A stretch of 49,592 nucleotides of DNA from Prevotella sp. (GTDB taxonomy: Bacteria > Bacteroidota > Bacteroidia > Bacteroidales > Dysgonomonadaceae): positions 1-49,592 of the forward strand of contig JAITVV010000052.1 in assembly GCA_031285625.1 (NCBI GenBank). Direction: 5' to 3'. Numbering within the stretch: the stretch's first letter is position 1; the number at the start of each line of letters is the position of its first letter. Positions 1 to 49,592 of this stretch are shown piece by piece. The position numbers were made by a program, and so were the translations under genes. Below the pieces are notes generated by a model. It made no database searches. It was not told where the DNA came from and saw only the letters and a program-made list of their open reading frames with translations.

Positions 1-262
1 CGCCTGGCTGAAGCACGACAAGAATAACGGGAAAGCCGCTGTCTTGTAGTGGCTCTGCACTCCTGGCCTCTGTTTCGCAGGCGGGGTACCCAATCCGTAA
101 GCTTAAGGCGTAGAGCAAACACGGACGTTCTTACACAGGCATGATGATAAAGCAAAGGATTAATCCGTATTTATTTTGCTCAGCCGTAGCTGCGGTTTTG
201 GGTCGCCGAGAAAACGAAGCCTTGATTTTTGTAACTTTTTATCAAGAAAAAGTTGAAAGAAA
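1..262. repeat. GC-rich intergenic segment, probable dispersed repeat
   Basis: No complete gene is seen here. The first 120 bases are visibly GC-richer than the rest of the left half. In plus frame 2 they hold only the last 15 codons of an open frame, ending in TAG at 47-49 (tail AAVL), and the minus strand is open across the same stretch. Positions 233-240 and 247-254 form a hairpin (AACTTTTT / AAAAAGTT, six-base loop). The run around it, with the bases GGTCGCCGAGAAAACGAAGC before the hairpin, resembles multicopy intergenic repeats I associate with Bacteroidales, but this is recollection and not a search. A tail of a foreign gene cut by the window edge is the alternative. Confidence 0.35.
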
Positions 263-340
263 TTGAACATATATAATTCAACTACTGATTCACATTAATA
301 AGATAAAAAAGATTTAAAAACTTAGGAATATTATTTTACC

Positions 341-410
341 ATCCTTAGTAAAAACTAAGGATCTCTTTCCTGTTTAGCCACGAGATGCCTCACTGCATTC
401 AGTATGACAA
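341..410. repeat. Hairpin plus repeat-like sequence downstream of plsC
   Basis: A perfect 9-bp stem (ATCCTTAGT / ACTAAGGAT, positions 341-349 and 354-362, loop AAAA) is followed by CGAGATGCCTCACTGCATTC and AGTATGACA. No T-tract follows on either strand, so it is not a classical intrinsic terminator. The second half resembles a short intergenic repeat that recurs in many bacterial genomes. It may still end or protect the plsC transcript, whose stop codon lies at 435. Confidence 0.35.
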
Positions 411-434
411 AAAATATAATTAATTTTTAAGAGT

Positions 435-1169
435 TTATAAAACAATGCTTTCCACAACTGCCTGCTCTGTCTTTTCAAAAATGGTGGCGAATGGCATCTC
501 TTTCACAGCAACCGGCTGATGAATTGTTAATGTAAGCCTGTTGCCCAATCCTAATGGAAAAGATCCCCATTTTGTCATTTTCCACGAATTATTGATAGTC
601 ACAGGTACTACGTAAGCAGAAGGTGCATATTTACACAGAATTTTTAATCCGTTTTCGGCAAATGGTCCGGGTTTACCTGTCCTGCTCCGGGTACCTTCGG
701 GGAAGATTACTGCCGAACGTTTGTTTATTTCTATATATTCCGCCATCTTTTTTATAGCAGACAACGATTGCTTGGGATCTTTACGGTCGATCAGTACCGA
801 ACCTCCATGATTGAGATTATATGAAATACTAGGTATTCTTTTCCCGAGCTCTATCTTGCTTACAAACTTGGGATGGACTTTTCTCATAAACCAAATAATA
901 GTAGGTATATCATACAGACTCTGATGATTAGCAGCTATAATAAGAGGAACTCCCTCGGGTAGTATTCCTATGTTCTCTACCTTATACCTGGTACCCAGAA
1001 TATAAGTATTTGCCACCAGAAAAAAATTAAGTACATCCACGCTATTTTTATGAGCTTTGTAGCCAAAGAGATTAAAGCATATCCACTGTATAGGATGAAA
1101 TATGACTAATGTGGCTCCAAAAAGTAAATAATATATAATTGATAAGGGGTACGAAATCAATTTTTGCAT
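435..1169 (-). CDS. plsC: 1-acyl-sn-glycerol-3-phosphate acyltransferase (PlsC family)
   Basis: The product would transfer an acyl chain to lysophosphatidic acid to make phosphatidic acid at the inner membrane, the second step of phospholipid synthesis. The 244-residue translation has the family's HX4D block NHQSLYD near residue 83 and the substrate-binding block FPEGTRSRTG near residue 157. Its N-terminus (about residues 5-35) is hydrophobic and likely membrane-inserted. The length is normal for the family. The gene stands alone on the minus strand and diverges from the nitronate monooxygenase-like gene across 470 bases. A TATTTTTG element on the minus strand at 1192-1199 is a good promoter candidate. 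The substrate (glycerol phosphate versus another lysolipid) cannot be read from sequence. Confidence 0.9.
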   Translation of the reverse strand: MQKLISYPLSIIYYLLFGATLVIFHPIQWICFNLFGYKAHKNSVDVLNFFLVANTYILGTRYKVENIGILPEGVPLIIAANHQSLYDIPTIIWFMRKVHPKFVSKIELGKRIPSISYNLNHGGSVLIDRKDPKQSLSAIKKMAEYIEINKRSAVIFPEGTRSRTGKPGPFAENGLKILCKYAPSAYVVPVTINNSWKMTKWGSFPLGLGNRLTLTIHQPVAVKEMPFATIFEKTEQAVVESIVL

Positions 1170-1191
1170 CTGTTAATTTTTATATGGAAAA

Positions 1192-1199
1192 CAAAAATA
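1192..1199 (-). promoter_or_regulatory. Bacteroidota -7 promoter element for plsC
   Basis: TATTTTTG on the minus strand matches TAnnTTTG, the -7 element used by the primary sigma factor of Bacteroidota, 23 bases before the plsC start. Confidence 0.55.
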
Positions 1200-1504
1200 A
1201 GTAATTTAAATAATTATTGTCCTATTTTGCCCCACTTCTGACAAAAAAATTAAACTATTAGACAGCGATTTTAAATACTGATCGGCATGAATAAGAAAAT
1301 GATTATTTTATTGATATATAATTGCTTATGCAACCATAATATATTACCAAAACTATCCATTTTTCCTTATTTTTAGTTGTTTAGCTTACTACTTTCCAAA
1401 ATTTTTCGATTTATAATGCACAATGAAACAACGAATTAACTTTTAATAAGATTTTAACAAATTATTCTTTTTGATATAAGTGTTAAAATCTAAAACCTAA
1501 TAGT

Positions 1505-1512
1505 TACTTTTG
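1505..1512 (+). promoter_or_regulatory. Bacteroidota -7 promoter element (nitronate monooxygenase-like gene)
   Basis: TACTTTTG matches TAnnTTTG. It lies 132 bases before the ATG at 1644 and is the best plus-strand match in the gap. Confidence 0.45.
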
Positions 1513-1643
1513 AAACTAATAAGCAGGTTTTCATTATTCTTTTCTGCGATTATCGAGATTTTTCGCCGAAATAATTAATTACTTCCTTTCTTATTTTTCA
1601 TGGCCAATTAGGCATTTTTTTTAATTATATACATAATCTATTG

Positions 1644-2711
1644 ATGAAATCATTTTTTTTAGGAAACTTGGAGATAAAATTACCCGTTATCCAAGGTGGA
1701 ATGGGTGTAGGCATATCGCTATCGGGACTTGCTTCCGCTGTAGCCAATGAAGGTGGAATAGGTGTTATCTCCTGTGCAGGTCTGGGACTTATTTATCATA
1801 AATCGCCAGGAGATTATCTCACCAAATGTATTTACGGACTAAAAGAAGAACTCCGCAAGGCAAAAGAGAAAACCAAAGGAATAGTCGGTGTAAACATAAT
1901 GGTTGCATTGACTAATTATGCTGATATGGTAAAAACCTCAATAGCTGAAAAAGCGGATGTAATTTTTGCAGGAGCAGGACTACCATTCGACCTGCCATCT
2001 TATCTTCCACAGGGAAGTGAGACGAAGCTTGTACCTATTGTTTCATCATCAAGAGCAGCCAAAATTATTTGTGATAAATGGAAAAACAACTATGGTTACC
2101 TGCCGGACGCTATTGTTGTGGAAGGGCCAAAAGCCGGAGGGCATCTAGGCTTTAAGGTAGATCAACTGGAAGATGCGAATTACTCGCTGGAGCAAATTGT
2201 TCCCGAAGTTTTAAAAATAGTGTCACAATATGAAACTGAGAAAAAAATACCGGTGATAGTAGCCGGAGGAATTTCAAACGGACAAGACATCCGACATTTT
2301 CTTGAAATGGGTGCATCTGGTGTACAAATGGGTACGATATTTGTCACTACCGAAGAATGTGATGCATCAACTGTATTTAAGGAAACATTCGTCAATGCAC
2401 GGAAAGAAGATATAAAAATCATTCAAAGTCCGGTAGGAATGCCTGGAAGAGCAATCGATGGCGAATTTATTAAAAGTGTGGAAACAGGAGCTGAAAAGCC
2501 GAAAGCCTGCCCGTTCCATTGTATTAAAACATGTGATTATACCAAAAGCCCTTATTGCATAGTTCAGGCACTCTATCAGGCTGCAAAAGGAAATATGAGG
2601 AAAGGATACGCTTTTTCAGGTATAAATGTTCATTTATCGAAAAAAATATCAAGTGTAAAAGAAGTTATTGAAAACCTGAAAGCCGAATTTAAAGAAAAAA
2701 GTATTTCCTGA
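1644..2711 (+). CDS. Nitronate monooxygenase-like FMN flavoprotein (NMO/2-nitropropane dioxygenase family)
   Basis: The family has a TIM barrel that binds FMN. True members oxidise alkyl nitronates, and relatives include the FabK enoyl-ACP reductase. The N-terminal block PVIQGGMGVGIS, the Gly-rich block GLGLIYHKSPGDY, the VEGPKAGGHLGF block with the family's conserved histidine, and the phosphate-binding VIVAGGI and GASGVQMGT blocks are all in the expected order. The C-terminus has extra cysteines (CPFHCIKTC, SPYC), common in the Bacteroidota/Firmicutes subgroup and reminiscent of a metal site. I start at the ATG at 1644 because the frame's earlier start codon is a TTG directly before it. It is followed by a terminator-like hairpin at 2734-2772, so it is probably monocistronic. 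The exact substrate is unknown. Confidence 0.85.
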   Translation: MKSFFLGNLEIKLPVIQGGMGVGISLSGLASAVANEGGIGVISCAGLGLIYHKSPGDYLTKCIYGLKEELRKAKEKTKGIVGVNIMVALTNYADMVKTSIAEKADVIFAGAGLPFDLPSYLPQGSETKLVPIVSSSRAAKIICDKWKNNYGYLPDAIVVEGPKAGGHLGFKVDQLEDANYSLEQIVPEVLKIVSQYETEKKIPVIVAGGISNGQDIRHFLEMGASGVQMGTIFVTTEECDASTVFKETFVNARKEDIKIIQSPVGMPGRAIDGEFIKSVETGAEKPKACPFHCIKTCDYTKSPYCIVQALYQAAKGNMRKGYAFSGINVHLSKKISSVKEVIENLKAEFKEKSIS

Positions 2712-2733
2712 TACAGATCAATTCAAAGTTTTT

Positions 2734-2780
2734 AGCTCCTTTTGCTGCACACTATTCGCTGCAAGAGGAGCTGAATTTTT
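2734..2780 (+). terminator. Terminator-like hairpin after the nitronate monooxygenase-like gene
   Basis: The stem AGCTCCTTTTGC / GCAAGAGGAGCT (one G-T wobble, positions 2734-2745 and 2761-2772) is followed by TGAATTTTT. It lies 22 bases past the stop codon. Confidence 0.6.
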
Positions 2781-2852
2781 AATATCTTATCTAATTTTGC
2801 ATTATAATAGGTACGCGGTTGATAAAACATTATATTATTACAAAAAAATGTG

Positions 2853-2860
2853 TACTTTTG
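2853..2860 (+). promoter_or_regulatory. Bacteroidota -7 promoter element for nusB operon
   Basis: TACTTTTG followed by CA matches TAnnTTTG and sits 26 bases before the nusB ATG. This is the likely start of the nusB-yajC-ybbR-coaE transcript. Confidence 0.65.
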
Positions 2861-2885
2861 CAGCTTGAAACATTTTTGCAAATAA

Positions 2886-3812
2886 ATGATAAACCGCGTT
2901 CTTATTCGTATCAGAGTTGTTCAAATACTGTTTTCATGCAGTCAGAACGAAACTACAGACTTGAGAAAAGCAGAAAATGAACTTATGCTCAGTCTTCAGA
3001 AATCATATGACTTGTATTTTTACCTACTATCATTAATGATGGAGTTAACAAATACATATTCGCAAAGAGTAGATGCCCGCAGATCAAAGCTTTTGCCCAC
3101 AAAGGAGGATATGAGCCCCAATACTAAATTACTTGACAATAAGTTTATTATACAACTAAGTCAGAATACCGCTTTAGCAAAATATCTGAATGACAGGCCT
3201 TTTTCATGGTACGAACATGAAGCCTTTATGCGAAACCTATTGGATAGTATCCTCAACTCGGATATTTATAAAGAATACATCGAAAATCCAAAACAGGAAT
3301 ATGATGAAGACCGCGAACTTTGGCGAAAAATCTTTAAACATATCATCTGTACAAATGAAGACCTGTACACTATCCTCGAAGACGAAAGCCTGTACTGGAA
3401 CGACGATATTGAAATAATACAATCCTTTGTACTGAAAACAATTAAACGTTTTGAAGAAAGCACTGGAACAGCGCAATCGCTTCTTCCAATGTTTAAAGAC
3501 GATACAGACAGGGAATTTGCTGTAAAACTGTTAAGAGAATCATTGCTGGGTGGAAAAGAATACCGCGAAATGATTGACAAATACACCAAAAACTGGGAAT
3601 CGGAACGTATAGCCCTAATGGATATGGTGATTATGCAGATAGCTATTGCAGAAATAATGGAATTCTCATCGATCCCGATCAGTGTTACCCTGAATGAATA
3701 CATAGATATAGCAAAATCGTACAGTACTGTAAAAAGTGCATCATTTATAAATGGTATACTCGATGCTATAGTAAAAGAGCTGAAAGAAGAAAAAAAGATA
3801 ATTAAGAAATAA
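2886..3812 (+). CDS. nusB: Transcription antitermination factor NusB (long Bacteroidota form)
   Basis: NusB joins NusE/S10 at the boxA sequence of rRNA operons and supports antitermination. At 308 residues this is about twice the length of Escherichia coli NusB (about 140). The conserved helical NusB core is in the C-terminal part (about 200-300), with the block ERIALMDMVIMQIAIAE and NEYIDIAKSYS typical of the family. The N-terminus keeps the usual opening NRVLIRIRVVQILFS. The middle, rich in acidic and aromatic residues, is the insertion common in Bacteroidales orthologues. Its neighbours yajC, ybbR and coaE are the familiar arrangement in this order, which supports the call. Confidence 0.93.
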   Translation: MINRVLIRIRVVQILFSCSQNETTDLRKAENELMLSLQKSYDLYFYLLSLMMELTNTYSQRVDARRSKLLPTKEDMSPNTKLLDNKFIIQLSQNTALAKYLNDRPFSWYEHEAFMRNLLDSILNSDIYKEYIENPKQEYDEDRELWRKIFKHIICTNEDLYTILEDESLYWNDDIEIIQSFVLKTIKRFEESTGTAQSLLPMFKDDTDREFAVKLLRESLLGGKEYREMIDKYTKNWESERIALMDMVIMQIAIAEIMEFSSIPISVTLNEYIDIAKSYSTVKSASFINGILDAIVKELKEEKKIIKK

Positions 3813-3859
3813 TAATACTTATCATATTTTCTCATAAAGCCTAATTCAAAATATTCACT

Positions 3860-3867
3860 TATATTTG
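3860..3867 (+). promoter_or_regulatory. Bacteroidota -7 promoter element before yajC
   Basis: TATATTTG matches TAnnTTTG, 61 bases before the yajC ATG and after the 115-base gap from nusB. It could be an internal promoter for yajC-ybbR-coaE. Confidence 0.5.
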
Positions 3868-3927
3868 TAATGCTTTTCTGAAAGGAAATTGAATAAAATA
3901 ATATAAATCAAATATTAAAGAATTATT

Positions 3928-4260
3928 ATGACTTTATTAAATGTATTACTACAAGCTGCCGACGGAGCTGCTCCGGGTGGATTACTAGGAGGAAGCACAG
4001 GAATGATCATCATGATGGTATTGCTTTTTGCCATTATGTATTTCTTTATGATCAGACCACAACAAAAGAAACAAAAAGCGTTACAGGAAGCACGTAATGC
4101 AATCAAGGTAGGTGACAAAGTAGTTACTGCCGGAGGCATACACGGAAAGATAAAAGAAGTAGGCGAGACTTTCTTCGTTGTTGAAATTTCGGAAGGTGTA
4201 AGAATCAAAATTGAAAAATCTTCAGTTTTCGTTTCTGCAGAAGATACTCCAAAACAATAA
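3928..4260 (+). CDS. yajC: Preprotein translocase subunit YajC
   Basis: YajC is a small single-pass inner-membrane protein that associates with SecDF in the Sec pathway. The 110-residue translation has one hydrophobic segment at about residues 24-44, followed by the family signature MIRPQQKKQKALQEARN and the block KVGDKVVTAGGIHGKIKEV. Length and topology are standard. The Ala/Gly-rich N-terminus is typical of Bacteroidota copies. It lies between nusB and the YbbR-domain gene, with an own candidate promoter at 3860-3867. SecD and SecF are not in the window. Confidence 0.95.
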   Translation: MTLLNVLLQAADGAAPGGLLGGSTGMIIMMVLLFAIMYFFMIRPQQKKQKALQEARNAIKVGDKVVTAGGIHGKIKEVGETFFVVEISEGVRIKIEKSSVFVSAEDTPKQ

Positions 4261-4344
4261 TTCTGGACATTTTAAGAAACGGAAGCAGATCAGACAGGTT
4301 TCTCAAAATGACTAATTGAACATTAATTAATCGAGTATAGCTAT

Positions 4345-5334
4345 ATGAGCGATACCGACGACAAAGAAATATTAACACAGGAGGTCAGAGCCTTTTTCAA
4401 AACAATTCCGTGGAAAAAGATTCTGACCTTTATGTTTTTTGTGTTGTTATCTTGTATTTTCTGGGTGATGCAGGTGTATCGCCAAAAGTACGAGGCCACG
4501 CTCACTATACCTGTAAAGTATATAAATGTTCCGGATAGTATCGTCTTCGAAACAGAACTGCCGGAGGTAGTTCAGGCCCGTATAAAAGACGATGGTGCAA
4601 CCCTTTTCAGATACTACCTTACCAGAAGATCAGACTCATTGGTAGTAGATATACGTGATGCCATAAAAAGTACACAAGACAGGACCTTACAAGGGCGAAA
4701 CCTAGAGCAACTTATAAGGACAAAACTGTTTGCCACATCTGAGTTGATCAGCTACTCTCCTACCCGCATGTCCTATACATACGCTTTACTTCGCAGTAAG
4801 AAACTATCGGTTATATATAATGGCAGCGTTACATTAGATGCAGGATACATGCTCGACGGAGACCTGACCACACAACCCGACTCTGTAGTTGTATATGGCA
4901 GCAAAGCATCATTAGACACCCTCTATTTTGCATATACCGTATCGGATACATTGCGACATATCAAATCAGCAAAAACAGTAAAAGTAAAAATGAAACCTAT
5001 TCCAGGTATAAAGTATGTACCGGATGAAGTAAAACTCAATATACCTGTTGATGAATTTATAAAGAAGGAAGTAGAAGTTCCTATCAGATGCATCAATTTA
5101 CCCAATAATCTGGATATAAAACTTTTCCCGTCAACGGTTAAGATCGAATTCTTTGTCGGACTAAAACGATCGGATAATATAAACAGTAATAATTTTGAAG
5201 TAACGATCGATTATAATGATATCAAAGATATGAATGACATGACTATCCCTGTACGAATAACAGATAGTCCTGACTATATACGCACAATGACTCCAATACC
5301 TTCCGAGGTAGAATTTGTACTTGAACAAAGATAA
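4345..5334 (+). CDS. YbbR-domain (CdaR-like) membrane-anchored protein
   Basis: The 329-residue protein begins with a charged cytosolic stretch, then one membrane segment (about 30-48, FMFFVLLSCIFWVMQVY), and then an extracytoplasmic part with YbbR-like repeats. The repeat unit is seen as short blocks ending in proline-hydrophobic pairs such as TIPVKYINVP, VEVPIRCINLP and TIPVRITDSP. In Firmicutes, YbbR proteins (CdaR) regulate a diadenylate cyclase. In Bacteroidota the gene usually sits, as here, between yajC and coaE, and its role is not settled. Its stop codon (5332-5334) lies one base before the coaE start, so translation is probably coupled. Confidence 0.85.
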   Translation: MSDTDDKEILTQEVRAFFKTIPWKKILTFMFFVLLSCIFWVMQVYRQKYEATLTIPVKYINVPDSIVFETELPEVVQARIKDDGATLFRYYLTRRSDSLVVDIRDAIKSTQDRTLQGRNLEQLIRTKLFATSELISYSPTRMSYTYALLRSKKLSVIYNGSVTLDAGYMLDGDLTTQPDSVVVYGSKASLDTLYFAYTVSDTLRHIKSAKTVKVKMKPIPGIKYVPDEVKLNIPVDEFIKKEVEVPIRCINLPNNLDIKLFPSTVKIEFFVGLKRSDNINSNNFEVTIDYNDIKDMNDMTIPVRITDSPDYIRTMTPIPSEVEFVLEQR

Positions 5335-5335
5335 G

Positions 5336-5920
5336 ATGATTAAATTAGGTATAACCGGTGGGATTGGGAGTGGAAAATCTACTGTTTCCGAGATATTCTC
5401 TTTATGCAATGTTCCTGTATATATCGCCGATATAGAAAGTAAAAAACTGGTCGTATCGTCACCCGTTATCAGAGAAAAACTGATACAACTATTCGGTGAA
5501 GAGCTGTATGCAAACGGCGTCCTCAATAAAGCGTTGTTAGCATCTCATATATTCAATGATAAAAATAAGCTGGAAACAGTAAATACTATTATCCATCCTG
5601 AGGTAGGAAATGACTTTAATAAATGGATCAAGAATCATTCTCAATACCCGATAGTAGCGCACGAAGCAGCCATTCTTTTTGAGTCGGGATTTGACAAAAT
5701 GATGGATAAGATAGTGATGGTTTATACCCCTTTGGAAATCAGGATACAACGAACTATGCTACGGGATAATATCTCACGCGAAAAAGTACTGGAACGTATA
5801 CAAAACCAGATGCCAGATGAAGAAAAGGCAAAACTTTCGGACTTTGTAATTGTTAATGATAACACAATATCATTAATAGAACAAGTCACATCAATTATAA
5901 AACAGCTAAGAATACAATAA
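5336..5920 (+). CDS. coaE: Dephospho-CoA kinase
   Basis: CoaE phosphorylates the 3'-hydroxyl of dephospho-CoA in the last step of coenzyme A synthesis. The P-loop GITGGIGSGKST is at residues 5-16, and the family blocks DADxxxxKL-like (YIADIESKKL), HP(E) (IIHPEV) and VVxxPLLFE-like (AHEAAILFESG) follow in order. The length of 194 residues is normal. An in-frame TTG 21 bases upstream would add seven residues inside the ybbR gene. The ATG at 5336 is preferred because the family starts right before the P-loop strand. The stop codon overlaps the ATG of the carbonic anhydrase gene by one base. Confidence 0.95.
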   Translation: MIKLGITGGIGSGKSTVSEIFSLCNVPVYIADIESKKLVVSSPVIREKLIQLFGEELYANGVLNKALLASHIFNDKNKLETVNTIIHPEVGNDFNKWIKNHSQYPIVAHEAAILFESGFDKMMDKIVMVYTPLEIRIQRTMLRDNISREKVLERIQNQMPDEEKAKLSDFVIVNDNTISLIEQVTSIIKQLRIQ

Positions 5921-6570
5921 TGGAAATCGAACAATCATATCAGAAGATATTTGAGGCCAACAAGAAATGGGTAGAGAATAAGAATAAGGAAAACCCTGAT
6001 TTTTTTAGCCATTTGGTAAAAGAACAAAATCCCGATTATTTATATATCGGTTGCTCTGATAGCCGTGTGCATGCCAATGAGATAATGGGGCTGCAACCCG
6101 GCGAAGTATTTGTACACCGCAACATTGCCAACCTTGTAGTAAATAATGATTTGAATGTTTTGTCTGTCATCAACTATGCAGTAGAACATCTGAGAGTAAA
6201 ATATATCATTGTATGTGGACATTACAATTGCGGAGGTATAAAAGCAGCTATGCAACCCAAAGATCTTGGTATATTAAATCCATGGCTGCGAAATGTACGT
6301 GACGTATACCGCTTGCACGAAACCGAACTGGATGCCATACCTGACACAAAAGACCGCTATAATCGTCTGGTAGAGATAAATGTATACGAACAATGCCTGA
6401 ATGTGATAAAAACAGCTGAAGTTCAGAAATCATATATCGAATCGGGATATCCCCGTGTGGCAGGATGGGTATATGATCTGAATGATGGTACATTGATCGA
6501 CCTAAAGATTGACTTCAAAAAAGAATTGAACCGCATCCGTAAAATTTACGATTTGACGAAAGGAGAATGA
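5920..6570 (+). CDS. Beta-class carbonic anhydrase
   Basis: The enzyme interconverts CO2 and bicarbonate with an active-site zinc. Zinc ligands are visible as Cys in CSDSR (about residue 45), with the Asp-Arg pair of the same motif, and as His and Cys in CGHYNCGG (about 104-111). The length of 216 residues fits the E. coli Can/CynT type. The start overlaps the coaE stop and the stop overlaps the next gene by four bases (ATGA), so it is co-translated with the binding-protein gene for a metal importer. That pairing makes sense if the importer supplies zinc to this and other enzymes, which is inference. Confidence 0.93.
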   Translation: MEIEQSYQKIFEANKKWVENKNKENPDFFSHLVKEQNPDYLYIGCSDSRVHANEIMGLQPGEVFVHRNIANLVVNNDLNVLSVINYAVEHLRVKYIIVCGHYNCGGIKAAMQPKDLGILNPWLRNVRDVYRLHETELDAIPDTKDRYNRLVEINVYEQCLNVIKTAEVQKSYIESGYPRVAGWVYDLNDGTLIDLKIDFKKELNRIRKIYDLTKGE

Positions 6571-7466
6571 AACATAGTTATATCATATATACAATTTTAC
6601 TCGGAATATCTATCCTATATGGTTGTACTCCCTCTAAGACTGAAAAGACACCGACTTTAGCCGTTACAATTGAGCCTCAGAAGTATTTTCTGGAAGCAAT
6701 TGCAGGAAATCATTTCAAGGTTGAGTGCATAGTCCCTCCGGGAGCTAATCCCGAGAGTGCAGATTTCACTCCATCGCAAATGATGAATCTCGACAAGAGT
6801 ACCGCTTACTTTAAAATCGGATACTTAGGTATCGAAAATACGCTAATAGATAAAGTTACAAAAAGCAACTCAACTATTCAAATTTTCAACTGCTCCGATG
6901 GTATTAAAATTGTTGGTGAATCCCATGAACACTGCGACCATGATGGATATAACCACAATCATGATCATGGACATGCAGGAGGTGATCCACATACGTGGAG
7001 CTCTGTTGCCTCTGCAAAGATAATTGCAGATAATATGTACAAAGGGCTCATTGATATAGATAAGGCGAACGAAACGGACTATACTGCTAACTATAATAAG
7101 CTATTAGACGAAATCAACAATACTGATAGCATTATCAAATCATATCTGGCTAAAGCTCCGAGTAAGTCATTTATAATATACCATCCGGCTCTCAGCTATT
7201 TTGCTGAGGAATATGGATTAACTCAATATTCGATAGAATATGAGGGTAAGAACCCATCACCTTCACAATTGAAGGAGTTAATAGATAAGGCAAAAGCTGA
7301 AGGGGTAAAAGTGGTATTTATTCAACAGGAATTTGATACTAAAAATGCAGAAACAGTTGCAGAAGCGATCGGAGGAAAGACTGTACCGATTAATTTACTA
7401 TCGTATAATTGGGGTGAAGAAATGATCCGGATTGCCAGAGCGCTAGCTGTAGAAAACGATAAATAA
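6567..7466 (+). CDS. Metal ABC transporter substrate-binding lipoprotein (ZnuA/TroA family)
   Basis: The product should capture Zn2+ (or Mn2+) outside the inner membrane and deliver it to an ABC importer. The N-terminus is a lipoprotein signal peptide with lipobox LYGC (Cys about residue 20). A His/Asp-rich loop (residues about 119-140, HEHCDHDGYNHNHDHGHAGG) is a hallmark of zinc-specific ZnuA proteins. It is followed by DPHTW with the ligand histidine, and by further ligands in IYHPALSYF and the C-terminal QQEFDT region. The length of 299 residues is usual. It overlaps the carbonic anhydrase gene by 4 bases and precedes the ATPase gene by 5 bases. No permease gene follows. Confidence 0.9.
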   Translation: MKHSYIIYTILLGISILYGCTPSKTEKTPTLAVTIEPQKYFLEAIAGNHFKVECIVPPGANPESADFTPSQMMNLDKSTAYFKIGYLGIENTLIDKVTKSNSTIQIFNCSDGIKIVGESHEHCDHDGYNHNHDHGHAGGDPHTWSSVASAKIIADNMYKGLIDIDKANETDYTANYNKLLDEINNTDSIIKSYLAKAPSKSFIIYHPALSYFAEEYGLTQYSIEYEGKNPSPSQLKELIDKAKAEGVKVVFIQQEFDTKNAETVAEAIGGKTVPINLLSYNWGEEMIRIARALAVENDK

Positions 7467-7471
7467 TATTA

Positions 7472-8257
7472 ATGAGTAAAATACTTGAAATAAAGAACCT
7501 GTCGGTAGGATATGATGATAATCCCCATGTGCTGAAAAATGTCAATCTGGATGTTTTCAGTCATGATTTTCTGGGTATTATAGGGCCAAATGGCGGAGGT
7601 AAAACAACCCTCTTGAAAACCATCCTGGGACTTGTAAAACCTACAGCAGGAGTCATTTCTTTTTTCAGGAACAATGTAAGAACAGATAAGATAAATATCG
7701 GGTACTTACCACAAATCAATCAGATTGATAAAAAATTCCCAATATCAGTCCATGATGTAATCTTATCGGGACTTACTGCTAAGCGTCGTATATTTTCTCC
7801 TTACACCAAAGATCAAAAAGAAAAAGTGGGTATAATAGCCCATCAGATGGGATTGGATAAACTGATAAACAGACCAATAGGAGCCTTATCAGGTGGGCAG
7901 CTTCAACGAACTTTGTTAGGGCGTGCTATTATCGACAATCCTGATTTACTGGTACTGGACGAGCCTAATTCTTATGTAGATAAACGTTTTGAAAGTGATT
8001 TTTACAAAATACTGGAAGAGATCAATAAAAATACTTCTATTATTCTGGTATCTCATGATGTAGGTACCGTTGTGTCCCTGGTTAAGAATATAGCATGTGT
8101 AAATGAGGGCTTACATTACCATTCCGGAACGAATATCACAACAGACTGGCTCGAAAAATCATATAGCGCCTGCCCTATCGAAATTATAGGACATGGAGAC
8201 TTTCCTCATCGTGTATTGGAAAAACATGAAGGTTGCGATTGCTGCAAAGAAGATTAA
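7472..8257 (+). CDS. Metal ABC transporter ATP-binding protein (ZnuC/MntB family)
   Basis: This is the cytosolic ATPase of a metal importer. Walker A GPNGGGKTT is near residue 38, the Q-loop is in INIGYLPQ, the signature is LSGGQLQR, Walker B is LLVLDEPNS and the switch His is in LVSHD. The length of 261 is normal. The C-terminal tail EKHEGCDCCKED is Cys-rich and could bind metal, an unusual but plausible addition. It follows the binding protein directly. The permease normally encoded next is absent, because the next gene is convergent and its stop codon overlaps this one. The permease may be elsewhere in the genome. Confidence 0.9.
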   Translation: MSKILEIKNLSVGYDDNPHVLKNVNLDVFSHDFLGIIGPNGGGKTTLLKTILGLVKPTAGVISFFRNNVRTDKINIGYLPQINQIDKKFPISVHDVILSGLTAKRRIFSPYTKDQKEKVGIIAHQMGLDKLINRPIGALSGGQLQRTLLGRAIIDNPDLLVLDEPNSYVDKRFESDFYKILEEINKNTSIILVSHDVGTVVSLVKNIACVNEGLHYHSGTNITTDWLEKSYSACPIEIIGHGDFPHRVLEKHEGCDCCKED

Positions 8258-8817
8258 ATCAATTCTTTTCTGGCTCTGTTTGTCACCTCTTTTATAAAAT
8301 CACTTTTTGCCTGAGTATAACCATCTCTGTCATGCTTATATATTTCCTGTAATTTTAGCTTCAGCATACCATATTCTCTTGCTACATCAGGATGAGTTAA
8401 TAAATAATCCCTGAAATATAATTCATCCCAATCACCGGAATACCTGACATGAAGATGATATACCCTCTCTTCAAATCCCTGAGGAGTATAGCCTTTCATA
8501 TACATCATATGAGGTGCCGGTTTTGAAGGCTGAAAGCTATAAATATATCTCATATACCCCAATACATCTATCAAATTACTTATATCAGTATTATCTTTAA
8601 TCTCCAACAGAATATCTATTGTAGGCTTAGCCAAGAGGTTAGGTATAGCTGTACTTCCGATATGATTTATCCTTATAATATCCCCTTTCAATGCATCCTG
8701 CAGATTTATATACTCTTCAGCGTAATAGTTTTTCCAACAATCTTTGTGTTCGCTGATAATTATTGGAAATAATTGCCAGAGTTCTTCATTACTCATTTCA
8801 CTTAGCGATTTATCCAT
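8254..8817 (-). CDS. GrpB family protein (UPF0157, nucleotidyltransferase-like)
   Basis: The UPF0157/GrpB family has a nucleotidyltransferase-like fold and no settled function. It should not be confused with GrpE. Family blocks are present: INHIGSTAIPNLLAKPTIDILLEI (about residues 53-76), where the GST and the later acidic residues mimic the nucleotidyltransferase active site, then the HLHVRY and RDYL blocks. The ATG at 8817 gives 187 residues; a GTG at 8823 would add two. Its stop codon overlaps the stop codon of the ABC ATPase gene, so the genes are convergent with no room for a terminator. The promoter candidate is at 8882-8889. Confidence 0.85.
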   Translation of the reverse strand: MDKSLSEMSNEELWQLFPIIISEHKDCWKNYYAEEYINLQDALKGDIIRINHIGSTAIPNLLAKPTIDILLEIKDNTDISNLIDVLGYMRYIYSFQPSKPAPHMMYMKGYTPQGFEERVYHLHVRYSGDWDELYFRDYLLTHPDVAREYGMLKLKLQEIYKHDRDGYTQAKSDFIKEVTNRARKELI

Positions 8818-8881
8818 ATACACTGATTAAGAGTTAGAAACAACATTCCAGAATAAATTTACCTATTATTTAATAATATAT

Positions 8882-8889
8882 CAAAAATA
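8882..8889 (-). promoter_or_regulatory. Bacteroidota -7 promoter element for the GrpB-family gene
   Basis: TATTTTTG on the minus strand, 65 bases before the ATG at 8817, matches TAnnTTTG. Confidence 0.45.
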
Positions 8890-8918
8890 AAGACGTTTGT
8901 TAATTCAATGATATGTAT

Positions 8919-8926
8919 TATTTTTG
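8919..8926 (+). promoter_or_regulatory. Bacteroidota -7 promoter element for the small lipoprotein
   Basis: TATTTTTG on the plus strand, 74 bases before the ATG at 9000, matches TAnnTTTG. It diverges from the element at 8882-8889. Confidence 0.5.
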
Positions 8927-8999
8927 ACTATCTTTATTTACAATTACACGAACTAATCGTCTACTCAAACGTTTATTAAATATTAAAAACGATTATATT

Positions 9000-9269
9000 A
9001 TGAAGAAATTATTTTTCGCTTTATTTCTTGCAGTAACTCTTGCTGCATGCGGTGCATTTGGTCCTGTATATAATACTCAACTGAAACAAGTAGAGCTAGG
9101 AATGACTCAGCGCGAAATTGTAACCTTAATGGGGGATAAATACAATGTTGTAGATCAAAGAAATAATGGGGACCAAACTCTTGAATATGTTGACAAATAT
9201 AAAAACCACTGGTTCTTTGTTTTTGTTAATGGACAGTTGAATAAATGGTATAAAGAAACAGAAAATTAA
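9000..9269 (+). CDS. Small SmpA/BamE-like lipoprotein
   Basis: The 89-residue product has a clear lipoprotein signal (FFALFLAVTLAAC, Cys 17). The mature part follows the SmpA/OmlA (BamE) pattern: VELGMTQREIVTLMGDKYN, in which a short helix and the 'GM(T/S)..EV...LG.P' style block precede strands, ending in LEYVDKY and WFFVFVNGQL. Full BamE is about 113 residues and takes part in outer-membrane protein assembly. This is a single minimal domain and its role is not known. It is monocistronic, with a strong terminator 19 bases downstream. Confidence 0.75.
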   Translation: MKKLFFALFLAVTLAACGAFGPVYNTQLKQVELGMTQREIVTLMGDKYNVVDQRNNGDQTLEYVDKYKNHWFFVFVNGQLNKWYKETEN

Positions 9270-9288
9270 AACATACAGATATTATAAA

Positions 9289-9318
9289 AAAGAACAACTT
9301 ATGGTTGTTCTTTTTTTA
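9289..9318. terminator. Intrinsic terminator between convergent genes
   Basis: The stem AAAGAACAAC / GTTGTTCTTT (9289-9298 and 9304-9313, 5-base loop) is followed by a run of T. The A-rich other side makes it usable for the convergent endonuclease V-like gene as well, whose stop is at 9316. Confidence 0.85.
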
Positions 9319-9819
9319 TTTCTCTTTGGTTAACGTATCCAGTAATTTTAGCAAATCAGGAAATCTGAACTTTCCTGACATATTTTTTACATTTTCTGCA
9401 GCTTCATCAATATCTGTTCCAATGGCAGTTACATAAAGAGGTTTTTGGCTTGCGCCCCTAAATACTGCTCTTTTATTTTTCTCTATCTGGGCAAAATTAC
9501 TCTTAGCCACACCAATGATAGGATATTGGGCATTCAGGCTTTCATATAGATGTCCGCCCAGCCCCAATTTGTTATTATCATCCAGTACGACAAATCCATC
9601 GACTATAATAGCTTCCAGATTTTCTAACTGAATAGTCTTTAACAAGCTTAAGATACATGGCATCTCACGCCTGAAAAACTCTCCCGGAACATATTCTGCA
9701 ACACCTTCAAGTACCTCGGTATATGTTTCAGATGGTTCGTTATCTGTCCAGTTATTGAACTGAATACAAACTGTTTTGGCCTTATTATCATAATAATAGG
9801 TATCGAATGCTAAAAACAT
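9316..9819 (-). CDS. Endonuclease V-like protein (divergent)
   Basis: Endonuclease V cuts DNA or RNA next to inosine. The 167-residue translation keeps the family landmarks in order: the catalytic Asp in LAFDTYYYD (Asp 6, usually DVSY), YVPGEFFRREMPCIL (usually Y.PG.L..RE.P, with the metal-ligand Glu), IIVDGFVVLD (usually DG.G) and GLGGHLYE (usually GLASHLG), then IGVAKS. It is shorter than typical Nfi (about 220) and lacks parts of the middle, so activity is not certain. It lies 38 bases after rarA on the same strand with no promoter visible between, suggesting a rarA operon devoted to replication repair. Confidence 0.75.
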   Translation of the reverse strand: MFLAFDTYYYDNKAKTVCIQFNNWTDNEPSETYTEVLEGVAEYVPGEFFRREMPCILSLLKTIQLENLEAIIVDGFVVLDDNNKLGLGGHLYESLNAQYPIIGVAKSNFAQIEKNKRAVFRGASQKPLYVTAIGTDIDEAAENVKNMSGKFRFPDLLKLLDTLTKEK

Positions 9820-9857
9820 AATTATTTAGTTAAGTGAATAATAATAGATATGAAACT

Positions 9858-11126
9858 TCAATACCTATCCTTCCACAGCTTTTTCATCCATTCCACAATC
9901 TTATTCTCGGAGGCATTTTGTTGTGGTTTCCAAAATTGGCGCCCTTTTATTTCCTTTGGTACATAATCTTGCTGAACGAAGTTATTTTCGAAACTATGGG
10001 CATATTTATAATCCTTTCCATAATTCAGTTCTTTCATCAACTTTGTAGGAGCGTTACGCAGATGTAATGGAACAGGCAGGTTCCCAGTCTCATTCACTAA
10101 GGCAATAGCTTCATCGATAGACATGTATGCCGAATTACTTTTAGGTGAGGTAGCCAGATAAACTGTTGCCTCAGCCAATACAATTCGTCCCTCGGGCCAG
10201 CCTATTTTCTGTAATGTATCAAAACAAGCATTTGCCAGCAATAATGCATTCGGATTTGCCAATCCAATATCCTCTGCTGCAGAAATAACTAAACGACGGG
10301 CTATAAATTTAGGATCTTCTCCTCCCGCAACCATACGTGCAAGCCAATAAATAGCCGCATCCGGATCACTACCGCGGATAGACTTAATAAAAGCAGAAAT
10401 AATGTCATAGTGCATCTCACCGCCTTTGTCATATGCTGCTGGATTTTCCTGTAAACGCTCTGTTACCAGCCTATCAGTAATTACTATTTTATCACCGGTT
10501 TCTGAAGAGATGACCAAGTCAAGTATATTCAGCAATTTACGTGCATCACCTCCCGAAAAACGAAGAAGGGCATCAGTTTCTTTTAATTCAATATCCAGCT
10601 CTTTCAGTATTACATCCTGGGTAATGGCTCTGTGTGCCAGTTCCTCCAGGTCCTTTTTATCCAAGGATTGCAACACGTATACCTGACAACGTGACAACAA
10701 TGGGCGTATTACTTCGAACGAAGGATTTTCTGTTGTAGCCCCTATCAATGTTATTACACCTGTTTCAACCGCACCCAATAGTGAATCCTGCTGGGATTTT
10801 GAGAAACGATGAATTTCATCAATAAATAAGATAGGGCTTTTTGTATTGAAAAACTGATTTCTCTTAGCCTGTTCTATTACTTCGCGCACATCTTTCACTC
10901 CCGAGTTTATTGCACTCAATGTATAAAATGGAGTATCCAGTGTATTAGCAATGATCTGAGCCAATGTAGTTTTACCTACGCCGGGTGGTCCCCATAAGAG
11001 AAAAGAGGGTACTCTCCCCGACTCTATCATTTTGCGAAGAATAGCTCCTTCCCCTACTAAATGTTTTTGTCCGATATATTCATCCAGACTTTGTGGACGT
11101 AACCGTTCTGCTAATGGCTGGCTCAT
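9858..11126 (-). CDS. rarA: Replication-associated recombination protein RarA (MgsA)
   Basis: RarA is a clamp-loader-like AAA+ ATPase that acts at stalled replication forks and on single-stranded DNA ends. The N-terminus begins PLAERLRPQSLDEYIGQKHL, followed by Walker A GPPGVGKTT (about residue 47), Walker B ILFIDEIHRF, sensor 1 GATTENPSF and the arginine-finger region LLSRCQVY. The C-terminal tetramerisation part has DPDAAIYWLARM and the block EDIGLANPNAL. The length of 422 residues is typical. The endonuclease V-like gene follows. A minus-strand TAGATTTG at 11186-11193 is the likely promoter element. Confidence 0.95.
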   Translation of the reverse strand: MSQPLAERLRPQSLDEYIGQKHLVGEGAILRKMIESGRVPSFLLWGPPGVGKTTLAQIIANTLDTPFYTLSAINSGVKDVREVIEQAKRNQFFNTKSPILFIDEIHRFSKSQQDSLLGAVETGVITLIGATTENPSFEVIRPLLSRCQVYVLQSLDKKDLEELAHRAITQDVILKELDIELKETDALLRFSGGDARKLLNILDLVISSETGDKIVITDRLVTERLQENPAAYDKGGEMHYDIISAFIKSIRGSDPDAAIYWLARMVAGGEDPKFIARRLVISAAEDIGLANPNALLLANACFDTLQKIGWPEGRIVLAEATVYLATSPKSNSAYMSIDEAIALVNETGNLPVPLHLRNAPTKLMKELNYGKDYKYAHSFENNFVQQDYVPKEIKGRQFWKPQQNASENKIVEWMKKLWKDRY

Positions 11127-11185
11127 AATTTAAGAATACAATTCATCATTAATACTCATGTATCAGGTGTAGCTCTAAATTATTT

Positions 11186-11193
11186 CAAATCTA
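11186..11193 (-). promoter_or_regulatory. Bacteroidota -7 promoter element for rarA
   Basis: TAGATTTG on the minus strand, 60 bases before the rarA start, matches TAnnTTTG. Confidence 0.45.
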
Positions 11194-11275
11194 CAAAAAG
11201 TTTAAATTAATCACAAGTTAATTTATTCGGTTGAAAAAATTGAAAAGAATAATTCATTTAATGGATAAAATAAGC

Positions 11276-11283
11276 TATTTTTG
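11276..11283 (+). promoter_or_regulatory. Bacteroidota -7 promoter element for the HTH paralogue pair
   Basis: TATTTTTG, 60 bases before the ATG at 11343, matches TAnnTTTG. No comparable element is seen in the 86 bases between the two paralogues, so they are probably co-transcribed. Confidence 0.5.
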
Positions 11284-11342
11284 TTTTTACACAAGGAAAT
11301 TAAAACAAAGACAATAACGATTTACCAGAACACTTCGCATTT

Positions 11343-12308
11343 ATGAATGCTGATACGCTTAATAAAAGCCTATTAGAAAATATTAAGCTAAAGCTACCTA
11401 AAGGGGTAACAATGGCTCAGGTATTGATGGACACTTTATCTATCAGTAAAGAAGCTACCTACCGCCGATTGAGAGAAGAAGTACCTTTATCTTTATATGA
11501 AGCTGCAGTACTTACCAAAAAGTTAAATATCTCTTTAAATCCAATTATAGAAACAACGCTCTCTGAAAACTCTATGTTCGAGTTAAAAGCTCAGCATTTC
11601 TATAATTTACGAAATCTGGATTATAAGATGCTCTATGAGTATCTCGACACTTTGGTATATGCTGCCGGTGAACCACATTCTGAGCAGGTTTTCACATCAA
11701 ATGTTTTTCCTCAGTTTCCATCTCATAAATATTACATGCTGGCTAAATACAACTCCTTTAGATGGTTGTATATAAATCAAAGCCCGAGTAACACAATGAA
11801 ATCATTCCATGAAATGGAATATCCTGACGAATTATTTAAAGTCAGTGCAGAAATTGTGGATGCAACTATGGATATCAAAAGTACCTGTTATATATGGGAT
11901 AGTATGATATTCTATTATATAGTAAAAGAAATTAACTATTTCTCTAATATACAGTTAATTAATAAAGAAGATGTACTAAAACTAAAAGAGGAATTATTTG
12001 CTTTATTAAAATTTATAGAGGATATTGCAATAACGGGCAGATTTCCAAATGGAAACAAAATACAAATTTATATCTCCAACTTTAATTCAGATACTTCATA
12101 TTGTTATCTGGATACAGATAATCTGCATATAAGCATGATAGGCGCCTTTGCTCCTAATTATGCTGTAGCTATGGATCAGAATACATTATTGAGAATAAAG
12201 AATAGAATACAATCCTTAAAAAGGATTTCAAATTTAATATCCGAAAGTGGAGAGATGCAAAGAATACAATTTCTTAAAGAGCAACGAAAAATGGTAGAAA
12301 CACTATAA
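11343..12308 (+). CDS. Putative HTH transcriptional regulator, tandem paralogue 1
   Basis: I do not recognise a named family. The N-terminal 70 residues look like a helix-turn-helix domain of Cro/XRE-like type: MAQVLMDTLSISKEATYRRL, in which the second half resembles a recognition helix, then a helix pair EVPLSLYEAAVLTKKLNIS. The remaining 250 residues are mostly alpha-helical and rich in aromatic residues, with the block NVFPQFPSHKYY and a C-terminal block LISESGEMQRIQFLKEQRK. The paralogue downstream has the same length (321) and the same blocks. No signal peptide or membrane segment is seen. The ligand and targets are unknown. Confidence 0.6.
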   Translation: MNADTLNKSLLENIKLKLPKGVTMAQVLMDTLSISKEATYRRLREEVPLSLYEAAVLTKKLNISLNPIIETTLSENSMFELKAQHFYNLRNLDYKMLYEYLDTLVYAAGEPHSEQVFTSNVFPQFPSHKYYMLAKYNSFRWLYINQSPSNTMKSFHEMEYPDELFKVSAEIVDATMDIKSTCYIWDSMIFYYIVKEINYFSNIQLINKEDVLKLKEELFALLKFIEDIAITGRFPNGNKIQIYISNFNSDTSYCYLDTDNLHISMIGAFAPNYAVAMDQNTLLRIKNRIQSLKRISNLISESGEMQRIQFLKEQRKMVETL

Positions 12309-12394
12309 AGTGGATCAATATTCATTAAAAAGAGGAAATTAATAACAGTAACCAAAACCATTCCTTTAATTAAGGAGGACTACACCAGAATGAG

Positions 12395-13360
12395 ATGAAT
12401 ACTGATTTATCTAATATAAATTTATTAAAGGCTATTAAGCAAAACTTACCTGCAGGTATGACACCAGTAGACCTGCTTATGGATATATTGGGCATTGGTA
12501 AAGAAGCAGCCTACAGAAGAGTAAGAGGAGACGTTCCCTTTACATTGAGGGAAACGGCCCTTATTGCAGAAAGACTGAAATTATCATTAGACTGCATAGC
12601 AAATATAAACCCTGGCAGGATTTTATTTGAATTAAGGCCCCAGAAATTCTATTTTGAAGAAGAATCTGTTGAAGAATACAAACCATTACTGGCTTTTCTG
12701 GACTCATTACAGATAATTACAAAACAACCCTATTCGGAATTTACTTTCTCATGCAATACATTTCCTCAATTTCCAGGGCATATGTTTTACCAACTATTCA
12801 AATATTCTACTTTCAAATACATGTATGAGAATGAGAATGCACAATCAATAAAACCTTTCAATGAAATAAATGTCCCTGAAAAATTCTTTAAGCTCAATCA
12901 GGATATTATCTTAGAAACAATGAACTTAAAAGAAACTACTTATTTGTTCTACATTAGGTTCTTAGAAAACATAGTGAATGAATTAAAATATTTTTCAAGC
13001 ATACAGTTGATTGATAAAGAAGATATTGAACTTATCAAAAATGATCTGCATAATCTCATCGACCATATAGAGGAACTAACTGTAAATGGAAAATTCAAAA
13101 CGGGAAATAAAGCAAACATATATATATCAAATGTAAGATTCGATGTGTCCTATTCTTTTATACATGCTAACGATTATATATTAAGTATGATCGGAGCATT
13201 TACAGTAAACCATCTGACTGCATCAGACGAAACATCATTACACAAAATAAAGAACAGAATACAAGCTTTGAAAAGAGTTTCTGACCTAATATCTGAAAGT
13301 GGAGAGATGAAAAGAATTCAGTTTATAAGTGAACAAAGAAGATTGATTAACACCCTTTAA
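12395..13360 (+). CDS. Putative HTH transcriptional regulator, tandem paralogue 2
   Basis: This is a clear duplicate of the preceding gene, with identical length (321). Shared blocks include PVDLLMDILGIGKEAAYRRV near residue 25, NTFPQFPGHMFYQLFKY, the helical middle with SSIQLIDKEDIE, and the end LISESGEMKRIQFISEQRR. By eye the two are roughly half identical, so the duplication is old. A purine-rich AAGGAGG at 12372-12378 precedes the start by an unusually long 16 bases. A three-codon frame ATG-AGA-TGA at 12390-12398 overlaps the start and could affect initiation. A sigma-54-like promoter for dnaK follows the gene. Confidence 0.6.
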   Translation: MNTDLSNINLLKAIKQNLPAGMTPVDLLMDILGIGKEAAYRRVRGDVPFTLRETALIAERLKLSLDCIANINPGRILFELRPQKFYFEEESVEEYKPLLAFLDSLQIITKQPYSEFTFSCNTFPQFPGHMFYQLFKYSTFKYMYENENAQSIKPFNEINVPEKFFKLNQDIILETMNLKETTYLFYIRFLENIVNELKYFSSIQLIDKEDIELIKNDLHNLIDHIEELTVNGKFKTGNKANIYISNVRFDVSYSFIHANDYILSMIGAFTVNHLTASDETSLHKIKNRIQALKRVSDLISESGEMKRIQFISEQRRLINTL

Positions 13361-13421
13361 TTACCCTTCCAGAAACAAATCCAAAACTTTTATAGCCTAC
13401 ATTTATTTTCAAAATAAATTC

Positions 13422-13482
13422 TGACAAATCGTCATATTTTGTCATTTCTTATAAAATTATCCATTTTGGCACAACTTTTGAA
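13422..13482 (+). promoter_or_regulatory. Possible sigma-54-type promoter with upstream inverted repeat (dnaK)
   Basis: TGACAAA at 13422-13428 and TTTGTCA at 13438-13444 form an inverted repeat, with a further GTCA half-site at 13431-13434. Twenty-two bases on is TGGCACAACTTTTGAA (13467-13482), which fits the sigma-54 pattern TGGCAC-N5-TTGCW with GG and G ten bases apart. The -12 element is GA instead of GC, so the match is imperfect. No TAnnTTTG element is in this gap, which supports a special promoter for this stress gene. The leader would be about 65 bases. Confidence 0.45.
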
Positions 13483-13555
13483 TATTAGCTTATGTCGTTG
13501 AAAAACGAGAAAATATAAGTAACTAAAAACAATAATAAATAAAATATAAATTAAA

Positions 13556-15463
13556 ATGGGAAAAATTATAGGAATTGACTTAGGTACCACAAACTCTTGT
13601 GTTGCCGTGTTGGAAGGTAACGAACCAATCGTTATCGCTAACAATGAAGGAAAAAGAACAACTCCTTCTGTAGTTGCATTTATTGAAGGAAACGAACGTA
13701 AAGTAGGTGATCCTGCAAAGCGTCAGGCTATCACAAATCCTGAAAAAACGATATACTCTATAAAGAGATTTATGGGAGAAACATGGGATCAGGTGCAAAC
13801 CGAGGTTAACCGTGTTCCATACAAAGTAGTAAAAGGTGATAACAATACTCCACGTGTAGATATCGACGGACGTCTTTATACTCCGCAGGAAATTTCTGCA
13901 ATGGTACTTCAAAAGATGAAAAAAACTGCTGAAGACTATTTAGGTCAGGAAGTAACTGATGCTGTAATCACAGTACCTGCTTATTTTAGCGACTCCCAAC
14001 GTCAGGCAACTAAAGAAGCCGGAGAAATTGCAGGGTTGAAAGTTCAACGTATTGTAAATGAACCTACTGCTGCAGCCTTAGCTTATGGCTTGGACAAAGC
14101 TCACAAAGATATGAAGATTGCTGTATTCGACCTTGGTGGTGGTACATTCGATATTTCTATACTTGAATTGGGTGACGGTGTATTTGAAGTGAAATCAACA
14201 AATGGTGATACTCATCTGGGTGGTGACGACTTCGACCAGGTTATTATAAACTGGCTGGCAGAAGAATTCCAGAAAGAAGAAGGACTCGACCTGCGTAAAG
14301 ATCCGATGGCTCTTCAACGTTTGAAAGAAGCAGCAGAAAAAGCAAAAATAGAACTTTCAAGCACAACTTCTACTGAGATCAACTTACCATATATCATGCC
14401 GGTTAACGGAATACCAAAACACTTGGTAAAAACATTAACCCGTGCTAAATTTGAACAACTAGCCGATACTCTTATCCGCAAATGTATTGATCCATGCCGT
14501 CAATCATTAAGTGATGCAGGTTATTCAGCATCAGATATAGATGAAGTAATTCTGGTTGGTGGATCAACACGTATCCCTGCGATACAGGCTGAAGTTGAAA
14601 AATTCTTTGGAAAAGTTCCTTCTAAAGGCGTGAATCCCGACGAAGTAGTTGCTGTAGGTGCTGCTATACAAGGTGCAGTTTTGACAGGAGAAGTAAAAGA
14701 TGTATTATTACTTGATGTTACTCCGCTATCACTGGGTATAGAAACTATGGGTGGTGTGATGACTAAATTGATTGAGTCTAACACAACTATACCAACCAAA
14801 AAGAGTGAAACATTCTCGACAGCTGCCGACAACCAGCCATCTGTGCAAATTAATGTATTACAAGGCGAACGCCCAATGGCTAGAGATAACAAACAAATCG
14901 GAGTATTCAACCTGGATGGTATCATGCCTGCACGTCGTGGAGAGCCTCAAATCGAAGTAACATTTGATATTGATGCAAATGGCATCTTAAGCGTATCAGC
15001 TAAAGATAAAGCCACTGGTAAAGAACAATCGATCCGTATCGAAGCTTCTTCTGGACTGAGCGATGCTGAAATCCAACGTATGAAAGATGAAGCTGCTGCA
15101 AATGCAGAATCTGATAAGAAAGAAAAAGAAAGAATAGATAAGCTAAATCAGGCTGACTCTGTAATATTCCAGACAGAGAAACAATTGGCTGAGCTTGGAG
15201 ATAAAATTCCTGCTGATAAAAAAGCTCCGATCGAAGGTGCTCTCACTAAATTGAAAGATGCTCATAAAGCTCAGGATATAGCCGGAATTGATGCTACAAT
15301 GGAAGAAGTGAATAACCTGTTCCAAAGTTTAAGCCAGGAGATGTATAATCAGCAACAACAAGCTGGTGCAAATCCTAACCAACAAGCCGGAGGCAATGCG
15401 GGTGGACAATCTAACGGAGGTGACAATGATGTAACTGATGTAGACTTTGAAGAAGTGAAGTAA
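13556..15463 (+). CDS. dnaK: Molecular chaperone DnaK (Hsp70)
   Basis: DnaK binds and releases unfolded polypeptides in an ATP cycle driven by DnaJ and GrpE. The nucleotide-binding domain (1-380) opens with [20 protein letters not shown] and has the phosphate-2 block [15 protein letters not shown] and the adenosine block [13 protein letters not shown]. The linker is [14 protein letters not shown]. The substrate domain has [14 protein letters not shown] and ends in a helical lid, and the Gly/Gln/Asn-rich tail ends in DVDFEEVK, close to the usual EEVD-like bacterial end. The length of 635 is standard. It stands alone: grpE and dnaJ are not nearby. A strong terminator follows. Confidence 0.98.
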
Positions 15464-15481
15464 ATATTTTAACAATAAGAT

Positions 15482-15514
15482 AAAGGTGATTACTTGAGTA
15501 ATCACCTTTTTTAT
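15482..15514 (+). terminator. Intrinsic terminator of dnaK
   Basis: The stem AAAGGTGATTAC / GTAATCACCTTT (15482-15493 and 15498-15509) has a TTGA loop and is followed by a T-run, 18 bases past the dnaK stop. Confidence 0.9.
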
Positions 15515-15640
15515 TTCGGCCTAGTCCTGTTCCACATTGAGTATCAATTATATTAAAAAAATAAGACTACCTGTAAATAAGTTAATAGAAATTAATTATT
15601 TGTTTCATTTGCAACGTTCACTGTAAATAAAAATATCTAA

Positions 15641-16009
15641 TATATATATATATTCCTCATCGGAAAGTTAGGATGGGTAAACTGTGATATATTTTGGGAT
15701 AGTGTTAATGGGATAACAACTATCAACGGTAATTTCGATAAACTAGCATCTTACTTAGGCTATGAAGGTGATACATTTGTATTAGTATTGGTTCAGATAT
15801 ATACTGCTGAAGACGGTAATACTGTGAAAAGCTACGATACTCTGGGTGTAGAGGGAAAATTGGTAGCCTATTCAGTAAAAGATGGATACTTCTCTTATAA
15901 TGAGAAAGAGATTACAATCACCGAAAACATGTCTATTAATCTTGATCTGAAGGATATTAGCAAAGATGATCTGGAGAAAAAGATAAAAGCATTGGATACT
16001 TATAAATAA
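15641..16009 (+). pseudogene. 5'-truncated gene remnant, C-terminal fragment
   Basis: The frame stays open from just after a TAA at 15638-15640 to the stop at 16007-16009, giving about 122 residues with coding-like composition but no ATG at its head. The only start codon candidates are internal TTG or late ATG codons. The fragment reads GKLGWVNCDIFWDS, then DGNTVKSYDTLGVEGKL and a helical, Lys-rich end. The block LGWVNCD resembles a motif I recall from large secreted proteins of Bacteroidota (usually LGWINCDRF), so this is probably the 3' end of a longer gene whose 5' part is lost. The AT-repeat at 15641-15652 marks the break. A strong terminator still follows at 16026-16057. Confidence 0.55.
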
Positions 16010-16025
16010 GAAGTTAGTTTACAAT

Positions 16026-16057
16026 AAAAAGCCATAGGAAATCTCCTATGGCTTTTT
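16026..16057 (+). terminator. Intrinsic terminator after the gene remnant
   Basis: The stem AAAAAGCCATAGGA / TCCTATGGCTTTTT (16026-16039 and 16044-16057, loop AATC) is perfect over 14 pairs with a T-run. Confidence 0.9.
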
Positions 16058-16142
16058 GTATATATATTCCATCTCTCAATAATGTTAAAAAATTATCCTA
16101 ATAATGTAAGGATATTCTAAAGATAAAGAGTAAATAAAAGTG

Positions 16143-16150
16143 TACTTTTG
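16143..16150 (+). promoter_or_regulatory. Bacteroidota -7 promoter element for prmA
   Basis: TACTTTTG followed by CAC matches TAnnTTTG and ends only 15 bases before the ATG at 16166. The in-frame TTG inside this element (16148) is therefore not the start codon, and the leader would be only about 9 bases long. Confidence 0.6.
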
Positions 16151-16165
16151 CACAAAAATATAATT

Positions 16166-17005
16166 ATGAAATACATTGAAGTAAAATTTATATGCACTCC
16201 TAACAACGAGATTGTTAATAGTATATTATCTGCCACCATCGGAGAAATAGGATTTGAAAGTTTTGTTGAAGATGAACTGGGTACAACTGCTTACATCCAA
16301 AGTGATATGTTCAATATGGAAAAGCTAGATGAGATTCTGGTCAATTTTCCGATAGAAGCTGAAATTATCTATACATACAAAAGCATAGAAGAGCAAAATT
16401 GGAATGAAGAGTGGGAAAAAAATTATTTCCAGCCACTGATAATAGATAACAGATGCATTATACAAAGTACATTTCATAATGTGCCCGCCACCTACGATTA
16501 CAATATATATATCGATCCGAAGATGGCTTTCGGGACAGGACATCATCAAACCACAGAACTGATGATAAGAGAGATACTTAAGGACGATTTCTCCGGTAAA
16601 TCCTTATTAGACATGGGTACAGGTACAGCCATACTTGCTATATTGGCATCAATGCGTGGTGCAGATCCTATCATAGCAATAGATATAGACCAATGGGCAT
16701 ATGATAATGCGATGGAAAACCTGAAGATCAATAATATTGACAATGTAAAAGTAGAAATAGGCGGAGCTGAATTATTAGGAAGTACCACTTTTGATGTTAT
16801 CCTGGCCAATATAAACCGTAATATATTATTAAACGATATACACTCTTATGTATCAGTACTTAATACTGGAGGATCTTTATATATGAGCGGCTTCTATGTA
16901 GAGGATATTCCTGTAATAACAGAAGAATGTAATAAGAACGGATTAACATTCATAAGCAATACAACTAAGGATAACTGGACAGCTGTAAAATTCCGAAAGA
17001 TATAA
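16166..17005 (+). CDS. prmA: Ribosomal protein L11 methyltransferase
   Basis: PrmA uses S-adenosylmethionine to trimethylate residues of ribosomal protein L11. The translation has an N-terminal substrate-recognition part, WNEEWEKNYFQPL, and DPKMAFGTGHHQTT, which is the PrmA signature. The class I methyltransferase glycine block is LLDMGTGTAILAILA, and a VILANINRNI block with the catalytic N-like motif follows. The ATG at 16166 gives 279 residues, typical for Bacteroidota. A TTG at 16148 in the same frame lies within the promoter element and is rejected. It is followed by a stem-loop at 17010-17047 without T-run. Confidence 0.93.
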   Translation: MKYIEVKFICTPNNEIVNSILSATIGEIGFESFVEDELGTTAYIQSDMFNMEKLDEILVNFPIEAEIIYTYKSIEEQNWNEEWEKNYFQPLIIDNRCIIQSTFHNVPATYDYNIYIDPKMAFGTGHHQTTELMIREILKDDFSGKSLLDMGTGTAILAILASMRGADPIIAIDIDQWAYDNAMENLKINNIDNVKVEIGGAELLGSTTFDVILANINRNILLNDIHSYVSVLNTGGSLYMSGFYVEDIPVITEECNKNGLTFISNTTKDNWTAVKFRKI

Positions 17006-17009
17006 ACGA

Positions 17010-17047
17010 CATAAGAGGAGGCTTCTGAATCGAAACCTCCTCTTATG
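17010..17047 (+). terminator. Stem-loop downstream of prmA
   Basis: CATAAGAGGAGG at 17010-17021 pairs perfectly with CCTCCTCTTATG at 17036-17047. No T-tract follows, so this is a weaker terminator or a 3' end-protecting hairpin. Confidence 0.55.
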
Positions 17048-17071
17048 TGTGAGTTAATTAGGTATTAGGCT

Positions 17072-17125
17072 TTAAGGTAAATAAAGATTGTTTGGTTATC
17101 GATACAAAGGAAAGACATTTATGAG
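17072..17125 (-). repeat. Partial copy of the dispersed intergenic repeat
   Basis: TTAAGGTAAATAAAGATTGT (17072-17091) matches the outer end of the copy at 29178-29197 in 19 of 20 positions. The next 30 bases (GATACAAAGGAAAGAC) align loosely to the same copy. The palindromic core seen in the other three copies is absent here. Confidence 0.4.
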
Positions 17126-17253
17126 TCCTTGCCAAATAAAAAAACATATTATAAAACATATTTTTTATAAATTTTGCTAAAGAAAATATCCATCCCGGCC
17201 TATCTGTTTAACAGATGTTAATGCCATTTCATCGATTATTAACCATATTATGA

Positions 17254-18633
17254 TCAATTCATATAATCCCACATTGGTAGTTGAACAGGCTTCTTCCCTA
17301 AGCAGCTCAGAGCCTTAGCATCCAGATACTGCTTATGTACAACCAAGCGAAACATGTATTCACTAAACCATTTATCAGTAAAAGTTAAATATCCTCTATT
17401 ACCGGAACCTGCACCCCAGCTATTTTCAAATTCCCATTTAACAGGCTGATCACTTATATCTGTGTCACAACCAATCAAAGTCATAGCATGGGATGATCCG
17501 CTCTGACGGGTCAATATACGTGCTTTTTTATCCATGGATAGATCAACTCCTAATAATGATTCATAGTCATACATATCAGGATCGAGAATACCCGACTCTC
17601 TATTCAATTGTTTACCAACATCACAGGATGCATACATAGCCTCGTTATTGCGAATAGATGCTAAAGCTGCTTTCTTTATATCCTCATTTGGTAGATTCAG
17701 GTAAACCCAATTTATACCTTCTATTGTATTCTTATAGTTTTGAATTTCATATAGCTGATAGAATTCACGTGTCGGATCGTTCATAATCATAATATAGTTA
17801 TCCGGGGAATAATCGGCAGGAGTTATCTCTTTATAAAATTGCTGAGGTGTATAGTTATTCAGCTCATGTATACTCCCATTCCTGTCTTTATATCTCCATG
17901 TAAATTGTTTTGGTGGTTCTCCAAGACAAAGAGACAAGATACGGTATACATCTTTCAGTATTACAGTTTTCTCATTTCGCAAATCCTGTATTTTCTTACC
18001 TCCTGCTGCCAGTTCACGCAAGTTGTATCCACCGGCACGAAGTTTTTCGTTTACAAGGCCTATCATTTGCCGTGTATTATTTGAGTGTGCTGTTTCAGGC
18101 ATTACTTCCTGAGGAACAACACCATATTTTTCGCCAAGATTATAATATAAGTTCCATACTCCTCCATCACTTACAGGCGATTTAAACAAATATTCTACCG
18201 TTCTGTCATCAATCGGTTCTTTACTGGTTCCGATTATATTTTCGAGAAACAGATTCGCCTTTTCAAAAATATCCCAGAAGTAAAGATAATTATGTGAAAA
18301 ATCAAACTCCCCGAGATTATACTTTTCCATAATAGAAGGACGCAAAACATTCATTGAAGTAAACATCCAGCATCTGCCCGAGCTTTTCTGATCGGTAATG
18401 CCTTTTACGTTAACCCTATACTTAAAGTAATGATCTATTTTCCCCTGCAAACTATTGTTTAATGCGTTAGCCGTTATATTAGCATTGGTAGTCAGAACGT
18501 TTTGAATAGCTTTGGTTGATGCATCCTGTTTAAAACTCGATTGAATTTCCTGAAGATCTTTTTCGGTTATCGTTTGGGCTGTTATACCCGCAGAGAAACA
18601 TAATAAAATTCCCGCAAATAGTACTTTTTTCAT
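17254..18633 (-). CDS. pepC: Aminopeptidase C (bleomycin hydrolase family, C1B), secreted
   Basis: This papain-fold cysteine peptidase family removes N-terminal residues from peptides. Catalytic residues are visible: Cys 88 in SSGRCWMFTS (with Gln 82 forming the oxyanion hole in DQKSSGRC), His in SGSSHAMTLIG, and Asn in EFENSWGAGSG. The length is 459. Unlike cytosolic PepC, it starts with a Sec signal peptide (MKKVLFAGILLCFSAGITAQ), as in other Bacteroidales copies, so it is probably periplasmic. It is a single-gene unit, and its -7 element (TATTTTTG, 18656-18663) is 23 bases upstream. Confidence 0.9.
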   Translation of the reverse strand: MKKVLFAGILLCFSAGITAQTITEKDLQEIQSSFKQDASTKAIQNVLTTNANITANALNNSLQGKIDHYFKYRVNVKGITDQKSSGRCWMFTSMNVLRPSIMEKYNLGEFDFSHNYLYFWDIFEKANLFLENIIGTSKEPIDDRTVEYLFKSPVSDGGVWNLYYNLGEKYGVVPQEVMPETAHSNNTRQMIGLVNEKLRAGGYNLRELAAGGKKIQDLRNEKTVILKDVYRILSLCLGEPPKQFTWRYKDRNGSIHELNNYTPQQFYKEITPADYSPDNYIMIMNDPTREFYQLYEIQNYKNTIEGINWVYLNLPNEDIKKAALASIRNNEAMYASCDVGKQLNRESGILDPDMYDYESLLGVDLSMDKKARILTRQSGSSHAMTLIGCDTDISDQPVKWEFENSWGAGSGNRGYLTFTDKWFSEYMFRLVVHKQYLDAKALSCLGKKPVQLPMWDYMN

Positions 18634-18655
18634 GAATGTTGATTTTTTATTAATA

Positions 18656-18663
18656 CAAAAATA
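18656..18663 (-). promoter_or_regulatory. Bacteroidota -7 promoter element for aminopeptidase C
   Basis: TATTTTTG on the minus strand, 23 bases before the start codon at 18633, matches TAnnTTTG. Confidence 0.5.
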
Positions 18664-18780
18664 AGAATTCTTAAGGGAATAATCCTAACTAATCAATTGA
18701 TAATAATGATACGTATTATGCTTCGAAAACCATTTATCTCATCCTCCCATAATAACCTTATATTCAATAAATAAAGCATA

Positions 18781-18885
18781 AAAGGTGACAAAGGTGACAG
18801 TTTTTATGTAGTTTTTCAATAGTAACTTTTTGTTACCCTGATATCACATAAAGCTATTTATATACAGATAATTATATTTATTTTT
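18781..18885 (+). repeat. Dispersed intergenic repeat, copy A
   Basis: The core begins AAAGGTGACAAAGGTGACAG, then runs through a T-rich spacer to AGTAACTTTTTGTTACC, and ends with ATATCACATAAAGC and a T/A-rich tail. It aligns with copy C (32748-32838, same strand) and with the reverse complement of copy B (29178-29279). Its place is the 495-base gap between aminopeptidase C and the MFS gene, which holds no other recognisable feature besides promoters. Confidence 0.6.
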
Positions 18886-19098
18886 TACAACTTCTTTGTA
18901 ACTAAGAATAATAGATATATTTGTTAAACACAGAAATAATCAGACAATTAACATTTCCCTTGTTGATAAGCTATGAATTTTGTCCATGAAAATTGCAATG
19001 GCTATCAAAACCTGACTAATATAGTATAATATAGAGGTCATACAAAATTATTGCATCATAAGTATATTAATTCTTTATTCTTCTCTAAGACTTTTATT

Positions 19099-19106
19099 TA
19101 TCTTTG
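19099..19106 (+). promoter_or_regulatory. Bacteroidota -7 promoter element for the MFS gene
   Basis: TATCTTTG followed by CG matches TAnnTTTG, 23 bases before the ATG at 19129. Confidence 0.6.
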
Positions 19107-19128
19107 CGTCGTCTTAAAAAACTAACAG

Positions 19129-20346
19129 ATGACATCAGAACAACCCGTTTACTCGAAACAAAGGATACGTTACGCCGTATTATCTCTATTTATAGCACAA
19201 GGCTTGTGCTTTGCTAGTTGGGCTAGCCGCTTACCGGACATTAAGAGAGACTTTAATGTAGAAAGCTATTTACACTATGGATTGTTAATGTTTCTACTTC
19301 CTTTGGGTAAGTTTGTAGCTATTCCTATTGTTGGATTTTTGCTACCCAGAATAGGCAGTAAAAAAACAGTTTTGATAAGTATAATCGGATATGCTTTAGC
19401 TCTGTTTATGGTAAGTATTATACCCGGAATAACAGGACTGGGAATCACTTTATTCCTGTTTGGTATATTCTGGAATATGACAGATATTTCACTAAATACA
19501 CAAGCGATCGAGGTTGAACGGATTTATGGTAAGCCTATTATTGCAACCTTCCATGCCAGCTGGAGTTTAGCAGCTGTTATCGGCGCTGTTATCGGCTATT
19601 CTATGATCAATCTGAATGTAATCACTCTTTATCATTTTTCTATAATAACTGTAGTGGCTATTATAGTGATCTTATTAAATTACAAGTATCTACAAGAACC
19701 AGCCATAGCAACTGAAAAGAAAGAGATAAAAACAGAAACATCCCTGACCGAAAAGAAATCAAAGAAATTTCGTATGCCAGAGAGTTTACTCATTCAGTTG
19801 GGTTTAGTCTGGCTACTTGCACTGATCGTAGAAAATACAATGTTTGAATGGAGTGATGTATATTTTCAGTCTGTAATAAAAGCACCTGAATCGTTGCAAG
19901 TTGGATTTCTTGTATTCATGGTCATGATGTTTACAGGTCGTATGCTCACAAATTTTGCTTATACAATATGGCAAAAGAAGACCGTATTACAGATTGCAGG
20001 AGCACTCATATTCGTTGGGTTTATTACTTCCTCCCTTTTTATCGGTTATTCTGACGATATGCTCATTCAGGTTATTATCACATCTATTGGCTTTATGCTC
20101 ATCGGATTGGGTATTTCCTGCGTAGTGCCTACGCTTTATAGTATTGTTGGTGATAAAGCTAAAACACCTGTAGGTACAGCTTTAACAATAATGTCAAGTA
20201 TTAGCTTTGTCGGACCATTTGTATCACCATTACTTGTTGGGGCGGTTTCAGACTCACACGGGCCTAAATGGGCTTACCTGGTTATGAGTCTGGTAGGATT
20301 GTGTATAATAGCTGCTGTATCTTTAGGTAAGTCATTAAAGAAATAA
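19129..20346 (+). CDS. Major facilitator superfamily transporter
   Basis: The 405-residue product has about 12 hydrophobic segments, with a charged central loop (about 195-220, KKEIKTETSLTEKKSKKFR) separating two six-helix halves, the standard MFS plan. The opening ends of helix 1 contain GLCFASWASRLPDIK and the A-motif-like region is LPRIGSKKTV. The pattern ASWASRLPDI is characteristic of the MFS group annotated as fucose permease-like or 'YdeO-type' exporters. Substrate and direction are unknown. It is convergent with a PfkB kinase across a shared palindromic terminator, so co-regulation is not implied. Confidence 0.85.
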   Translation: MTSEQPVYSKQRIRYAVLSLFIAQGLCFASWASRLPDIKRDFNVESYLHYGLLMFLLPLGKFVAIPIVGFLLPRIGSKKTVLISIIGYALALFMVSIIPGITGLGITLFLFGIFWNMTDISLNTQAIEVERIYGKPIIATFHASWSLAAVIGAVIGYSMINLNVITLYHFSIITVVAIIVILLNYKYLQEPAIATEKKEIKTETSLTEKKSKKFRMPESLLIQLGLVWLLALIVENTMFEWSDVYFQSVIKAPESLQVGFLVFMVMMFTGRMLTNFAYTIWQKKTVLQIAGALIFVGFITSSLFIGYSDDMLIQVIITSIGFMLIGLGISCVVPTLYSIVGDKAKTPVGTALTIMSSISFVGPFVSPLLVGAVSDSHGPKWAYLVMSLVGLCIIAAVSLGKSLKK

Positions 20347-20363
20347 AAGGAACATATCAAAAC

Positions 20364-20397
20364 AAAAAGTAGAAGCATATGCTTCTACTTTTTTATT
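20364..20397. terminator. Bidirectional terminator
   Basis: A near-perfect palindrome from 20364 to 20393 (AAAAAGTAGAAGCATATGC and its complement) is flanked by an A-run and a T-run. It can serve both the MFS gene (stop 20346) and the convergent PfkB gene (stop 20414). Confidence 0.9.
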
Positions 20398-20413
20398 ATA
20401 AACAGTTCTTTCT

Positions 20414-21313
20414 TTATACCTGAGGTATTATTTTTTCTGCATTATTGATTCTTGCCTCCACATCTTCTTTTGTTCCGCTGAATGGCCCTGATCCTTCTAT
20501 CTTTATAGTTGCCATTGCAGCAGCAAACTTACCGGCTTCTTCTATACCTGCTCCTTTTGCTCTCTTATACAAGTATCCTGTAACATAAGTATCTCCACAA
20601 CCTGTAGCATCTACTACCTCTTTTGGCTTATATGCTGGAATTTTATAATATTGCTTCCCATCATAAATAACAGATCCAAGGCTGCCTAAAGTAACAAGAA
20701 CCTCTTTTACTCCCCAATCATATAATTGTTGTGAAGCTTGTTTAATATCTGTCATTCCTGTCAATACCTCCATTTCCAAGTCATTCACTTTGAGAATATG
20801 AACATATTTCAATGTTTCCAGCTTATTCTTCCAATCGATAGGATAAACATTCTGATCACGAACCTCACGCAAATAGCCTTGTGAATCTATAGCAATAAGT
20901 CCTTTCTGGGATAAGTATTCGACCAGTTCTAATGGGAAATCATCTGCAAGCAAAGCTCCTAACAGGAAAATATTAGCTTCGAAATCTTCGAAACCACTTA
21001 CAGTAAACGGGTCAGCTTTTGCCAAAACACGTTGAGTACGGTTGTTTTGATTTTCACCATATATATTTTCAAAATATACCGAATGCCTGCTTGGAATAAC
21101 ATTAACATCTACCCCCTGGGAACGCAAGTCGTCCACAACAGCCATTTCTGACTGAGCCAGTGATGTAACCAATGTATAATCTATATCTTCGAAGTGGCGA
21201 ATAGCGTGTGAAAAATAGAAAGCTGTGCCTCCAGGCATATGTACTGTGCTTTTAGGTGTAACTACCTTGTCTAAGGTAATATGCCCTATGCAACAAAGAT
21301 CATGTTTATGCAT
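20414..21313 (-). CDS. PfkB-family carbohydrate/nucleoside kinase
   Basis: The ribokinase-like fold is shown by the C-terminal signature VDATGCGDTYVTGYLYKRA (family pattern DTxGAGD; here the second Gly-Ala-Gly-Asp is GCGD, with the catalytic Asp), the N-terminal glycine pair MPGGTAFYFSHA, and the middle block TLGSLGSVIYDG. The length of 299 is normal. The substrate is not clear: the N-terminus CCIGHITLDK is more like the inositol/sugar kinases. No sugar-use genes are nearby. A -7 element (TATTTTTG on the minus strand) is at 21333-21340. Confidence 0.85.
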   Translation of the reverse strand: MHKHDLCCIGHITLDKVVTPKSTVHMPGGTAFYFSHAIRHFEDIDYTLVTSLAQSEMAVVDDLRSQGVDVNVIPSRHSVYFENIYGENQNNRTQRVLAKADPFTVSGFEDFEANIFLLGALLADDFPLELVEYLSQKGLIAIDSQGYLREVRDQNVYPIDWKNKLETLKYVHILKVNDLEMEVLTGMTDIKQASQQLYDWGVKEVLVTLGSLGSVIYDGKQYYKIPAYKPKEVVDATGCGDTYVTGYLYKRAKGAGIEEAGKFAAAMATIKIEGSGPFSGTKEDVEARINNAEKIIPQV

Positions 21314-21332
21314 TATTAATTTTTTTGAAATG

Positions 21333-21340
21333 CAAAAATA
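21333..21340 (-). promoter_or_regulatory. Bacteroidota -7 promoter element for the PfkB kinase
   Basis: TATTTTTG on the minus strand, 20 bases before the start codon at 21313, matches TAnnTTTG. Confidence 0.45.
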
Positions 21341-21428
21341 GTAAATTATTACATCTTCTGATTATATCTCTCTCCTAAAAAAGAAAAAGGTTTCACCTTT
21401 TAGATAAAACCTTTTAAATACGTTATAA

Positions 21429-23852
21429 TTACTTTTTATTCTTTACATATTTTTCCAACCATTGATCTTGTTCCCATAGCAGATGAAATACAGATTCTTT
21501 AGCAGCATATCCATGACTTTCTTTTGGTAGGATAACTAAACGTGCCGGAGCTCCAAATCCTTTCAGAGCATTAAAGTATCGCTCACTCTGCATAGTATAA
21601 GTTCCCGAGTTATTATCATCCCCACCATGAACCAGTAGCATAGGTGTTTTCATTTTGTCGGCATGCATAAATGGCGACATAGTATTATAAACTTCAGGTG
21701 CCTCCCAATAATTCCTTTCTTCGGCCTGAAAACCAAAAGGAGTCAGTGTTCTGTTATAGGCGCCACTACGTGCAATACCTGCGGCAAATAAATCGGAGTG
21801 AGTCAGGAGATTTGCCGTCATAAATGCTCCATATGAATGTCCTCCTACTGCTACACGTGATTTATCTATGTACCCCATCGAATCTACCGCATCTATTGCT
21901 GCTTTTGCATTTGCAATCAGCTGCTCTAAGAATGTATCATTAGGCTCAGCATTACCCTCCCCCACTATGGGAAAAGATGCATCGTCCAATATCGCATATC
22001 CCCTTGTTACCCAATATATAGGCGAGCCATAATATGGATATATAAACTCATTCGGATTGGTAGTATTCTGCCCTGCGCTACTTTTATCTTTATATTCTGT
22101 CGGATATGCCCACATCACCATAGGTAGCTTTTCTTTTTTCTGCATATCATAGTTTGCAGGCAAATAAAGGGTACCTGTTAGTTCCACCCCATCGGGACGT
22201 CTATATTTTATCACTTCCTTATAAATATCGGCTATGCTTCTGAATGGGTTATCAAAATGAGTAATAGCTATCGGTGCAACCCTCTTTATTGTATTCAAAA
22301 TATAATAATTCGGATACTCTGTAAGTGATTGTATCCAGACTAAATATTCTCCACGCTTAGCATCAATGATAGATATTATATCAAGCTTTTTATCAGTATA
22401 ACTCGATTGATAGAGACGTTTGGTTAGCTTTGTATTAAGGTCTATTTCATCCACAAAAGGGAACTGCCCTTTCTCCGAATATCCCTGACCGATCAGATAT
22501 GCTTTAGTACCTTCCAGATTGAGAGTGTATTCTCCAAATTGGTTTTTCTTTGTATCAAAACTTCCGGGATTATTATATACATCCTGATAGCTCCTATCGA
22601 ATAAAAGTGTTGGATTATGCGTTAAGTCATCAGATGGATTAAATATGTATGTTTTCTCATTGCGTGTGTTCCACCAGTAATCCTTTAGAATTGCAATATT
22701 ATCATTTCCCCATATAATTGTTTGAAAACGATTAATTGTTTTAGCCAAGCTTCTAGAATTACCATTAAATGGACTATCTAGTTCATATACTTCATCTCTG
22801 AACTCTGCCTCTATTTCCGGATCACCTTTGTCCAAAGCTTCTACCCAATATAATGTTGCGGGTTTGTCTGCTCTCCATGATATATTACGTTTTCCCGTAT
22901 AAGTTGCCATAAAACCTTTTGGCATAACCTCTTGTAATGGTTTATCATTAAATTTACTAATCAACTCTCCATTCTGGTCATAGATTACGGTTTCTACCGG
23001 AAACCTATATAATGGAACTATATAAGAGAAAGGTTTATGCAAGGTACTTATTAACACATAATTACCATCAGGAGAGAAAGTTTCTCCCGTATACATATTC
23101 TTATCTTTCCATAATGTTTTATTTCCAGATAAATTAACTTTATACAACTCTGATGTAACCAAAGATTCAAAATTAGCCTCATCTGTTGCATTTTTCAATA
23201 AATCCTGATAAGTCCGGTTTTGAGCTTTTTCTCCAACTTCGCTAACCGAAATTGTAGGGCCATTAGGTATACTCTCCTTTGTATCTATCAAATCTGATCT
23301 GTCATCCGGTAACACCCGTACCAGCAGTTCATTACTATCCTTAAACCAAGTATATGGATTTCCTAAATTTGCATTTAAGTTAGCTTCTGTTAACCTTTCT
23401 GCTTTTAATGATAATAAATCTATATACCATAGCTCAACCCCTGTAGCTGTAGTATTCGTAAAAGCAACCTTATTTTCATCAGGCGACCAAGTCACATAGC
23501 TTATTTTTGCATTTTGTGGCAATCCTTCGATTTGTATAGGTTCAGTATTAGCAATATCCTTGAATTTGAGATTGTTTATATATGTTATCGTACTTGATAT
23601 ATTTGTTTTAGGATTAATCCTAAGACCTCCTAACCTCATCTCCTTTTCAGATAAATCTGCCAGAGTTTTATATGTATTTCTATACTGAAATAGCATCTTA
23701 GTACGTTTACTATTCATACTAAGAGTAGGTGCCCGATCAAAATCAGCAAGCTCAAGAATCTCTGCCGGAGGTTTTTGATACATCAAATCTTCCTGTGCAA
23801 ATACACTAACAGAAAGGAATAAAACCAAAATTAAAAATAGTTGCTTTTTCAT
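21429..23852 (-). CDS. S9D-type glutamyl endopeptidase-like serine peptidase, secreted
   Basis: The 807-residue protein has a Sec signal peptide (about 1-19), a long beta-propeller-like part, and a C-terminal alpha/beta-hydrolase catalytic domain. The catalytic Ser is in VGGHSYGAFMTANLL, the Asp is in LVHGGDDNNSG and the His is in LPKESHGYAAKES. The segments GIARSGAYNRTLTPFGFQ and TMQSERYFNALKG are close to what I remember of the plant chloroplast glutamyl endopeptidase (S9D), which separates it from acylaminoacyl peptidase (S9C). Its role is likely periplasmic peptide degradation. It is a single gene on the minus strand. Confidence 0.88.
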   Translation of the reverse strand: MKKQLFLILVLFLSVSVFAQEDLMYQKPPAEILELADFDRAPTLSMNSKRTKMLFQYRNTYKTLADLSEKEMRLGGLRINPKTNISSTITYINNLKFKDIANTEPIQIEGLPQNAKISYVTWSPDENKVAFTNTTATGVELWYIDLLSLKAERLTEANLNANLGNPYTWFKDSNELLVRVLPDDRSDLIDTKESIPNGPTISVSEVGEKAQNRTYQDLLKNATDEANFESLVTSELYKVNLSGNKTLWKDKNMYTGETFSPDGNYVLISTLHKPFSYIVPLYRFPVETVIYDQNGELISKFNDKPLQEVMPKGFMATYTGKRNISWRADKPATLYWVEALDKGDPEIEAEFRDEVYELDSPFNGNSRSLAKTINRFQTIIWGNDNIAILKDYWWNTRNEKTYIFNPSDDLTHNPTLLFDRSYQDVYNNPGSFDTKKNQFGEYTLNLEGTKAYLIGQGYSEKGQFPFVDEIDLNTKLTKRLYQSSYTDKKLDIISIIDAKRGEYLVWIQSLTEYPNYYILNTIKRVAPIAITHFDNPFRSIADIYKEVIKYRRPDGVELTGTLYLPANYDMQKKEKLPMVMWAYPTEYKDKSSAGQNTTNPNEFIYPYYGSPIYWVTRGYAILDDASFPIVGEGNAEPNDTFLEQLIANAKAAIDAVDSMGYIDKSRVAVGGHSYGAFMTANLLTHSDLFAAGIARSGAYNRTLTPFGFQAEERNYWEAPEVYNTMSPFMHADKMKTPMLLVHGGDDNNSGTYTMQSERYFNALKGFGAPARLVILPKESHGYAAKESVFHLLWEQDQWLEKYVKNKK

Positions 23853-24090
23853 TATGATTATTTTGTGGGTTCCAGATTTTTAAATCAAATGCTAAAATAC
23901 AAATTTTATAAATACCTATACTCGTTTATTGTCAATTTGATAGATAAATAGGAAAAACAGTCTTTCATCAGGGCTTTATCAAATAATCAATGATAAATAT
24001 TAATTTCCAATTATTTTTGCTGTTATTCATACTTTTTTTATTTCTTTGTTAATTGATCGGATAATAATATCCAATCACACAATAATAGAG

Positions 24091-24519
24091 ATGAAAAGAT
24101 ATTTATACATAACATTAGGCTTAATATCATTAAGCCTGGGTTTGTTGGGAATAGTGACTCCCGGACTTCCCACTACACCTTTTATTCTTCTTACAGGTGT
24201 ATTGTTTGCTAAAGGATCGCCAAGACTTCACCAAAAATTATTAGACAATAAGCTGACCGGACGCTATATACGCCAGGTAAATAATGGTTTCAGCCTCAAA
24301 GGGATGGCTATATCCATAGGTATGATGTGGTGTATGATCTTCTTTACAGCTTTTGTTGTATTCGTGAACAATGAAACAATGCGATTTGTTATGCTAGGAT
24401 TAGGAGTTGTAGGTACAATAGCCCAACTCATAGTTCTCCGAAAAAAGAAAAAGAAAGCAAAAATATCAGTATTAGAAAGCGAAAATCAAGATGGGACAAG
24501 GAATTTGAAGGCTTCTTGA
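24091..24519 (+). CDS. YbaN/DUF454-family small membrane protein
   Basis: The 142-residue protein fits the DUF454 (YbaN) family of unknown function. The family signature LGLLGIVTPGLPTTPFIL (about residues 15-32) is present, followed by AKGSPRLHQKLLDNKLTGR. The hydrophobic segments (about 5-22, 68-88, 92-110) predict an inner-membrane protein. The C-terminus is Lys-rich (RKKKKKAK). The start at 24091 is preferred because GAG spaced before this ATG and the family N-terminus fit. An in-frame TTG at 24046 would add 15 residues that are not membrane-like. Confidence 0.82.
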   Translation: MKRYLYITLGLISLSLGLLGIVTPGLPTTPFILLTGVLFAKGSPRLHQKLLDNKLTGRYIRQVNNGFSLKGMAISIGMMWCMIFFTAFVVFVNNETMRFVMLGLGVVGTIAQLIVLRKKKKKAKISVLESENQDGTRNLKAS

Positions 24520-24638
24520 ATTTGATAAAAAATGTATATTTATGTTATAAAAAATAGAAGTTATATTTTGTTATCTTGCTATAATTCTCTTCCTTTGTGT
24601 AAGAAGGGGACATTTAAAACAGAAACAACCTAATAAAA

Positions 24639-24956
24639 ATGGAAAACAATAACAACGAACAGAATAATCAAATACAAATTGAATTACCGGAAGATGTAGC
24701 TCAGGGAATATACTCTAATTTAGCTATAATAGCCCACTCCTCATCCGAATTTGTTATCGATTTTGTCCGTATATTACCTGGTATGCCCAAAGCAAAAGTA
24801 CAATCACGTATAGTTATCACGCCCGAGCATGCCAAACGTTTGTTGTATGCATTGAATGACAATGTAAAAAGATTTGAATCCCAGAATGGACCCATTACCG
24901 TTGATAATCCGGCAGGTTTCTTACCTCCTATCAACGGCCCTATAGGAGAAGCTTGA
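24639..24956 (+). CDS. DUF3467-family protein
   Basis: This is a small soluble protein (105 residues) of a family of unknown function found in Bacteroidota and relatives. The family core is visible as QGIYSNLAIIAHSSSEFVID, FVRILPGMPKAKVQSRIV and the end TPEHAKRLLYALNDNVKRFE. The tail is Pro/Gly-rich. It is located 33 bases before alanine dehydrogenase and may be co-transcribed with it and cydAB, because no promoter element or terminator is seen between. Confidence 0.85.
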   Translation: MENNNNEQNNQIQIELPEDVAQGIYSNLAIIAHSSSEFVIDFVRILPGMPKAKVQSRIVITPEHAKRLLYALNDNVKRFESQNGPITVDNPAGFLPPINGPIGEA

Positions 24957-24989
24957 TCTAATATTATTCAATAATAAAACGAAGAATAT

Positions 24990-26096
24990 ATGAAAGTTGG
25001 AATTCCTAAAGAGCTAAAGGCTTTTGAAAATCGTGTTGCTGTAACACCAGCAGGCGTACATGAATTAGTGGCATGTGGACATGAAGTCTATGTGGAGACT
25101 GGTGCAGGAATTGGTAGTGGCTTTTCAGATTCGGATTACACGGCTACCGGAGCCAAAATACTATCAACAATAGAAGAGACATACGCTATTGCCGATATGA
25201 TAGTAAAAGTAAAGGAACCTATTCAACAAGAATATAATCTCATTCGCGAAAATCAAATAATATTTACTTATTTTCATTTTGCTTCCAGTCTGGAACTCAC
25301 AGAGGCAATGATAAAGAGTAAGGCAATCTGTATAGCATATGAAACGGTAGAGCTACCAGATCATTCCTTACCTTTACTTGTTCCTATGAGTGAGGTAGCC
25401 GGACGTATGGCAATACAAGAGGGAGCACGCTTTCTGGAAAAACCCCATTTAGGAAAAGGCGTTCTTTTAGGAGGAGTACCAGGAGTAAAACCAGCACATG
25501 TTATTGTTATTGGAGGTGGTATTGTTGGAGCTCAATCAGCTAAGATTGCTGCCGGTATGGGAGCAAGGGTTACTATTTTAGATAAAAGCTTACCCCGACT
25601 CCGTTACTTAAACGATATAATGCCGGCCAATATAACTACAAGATATTCAGATACACATACGATCAAAGAACTTATTAAAGATGCAGATCTCATCGTAGGA
25701 GCTGTATTGATTGCCGGTGACAAAGCCCCTCAGGTAATAACCAGAGGAATGCTAAAAGAAATGCAGCCGGGAACAGTATTAGTAGATGTGGCTATAGATC
25801 AGGGAGGATGTTTCGAAACATCCAGGCCTACAACACATATCGATCCGGTATTTGTGATAGATGATGTTGTACACTATTGTGTAGCCAATATTCCGGGTGC
25901 AGTACCGATGACTTCTACCCTGGCCCTTACGAATGCAACATTGCCTTATGCTTTGAGTTTAGCCAATATGGGATGGGAAGAGGCATGTAAAGAATATAAA
26001 GATCTGCGTAAAGGATTGAATATTATTAAAGGAGATATAGTATATAAAGCAGTCGCTCATACTTTTGGACTACAATATAAGGAATATCAATTTTAA
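24990..26096 (+). CDS. ald: Alanine dehydrogenase
   Basis: The enzyme oxidatively deaminates L-alanine to pyruvate with NAD+. The N-terminus MKVGIPKELKAFENRVAVTP and the block GIGSGFSDSDYTATGAKI are typical of the Ald/PNT family. Lys in MIVKVKEP binds substrate carboxylate and the catalytic His lies in YFHFASSLELT. The Rossmann NAD block is VIVIGGGIVGAQSAKIAAGMG. The length of 368 residues is standard. Lack of PntB-like domain partners argues against transhydrogenase. It sits 50 bases before cydA with no terminator. Confidence 0.93.
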   Translation: MKVGIPKELKAFENRVAVTPAGVHELVACGHEVYVETGAGIGSGFSDSDYTATGAKILSTIEETYAIADMIVKVKEPIQQEYNLIRENQIIFTYFHFASSLELTEAMIKSKAICIAYETVELPDHSLPLLVPMSEVAGRMAIQEGARFLEKPHLGKGVLLGGVPGVKPAHVIVIGGGIVGAQSAKIAAGMGARVTILDKSLPRLRYLNDIMPANITTRYSDTHTIKELIKDADLIVGAVLIAGDKAPQVITRGMLKEMQPGTVLVDVAIDQGGCFETSRPTTHIDPVFVIDDVVHYCVANIPGAVPMTSTLALTNATLPYALSLANMGWEEACKEYKDLRKGLNIIKGDIVYKAVAHTFGLQYKEYQF

Positions 26097-26145
26097 AGAA
26101 TCAAATTAGAATCCTCATATATTTACTAATATAAAATTATTTTTT

Positions 26146-27699
26146 ATGGAACTACTAAATGCATCGTTAATAGACTGGTCAAGAGCCCAGTTTGCTATGA
26201 CAGCAATGTATCACTGGTTGTTTGTGCCCCTGACCCTGGGTCTGGGGATCATCATGGCAATCATGGAGACAATGTATGTACGTACTGGTGATGAACAGTG
26301 GAAAAAAACTGCAAAATTCTGGATGAATATTTTCGGTATCAATTTCGCTATTGGGATTGCGACAGGACTTATCATGGAATTTCAGTTTGGGACTAACTGG
26401 TCAAACTATAGCTGGTTTGTAGGTGATATCTTCGGAGCGCCGCTAGCTATCGAAGCCACAGTTGCTTTCTTTCTGGAAGCTACATTTATCTCCATTATGT
26501 TTTTTGGATGGAAGCGCGTTGGTAAAAAAATGCACTTGGCATCTACATGGTTAACAATAGCCGGAGCTACACTTTCTGCTCTTTGGATTCTGGTAGCCAA
26601 TGCATGGATGCAGTACCCTGTAGGTATGGAATTCAATCCTGACACAACCCGTAACGAAATGATGGATTTTTGGGCAGTAGCATTGTCACCTGTTGCCATC
26701 AATAAATTCTTTCATACCGTTCTTTCAGGTTGGGTATTAGGAGCATTGTTTGTAGTCGGAATCGCAGCATGGTACATGATTAAGAAAAGAAATGCACAGT
26801 TCGCTCAACAAAGTATGAAAGTAGCCGTTGCCTTCGGACTTATATCTTCGCTTCTTATTCTTTGGACTGGTCATGGTTCAGCTCAGCAAGTTGCTGAAAA
26901 ACAGCCAATGAAATTAGCCGTAATGGAAGGACTATATGAAGGTGGAGAAGGCGTTGGCCTCATAGCCTTTGCAATTCCTAATCCGTCAAAAGAATCATAC
27001 AAAGACAATACTGATCCTTATCTTTTGAATATTAGCATTCCTAAAGGATTATCATGGTTAAGTTTCGGAGATATGGAAGCATATGTACCGGGAATAAAAG
27101 ATATAATAGACGGAGGTTATAGAGAGCCTGATGGTTCTACTGCCCTATCGTTTACTGAAAAGCAAAGCAGAGGAAAAGCAGCCATACAAGCTTTGGCTGA
27201 CTATAAGAAGGCTAAAAAAGATGGAAACGAAACTGCTGCAACAGAATATAAAGAAAAAATAAAAGCTAATTATGCTTATTTCGGTTATGGATATTTGGAT
27301 ACACCAGAACAATTGATACCAAATATACCAATGGTATATTGGTCATTCCATATCATGGTTTATCTGGGAGGATACTTTATTGCATTATTCCTTCTCTTAG
27401 GATTCCTTGTATACCGTAAGAAAGATCTGGAAAATATGAAATGGCTTCTTTGGGTTTGTGTTTGGACAATTCCATTGGCATATATTGCAGGACAAGCCGG
27501 TTGGGTACTGGCTGAAGTTGGACGCCAACCATGGGCTATTCAGGATTTATTACCGCTTCAGGCAGCGATATCATCATTATCGACCCAGTCTGTAATAATT
27601 ACTTTCTGCCTATTCCTTGCACTATTTACAGCTTTACTTATTGCAGAGATTCGCATTATGCTGAATCAGATAAAGAAAGGTCCGGAGGAATCTCACTAA
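26146..27699 (+). CDS. cydA: Cytochrome bd ubiquinol/menaquinol oxidase subunit I
   Basis: CydA carries the haems of cytochrome bd, a terminal oxidase that reduces O2 with quinol electrons. The block AMYHWLFVPLTLGLG contains the haem-ligand His (His 23, equivalent to His 19 in E. coli). NKFFHTVLSGWVLG holds the second ligand His, and YWSFHIMVYLG holds the ligand-Met region. The quinol-binding Q-loop lies around residues 250-335 and is of the form found in Bacteroidota. The length is 517. The partner subunit follows after 33 bases. A host using bd oxidase under low oxygen fits an intestinal or anaerobic Bacteroidales. Confidence 0.97.
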   Translation: MELLNASLIDWSRAQFAMTAMYHWLFVPLTLGLGIIMAIMETMYVRTGDEQWKKTAKFWMNIFGINFAIGIATGLIMEFQFGTNWSNYSWFVGDIFGAPLAIEATVAFFLEATFISIMFFGWKRVGKKMHLASTWLTIAGATLSALWILVANAWMQYPVGMEFNPDTTRNEMMDFWAVALSPVAINKFFHTVLSGWVLGALFVVGIAAWYMIKKRNAQFAQQSMKVAVAFGLISSLLILWTGHGSAQQVAEKQPMKLAVMEGLYEGGEGVGLIAFAIPNPSKESYKDNTDPYLLNISIPKGLSWLSFGDMEAYVPGIKDIIDGGYREPDGSTALSFTEKQSRGKAAIQALADYKKAKKDGNETAATEYKEKIKANYAYFGYGYLDTPEQLIPNIPMVYWSFHIMVYLGGYFIALFLLLGFLVYRKKDLENMKWLLWVCVWTIPLAYIAGQAGWVLAEVGRQPWAIQDLLPLQAAISSLSTQSVIITFCLFLALFTALLIAEIRIMLNQIKKGPEESH

Positions 27700-27732
27700 T
27701 ACATGATTTTTTAACTAAAAAAAGATATAACT

Positions 27733-28878
27733 ATGGATTATTCATTTTTACAACATTATTGGTGGTTCCTTATATGCCTTATCGGAGGAATTTTTGCATT
27801 TCTTCTGTTTGTGCAAGGAGGACAATCAATGCTCTTTTCATTAGCAAAAGATGAAAAGGAACGAATGATATTGGTTAATACCCTGGGGCGCAAATGGGAA
27901 TATACATTTACTACACTGGTAACTTTTGGTGGAGCTCTCTTCGCTTCATTCCCATTATTTTACTCTACCAGTTTTGGCGGTGCATATTGGGTTTGGATGG
28001 CTATTCTATTCTGCTTTGTAATACAAGCAGTATCTTATGAATACCAGTCAAAACCAGGAAACTTATTCGGACGTAACACATACAGATGGTTCTTATTTAC
28101 TAATGGATTATTAGGAACATTCCTGGTAGGTGCTGCACTGGCTACATTCTTCACAGGTTCCGACTTCACTGTAAACAAGGGAAATATGACAGATGTATTA
28201 AGCCCTGTTATCAGCCGTTGGGGAACTGAATGGCATGGACTGGAAGCACTGGCAGAACCTCGTAACTGGTTACTTGGACTAACTGTATTCTTCCTTGCCC
28301 GCACACTTGCATGTCTATATTTTATTAATCGCCTTCAAGACGAAACATTGATAAAACGTTCCCGTAAATTCTTACTCTACAACTGTATACCATTCGTAGT
28401 GTTCTTTTTGGCATTTGTTATATGGATCAGCTTATCTCAAGGGTTTGCGGTAAACCCTGATACAAAAGAAGTATTCTTGCAACCATATAAATATTTCTTA
28501 AATCTGGTAGAAATGCCAATTGTAGGGATTGTTTTTGTTGTAGGCGTATTACTGGTATTGTTTGGTATCGGAAAAACGCTATTAAGTGAATCATTTAGCA
28601 AAGGTATCTGGTTTACAGGTATAGGTACTGTACTTACAGTATGTATGCTACTATTGATTACCGGCTTTAATAATACAGCATATTATCCATCAAGTACAGA
28701 TCTGCAAAGCTCATTGACTATTGAAAATTCATCCTCGAGTGAATTTACCCTTACTGTTATGAGTGTTGTATCACTTCTTGTTCCTGTTGTATTAGCATAT
28801 ATTGCTTATGCATGGGGCGTATTGGAAAGAAAACGCATGGACGTGAAAGATTTGAAAGACGATGGTCATGTATATTAA
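27733..28878 (+). CDS. cydB: Cytochrome bd oxidase subunit II
   Basis: CydB is the second membrane subunit that with CydA forms the bd oxidase. The 381-residue translation is highly hydrophobic with about nine membrane segments. The opening LQHYWWFLICLIGGIFAFLL and the block NRWRY-like YRWFLFTNGLLGTFLVGAA are in keeping with the family. It is co-transcribed with cydA and ends at a strong terminator, so ald-cydA-cydB may be one unit. No cydX-like short ORF with an obvious membrane segment is seen directly after it, and the cydDC exporter is not in the window. Confidence 0.95.
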   Translation: MDYSFLQHYWWFLICLIGGIFAFLLFVQGGQSMLFSLAKDEKERMILVNTLGRKWEYTFTTLVTFGGALFASFPLFYSTSFGGAYWVWMAILFCFVIQAVSYEYQSKPGNLFGRNTYRWFLFTNGLLGTFLVGAALATFFTGSDFTVNKGNMTDVLSPVISRWGTEWHGLEALAEPRNWLLGLTVFFLARTLACLYFINRLQDETLIKRSRKFLLYNCIPFVVFFLAFVIWISLSQGFAVNPDTKEVFLQPYKYFLNLVEMPIVGIVFVVGVLLVLFGIGKTLLSESFSKGIWFTGIGTVLTVCMLLLITGFNNTAYYPSSTDLQSSLTIENSSSSEFTLTVMSVVSLLVPVVLAYIAYAWGVLERKRMDVKDLKDDGHVY

Positions 28879-28901
28879 TTGATATATGATAACTTAGATA
28901 G

Positions 28902-28930
28902 AAGAGGTACCAATTAGTACCTCTTTTTTA
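28902..28930 (+). terminator. Intrinsic terminator of cydAB
   Basis: The stem AAGAGGTAC / GTACCTCTT (28902-28910 and 28917-28925, loop CAATTA) is followed by a T-run. Confidence 0.9.
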
Positions 28931-29019
28931 TTTGAGAGTGGTGAATATTTTGAAATAAATGATTCCTATATTTATTTTTATTGTAGATTTACTTACTCTA
29001 ATACATTAAAGCTCAATCT

Positions 29020-29161
29020 ATGGAAACTAGCTCTCACTTCATTGCTGATAGTAATAGTTTTAACCACGCTAATTACTATCTCTTGTAAAAAGATCGCTAT
29101 TGCCAAACTGAAACCTGAGAGTGAAGATATGATAGCGAGAGTAACTAAGGAATTGAATTAA
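29020..29161 (+). pseudogene. Small lipoprotein gene disrupted near its start (possible)
   Basis: From about 29022 one frame reads KLALTSLLIVIVLTTLITIS then CKKIAIAKLKPE and stops at 29159-29161: a very good lipoprotein signal peptide with lipobox-like ISC and a short charged tail. That frame has no ATG, but an ATG at 29020 is one base out of phase (ATGG where ATG directly before AAA would give MKLALTSLL). A single extra G would explain this. In its own frame the ATG gives only a 22-residue peptide. This is a plausible frameshifted small gene, or chance. Confidence 0.35.
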
Positions 29162-29177
29162 ATATATCGTCTTATTA

Positions 29178-29279
29178 TTAAGGTAAATAAAAATTGTCTT
29201 ATATAAAAAGTTCTTTGGTATGATATAAAGAAAAAGTAACACTTAAAAACGACAAAAAGCTGTCACTTTTGTTACTTTT
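29178..29279 (-). repeat. Dispersed intergenic repeat, copy B (inverted orientation)
   Basis: Read on the minus strand the core is AAAAGTAACAAAAGTGACAG, then a T-rich spacer, then GTGTTACTTTTTC and TATATCATACC. It ends (plus positions 29178-29197) in TTAAGGTAAATAAAAATTGT, also found at 17072. It sits in the 490-base gap between cydB and ferredoxin, which otherwise holds only terminators and a possible broken small gene. Confidence 0.6.
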
Positions 29280-29322
29280 CAAGGTATGTTGTTACGTGTA
29301 GGTGTTCTAATCTAAAAATAAA

Positions 29323-29347
29323 AAGGAAGCAAATATTTTGCTTCCTT
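29323..29347 (-). terminator. Terminator of the ferredoxin gene
   Basis: AAGGAAGCAAA / TTTGCTTCCTT (29323-29333 and 29337-29347) is followed on the minus strand by TTTTTATTTTTAGA, 22 bases past the ferredoxin stop. Confidence 0.8.
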
Positions 29348-29369
29348 ATATATTTTATAGTCCTGACAA

Positions 29370-29537
29370 TTATGCAGGATGGATTGCTTCTGTTGGGCAA
29401 GCATCAGCACAAGTACCACAATCAGTACATGTATCCGGATCAATTTTATAGATATCTCCTTCTGAAATAGCGTTTACTGGACATTCATCTATGCAAGTAC
29501 CACAAGCAATACAGTCTTCGTTAATTACGTAAGCCAT
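29370..29537 (-). CDS. Small 2[4Fe-4S] ferredoxin
   Basis: Translation of the minus strand gives 55 residues with two classic cluster motifs, CIACGTCIDECP (Cys 9, 12, 15, 19) and CTDCGTCADACP (Cys 38, 41, 44, 48). This is a clostridial-type ferredoxin that carries low-potential electrons, for example to or from pyruvate:ferredoxin oxidoreductase. The gene is easily missed because it is short. It has a good terminator, and a minus-strand TATATTTG at 29577-29584, 40 bases upstream. No redox partner gene is adjacent. Confidence 0.93.
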   Translation of the reverse strand: MAYVINEDCIACGTCIDECPVNAISEGDIYKIDPDTCTDCGTCADACPTEAIHPA

Positions 29538-29576
29538 GATTTTTTCGTTTTAATATTATTACTAACTTTGATACGG

Positions 29577-29584
29577 CAAATATA
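29577..29584 (-). promoter_or_regulatory. Bacteroidota -7 promoter element for ferredoxin
   Basis: TATATTTG on the minus strand, 40 bases before the start codon at 29537, matches TAnnTTTG. Confidence 0.55.
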
Positions 29585-29795
29585 ACGAGTTTTTTCTTTA
29601 TCCAAAAACGGATACTGTTAGATATTATAAATATTAAGATTGTTTATATCTATAAATATAATTATACACCTAATATACAGCATATTAAATTTAACTATTT
29701 AGAATTTAGTCTCTCGTTATTTTTACCCTTTCTAAGTAATAGAACATAACAATAACTAACAATAAATTACGTTATTAGAAATAAAAACAGCTATT

Positions 29796-30506
29796 TTGAA
29801 ACCAAATAAAATATTCACGTTACTACTGCTTATCAGTGTAATTTGTGTAAACTCACAGGCACAAGTACGAAAAGCTCTGAATCAACCCTTTGCTGATCAG
29901 AAAATGTACCATCTGGGATTCTCTATTGGATTTCACACGCAGGATATGATTCTGTCACATACAGGATTTGTTGGTGATAATGGAGAAGCTTGGTTTTCCG
30001 AAATACCATCCTACTCTGTTGGATTCAGTGTTGGAATGATCGGAGACCGGTATCTGAACCAATACATGAATCTGCGATTGGCCCCTACCCTGCATTTTGG
30101 TGAAAGAAGATTCGTATTCAAAGAACAAACATCAGGAGAAGAGGTCGATTCTGCATTGAAAAGTAACTATATATCGATCCCTCTATACTTGAAATTTAGT
30201 GCGGACAGGATGGGTAATTTCAGACCGTATTTTCTGGCCGGAGGATATGCAGCAGTTAATATCGGCAGTAAAAAGGATGATCTCCTACGTTTTAAACAAA
30301 TGGATTACGGCTTAGAATTTGGAGTCGGCTGCAATATCTATCTGCCGCTATTTAAGCTGTGCCCTGAGTTGAAGTTTTCATTTGGCTTGACTGACGTTGT
30401 AAACAAAAACAGATCGGATCTTTCCGATCAAGATATGATAAAGTACACTCAGGCAATATCTTCAGGAAAAACGAGAATGATCTCATTAGTCTTTAACTTT
30501 GAGTAG
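29796..30506 (+). CDS. porT: PorT-family outer membrane protein (type IX secretion)
   Basis: PorT is a beta-barrel protein needed for type IX secretion in Bacteroidota. The 236-residue protein has a Sec signal (to about residue 22, NSQAQ), and its order of blocks fits: FADQKMYHLGFSIGFHTQD, PSYSVGFSVGMIGDRYLN, LRLAPTLHFGERRF, NYISIPLYLKFSADR and YFLAGGYAAVNIGSKK. It ends in Phe-Glu in MISLVFNFE, a plausible last beta-strand. The start codon is TTG at 29796: the 30 bases before it hold no in-frame ATG and the signal peptide begins there. The other secretion genes are not nearby. The call rests on motif memory; a related OmpW-like barrel is the alternative. Confidence 0.75.
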   Translation: MKPNKIFTLLLLISVICVNSQAQVRKALNQPFADQKMYHLGFSIGFHTQDMILSHTGFVGDNGEAWFSEIPSYSVGFSVGMIGDRYLNQYMNLRLAPTLHFGERRFVFKEQTSGEEVDSALKSNYISIPLYLKFSADRMGNFRPYFLAGGYAAVNIGSKKDDLLRFKQMDYGLEFGVGCNIYLPLFKLCPELKFSFGLTDVVNKNRSDLSDQDMIKYTQAISSGKTRMISLVFNFE

Positions 30507-30507
30507 A

Positions 30508-30933
30508 ATGAATCTCAGATATAAGGATAACTGTGAAAATATACCTTGGGACAAAGTACCCCTCCTGTTGGAAAAAGTCAATATGAGTTTCTCTGATCCT
30601 GAGACACACAAGGAATCATTTGAAGCCAGCTATTCGGTCATATTTGTTTTCGACAATGAAGAATTGATAGGCTTTGGGCGTATTTTATCAGATGGAGTAA
30701 GACAATCGGCCATATACGATGTTGCCGTTGAACCATCATATCAAGGACATAAAATTGGACAAAATATAATAGAGCGATTAATAAAAACTACACCAAACTG
30801 CAATTTTATCTTATATGCTTCTCCTGGTAAGGAAGGCTTTTATAAAAAGTTGAACTTTAGAAAAATGAAGACGGGTATGGCTTTATTTTCCAATACTCAA
30901 CGAATGATAGATAGCGGCTTTATAGAGGAATGA
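30508..30933 (+). CDS. GNAT-family N-acetyltransferase
   Basis: The 141-residue product has the acetyl-CoA-binding motif A: YDVAVEPSYQGHKIGQNIIE (about residues 71-90), with Q-x-x-G-x-G/A represented by QGHKIG. The preceding strand is LIGFGRILSDG, and a C-terminal strand with YKKLNFRKMKTGMALF fits the family. The ATG at 30508 is preferred over an upstream TTG (30499) because the PorT stop codon is at 30504-30506. It overlaps the next gene by four bases (ATGA). The acceptor substrate is unknown. Confidence 0.85.
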   Translation: MNLRYKDNCENIPWDKVPLLLEKVNMSFSDPETHKESFEASYSVIFVFDNEELIGFGRILSDGVRQSAIYDVAVEPSYQGHKIGQNIIERLIKTTPNCNFILYASPGKEGFYKKLNFRKMKTGMALFSNTQRMIDSGFIEE

Positions 30934-31244
30934 ATACTACTGAGAAAAAAACGATTGGCAAGATGATACATTTGTATTGTAATGCCAAACATGGTACCAG
31001 TCACGCATTATGTACATCATGTGCAGAACTGAACAAATATGCTCAAAAGAGACTATCAAAGTGTATATATGGTGAAGATAAACCAACATGTGAGAAATGT
31101 CCTATACATTGCTATAGTTCCGATATGAGAGAAAAGATCAAAGATGTGATGCGTTACTCCGGTCCAAGAATGCTCTTCCATAGTCCCCGTATGGCCATCA
31201 CGCACTTAATTAAAGGAATGAAAACGCCCAAAAGGATCAGTTAG
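30930..31244 (+). CDS. Nitrous oxide-stimulated promoter family protein (Cys-rich)
   Basis: The 104-residue protein fits the family named after a nitrous oxide-stimulated promoter, which is of unknown function. The family blocks are visible: KMIHLYCNAKHG, LCTSCAELNKYA, KCIYGEDKPTCEKCPIHCY (a likely metal site with several Cys) and MRYSGPRMLFHSPRM. It overlaps the GNAT gene and probably shares its transcript with porT. Confidence 0.8.
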   Translation: MNTTEKKTIGKMIHLYCNAKHGTSHALCTSCAELNKYAQKRLSKCIYGEDKPTCEKCPIHCYSSDMREKIKDVMRYSGPRMLFHSPRMAITHLIKGMKTPKRIS

Positions 31245-31313
31245 CTCTGTCTCTATCCAATAAACTTTTCAATCTCACAGATTGTTTAATAACTAAATAT
31301 TAAACAAAAAAGT

Positions 31314-31487
31314 ATGAGCAGGCGAAGCGAACTAGAAAAGGAAATTGAAATAGCAAAGAAACGAATAGATGATGCTCCAAAGGACACTCCAAAAGAAATA
31401 ATGGAGGCTTGGATAAAAGAACTTGACAGCCTATCCATCGAACTTAATGACCTGTATGACGACGACGAAAATGAATTTCCGAGCTAA
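31314..31487 (+). CDS. Small charged hypothetical protein
   Basis: A 57-residue frame with an ATG at 31314 runs to TAA at 31485-31487. It opens MSRRSELEKEIEIAKKRI, is helical and charged throughout, and ends with a strongly acidic tail (LYDDDENEFPS). Composition is coding-like, with only seven bases between its stop and the stop of convergent aroC. I recognise no family. It could pair with a partner as an adaptor; this is speculation. Confidence 0.5.
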   Translation: MSRRSELEKEIEIAKKRIDDAPKDTPKEIMEAWIKELDSLSIELNDLYDDDENEFPS

Positions 31488-31494
31488 GATATAT

Positions 31495-32571
31495 TTATAA
31501 AAAAGCCCGGTTCATTTTACTCATCAGATAATAATCCAGAATTGTCATGGCAGCCATAGCCTCTACAATAGGTACAGCGCGTGGTAATACACAGGCATCA
31601 TGACGACCTCTGGCCTTCAGATCGGTATACTCCCCTTCCTTATTAATTGTATCCTGATGCATAAGGATAGTAGCTACGGGCTTGAATGCTACACGGAAAT
31701 AGATATCATGTCCGTTCGAAATACCACCCTGAATTCCACCGGAATGGTTAGTACGGGTGCTCACCTTTCCATTTTCATTATAAAAGACATCATTTACTTC
31801 CGATCCACGATGGCTAACATCGAATCCATCGCCATATTCAAAACCTTTCACTGCATTTATTCCTAACATGGCATCTCCTAATGCTGCATGCAATTTATTG
31901 AATACCGGCTCACCCAATCCAACTGGCGTACCTTTAATGACACAAGTAACAACTCCACCAATCGTATCGCCTTTAGACTTTACTTCTTCGATAAATTCGA
32001 TCATTTCAGCAGCTTTCTCCATATCTGGACAGCGCACTGGAGTAGATTCAATCAATGAAAGATCATATTCTGTATATTGTTTATCCAGCTTTATATGTCC
32101 TACCTGTGAAGTATAAGCTGTGATTTCTATATTCAGCTGAATAAGTGCAAGTTTCGCTAATGCTCCTCCTACACACCGTGCTATTGTCTCCCGCGCGGAA
32201 GAACGGCCTCCTCCCCTATGATCACGTATTCCATACTTTTGTGAATAAGTATAATCGGCATGAGAAGGACGGTAAATATCTTTCAGATTATCATAATCCG
32301 ACGAATGTTGATTATTGTTGCGAATAATAAAACCAATAGGAACCCCTGTCGTTTTACCATCATATATTCCCGAAAGAAATTCGACCTCATCGGCTTCCTT
32401 ACGGGGTGTTGTTATTTTAGACTGCCCCGGGCGGCGGCGGTTAAGTTCATTCTGAATAAAATCCATATCAACGGTAATTCCTGCCGGACATCCGTCGATT
32501 ACTCCACCTATTGCAGCACCGTGTGACTCCCCATAAGAGGTAAGCCTAAATATATTTCCAAATGTATTCAT
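31495..32571 (-). CDS. aroC: Chorismate synthase
   Basis: AroC makes chorismate from EPSP, the last shared step to aromatic amino acids, using reduced FMN. The N-terminus [20 protein letters not shown], the block RRRPGQ, the FMN-binding block [20 protein letters not shown] and the late block [13 protein letters not shown] are all in place. The length from the ATG at 32571 is 358 residues; a TTG start one codon earlier is unnecessary. It lies alone on the minus strand. TAATTTTG at 32598-32605 (minus) is the likely -7 element. Confidence 0.97.
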
Positions 32572-32597
32572 CAAAAATTATATAGATTAGCGAGTTA

Positions 32598-32605
32598 CAA
32601 AATTA
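32598..32605 (-). promoter_or_regulatory. Bacteroidota -7 promoter element for aroC
   Basis: TAATTTTG on the minus strand, 27 bases before the ATG at 32571, matches TAnnTTTG. Confidence 0.5.
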
Positions 32606-32747
32606 CATCAAATTATTCAATTATCAGACCAAAAGACAGGAGGAGAACATTATTCCTTTCTAAAGATTTAGGATAAATAGCTTATATACATGAAAAAAGT
32701 AACACATATATATTTTTATAAATATCAGGTAAAAAGCATATTACCAT

Positions 32748-32838
32748 AAAAAAGTGACAAAAGTAACAGTTATCAGCTTATTTTCAATGTTACTTTATTG
32801 TACTATAGCAAGCCTTATATCATAAGATAATTTTATCC
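32748..32838 (+). repeat. Dispersed intergenic repeat, copy C
   Basis: The core AAAAGTGACAAAAGTAACAG starts near 32750, followed by a spacer and TCAATGTTACTTTATTG, then CCTTATATCATAAGATAATT. It aligns with copy A (18781) on the same strand and with the reverse complement of copy B. A further partial arm (AAAAAAGTAACAC) lies at 32693. The 290-base gap between aroC and the lipoprotein gene holds nothing else apart from the aroC promoter. Confidence 0.6.
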
Positions 32839-32861
32839 TGATCTTCTGCTTTATAAAAGGA

Positions 32862-33212
32862 TTAGTTTTCTTTATTCTCATCCATTTTAAGGACTTTGAA
32901 GTTACTGTCGAAATAACAGTTTATGGTATCATTGATATTGAATATCCTGTAGCTGTTAGCATAGGCCCATGTCCCCTGTATATAGATTTTACATAGATAT
33001 GTTTCATCCGGATTATCACGTTTATCCTTAGGTATTTTCTCATAGGAAACGGGTTCCATATATTCAATCTTAGTTATAGTATTATTATCTATATCCCTAT
33101 ATTTAATATGCTGTTTAGCCGCTTCTCCCATTTTATCCAGATTATATTGTGTACTTAAACTGCAGGAGAACAACCCAAAAGTAATGAATACCAATAAAAT
33201 ATATTTCTTCAT
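32862..33212 (-). CDS. Hypothetical lipoprotein
   Basis: The 116-residue product has a lipoprotein signal peptide (ILLVFITFGLFSCS, lipobox LFSC, Cys about 17). The mature part has no motif that I recognise; it is rich in Lys, Asp and Tyr with short beta-like stretches (CKIYIQGTWAYANSY). It stands alone. TAATTTTG on the minus strand at 33254-33261 is a good promoter element 42 bases upstream. It is probably a cell-envelope protein specific to relatives. Confidence 0.7.
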   Translation of the reverse strand: MKKYILLVFITFGLFSCSLSTQYNLDKMGEAAKQHIKYRDIDNNTITKIEYMEPVSYEKIPKDKRDNPDETYLCKIYIQGTWAYANSYRIFNINDTINCYFDSNFKVLKMDENKEN

Positions 33213-33253
33213 GTTATTTGTATTTTATATTGATTGTAACAATTATAATCATT

Positions 33254-33261
33254 CAAAATTA
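33254..33261 (-). promoter_or_regulatory. Bacteroidota -7 promoter element for the lipoprotein
   Basis: TAATTTTG on the minus strand, 42 bases before the start codon at 33212, matches TAnnTTTG. Confidence 0.5.
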
Positions 33262-33313
33262 CAGAATCTTATCGTAGAAACATAAAAAACAATTACTTTG
33301 TTTATGTCATATA

Positions 33314-33321
33314 TATTTTTG
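33314..33321 (+). promoter_or_regulatory. Bacteroidota -7 promoter element for dgkA
   Basis: TATTTTTG, 46 bases before the ATG at 33367, matches TAnnTTTG. Confidence 0.5.
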
Positions 33322-33366
33322 TTATTAATTTAGCACAATATACGCCAACACCCCCAAAGTCTGTGA

Positions 33367-33762
33367 ATGATGGATAAGAAAGGATCGGAGAAATTTTCTA
33401 TGAAGAAGCGGTTAAAATCGCCCTTATATGCACTTAACGGATTAAAAATCTTATTCACAGAAGAACATAATTCCCGTATACATGTATGCATTGTAATAGC
33501 TGTAGTTGCCGCAGGTATATTCCTCAAAATATCAAGCCTGGAATGGCTGGTGATATGTATACTCATTGCTTTAGTGTTTGCACTGGAGATAATGAATTCA
33601 GCTATTGAGAACCTATGTGATTTTATATCTCCACAGTGGCATGAAATGATAAAGAAAGTAAAAGATCTGGCTGCAGCCGCAGTCTTTTTCGCCTCGTTCA
33701 TTTCGGTAGTATGCGGAGCAATTATTTTTTTACCCAGATTATACTTATTATTTACATCTTGA
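33367..33762 (+). CDS. dgkA: Diacylglycerol/undecaprenol kinase, DgkA family
   Basis: DgkA-type enzymes phosphorylate diacylglycerol or undecaprenol at the inner membrane. The 131-residue protein has three membrane segments (about 38-54, 58-76, 104-126) and the catalytic block LVFALEIMNSAIENLCD with the conserved Glu, Asn and Glu, followed by KVKDLAAAAVF. The Firmicutes/Bacteroidota subgroup usually uses undecaprenol, which would link it to cell-wall lipid recycling. Two adjacent ATG codons (33367 and 33370) are possible starts. Confidence 0.9.
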   Translation: MMDKKGSEKFSMKKRLKSPLYALNGLKILFTEEHNSRIHVCIVIAVVAAGIFLKISSLEWLVICILIALVFALEIMNSAIENLCDFISPQWHEMIKKVKDLAAAAVFFASFISVVCGAIIFLPRLYLLFTS

Positions 33763-33775
33763 CGATGTAGAATTT

Positions 33776-33783
33776 TATATTTG
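33776..33783 (+). promoter_or_regulatory. Bacteroidota -7 promoter element for the phosphodiesterase lipoprotein
   Basis: TATATTTG matches TAnnTTTG and ends 15 bases before the ATG at 33799, which argues against the TTG that lies inside it as the start codon. Confidence 0.5.
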
Positions 33784-33798
33784 AAAATGTTATTAAAA

Positions 33799-34653
33799 AT
33801 GAAAAAACTAATCTACTCATTACTTATCGTTTTACTTATTTCTGCTTGTAGTACAAAACCATTGGATGTGAATGTTATGACATTCAATATACGCCTCGAT
33901 CATGCTGGTGACAGCCTGAATAATTGGCAATACAGAAAAGACAATGCCGCACAGATGGTAAAAATGAATAATATAGACATCCTGGGTACTCAGGAAGTAT
34001 TACTAAATCAGCTTAAAGACCTTAAAGACCGTCTACCCGAATACAATGCAATAGGTGTCGGCCGCGAAGATGGAAAAGATAAAGGTGAATTCAGCTCTTT
34101 ATTTTATAAAAAAGATAAATTTAAAGAAATCGAATCAGGAAATTTCTGGGTTAGCGAAACTCCTGAAATTGTCGGATCGAAGGGATGGGATGCTTCGTAC
34201 CTTCGTGTGGCAGCATGGGCCATACTGGAAGATAAAGGAACAGGCAAACAAATATTCGTAATGAATACACACCTTGACAATGACGGGCTTACAGCCCGTA
34301 AAGAAGGTGGAAGTCTGTTATTAAAGAAAGCTGCTGAGCTAGGTAAAGGTCTTCCCGTTATCCTTACAGGTGACTTTAATGACACTCCAGAATCTGAAGC
34401 TATAAAAAACATAACAGATGCAAATAAAGCCGGCCACCTAATCGACAGTAAATCTATTGCGACCAATATTTCCGGTACAGACTGGACATTCCACGATTTT
34501 GGCAGATTGCCTCTGGCTGAACGTCCGCTACTCGACTATATTTTTGTAAGTAAGCAAATAAAAGTCTCCGATTATTCTGTTTTACCAGATACGCTTAATG
34601 GCACATTTGTATCAGACCATAAAGCAGTAGTAGCCACACTGAGTATTGATTAA
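33799..34653 (+). CDS. Endonuclease/exonuclease/phosphatase-family lipoprotein
   Basis: The EEP fold (DNase I-like) hydrolyses phosphodiester bonds in nucleic acids, lipids or sugars. Residues in order are VMTFNIRLD (Asn), LGTQEVLLNQLKDL (Glu), NTHLDNDG (His-Asp), VILTGDFNDTP (Asp-Asn) and the C-terminal FVSDHKAVVA (Asp-His), the complete set. The N-terminus is a lipoprotein signal with lipobox ISAC. I choose the ATG at 33799 since the promoter element overlaps earlier codons; an ATG at 33787 is possible. It lies 18 bases before the M16 gene. The substrate is unknown; outer-surface EEP lipoproteins are common in Bacteroidota. Confidence 0.85.
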   Translation: MKKLIYSLLIVLLISACSTKPLDVNVMTFNIRLDHAGDSLNNWQYRKDNAAQMVKMNNIDILGTQEVLLNQLKDLKDRLPEYNAIGVGREDGKDKGEFSSLFYKKDKFKEIESGNFWVSETPEIVGSKGWDASYLRVAAWAILEDKGTGKQIFVMNTHLDNDGLTARKEGGSLLLKKAAELGKGLPVILTGDFNDTPESEAIKNITDANKAGHLIDSKSIATNISGTDWTFHDFGRLPLAERPLLDYIFVSKQIKVSDYSVLPDTLNGTFVSDHKAVVATLSID

Positions 34654-34671
34654 CACTTTAATATCTATAAT

Positions 34672-37476
34672 ATGAGGAAATCAATTATTATTATCGCTTT
34701 GTTAGCCATAGTTGGTTTTATTGAAGCACAAACAATGGAAAAATTACCTGTCGATTCACAAGTTAGGTATGGTAAGCTGGATAACGGACTGACCTATTAT
34801 ATCAGGCACAATGCATACCCTGAAAAAAGAGCAGACTTTTATATTGCTCAAAAAGTGGGCTCTATGCAGGAAGAAGATGATCAGGTGGGGTTGGCTCACT
34901 TCCTTGAGCATATGGCCTTTAACGGTTCAAAGAATTTTCCGGGTAAAAAGACAATGCTCAATTACCTTGAGTCTATTGGTGTAAAGTTTGGAGCTAATGT
35001 AAATGCATATACATCTTTCGATGAAACCGTTTATAATCTGAATGATGTACCTGTGATACGGGATGCTATTATAGATTCTTGTTTATTGGTTTTGCATGAC
35101 TGGTCGAGTTTCATTGCCCTTAAAGATGAACAGATCGATGAGGAAAGGCTGGTTATCAAGGAAGAATGGCGTACACGTAGTGGTGCGCAATACCGTATAT
35201 GGGACAAACAGTTGCCCGTAATCTTCAAAGGAAGCAAATATGCAGACCGTATGCCTATCGGTAAAATGGAGGTAGTAGAGAATTTTCCATACCAAACACT
35301 TAAGGACTATTATCATAAATGGTACAGACCCGATCTGCAAGGTATAATAATTGTTGGCGATATAGATGTAGATCAAGTGGAGGCTAAGATAAAAACAATG
35401 TTTGCAGATATTGCAAAACCTGTAAATCCAGCTGAAAGAGTATATTTTCCTGTACCGGATAACAATGAGCCTATCGTTTCCATTATTACCGACCCGGAAG
35501 CAGTAAGAACTCAGGTTACACTTTACATTAAGCATGATATTGTACCTGCAGAAGCAAAACAAAGCCAGATGGGTTTGATTATTTCATACATTAAGGCTCT
35601 ATCTTCAAGGATGTTATCTGACCGTTTGAACGAGATATCTCAAAAAGCAGATGCTCCTTTTGCCGCCTCTTATGCCTATGACGGAGGATTCTTTGTTTCC
35701 AAAACAAAAGACGCATGGACCACAATCGCTCTAAGTAAAGAAGGTAAAATAGATGAAACATTAGCCAGCCTGATAAGGGAAAATGAACGCATCAAAAGAT
35801 TTGGATTCACAGATGCAGAAGTTGAACGTGCTAAAGCCACTCTTCTTGATGAATACGAAAAAATGTATAATAACAGGAATAAAGAATTGAACAACAGGTA
35901 TGTTCAGGAATATGTGAGGAGTTTCACAGAAGATGAAGCTATTCCTGGAATTGAATATGAATACAACTTCTTCAAACAATTCTCCCCTATGATCAATGCA
36001 CAGGCTATTAATGGCGCAGTGCAACAACTACTTGGAAATAAAAATATAGTGATTACCGTTACAGGTCCGGAAAAAGAAGGTATAACCTACCCTACAGTAG
36101 ATGAGTTGCTAAATGTATTCAATACAGTTGAGGCTGAAAATATTACAGCCTATGAGGAAACTGTATCGAACGAACCATTGATCACTCAATTGCCAAAAGC
36201 AGGATCGGTAGTAAAAACAGAAACCGATGATAAATTTGGCACTACCATATGGACATTATCTAATGGAATGAAAGTTGTTATCAAAAAAACTAACTTCAAA
36301 GATGACGAGATATTAATGTCCTCTCATGCATATGGAGGTACTTCTATTATTGCTGATGCTGATATCAATAATGCAAATATGGCCTCTATGGTACCATCTG
36401 TAGGAGGTATCGGTAATTTCAGTTCTACCGATCTGAAAAAAGCCTTAGCCGGAAAATCCGCTAATGTGAATAACCATATTTCTTCATACGTTCAAGGTCT
36501 TAACGGATCGTCGTCTATTAAGGATCTGGAAACATTGCTTCAGCTTACATATCTTTATTTCACAGCTCCCAGAAAGGATGAAGGTGCATACTCTAACATT
36601 ATGGAACTAATAAAGAATCAGTTGAAAAATCTGACTTCAGAACCTTCATTCATAATGAATATCAACAGGACCAAAGCGATGTATGGAGACAACCCTCGTA
36701 TGCAGGTTATGATGCTGGAAGATGCTGAAAAACTGAACTATGACCGTATTATAGAAATCTATAAAGAAATCTATGCTAATCCGGGATCATTCGTATTCAA
36801 TTTTGTCGGTACAGTTGACGAAGCAGCTCTCAAACCATTGGTAGAACAATATCTGGCATCACTTCCTTCGGGCAATAAAGATGCTAAATACAAAGATGTG
36901 GATGCAAGTATAAGAAAAGGCCACATTGACAATATATTCGAGCAGGAGATGAAAACTCCTAAAACATCTGCTTTTGAAATGTATAGCGGGACGTTGAAAT
37001 ATGATCAAAAAACGCAAATAACATTATCTGCACTAAAACAGATATTAGATATTGTATATGTTCGTACTGTAAGAGAAGAAGCAGGAGGTACTTACGGAGT
37101 TGGTGTACGTGCAGGAATAAGCCGTATTCCGGAAGGGCAAACGACATTGCAGATGTTCTTCGATACAGACCCTGAGAGAGTAGCTACTATAACTCCTATT
37201 ATCAGCCGTGAAGTAAATAAGATCGCTGAAAACGGACCGGAAGACGCTGACTTCCTGAAAGTAAAGGAATATATGGTGAAGAAGTTCCAGGAAGACGAGA
37301 AACAAAATGGCTACTGGGTAGGCATTCTTGGTTCAAAATATTTCTATGGCGATGATAATCATTCTGACTATCTTTCAATTGTTAATGCATTAACAAAGGA
37401 TGATATAAAGAGACTGACAAAAGAGTTGGTATCTCAAGAAAATCATATTGAAGTGATAATGAATCCGAAAAAATAA
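34672..37476 (+). CDS. M16-family zinc metallopeptidase (pitrilysin-like), secreted
   Basis: The 934-residue protein has a signal peptide (about 1-20), then four M16-type domains. The zinc motif HFLEH is in LAHFLEHMAFNG (near residue 82), with the distal Glu in DEERLVIKEEWR. The second half (about 520 on) repeats the fold without HxxEH, as in pitrilysins, and contains TYGVGVRAGIS, where the family's arginine/tyrosine substrate-binding segment lies. It is probably periplasmic or membrane-attached. It is followed by a strong terminator and is likely in the same transcript as the EEP lipoprotein. Confidence 0.93.
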   Translation: MRKSIIIIALLAIVGFIEAQTMEKLPVDSQVRYGKLDNGLTYYIRHNAYPEKRADFYIAQKVGSMQEEDDQVGLAHFLEHMAFNGSKNFPGKKTMLNYLESIGVKFGANVNAYTSFDETVYNLNDVPVIRDAIIDSCLLVLHDWSSFIALKDEQIDEERLVIKEEWRTRSGAQYRIWDKQLPVIFKGSKYADRMPIGKMEVVENFPYQTLKDYYHKWYRPDLQGIIIVGDIDVDQVEAKIKTMFADIAKPVNPAERVYFPVPDNNEPIVSIITDPEAVRTQVTLYIKHDIVPAEAKQSQMGLIISYIKALSSRMLSDRLNEISQKADAPFAASYAYDGGFFVSKTKDAWTTIALSKEGKIDETLASLIRENERIKRFGFTDAEVERAKATLLDEYEKMYNNRNKELNNRYVQEYVRSFTEDEAIPGIEYEYNFFKQFSPMINAQAINGAVQQLLGNKNIVITVTGPEKEGITYPTVDELLNVFNTVEAENITAYEETVSNEPLITQLPKAGSVVKTETDDKFGTTIWTLSNGMKVVIKKTNFKDDEILMSSHAYGGTSIIADADINNANMASMVPSVGGIGNFSSTDLKKALAGKSANVNNHISSYVQGLNGSSSIKDLETLLQLTYLYFTAPRKDEGAYSNIMELIKNQLKNLTSEPSFIMNINRTKAMYGDNPRMQVMMLEDAEKLNYDRIIEIYKEIYANPGSFVFNFVGTVDEAALKPLVEQYLASLPSGNKDAKYKDVDASIRKGHIDNIFEQEMKTPKTSAFEMYSGTLKYDQKTQITLSALKQILDIVYVRTVREEAGGTYGVGVRAGISRIPEGQTTLQMFFDTDPERVATITPIISREVNKIAENGPEDADFLKVKEYMVKKFQEDEKQNGYWVGILGSKYFYGDDNHSDYLSIVNALTKDDIKRLTKELVSQENHIEVIMNPKK

Positions 37477-37495
37477 TCGAAACTCAATGATGTTT

Positions 37496-37528
37496 AAAAG
37501 CTGCTAAGAAACAACTTAGCAGCTTTTT
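37496..37528 (+). terminator. Intrinsic terminator after the M16 gene
   Basis: The stem AAAAGCTGCTAAG / CTTAGCAGCTTTT (37496-37508 and 37515-37527) is perfect and is followed by T, 19 bases past the stop codon. Confidence 0.9.
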
Positions 37529-37635
37529 CATTATATCACATTTGCGTCACATTATCTTAACTAAACCTTAATTATACTACATTGTTGTTTTCAAATATTT
37601 ACACTTTACTTTGCAGTATAATTTAACAAAGTAGT

Positions 37636-38658
37636 ATGAAACGATTTTATTTTATCATCTTAGTTGCAATATTGTGTATAAACTCTTCTTTTGCACAGGA
37701 CTCTATAGCTTTTAAACCGTATGGAAAAGTTATAGCAAGAAGTTTCTTTGATTATAGTACAGGATTTGGGCATGCAAACGATGAAAGAGGTTTCGATCTG
37801 ACCAGAGCCTTTCTGGGATATAGTTATAAATTTACCCGTACACTGCAAGGTCAGGTTATTATTGATGGTGCTTCCAGTAAAACATCCACTGATGGATTGG
37901 AAGTATACGTACGAAATGCTTTCATTAATTGGAATGATAAAGGATTCAATATCAATGTAGGACTAACCGGCCTATTACAATTTAGCATACAGGAAAAATA
38001 CTGGATGCACCGCTACGTAATGAAATCGTTTCAGGATCTTAACAAGATGGCACCAAGTGTTGACATGGGTATAACAGCCGAATATGCATTTAATCCGTAC
38101 TTATCAGCTGACCTGAGCCTTACAAATGGTGAAGGCTATAAGAAAATAAAAAAGGATAACAGCATGCGTTATGCGGCTGGCATCAGTTTATATCCAATCA
38201 AAAATACAATATTCCGTATTTATGCAGATATATACAATGATGACGAAAAGCAAAGGGACGCATTACCCGAAGGAGTTACAGACGGCAATTACAAAGATCA
38301 ATATACCTTATCGTTATTTGCTGGATACCAGAATGAAAAAATTTCCTTCGGAGCAGAGTATAACAAGGTTTATAACAAAGGATTTATCGAAAAGAAAGAC
38401 TATTATGGATACTCGTTTTATACTTCTGCCAAATTAGCATCCAAATGGAGAACTTTTGCCCGCTATGACTTGACAGATTCTTCCAATCCATCGGCTTTTA
38501 CATCGCCATGGAATGATCTGGACGGACAATTAATGATGGTTGGTGTAGAATTTCAACCGGTGAAACAATTGAAGATAGCCCCAAACTTTCGTAATATAAA
38601 TAAGGACAGGGTAAAAGCAGAGCAATATCTTTTTATCAATGTAGAATTTAATTTGTAA
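37636..38658 (+). CDS. Outer-membrane beta-barrel porin-like protein
   Basis: The 340-residue protein has a Sec signal (cut after about residue 20, SSFAQ) and many amphipathic strands ending in aromatic residues. It ends in VEFNL, a beta-barrel C-terminal strand. Blocks such as GFDLTRAFLGYSYKF and ISLYPIKNTIFRIYADIYND fit porin or phosphate-selective porin (OprP/O) relatives of Bacteroidota. The substrate is not known. A near-match promoter TACTTTG with an unusual single spacer base lies at about 37608. It is followed after 52 bases by the hydrolase gene. Confidence 0.75.
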   Translation: MKRFYFIILVAILCINSSFAQDSIAFKPYGKVIARSFFDYSTGFGHANDERGFDLTRAFLGYSYKFTRTLQGQVIIDGASSKTSTDGLEVYVRNAFINWNDKGFNINVGLTGLLQFSIQEKYWMHRYVMKSFQDLNKMAPSVDMGITAEYAFNPYLSADLSLTNGEGYKKIKKDNSMRYAAGISLYPIKNTIFRIYADIYNDDEKQRDALPEGVTDGNYKDQYTLSLFAGYQNEKISFGAEYNKVYNKGFIEKKDYYGYSFYTSAKLASKWRTFARYDLTDSSNPSAFTSPWNDLDGQLMMVGVEFQPVKQLKIAPNFRNINKDRVKAEQYLFINVEFNL

Positions 38659-38710
38659 TAGCTTCGTAATATTTAATTTAACAGTAACTTAGTATCCATT
38701 TTTTACTGTT

Positions 38711-39520
38711 ATGATTAATTTAAAAAAAATACTGATCTGGTTTTTAATAATTGCACCATCATTTTACCTGATAACATGTTGTTTCTTTTATTTCCTTCAG
38801 GAAAAATTCATTTTTATTCCTGATAAATTAGATAAGGATTATAGATACAACTTTAGTCAAACCTTTGAAGAAGTACATATTCAAACAAAGGATGGAACCC
38901 AATTAAATAGTCTTTTATTCAAGGCGGATAATCCTAAAGGCCTGATATTCTACCTACATGGTAATGCTGGAGCATTAGACTCATGGGGAGGCATGGCATC
39001 ACTATATACTGATGATTTGGGTTATGATTTGTTTATCCTTGATTATAGAGGTTTTGGCAAAAGTGAAGGGCAGATCGAAAGTGAGGCTCAATTATTTGAA
39101 GACATACAGGCTGCCTATAACAGCATGAAAGAAAGATATAGTGAAGATCAAATTATAGTGCTTGGCTATTCTATAGGTACGTGTCCGGCTGCATGGCTTT
39201 CATCCACAAACAACCCTCGTATGTTAATTCTGCAGGCTCCATATTACAGCCTTACAGATGTAATTCAGGATATATCGCCATTAACCCCCGAATTTCTTAT
39301 CAGGTATAAACTGGAAACATATAAATACATTAAAGATTGCCAAATGCCGGTTATTATCTTTCATGGAAACTTAGATAAAGTTATAAGCTATGATAATTCT
39401 CTACAACTGGAAAAATTACTCAAACCGACAGACAGGCTAATTACTCTTAACGGAGAAGGGCATAATGAAATAACGGATAATAAACACTATCAGGATGAAC
39501 TATCCAAGATCTTATTCTAA
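38711..39520 (+). CDS. Alpha/beta hydrolase with N-terminal membrane anchor
   Basis: The 269-residue protein has a hydrophobic N-terminal segment (about 6-28), then an alpha/beta-hydrolase fold. The oxyanion block is YLHGNAGALDSWGG, the nucleophile Ser is in VLGYSIGTCPA, the Asp is in HGNLDKVI, and the His is in GEGHNEI. Close relatives are BEM46/YfhR-type hydrolases, usually of unknown substrate. It is convergent with the mscS-like gene and shares a terminator hairpin at 39527-39546. Confidence 0.85.
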   Translation: MINLKKILIWFLIIAPSFYLITCCFFYFLQEKFIFIPDKLDKDYRYNFSQTFEEVHIQTKDGTQLNSLLFKADNPKGLIFYLHGNAGALDSWGGMASLYTDDLGYDLFILDYRGFGKSEGQIESEAQLFEDIQAAYNSMKERYSEDQIIVLGYSIGTCPAAWLSSTNNPRMLILQAPYYSLTDVIQDISPLTPEFLIRYKLETYKYIKDCQMPVIIFHGNLDKVISYDNSLQLEKLLKPTDRLITLNGEGHNEITDNKHYQDELSKILF

Positions 39521-39526
39521 ACAAAA

Positions 39527-39546
39527 AAGACCGATGAATCGGTCTT
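39527..39546 (-). terminator. Terminator between convergent hydrolase and MscS genes
   Basis: AAGACCGA / TCGGTCTT with a TGAA loop (39527-39534 and 39539-39546) is followed on the minus strand by a T-run (TTTTTTGTTT), so it best terminates the MscS-like gene. Confidence 0.8.
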
Positions 39547-39553
39547 CCTATAA

Positions 39554-40858
39554 TTATTTTACATTTTCTTTTATATAAATATCATAGGTGTCACTTCCTG
39601 AAGATTCTTCATATATCATCAAATCGAAATATTTTACCACACTGACAAAATGATTCACGATTTCGGAAAGAATAACTTCATACTCAGCCCAGACTGTCGT
39701 ATTTGTAAAAGTATACAACTCAATCGGCAATCCTTGAGGTGTTGGAGCCAACTGACGCACAAGTAATGTGAGATTATTGTCGATCTTAGGATGCATACGC
39801 AGATAATGTGTCCCGTATTGTAAAAACAAGTCGTTATTTGTTATACGATGCTGATTTAATGGTATAGAAGTACTCTTTGTACCTTTATTCAATTCTGCAT
39901 ATTCTTTTTGTTTTGCTAATATGTACTCCCTGAGACCATCCACTTCTTTGTATTTTTCCAGTTCCTCATCTGTTAAGAAACGAATTTTATCGTGTTTAAG
40001 ATACAAAGCACGCTTAAAGCGGCGTCCTCCTGTATCCTGCATACCTCGCCAGTTTTGGAACGAATCGGATATGAGGGCATATGTAGGTACTGTAGTTATC
40101 GTTTTATCAAAATTGCGTATCTTAACTGTAGTCAGGTTTATTTCTTCCACATTACCGTCTGCTCCATACTTATTCATGGTTATCCAATCACCTATTTGCA
40201 CCATATTATTAGTTGTTACCTGAATGCTTCCGGCAAAGCCTTTGATCGAATCCTGAAATAATAACATCAGGATGGCAGAGGCAGCCCCCATAGCAGCAAA
40301 AAATGCCGTAGCTGATTTTCCGGTAATAATGGAATAAATTACTACTGCTCCGAAAATAAATAGAATTATACTTATAACCTGAAAATAACTTTTCATCGGT
40401 TTATTCTGAAAAGCCGGTTTTTCCTGTAATACTCCACCAAATGATCTTATCACAGCCATGATGATCCAGATAACCATAAAAACCATATAGATATCGGTCA
40501 ACTTGATCATTGGTTTTATAAATGATGGAAAGTCATAGAATACAATCGGAATTATACCCCTTATAAATGAATATGGAACAATTAGTGCCAGATAATGTGG
40601 AAGTCTGTTCTCTAATGCATACTTCATGAATGAAAGTTTTGATATATTGCCAACACGTTTGAACACAAATATCAATATCTTCCTCACCAGAAATTGCAAT
40701 CCATATACAATTAAGGTCACCAAAACCAGTAGTACAATCAATTTTGTATATTCTACCCACTGCTCAGGTACCCCAAGCCCTGTAAGAAATTCCTGCATCC
40801 ATTTAGCTATTGCTATTGTTATGGAATTAGCTTCCATCTGTACTTCCTGTGTATCCAT
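39554..40858 (-). CDS. MscS-family mechanosensitive ion channel
   Basis: The 434-residue protein has about five membrane segments in the first 190 residues, then the MscS core: the pore helix region AAMGAASAILMLLFQDSIKGF, the beta-domain VQIGDWITMNKYGADGNVEEINL and TVKIRNFDKTITTVPTYAL. The long C-terminal cytosolic part after that resembles the YbdG/YnaI-type subfamily. Channels of this type open on membrane tension to release solutes in hypo-osmotic shock. It is the only gene on its strand here; TATCTTTG on the minus strand at 40949-40956 is its likely -7 element. Confidence 0.92.
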   Translation of the reverse strand: MDTQEVQMEANSITIAIAKWMQEFLTGLGVPEQWVEYTKLIVLLVLVTLIVYGLQFLVRKILIFVFKRVGNISKLSFMKYALENRLPHYLALIVPYSFIRGIIPIVFYDFPSFIKPMIKLTDIYMVFMVIWIIMAVIRSFGGVLQEKPAFQNKPMKSYFQVISIILFIFGAVVIYSIITGKSATAFFAAMGAASAILMLLFQDSIKGFAGSIQVTTNNMVQIGDWITMNKYGADGNVEEINLTTVKIRNFDKTITTVPTYALISDSFQNWRGMQDTGGRRFKRALYLKHDKIRFLTDEELEKYKEVDGLREYILAKQKEYAELNKGTKSTSIPLNQHRITNNDLFLQYGTHYLRMHPKIDNNLTLLVRQLAPTPQGLPIELYTFTNTTVWAEYEVILSEIVNHFVSVVKYFDLMIYEESSGSDTYDIYIKENVK

Positions 40859-40948
40859 TTTTTGTTTATTTCGATTGATCTAATTATATAAAAAGGCCCT
40901 ATTATTCATAGAGCAGCTTTTGATTCTCAAAAGGTTTCTGATGAAATA

Positions 40949-40956
40949 CAAAGATA
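40949..40956 (-). promoter_or_regulatory. Bacteroidota -7 promoter element for the MscS gene
   Basis: TATCTTTG on the minus strand, 91 bases before the start codon at 40858, matches TAnnTTTG. Confidence 0.5.
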
Positions 40957-41052
40957 GTAAGCGCATCAAGGATGGCAGACACAAAAAAGCACATTAACGT
41001 TTTTTATGATAAAGAATATTATTGAAGAAACCTGTCAGGAAAGTGAAATAGT

Positions 41053-41060
41053 TATATTTG
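41053..41060 (+). promoter_or_regulatory. Bacteroidota -7 promoter element for the ACT protein
   Basis: TATATTTG followed by GATAGGAGG matches TAnnTTTG, 35 bases before the ATG at 41095. Confidence 0.6.
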
Positions 41061-41094
41061 ATAGGAGGATAATAACATTTTAAATCTGTAAATT

Positions 41095-41463
41095 ATGGAA
41101 CTTAAGATCATTAATAAGCAATTTGCAGTTTGCAAAGTAAAAGGAGTCGAAAATATTAGATTTGACGATGAATTTTGCTTCTTTGGAAAAACGGATGAAG
41201 AAATGTCCTTAGTCTGCGAAGAAACATCTGTACCAAGTGACTGTATAGAGTATGAAAAAGGATGGAAAGCTTTCAGATTGCAGGGAATACTTGATTTCTC
41301 TTTGGTAGGTATTTTATCGAAAATATCAGTAATACTGGCAGAAAATAATATTAGTATTTTTGCGATATCTACCTATAACACGGACTATATATTGGTTAAA
41401 ATAGAAGATTTTGAGAATGCAAAGAGTGTTTTACTAAATAGAAATTATAAAATCAGTTTGTAG
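41095..41463 (+). CDS. ACT-domain protein (stand-alone regulatory domain)
   Basis: The 122-residue protein is a pair of ACT-like halves. The C-terminal half shows the fold as RLQGILDFSLVGILSKISVI, then LAENNISIFAISTYNTDYIL and VKIEDFENAKSVLLN. Stand-alone ACT proteins of this type (DUF/ACT_7) bind small ligands, often amino acids. The ligand and partner are unknown. It has its own promoter and terminator (41601-41625). Confidence 0.8.
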   Translation: MELKIINKQFAVCKVKGVENIRFDDEFCFFGKTDEEMSLVCEETSVPSDCIEYEKGWKAFRLQGILDFSLVGILSKISVILAENNISIFAISTYNTDYILVKIEDFENAKSVLLNRNYKISL

Positions 41464-41600
41464 GCCCTTTTATATAAATGCATTGAAAACTTAATCTCAT
41501 TGACATCTTTTTGCTCACTATAAGTTTGGAGACGATAAATCAATTTCAGAGAATAAATGGGAGAGGATAAGTATTAGATTCACTTGTTCCAAATTGTATA

Positions 41601-41625
41601 AAAGAAGCCCTTTTTAGGCTTCTTT
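41601..41625 (+). terminator. Terminator-like hairpin after the ACT gene
   Basis: AAAGAAGCC / GGCTTCTTT (41601-41609 and 41617-41625) lies 138 bases downstream of the stop. It can serve the ACT gene or the end of the pseudogene on the minus strand. Confidence 0.65.
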
Positions 41626-41644
41626 ATGTTCAGACTTTTATAAT

Positions 41645-42060
41645 TTATTTTATAGCAAATGGTGCTCTTGCATAATTTAAGATTTCTTCTCCTTTCCCAG
41701 CCATGCTTCCGTTTTTATTTACTCGTACCTGCCTCCCGGTGGTAGAAGGTCAGCGGTGAAAACACGACCTTTCAATTCTACAACCTTGGTCTGATTTGGA
41801 GCAAAAGCTAAATGTGGTGCATCATCCCATGATGAAATATACCAAGGAGAGTTAACATTGTCTATTACTAAATAAAAATGCGAGTAGACCCAGTTTGTAG
41901 TGGTATTATACACCTCTACTCTTACTGATATTTCCTGTTCATTATAAGCCCATGAAGGAGAATTCATTGAATTTGCCTGCAGAATTTGACCGATATGCTG
42001 AGATTTTGCATTAAAACTAAAGCAGATAAACAACATAGATAGGAATAAGATTTTCTTCAT
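41645..42060 (-). pseudogene. Secreted hypothetical protein gene, frameshifted near its 3' end
   Basis: The intact frame starts at 42060 with a Sec signal peptide (MKKILFLSMLFICFSFNAKS) and runs to a stop at 41719-41721, 113 residues, ending LLPPGGRYE. In the neighbouring frame the downstream bases read PPGRQVRVNKNGSMAGKG and then EEILNYARAPFAIK, ending in TAA at 41645-41647. That stretch is protein-like and makes a more natural end, so a one-base deletion or insertion near 41740 has probably truncated the protein. A sequencing error is the alternative. The mature part resembles a jelly-roll type beta sandwich (VRVEVYNTTTNWVYSHFYLV). The family is unknown. Confidence 0.6.
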
Positions 42061-42200
42061 AATTTTGTTTTTAGTTAATAATAGGGATTAATTGAATATG
42101 ACTAAGTTAGCTAGAACATATCTGTTGAACAATATATATTTTATAGATATGACTTATATCTTTAAAACAATCACTTACACCCTATTAACCAATACAGTAA

Positions 42201-42311
42201 GCGATATTTCGTCATTCAAAATATGACTTTTTATCTATTCCATTAAATGAGCGGTATCATATAAATGCATTCTCAGATCCTCTCTACTATGTGGTTACAG
42301 ATAAACTGTAA
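42201..42311 (+). pseudogene. Possible C-terminal remnant of a toxin-like protein
   Basis: After a stop at 42198-42200 one frame is open for 36 codons and reads KYDFLSIPLNERYHINAFSD then PLYYVVTDKL before TAA at 42309-42311. It has no ATG. It stops 14 bases before the ATG of the next gene, which looks like an immunity-protein gene. That spacing, and the short aromatic-rich end, suggest the tail of a polymorphic toxin with its immunity gene, but a chance open frame cannot be excluded. Confidence 0.3.
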
Positions 42312-42325
42312 TGGCTTAAAAAATT

Positions 42326-42723
42326 ATGAGGATTATTGATAAAGAAACTAAGCCACACTGTACTTTAATAGAAAAGAAATTCGAATGGGGAGAGCCTTAT
42401 ACAATAATGACACCTATTTTTTTGATACCAACTTCTGAGTATACTTCCTTATTGGAGTTTTCCATTGATATATATGGAGAAAATAACTTTAAACAGCAAC
42501 TAATATTTCTATATAACAAACTTAGAAATTATGAAGATGATTGTTTAGAGAATCTTGATAAGTCTATCAAGAATAGAGAGGGATTGATCAATCGAATAAA
42601 TACCTACAATTAAACTCAACCCTAATTACCCCATGGGAAAAATACAAAGAATACTATAATGAAATTAATCTGATAAAAGATATTGAAAGACTGATATATG
42701 CGTCAAGCCCTGATTATATTTAA
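42326..42723 (+). pseudogene. Hypothetical immunity-like gene, frameshifted
   Basis: The frame from the ATG at 42326 gives 95 residues (MRIIDKETKPHCTLIEKKFE, then FSIDIYGENNFKQQLIFLYN) and ends LINRINTYN at 42613. A second frame then continues as NSTLITPWEKYKEYYNEI and DIERLIYASSPDYI to TAA at 42721-42723, ending right before a terminator at 42753-42784. The small acidic, aromatic soluble protein is typical of immunity proteins. One frameshift near 42610 would restore a 130-residue protein. The family is not recognised. Confidence 0.5.
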
Positions 42724-42752
42724 TTATCGAACTCTCCAATAAGACATAAAAC

Positions 42753-42784
42753 AAAAAAGCAACCACTTCTGTGATTGCTTTTTT
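42753..42784 (+). terminator. Intrinsic terminator after the immunity-like gene
   Basis: AAAAAAGCAA / TTGCTTTTTT (42753-42762 and 42775-42784) with an inner CAC/GTG pair and a T-run. Confidence 0.85.
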
Positions 42785-42856
42785 GTAGTTGAATACCCTA
42801 TCGAATTATCGAACAATTTTATTGAGGATTGGAAAAGATGGTTAAAGTTTGTCATT

Positions 42857-43153
42857 CTATAAGTTAATTCTAAATCCCAATATGTTACCATCCTGATAAT
42901 CTAATTCCCATCCTTTCTCTAAAAATTTATTGATAATCTTTTGCTTGCCGTCACTCTTAACCACGTATGAAATGTGTGTGTTTTTATCCTTCAGCTTTGA
43001 TACGACATAACTGCCACCCACATATTCGACATTAGGATAAGACGAAGAACTTCCTAAATCTACAGAACAATATGCGAATTTTATTTCGCCTATAGCATTA
43101 ATATTTATACTTATAAGTATTATAATAAGAAATACAGATCTCATAATAATCAT
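42857..43153 (-). CDS. Small secreted hypothetical protein
   Basis: The 98-residue product begins with a signal peptide (RSVFLIIILISININA). A second ATG at 43144 would be the start of a 95-residue form that begins MRSVFL. The mature domain ends GKQKIINKFLEKGWELDYQDG, in which 'KGWEL' is reminiscent of DUF4177-like small domains. The function is unknown. A minus-strand TATCTTTG at 43175-43182 is a close promoter match and supports a real gene. Confidence 0.6.
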   Translation of the reverse strand: MIIMRSVFLIIILISININAIGEIKFAYCSVDLGSSSSYPNVEYVGGSYVVSKLKDKNTHISYVVKSDGKQKIINKFLEKGWELDYQDGNILGFRINL

Positions 43154-43174
43154 TTAATTCTTCGTTAATATATA

Positions 43175-43182
43175 CAAAGATA
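43175..43182 (-). promoter_or_regulatory. Bacteroidota -7 promoter element for the small secreted protein
   Basis: TATCTTTG on the minus strand, 22 bases before the start codon at 43153, matches TAnnTTTG. Confidence 0.55.
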
Positions 43183-43220
43183 ATTCTATCGAACTTCTCA
43201 ATCAAGTGATATAGAAACAA

Positions 43221-43252
43221 AAAAGCAACCGAATTTTCGATTGCTTCTTTTT
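43221..43252 (-). terminator. Terminator retained at the element border
   Basis: AAGCAA and TTGCTT (43223-43228 and 43241-43246) pair, with an inner CGAA/TTCG hairpin. On the minus strand it is followed by TTTTGTTTC. It directly follows the tRNA-like 3' end read from the minus strand, as a tRNA terminator would. Confidence 0.65.
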
Positions 43253-43271
43253 AGTTGCGGAGACCGGATTC
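43251..43271 (-). other. Duplicated tRNA 3' end / candidate att site
   Basis: On the minus strand this reads GAATCCGGTCTCCGCAACTAA, the typical end of a tRNA gene: T-loop 3' half (GAAT), T-stem CCGG, acceptor strand with CTCCGCA. The rest of the tRNA is not upstream, where sequence is AT-rich. This is the arrangement of an att site left when an element integrates into a tRNA 3' end. The sequence lies between the chromosome-side terminator and the first element gene. Confidence 0.5.
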
Positions 43272-43536
43272 TATTCCCCTAAATTCATCTCCGTAAGTCC
43301 CTATAAATCAATACATATAAATTGTTAAATTGCAAGTTTTTGTCCCGATTCTGTCCCGGTATAAAGCCTCAATTTCGTTTACCAAAATGCTTTTTGAGAA
43401 GATGTTATTCTTTTCTCTATAGTTAAAATACTGATAATCATCCTACGAAAATGACACTTCATTTTTTTCGTAACAATTTCTTCGTAATTATTTTCTGAAT
43501 TCGTTTGTAGACGCTAAATTTGCGCCCCGTAAGAGG
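43272..43536. other. Noncoding element end with GTCCCG direct repeat
   Basis: No convincing gene is present. GTCCCGATTCTGTCCCG (43344-43360) is a short direct repeat of GTCCCG, as seen near recombination sites. On the minus strand a 44-codon open frame without ATG reads across it and is not a supported gene. TAAATTTG at 43515-43522 matches the promoter element and points into the repressor gene from behind. Confidence 0.4.
43515..43522 (+). promoter_or_regulatory. Bacteroidota -7 element pointing antisense into the repressor gene
   Basis: TAAATTTG followed by CG matches TAnnTTTG. It lies 15 bases from the repressor stop codon and would transcribe antisense to that gene. Whether it is active is unknown. 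Confidence 0.35.
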
Positions 43537-44040
43537 CTATTGTTGACCTGACCGGTCTTTTTCTCTTAACAGATCTATTGTAAAGTTTTGGGCTTTTACT
43601 GTTTCTTTCAGTGAGTCGATAGTACTTTGTAAAAAGGCTATCTTTTCCTGAAGGCTGGCTGTCTGTTGGCTATTTTCGGCAAGTCCTATTCTTTGGACTA
43701 TCGTTGTTCCATCCGGTTTTGTTATTTTTTCATATCCTTCAGGTGGAGCTTGGATAGTGATTGAATTGTTAATTGAACCTCCGTTGATATTACATCCCGA
43801 AACAGCATTATCATCCCCTATCGTAACACCGGAATTAGTTTTGAAAACGTCCCCTTCTCCCAGAATTAACCAGTAAGCATTCACCTGCGGATATTTCCGT
43901 AAAATTTCACCAATCAAGTCCGAGCCGGCAGCCCCACTCATTGTACGGATATACGCCTCACTTTTCCCCAGTGATTTAGAGAGTTTTGAGGGAGATATAC
44001 CCAGAGCTTCAGCCAAGACAGTTAACCGTTCCTTATTCAT
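43537..44040 (-). CDS. Phage-type repressor: N-terminal HTH, coiled-coil C-terminus
   Basis: The 167-residue protein begins with an XRE-like HTH (about residues 5-55; TVLAEALGISPSKLSKSLGK, then SEAYIRTMSG). A middle part contains a beta-type repeat (DNAVSGCNINGGSINNSITI), and the C-terminus is a probable coiled coil (SLQEKIAFLQSTIDSLKETV). The C-terminal autocleavage peptidase domain of lambda CI or LexA is absent, so release of repression probably does not use RecA-driven cleavage. It lies divergently from the next gene, with an operator-like inverted repeat between, as in a lysogeny switch. Confidence 0.75.
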   Translation of the reverse strand: MNKERLTVLAEALGISPSKLSKSLGKSEAYIRTMSGAAGSDLIGEILRKYPQVNAYWLILGEGDVFKTNSGVTIGDDNAVSGCNINGGSINNSITIQAPPEGYEKITKPDGTTIVQRIGLAENSQQTASLQEKIAFLQSTIDSLKETVKAQNFTIDLLREKDRSGQQ

Positions 44041-44062
44041 AACGAATGTTAATTATGGTAAT

Positions 44063-44125
44063 ATTTTACTGTTTTTATTTGCTTATAAGAAATATATTTC
44101 GATATATTTGCAAAAACAGTGAAAT
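44063..44125. promoter_or_regulatory. Operator-like inverted repeat in the divergent switch region
   Basis: ATTTTACTGTTTTT at 44063-44076 and AAAAACAGTGAAAT at 44112-44125 are inverted copies with one mismatch. Further related half-sites (ATTTTAC near 44137, ATTTCAC near 44167) follow. A TATATTTG (44103-44110) -7 element for the rightward genes abuts the second arm, so binding there would block it. Confidence 0.55.
44103..44110 (+). promoter_or_regulatory. Bacteroidota -7 promoter element of the rightward element genes
   Basis: TATATTTG matches TAnnTTTG and touches the right operator arm. It would drive the genes from 44222 onward. A 16-codon frame at 44197-44247 overlaps the start of the first gene and could be a coupled leader peptide. 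Confidence 0.5.
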
Positions 44126-44221
44126 TTACACGCATTTTACATGAATATTTCATACTTATTGCGCAATTATTTCACAAATATAAGAAAGTAAAAATTATGA
44201 ATCAATACCAAAACAACGGTA

Positions 44222-44452
44222 ATGGAAGAAAAAAAGACATACAGTGAAAAATTACAGGAGTTAAGAAAATTTCTTACTGAAAGAAGATTGATGACGGAAG
44301 TAGCGGCCGAAGCCGGTGTCACGACCCGGACAGTATACCTTGCGTTTGAAGCTAAAAGTCCGAGCGAGTTAAGGGGAAAAAGGATAAAAGTAATCGAATA
44401 CGCTCTGGCAAAAAGGAAAAGACTGGAGGAAATAGACTCTAATCTGGAATAA
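44222..44452 (+). CDS. Small HTH DNA-binding protein (Cro-like)
   Basis: The 76-residue protein has a compact HTH at about 24-45 (LMTEVAAEAGVTTRTVYLAF) and a basic C-terminus (GKRIKVIEYALAKRKRLEE). It is the first gene of the rightward set and divergent to the repressor, the position of a Cro-like antagonist. It has no oligomerisation domain beyond the C-terminal helix. It lies 4 bases before the LuxR-like gene. Confidence 0.65.
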   Translation: MEEKKTYSEKLQELRKFLTERRLMTEVAAEAGVTTRTVYLAFEAKSPSELRGKRIKVIEYALAKRKRLEEIDSNLE

Positions 44453-44456
44453 TCGC

Positions 44457-44843
44457 ATGAGAAAGTTACTCTCTAACAGGGAACTGGAAATAGTTGAACG
44501 CTTGGTGTACATGGGGACAAAGAAAGAAGCTGCTCCCTCCCTTGGCATTACAGAGAGGACATTGGAAACTCATACAAAGAATATCTTCCGGAAATTAACG
44601 ATAACCAAACTCAATGAGCTGGTACTCTGGTATTGCGGCGAAACCTTTCATATAACAGAGCAGATAGAATCGAGGAAGAAAGAGGTGATGTCTATCACCA
44701 GAAAGAGTACGACGATACTTATAATCTTAATATTCACTATCATAACGGCCGTAGACCACAGTGAATTCTTGAGATACAGAAGATATAGAAGGCGGACTGA
44801 GTCCGAATATTTAATATGCTATGAATCGATAACCACGAAATAA
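44457..44843 (+). CDS. LuxR-type HTH protein with a C-terminal membrane segment
   Basis: The 128-residue protein opens with a LuxR/GerE-type HTH: LSNRELEIVERLVYMGTKKE, then GITERTLETHTKNIFRKLTI and TKLNELVLWY, matching the LuxR motif of DNA-binding helices in the right order. Residues about 80-95 (STTILIILIFTIITAV) form one membrane segment, followed by a basic, Tyr/Arg-rich end. No input (receiver or ligand-binding) domain is present. Such a combination is unusual. It may tether a DNA-binding domain to the membrane or regulate transcription of element genes. Confidence 0.65.
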   Translation: MRKLLSNRELEIVERLVYMGTKKEAAPSLGITERTLETHTKNIFRKLTITKLNELVLWYCGETFHITEQIESRKKEVMSITRKSTTILIILIFTIITAVDHSEFLRYRRYRRRTESEYLICYESITTK

Positions 44844-44852
44844 GATACAAAC

Positions 44853-45164
44853 ATGAACAGGAAAGACATACAGATACAGCGAATGCAATGTGCAACCATT
44901 ATTAATTCGCCCGGAAACTTTATATCCTATGACCATAGAGCCGGGGAAGCCATCAGGCCGATACAGTGCATCACATCCTTCTGTCCACCCGAAGAATTAA
45001 TGAAAGACATATTGGCCACGAAGATCGCAGGCATAACGGCTATGGATGGGCAGGAAAAAGACGGATACGCATCTTTTATGCTTGTATTACAACCCTTGTT
45101 CGGCTATACAAACCAAAAATTTGAAGATATGCTGTGCGAATTCTTCGAGAAATATAACCTCTAA
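44853..45164 (+). CDS. Hypothetical protein of the element
   Basis: The 103-residue protein starts MNRKDIQIQRMQCATIINSP and is followed by a globular, mixed alpha/beta region ending LFGYTNQKFEDMLCEFFEKY. I recognise no family. It lies 9 bases after the LuxR-like gene in the same direction. The function is unknown. Confidence 0.6.
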   Translation: MNRKDIQIQRMQCATIINSPGNFISYDHRAGEAIRPIQCITSFCPPEELMKDILATKIAGITAMDGQEKDGYASFMLVLQPLFGYTNQKFEDMLCEFFEKYNL

Positions 45165-45197
45165 AACCATAAACTAATCATTTTAAACATAAAAAAT

Positions 45198-45521
45198 ATG
45201 AAAGAACCAATTACAGTACACCCGAACATGGTGTTGAATCCGGAAAGACAACTGGTAACTATCAACGGCAACGAAATAAGGCTTACCACAAAAGAAGCCG
45301 AACTGCTGGAACTATTGTCGGAGAACAAAGGCAACCTTGTGGACAGAAAGATCGCGCTGGAAAGGATATGGGATAAAGATACCTATTACGCCGCAAGGTC
45401 TATGGATGTCTATATCACCAAGCTGAGAAAGATACTAAGGCCTCTGAACGGTATCGTCGAAATCAAAAATGTACATGGAAAAGGATACAGGCTAATCGTA
45501 TCCGATACCGGCCGGAGCTGA
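45198..45521 (+). CDS. Stand-alone OmpR/PhoB-type winged-helix DNA-binding protein
   Basis: The 107-residue translation is a nearly pure Trans_reg_C (OmpR/PhoB) output domain: MVLNPERQLVTINGNEIRLT, TKEAELLELLSENKGNLVDR (positioning helix), WDKDTYYAARSMDVYITKLR (recognition helix) and IKNVHGKGYRLIV (wing). The receiver domain of a response regulator is missing, so it cannot be phosphorylated like one. A single free wing-helix in a mobile element may be a direct transcription factor controlled by expression level. Confidence 0.75.
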   Translation: MKEPITVHPNMVLNPERQLVTINGNEIRLTTKEAELLELLSENKGNLVDRKIALERIWDKDTYYAARSMDVYITKLRKILRPLNGIVEIKNVHGKGYRLIVSDTGRS

Positions 45522-45548
45522 CCGGCCAAGTTATAAAGCGACACAAAT

Positions 45549-45914
45549 ATGGAAAAGGAATTGGCTGCATATCGGCTTGACGACCGGAAGGAGATAAACC
45601 CTTATCTCCGGGAACCGGTAAGGGACGAGTTCTTTATTTTCCTGAACGGTGCATACAAAATGCTTATGAGCCTTCATCCGGGTGAACAGATAGTAATTGA
45701 GGACGACGTTTGCCCGGAGAACCGGGAACGGTTTATCAAAGTCAGTTGCATGTTCATCATGGAGAATAACCCTGACTATGAATTTACAAATGATTATACC
45801 GCGATCAAACGACTATTGGAGAATCCGGTAATAAGAATACCACAAATCTTAAGGCAGATAAAAACCAAAAGGAGGCAATTAAATGAATTGGAACGAACAT
45901 CGAGAGCTGGTTAA
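45549..45914 (+). CDS. Hypothetical protein of the element
   Basis: The 121-residue protein opens MEKELAAYRLDDRKEINPYL. The middle part (HPGEQIVIEDDVCPENRERF) is acidic and the C-terminus is basic (IKTKRRQLNELERTSRAG). It shares no motif that I recognise. Its 3' end overlaps the next gene by 32 bases, so the two are probably co-translated. Confidence 0.6.
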   Translation: MEKELAAYRLDDRKEINPYLREPVRDEFFIFLNGAYKMLMSLHPGEQIVIEDDVCPENRERFIKVSCMFIMENNPDYEFTNDYTAIKRLLENPVIRIPQILRQIKTKRRQLNELERTSRAG

Positions 45915-46278
45915 GCAACGGCTCAAAGAAAAAAAATCAATTTCGGAGATAGCTTCAGAAATAGATGCAAGTGAATATGACCTCAAGCAGTTCATCCATC
46001 GAAACCGTCTTTTCGGCGTCAATATGGATAGTCGAAATTTAGCCTTTAAAATAGTAAAGGTAAAATTCCGGAATCCGGAATACTTCAGGCCGACCAGAGA
46101 ATTTTTCAAAATAGTAGGCATCACGCAGAAACGATGGTGGAATCTATACCGGGGGGATGAAGAAATGTCGGAGCTGGAATTCCAGCGGGTCTCCCTTCAT
46201 CTGGGGCTTACGTTGGAGGATGTATTCGAAGCCCGGCAGTTAAACTGGATTCAGGATCTTGAGAACATAAAAAAATAA
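45883..46278 (+). CDS. Putative DNA-binding protein with two HTH-like motifs
   Basis: The 131-residue protein has a first HTH-like part (KEKKSISEIASEIDASEYDL, then KQFIHRNRLFGV, about residues 16-45). A second HTH-like part lies near the C-terminus (FFKIVGITQKRWWNLYRGDE, then MSELEFQRVSLHLGLTLEDV), typical of Cro/C1-type phage HTH proteins. It lies 8 bases before the primase-helicase gene and overlaps the preceding gene. A role in replication or copy control is conceivable but unproven. Confidence 0.65.
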   Translation: MNWNEHRELVKQRLKEKKSISEIASEIDASEYDLKQFIHRNRLFGVNMDSRNLAFKIVKVKFRNPEYFRPTREFFKIVGITQKRWWNLYRGDEEMSELEFQRVSLHLGLTLEDVFEARQLNWIQDLENIKK

Positions 46279-46286
46279 AATAGCGT

Positions 46287-49200
46287 ATGTATATTTCACC
46301 ATCTAACAAGGAAAGGATACTAAAGGCTTCGGAAGGTAAGTATTTGGAAGTTATCGGCGACTACATAGCCTTATCTCCGGCCGACAAAGCGGGAAAAACA
46401 CACATCGGCCAATGCCCGGCTTGTAACGCGGCCAATGGACTGTTGGTCACTCCCTCCAAAAACAGGTTCGGATGCTGCAAATGTAAAAACTTCGGGGGAA
46501 CCAAACCGATAGACTTCCTGATGAAAAAGGGAATGCCCTTCAACGATGCTTTGGAAGACCTTGCCCGGATACTGAATATAGTCATCTATGACGACACTCC
46601 TGTTCCGGCTCGGACAGACAAAAAGGAAAAGCCAAAAGCGAAGAATACTTTTCTGGATAAGTTCCTGTCCGGCTCCGGCCTTACTCCTCAGGACGTAGAA
46701 GCCAAAGTAGACTTCAGAGATGCCAACAGGACGATAACCACAGGAAAAGTATTTAAAAAAGGAACTTTAAACCAGTTTGACAATGAAGACCTGAATGGCG
46801 ACGATGTGTTAATAGAATATTACGATCTGGAAGGACTGCCGGTCAAATACGACGTGCTGGATGCCAAAAAAAGGCCGACAGGCAAGCAGAAAGCCTATGT
46901 AAGAGTAAGATACCAATACCCGGACGAACATCGTGACAGCAAAAGCCACCCAATAAAATACAAGACACCGAGGGGAGCCGGCACACATTTATATATACCT
47001 CAAAAAATACGGGAGATATACCAGAACAAGGAGAAGATTATCCGGCTATTCGTTCAGGAAGGGGAGAAAAAAGCGGAAAAATGTTGCAAGCATGGCATCC
47101 CCTCGGTAGGAATCTCCGGAATACAAAATCTTGGTACTAATGGGCAAATACCTCCCGACTTGGTGAAAATCATCCAGAGGTGCAAAGTAGAAGAACTCAT
47201 CCTCTTGTTCGACTCCGATTGGGATGAACTGTCGTCCAACCTCTCCATCAACGAGGATGTGCAGAAAAGGCCCCGCAATTTCTTCTATGCCGCCCTGAAC
47301 TTCCAAAGCTATGTAAGGACGCTCAAAAACAGGGATATTTGCCTGAGGATATTTATCGGGCATGTGAGGAAGAACGAAGCCTGCGACAAAGGTATCGACG
47401 ACCTGATGGTGAATACGCTACAGGGAAGGGAACAGGAACTGACAGAAGACATCAGCACGCTGGTCAATAAGAAAAAATATGATGGGAAATACCTGCAGCT
47501 TTATAATATCACCATCATGGGGGAATACAAGCTCCGGGAATTGTGGGCTCTCGATAACGCCGCCTCTTTTGCCGAACGGCACAAGGATGTGTTAAAAGAT
47601 ATGCCCGAATTTAAGATCGGGCAGCACCAATGGCGGTTTACCGAAGAAGGGAAGCTGGAGAACACACGCCCCATCGAACCGGATGAGAGGTACTGGTCGG
47701 AATATCCGGACACGAAAAAGAATAAAACCGCATACGAATTCGCATACGTTAATAGCATAAACTTCCTCCAGAACCGGGGATTCGGTCGTTACCGGAGACT
47801 GGACGGAACATGGCAGTTTATCCATCTCACACCGCCGACTGTCAAAGTGGTGGATTCATACGAAGCAAGGGACTTTATTACCGAGTTTACCAAGGCAATG
47901 CGCCTCAAGGAAGTACTGGAGCTTCTGTACCGTGGGGGATCGCAATATCTGGGGCCAGACAGGTTATCCAATCTGGCATACCTGACTCCCAAATTCGCCG
48001 AACCACAAAGAAACGAGCAAATATTCTACTTCAAAGATGTGTGCTGGAAGGTTACAAAGAAAGATATTAAAATAACGGATTACACGGAAGTAAACCACAC
48101 GATATGGGCAGACCAGCTTAAAACATTCGAGCCTCAGAGAGTGGATCAGCCGCTTATTTCGGTTAGCCGGAACGAAAACGGAAAATTCGAATACTCCCTG
48201 TCGAAATACGGACAGGTGTGCCACATGCTTCAGTTCCTTATCAACACATCGAATTTTACATGGAAGAAAGCACAACAGAATATGCCTATCGATCCGGACG
48301 AAATTCAGGAAAACAAGGATCACCTTATCTCCAAGCTATGCGCTATCGGCTATATGCTGATGTCGTGTAAGGACAGGAATGTGTCCCGGGCGGTAGTAGC
48401 AATGGACGGCAAGCAGTCCGAAGTCGGTAAAAGCAATGGTAGATCCGGAAAGTCGATCATCGGAGAGATGTTTAAACACATCCTGCCGACAATAGCCATC
48501 AATGGGAAAGCCAAAGATATAGAGGGAGATACATTTGTGTGGACGGAACTGACGGAAAAGACCAAGATTGTTTTTATCGATGACGTGCGAACCAACTTCT
48601 CGCTGGAGTTCCTGTTCGCATGTATCACCGGAGACTGGACGGTGAACTACAAAGGCGGCGGGCGTATAACGTTCCCCTTCTCCCAGTCTCCCAAATTATA
48701 TATCACGACCAACCATGCCCTGAACGGCGAAGGCGCCAGCTTCATGGATCGCCAGTGGCTGATAGCCTTCTCCGACTTCTACAACGACAAGCACAAGCCT
48801 CTGGACGATTTTGGCATGCTGTTTTTTGACGAATGGGAGTTCGACCAGTGGAACCTGCTCTGGAACCTGATGGCGGAATGCGTACAGCTCTACCTGAAAT
48901 TCGGAGTGGTGCAGTCTCCGGGAGAACGGCTCGAATCGCGGCGTATGCGTCAGTCGATGGGTGAAAACTTTATACTGTGGGCGGAAGAATACTTCTCGGA
49001 TGGTTCCGACCATCTGAACAAGCGGATACCAAGAAAAGAGATGTATGACGACTTTTTCGACAAGTCGGCCATCAAAGACCGGAAATATATCACCCCGACT
49101 TCATTCAAGGAGAAAATCAAGCTGTTCTGCGAATGGAAGAACTATATCTTCAATCCGAACAAATATGACCCTGTATCGCAGCTTCCGCTCAAATACGATC

Positions 49201-49340
49201 CGAAATCAGGGGATGCCATCACCGACGACAAATCCGGCGGCGTAGAATGGTTCACCGTCGGGGAACCGAGTATGTTCTGGAAAACAGGTATATCGCTGAC
49301 GGACAACAAGGACAACGAACAAAAAAAATATAAGATATAA
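46287..49340 (+). CDS. Primase-helicase (CHC2 zinc finger, TOPRIM-like, SF3/AAA helicase)
   Basis: The 1017-residue protein probably starts and unwinds DNA replication of the element. The N-terminal zinc finger has CPAC (Cys 43, 46) and CCKC (63-66). A TOPRIM-like part near 250-315 has VQEGEKKAEKCCKHG and LILLFDSD. The helicase domain has Walker A GKSNGRSGKS (about 714-723) and Walker B KIVFIDDVR (about 760), followed by a sensor-like ITTNHALNG. The region is of the DUF5906 helicase type. This order matches phage and plasmid primase-helicases; its length is at the upper end. Codon use is more GC-rich than the chromosome genes. Confidence 0.85.
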   Translation: MYISPSNKERILKASEGKYLEVIGDYIALSPADKAGKTHIGQCPACNAANGLLVTPSKNRFGCCKCKNFGGTKPIDFLMKKGMPFNDALEDLARILNIVIYDDTPVPARTDKKEKPKAKNTFLDKFLSGSGLTPQDVEAKVDFRDANRTITTGKVFKKGTLNQFDNEDLNGDDVLIEYYDLEGLPVKYDVLDAKKRPTGKQKAYVRVRYQYPDEHRDSKSHPIKYKTPRGAGTHLYIPQKIREIYQNKEKIIRLFVQEGEKKAEKCCKHGIPSVGISGIQNLGTNGQIPPDLVKIIQRCKVEELILLFDSDWDELSSNLSINEDVQKRPRNFFYAALNFQSYVRTLKNRDICLRIFIGHVRKNEACDKGIDDLMVNTLQGREQELTEDISTLVNKKKYDGKYLQLYNITIMGEYKLRELWALDNAASFAERHKDVLKDMPEFKIGQHQWRFTEEGKLENTRPIEPDERYWSEYPDTKKNKTAYEFAYVNSINFLQNRGFGRYRRLDGTWQFIHLTPPTVKVVDSYEARDFITEFTKAMRLKEVLELLYRGGSQYLGPDRLSNLAYLTPKFAEPQRNEQIFYFKDVCWKVTKKDIKITDYTEVNHTIWADQLKTFEPQRVDQPLISVSRNENGKFEYSLSKYGQVCHMLQFLINTSNFTWKKAQQNMPIDPDEIQENKDHLISKLCAIGYMLMSCKDRNVSRAVVAMDGKQSEVGKSNGRSGKSIIGEMFKHILPTIAINGKAKDIEGDTFVWTELTEKTKIVFIDDVRTNFSLEFLFACITGDWTVNYKGGGRITFPFSQSPKLYITTNHALNGEGASFMDRQWLIAFSDFYNDKHKPLDDFGMLFFDEWEFDQWNLLWNLMAECVQLYLKFGVVQSPGERLESRRMRQSMGENFILWAEEYFSDGSDHLNKRIPRKEMYDDFFDKSAIKDRKYITPTSFKEKIKLFCEWKNYIFNPNKYDPVSQLPLKYDPKSGDAITDDKSGGVEWFTVGEPSMFWKTGISLTDNKDNEQKKYKI

Positions 49341-49392
49341 AAACTTAAAGCAATAACAGCTTGATTTTTAAACATTAAAAAGGAAAAGGATT

Positions 49393-49592
49393 ATGAAGAA
49401 AATGATTTATGAATTTGAAGCGTCGATTCCATTGAATGACCTTATAGAAGCTCAAGAAATTGTACTTAGCGAGCAAAAGAAGGTGTTGCCTCCTCACATA
49501 GTCATGTATCAGGAAAACACAGTAAAGTATCTGAAATTACTCCGTAGCATAATGGATAATAATGTAGTTATAGATCAGTCAATTATGAATTA
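49393..49592 (+). CDS. Hypothetical protein, truncated by the window edge
   Basis: An ATG at 49393, preceded by AGGAAAAGGATT, opens a frame through the window end (66 codons seen). It starts MKKMIYEFEASIPLNDLIEA and continues with a helical, charged part. No family is recognised. It is the first gene after the primase-helicase and lies in the same direction. The codons are more AT-rich than those of its neighbour. Confidence 0.55.
   Translation, partial: MKKMIYEFEASIPLNDLIEAQEIVLSEQKKVLPPHIVMYQENTVKYLKLLRSIMDNNVVIDQSIMN

Follow-up and report, generated by a model that had tools for sequence, protein, structure and literature searches.

Results

Three copies of an intergenic repeat in the window

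The window, that is, the whole stretch of 49,592 nucleotides analysed here, is contig C19 of genome G000, an assembly of 4.84 Mb in 96 contigs with a sampled GC content of 37%. It carries three copies of a non-coding repeat of approximately 80–115 bp, composed of three short blocks denoted T, I and D (Table 1). Copy 1 is situated between divergent genes, with its D side towards a C1-like peptidase gene (17254–18633, minus strand) and its T side towards an MFS gene (19129–20346, plus strand). Copy 2 occupies a convergent context, its D side pointing towards the 3' end of a ferredoxin gene (29370–29537, minus strand), and copy 3 is located upstream of the chorismate synthase gene aroC (31495–32574, minus strand); the stretch 32862–33212 gave no Pfam match.

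Table 1. Repeat copies and their blocks in the window
Feature	Coordinates	Strand	Blocks	Evidence
Copy 1	18781..18871	-	T 18864-18871 (TTATCTGT); I-like 18822-18829; D 18781-18799	profile search
Copy 2	29194..29279	+	T 29194-29201 (TTGTCTTA); I 29233-29240; D 29261-29279	profile search
Copy 3	32750..32830	-	T 32823-32830 (TTATCTTA); I 32789-32796; D 32750-32768	profile search
Proposed partial copy, unsupported as family member	17072..17125	.		no profile match at E 10

A profile built from 59 copies, all outside the window, matched at 18883–18777, 29182–29280 and 32821–32747 with E values from 2.6e-14 to 4.5e-13. Two other matches only were obtained in the window, at E 3.6 and 3.9, and the block-shuffled window gave no match to the same profile up to E 10. 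A search for the core with up to three mismatches returned 3 matches versus 0.07 expected from shuffles. The original prediction of three full copies at roughly these positions, all of them between genes, was thereby borne out. The partial copy that it also proposed was missed by the profile and contains, by eye, neither the direct nor the inverted 9-mer. The core that the full copies were said to share is exact in copy 3, but reads AAAAGGTGACAAAGGTGACAG in copy 1 and GAAAAGTAACAAAAGTGACAG in copy 2.

Read in gene-sense order, a copy of the window type comprises T (TTATCTnATATAA), a spacer, I, approximately 19 bp and D, usually followed by the gene start. In the aligned copies T has the extended consensus TTRTCTnATATAA; I is an inverted 9-mer, AARGTNACA, and D consists of direct 9-mers (TGTNACYTTTGTNACYTTTT) in two 9-bp units. 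The tail previously described as ATATCATA does coincide with a real third block, loosely read, since it corresponds to TTATCTnATATAA on the opposite strand.

The T pattern was found within 150 bp before the first D unit in 52/61 cases in G000, 13/18 in G002, 26/46 in G019 and 20/27 in the metagenome bin Hs463_bin56. The I pattern preceded D in 61/63 cases in G000 (6 after shuffling) and in 15/16 on contig C3 of G002, but in only 19/74 in G019 (6 after shuffling), and the distance from I to D was 17–20 bp in 55 of 61 G000 copies. A further 20 G002 regions, on contigs C1 and C2, contained T in 15 cases and I in 19, and most of 15 copies from G001 appeared by eye to be without both. Because T and I vary in presence between genomes, we regard D as the constant part of the repeat and the T-I-D arrangement as the G000/G002 type. 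D itself usually has two units in the genus, three in some G000 copies and runs of three to five in G322; a one-unit variant was seen by eye before aroC in G008.

Centre bases varied from genome to genome, being A/A in 40/45 cases in G001 and, among the matches listed, T/T in 36/39 in G003 and A/C in 13/29 in G004. A single centre base per species holds for G001 and fails in G002, where it differs between contigs: the first-unit centre base is T in 4 of 26 exact D sequences on C1, the rest being C, whereas on C3 all 16 of 16 scored over its first 400 kb have T (Fisher p 3e-8 against C1), with T in 37/88 genome-wide. Such contig dependence could mean local copying or regional subfamilies.

Two further repeated motifs accompany the modules. 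A GC-richer repeat (approximately CATCCTGAG/CATGCTGA...GAAGGAT/GAAGCAT...C), which looks REP-like, occurs in or beside D-ended modules at L225, L231 and L234 in G019 and at L025 and L028 in G000. Tandem units of TGTCAGGTT(T), a second tandem-unit motif similar in length to the D units, precede D in several modules at the G001 loci L282–L308 and also in G019.

Distribution of the repeat family

The genome scan that had been fixed in advance as the refuting test yielded 191 matches to the core AAAGTRACAAAAGTRACAG (up to two mismatches) in G000 versus 2 for a reversed control, and the family came through it. With at most one mismatch, the core was present in 19 of 25 genomes of the genus. Exact matches to TGTNACYTTTGTNACYTTT occurred in 24 of 101 family genomes, namely 20/25 of genus g1, 4/6 of genus g2 and 0/70 of the others. 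Totals, in which a three-unit D is counted twice, reached 491 (G014), 298 (G006) and 258 (G019), with at most one control match per genome, and many congeners had few or none. The near-complete genomes G017 and G325 gave 0 exact matches. When 295 genomes from across the order were sampled, a stricter two-arm pattern was detected in 3 (the host, one congener and one g2 genome).

The named contigs bearing the motif belong to D. alginatilytica and four other Dysgonomonas sp., and it is from these that the genus name Dysgonomonas was assigned to g1. The remaining 21-mer matches fell in Hs463_bin56, a Prevotella-labelled metagenome bin that presumably corresponds to G014, and in one Patescibacteria contig. 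A phage origin was considered and rejected: 12 viral contigs match a D pattern, none with both T and I beside it. No description of a Dysgonomonas intergenic repeat was found in the literature searched; five papers there contain one of five core strings, but none of them, judged by title, deals with bacterial repeats. The repeat family is thus real and large, with no earlier description found in that literature.

Orientation with respect to genes

To define the genomic context, simple ORF-based gene calls were used and each intergenic region was counted once, in a sample comprising 850 kb of G000, 400 kb each of G002 and G019, 15 G001 loci and 15 G322 loci. Within tandem gaps, 59 regions carried the repeat in the sense of the genes and 4 against them (p 1.4e-13); 24 regions were divergent, 8 convergent and 9 excluded. 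The insertable bases of G000 and G002 are 28,613 in tandem, 23,703 in divergent and 3,651 in convergent gaps (55,967 in total). The mix of gap types is therefore ordinary (convergent in 8/95 regions versus 3,651/55,967 bases), and only the direction is non-random. The earlier statement that copies lie in both orientations is true by strand, but the direction follows the genes.

The distance from D to the tandem gene ranged from 9 to 625 nt, and a conserved promoter-like sequence before aroC sits, by eye, on the gene side of the element; the repeat therefore has no fixed geometry to the promoter. The downstream genes, whose names come mostly from reading, are functionally mixed, so that a specific regulon is not suggested; neighbours supported by Pfam include chorismate synthase, C1-like peptidase, ferredoxin, MFS, RodA/FtsW, Y-family polymerase and amino-acid kinase genes.

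Several other explanations were tried and rejected. The Bacteroidetes promoter motif, TAnnTTTG, turned up inside the element just 9 times among 111 sequences, each time singly and at scattered positions, and CTTTGA lay 17–19 nt past the T start in 8 of the 111, which is not a fixed promoter feature. An appearance of one-strand placement at 1.23–2.98 Mb of G019, suggestive of replication polarity, was refuted by many minus-strand copies there. GTNAC as a restriction target was not avoided, with observed/expected ratios of 0.92 to 1.16.

Constraint on the T, I and D blocks

Orthologous sites were compared between two species, G002 and G020, which share 94.3% identity across 361 kb. In 12 pairs, from which three with broken or doubtful alignment were left out, mismatches amounted to 1/75 in T, 3/104 in I and 3/215 in D, versus 93/819 in the rest of the element and 66/456 in the 3' flank; T was located in 7 of the 12, any T of the other five being counted under the rest. 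Gaps numbered 9 in T, 4 in I, 1 in D, 10 in the rest and 0 in the 3' flank. Taken together, the blocks differ at 7/394 positions versus 93/819 (Fisher p 5e-10) and are therefore constrained. Since sites were chosen by D in one species, its mismatch rate is somewhat lowered, whereas T and I are not favoured by this choice. All 15 aligned pairs gave 4/284 mismatches in D versus 73/561 in the spacer. The spacers drift freely between conserved short blocks.

Gain, retention and arrays

G000 copies at unrelated loci share 79–86% identity over approximately 113 bp, covering the whole element, and the shared stretch runs from approximately 20 bp before T to near the D end. Upstream of aroC, D is absent in 22/22 relatives (up to two mismatches, 450 bp), 3 of which show a T-like pattern farther upstream. 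At rodA, G000 has two copies and 7/7 readable relatives have none, an eighth relative giving no match; at these empty sites the gap sequence of the closest relatives has diverged too far to reveal a target-site duplication. The convergent C81 site carries an element common to G000, G007 and G002 and absent in G019 and G011, with G001, G003 and G009 unscorable either way. The copy 2 site has a recognisable element in one of seven relatives (G007), in which D is, by eye, interrupted.

Retention was assessed between G002 and G020. Both flanks of 15 of 19 G002 matches were found in G020, and 14 of those 15 were matched there, two of the 15 being loose matches that are doubtful as elements. The exception has kept T-like and I-like sequence and lost one 9-bp unit. 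Length differences at six G002/G020 sites, considered as possible cargo, look more like other insertions, gene losses and, in one case, a false match, and this reading was dropped. The near-identical pair L318/L325 in G002 was likewise discarded as a recent single-element copy, since it is part of an 894-bp gene duplication. That duplication is 93.6% identical, and each of its two copies ends approximately four bases past D, which places a breakpoint of the duplication at the element end.

In Hs463_bin56, on contigs selected by an exact D match, 36 sampled arrays contained up to 8 D units each. The order in which their modules reappear varies; type 0 was seen 22 times, type 1 was seen 19 times and type 2 was seen 11 times. 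Type 2 is the opening piece of an array and was cut at a set length of 140 bp, which means that its leading position is partly by construction. Among 32 G019 arrays, 15 had two units and 10 had three. Slippage and recombination between repeats would explain the arrays.

Discussion

Nature of the repeat

On the sequence evidence, we judge the chances to be about even that the family is a non-autonomous, REP/BOX-like copying repeat whose copies are kept as oriented, putative protein-binding DNA sites. Short repeats would have spread by copying within the Dysgonomonas group, and copies would afterwards have been kept in place between genes as oriented sites. A predicted sequence-specific DNA-binding protein of the clade may contact the GTNACYTTT units of I and D, the spacing of which is near-fixed, and perhaps T as well. 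This putative binder could be the enzyme responsible for copying the element, or else a protein of the host whose binding affects the neighbouring gene. A role at the site itself is favoured because orthologous sites are constrained. Asymmetry of the site would account for the orientation bias, one direction alone being tolerated or useful between co-directional genes. Most likely, selection is part of what keeps the element in place. The original prediction missed the gene-directed orientation, the third block, the block constraint and the spread over two genera.

A broader form of this proposal, which we advance tentatively and hold to be possible more than probable, is that the copies are clade-wide, oriented cis-acting DNA sites, self-dispersed between genes and then kept by selection, with one putative GTNACYTTT-reading protein acting beside at least 100 functionally unrelated genes per genome.

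Somewhat unlikely, yet a serious contender, is a purely selfish non-autonomous element (MITE/REP/BOX-like) devoid of host function, in which T and D would be the ends seen by a putative enzyme and the direction bias would arise from transcription-coupled insertion or from loss of badly oriented copies. Such an element fits the lineage-specific copies, their similarity along the whole element, the wide differences in copy number among congeners (0 to 491 exact matches), arrays built of shared modules, the mixed neighbouring genes and a start codon geometry that is not fixed. The slow change of T, I and D (7/394 versus 93/819) would nevertheless be unexpected of inert copies, and no copying enzyme was found, the RAYT family being absent from the host.

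The sense orientation could also suggest an RNA element, that is, a leader or terminator in which I pairs with D as a hairpin ahead of a U-rich stretch. On both strands the copies do fold better than shuffles (mean z -1.9 sense and -2.0 antisense), with at least five I-D pairs in 33 of 62, as an inverted repeat would do regardless. Centre bases pair in 34 of 61 copies against a shuffle mean of 36.0, and the other three position pairs likewise stay at the shuffle mean; this test is weak because few positions vary. The inverted arms noted in the original prediction thus exist, but their variable bases show no covariation, which argues against a selected RNA stem, and the suggested multicopy RNA with compensatory arms finds no support in the 61 copies. 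Moreover, the I centre T is unmatched in 12/61 copies, ordinary stem and U-tract terminators adjoin the element at several sites (by eye), the rodA element sits between two genes closely spaced in relatives, and no Rfam family matched the window at the gathering threshold. An RNA element is consequently improbable, and a DNA site is the better fit for a GTNAC motif whose centre is free and whose spacing is near-fixed.

In a further reading, a recombinase would move modules by site-specific recombination at D, and the arrays would be integron-like cassettes lacking genes. D-delimited modules do occur in differing orders in the 36 Hs463_bin56 arrays, and one G002 gene duplication ends four bases after D. 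This reading is nevertheless very improbable, since such arrays can also arise by slippage or by crossing over at short direct repeats and most G000 copies are single.

Bacterial interspersed repeats are often read as parasites tolerated where they are least harmful. The Dysgonomonas repeat instead points with the genes and keeps its short blocks at orthologous sites amid drift. If the proposed binding protein exists, a copying repeat would distribute a working site over the genome, an idea that can be tested directly on the copies gained and lost among sequenced species.

Comparison with known repeat systems

The designation of the repeat as MITE-like or REP-like in the original prediction was broadly right, in that this is a dispersed intergenic family with whole-element likeness, gain between species and modular arrays; it fell short in that the host genome lacks RAYT genes and the copies showed no terminal inverted repeat. 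REP sequences are described as palindromes of 20–40 bp that bear a GTAG or CGTC tag and lie for the most part downstream of genes (PMC3733652). The Dysgonomonas repeat resembles them in its high copy number, intergenic location and inverted repeat, but has direct 9-mers and, by eye in the aligned copies, no GTAG/CGTC tag. RAYT (Y1 transposase, PF01797) is present in 10 of 25 genomes of the genus and gave 0 matches in the host, G002, G003 and G006, all of them repeat-rich, which rules out a RAYT link.

Porphyromonas gingivalis belongs to the same order, Bacteroidales. Its BrickBuilt MITE combines 23-nt units with terminal inverted repeats and is reported in 19 copies for strain ATCC 33277 (PMC4596501). 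Both are intergenic, with a leader and a tail on either side of direct repeats, and both have a varying unit number, which in BrickBuilt differs between strains. The Dysgonomonas repeat differs in its 9-bp units and in a copy number that reaches into the hundreds, and no terminal inverted repeat was seen in it. In the aligned copies, the exact ends of which are not fixed, the T end and the D end do not read as inverted copies of each other, and the inverted pair I/D is internal to the element.

Correia repeat enclosed elements are described as short and dispersed, with an inverted repeat and a conserved core, and as able to carry promoters and bind the host protein IHF beside genes. Compared with them by description, the Dysgonomonas repeat is distinguished by short blocks split by free spacers.

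BOX of Streptococcus pneumoniae is a dispersed family of short repeats between genes, made of boxA, boxB and boxC modules and varying in how many internal units they contain; its modules can affect neighbouring genes in an orientation-dependent manner, and it is reported to be over-represented between convergent genes (PMC3049150). The Dysgonomonas repeat is likened to BOX by its architecture: it too is modular, dispersed and intergenic with a variable unit number. It differs from BOX in being convergent in 8/95 regions, approximately the share of such space. Gene-sense direction and short-block constraint were measured for the Dysgonomonas repeat only, not for BOX. The Dysgonomonas repeat is of the same broad kind as the BOX, REP and MITE-like repeats and differs from them in the features tested.
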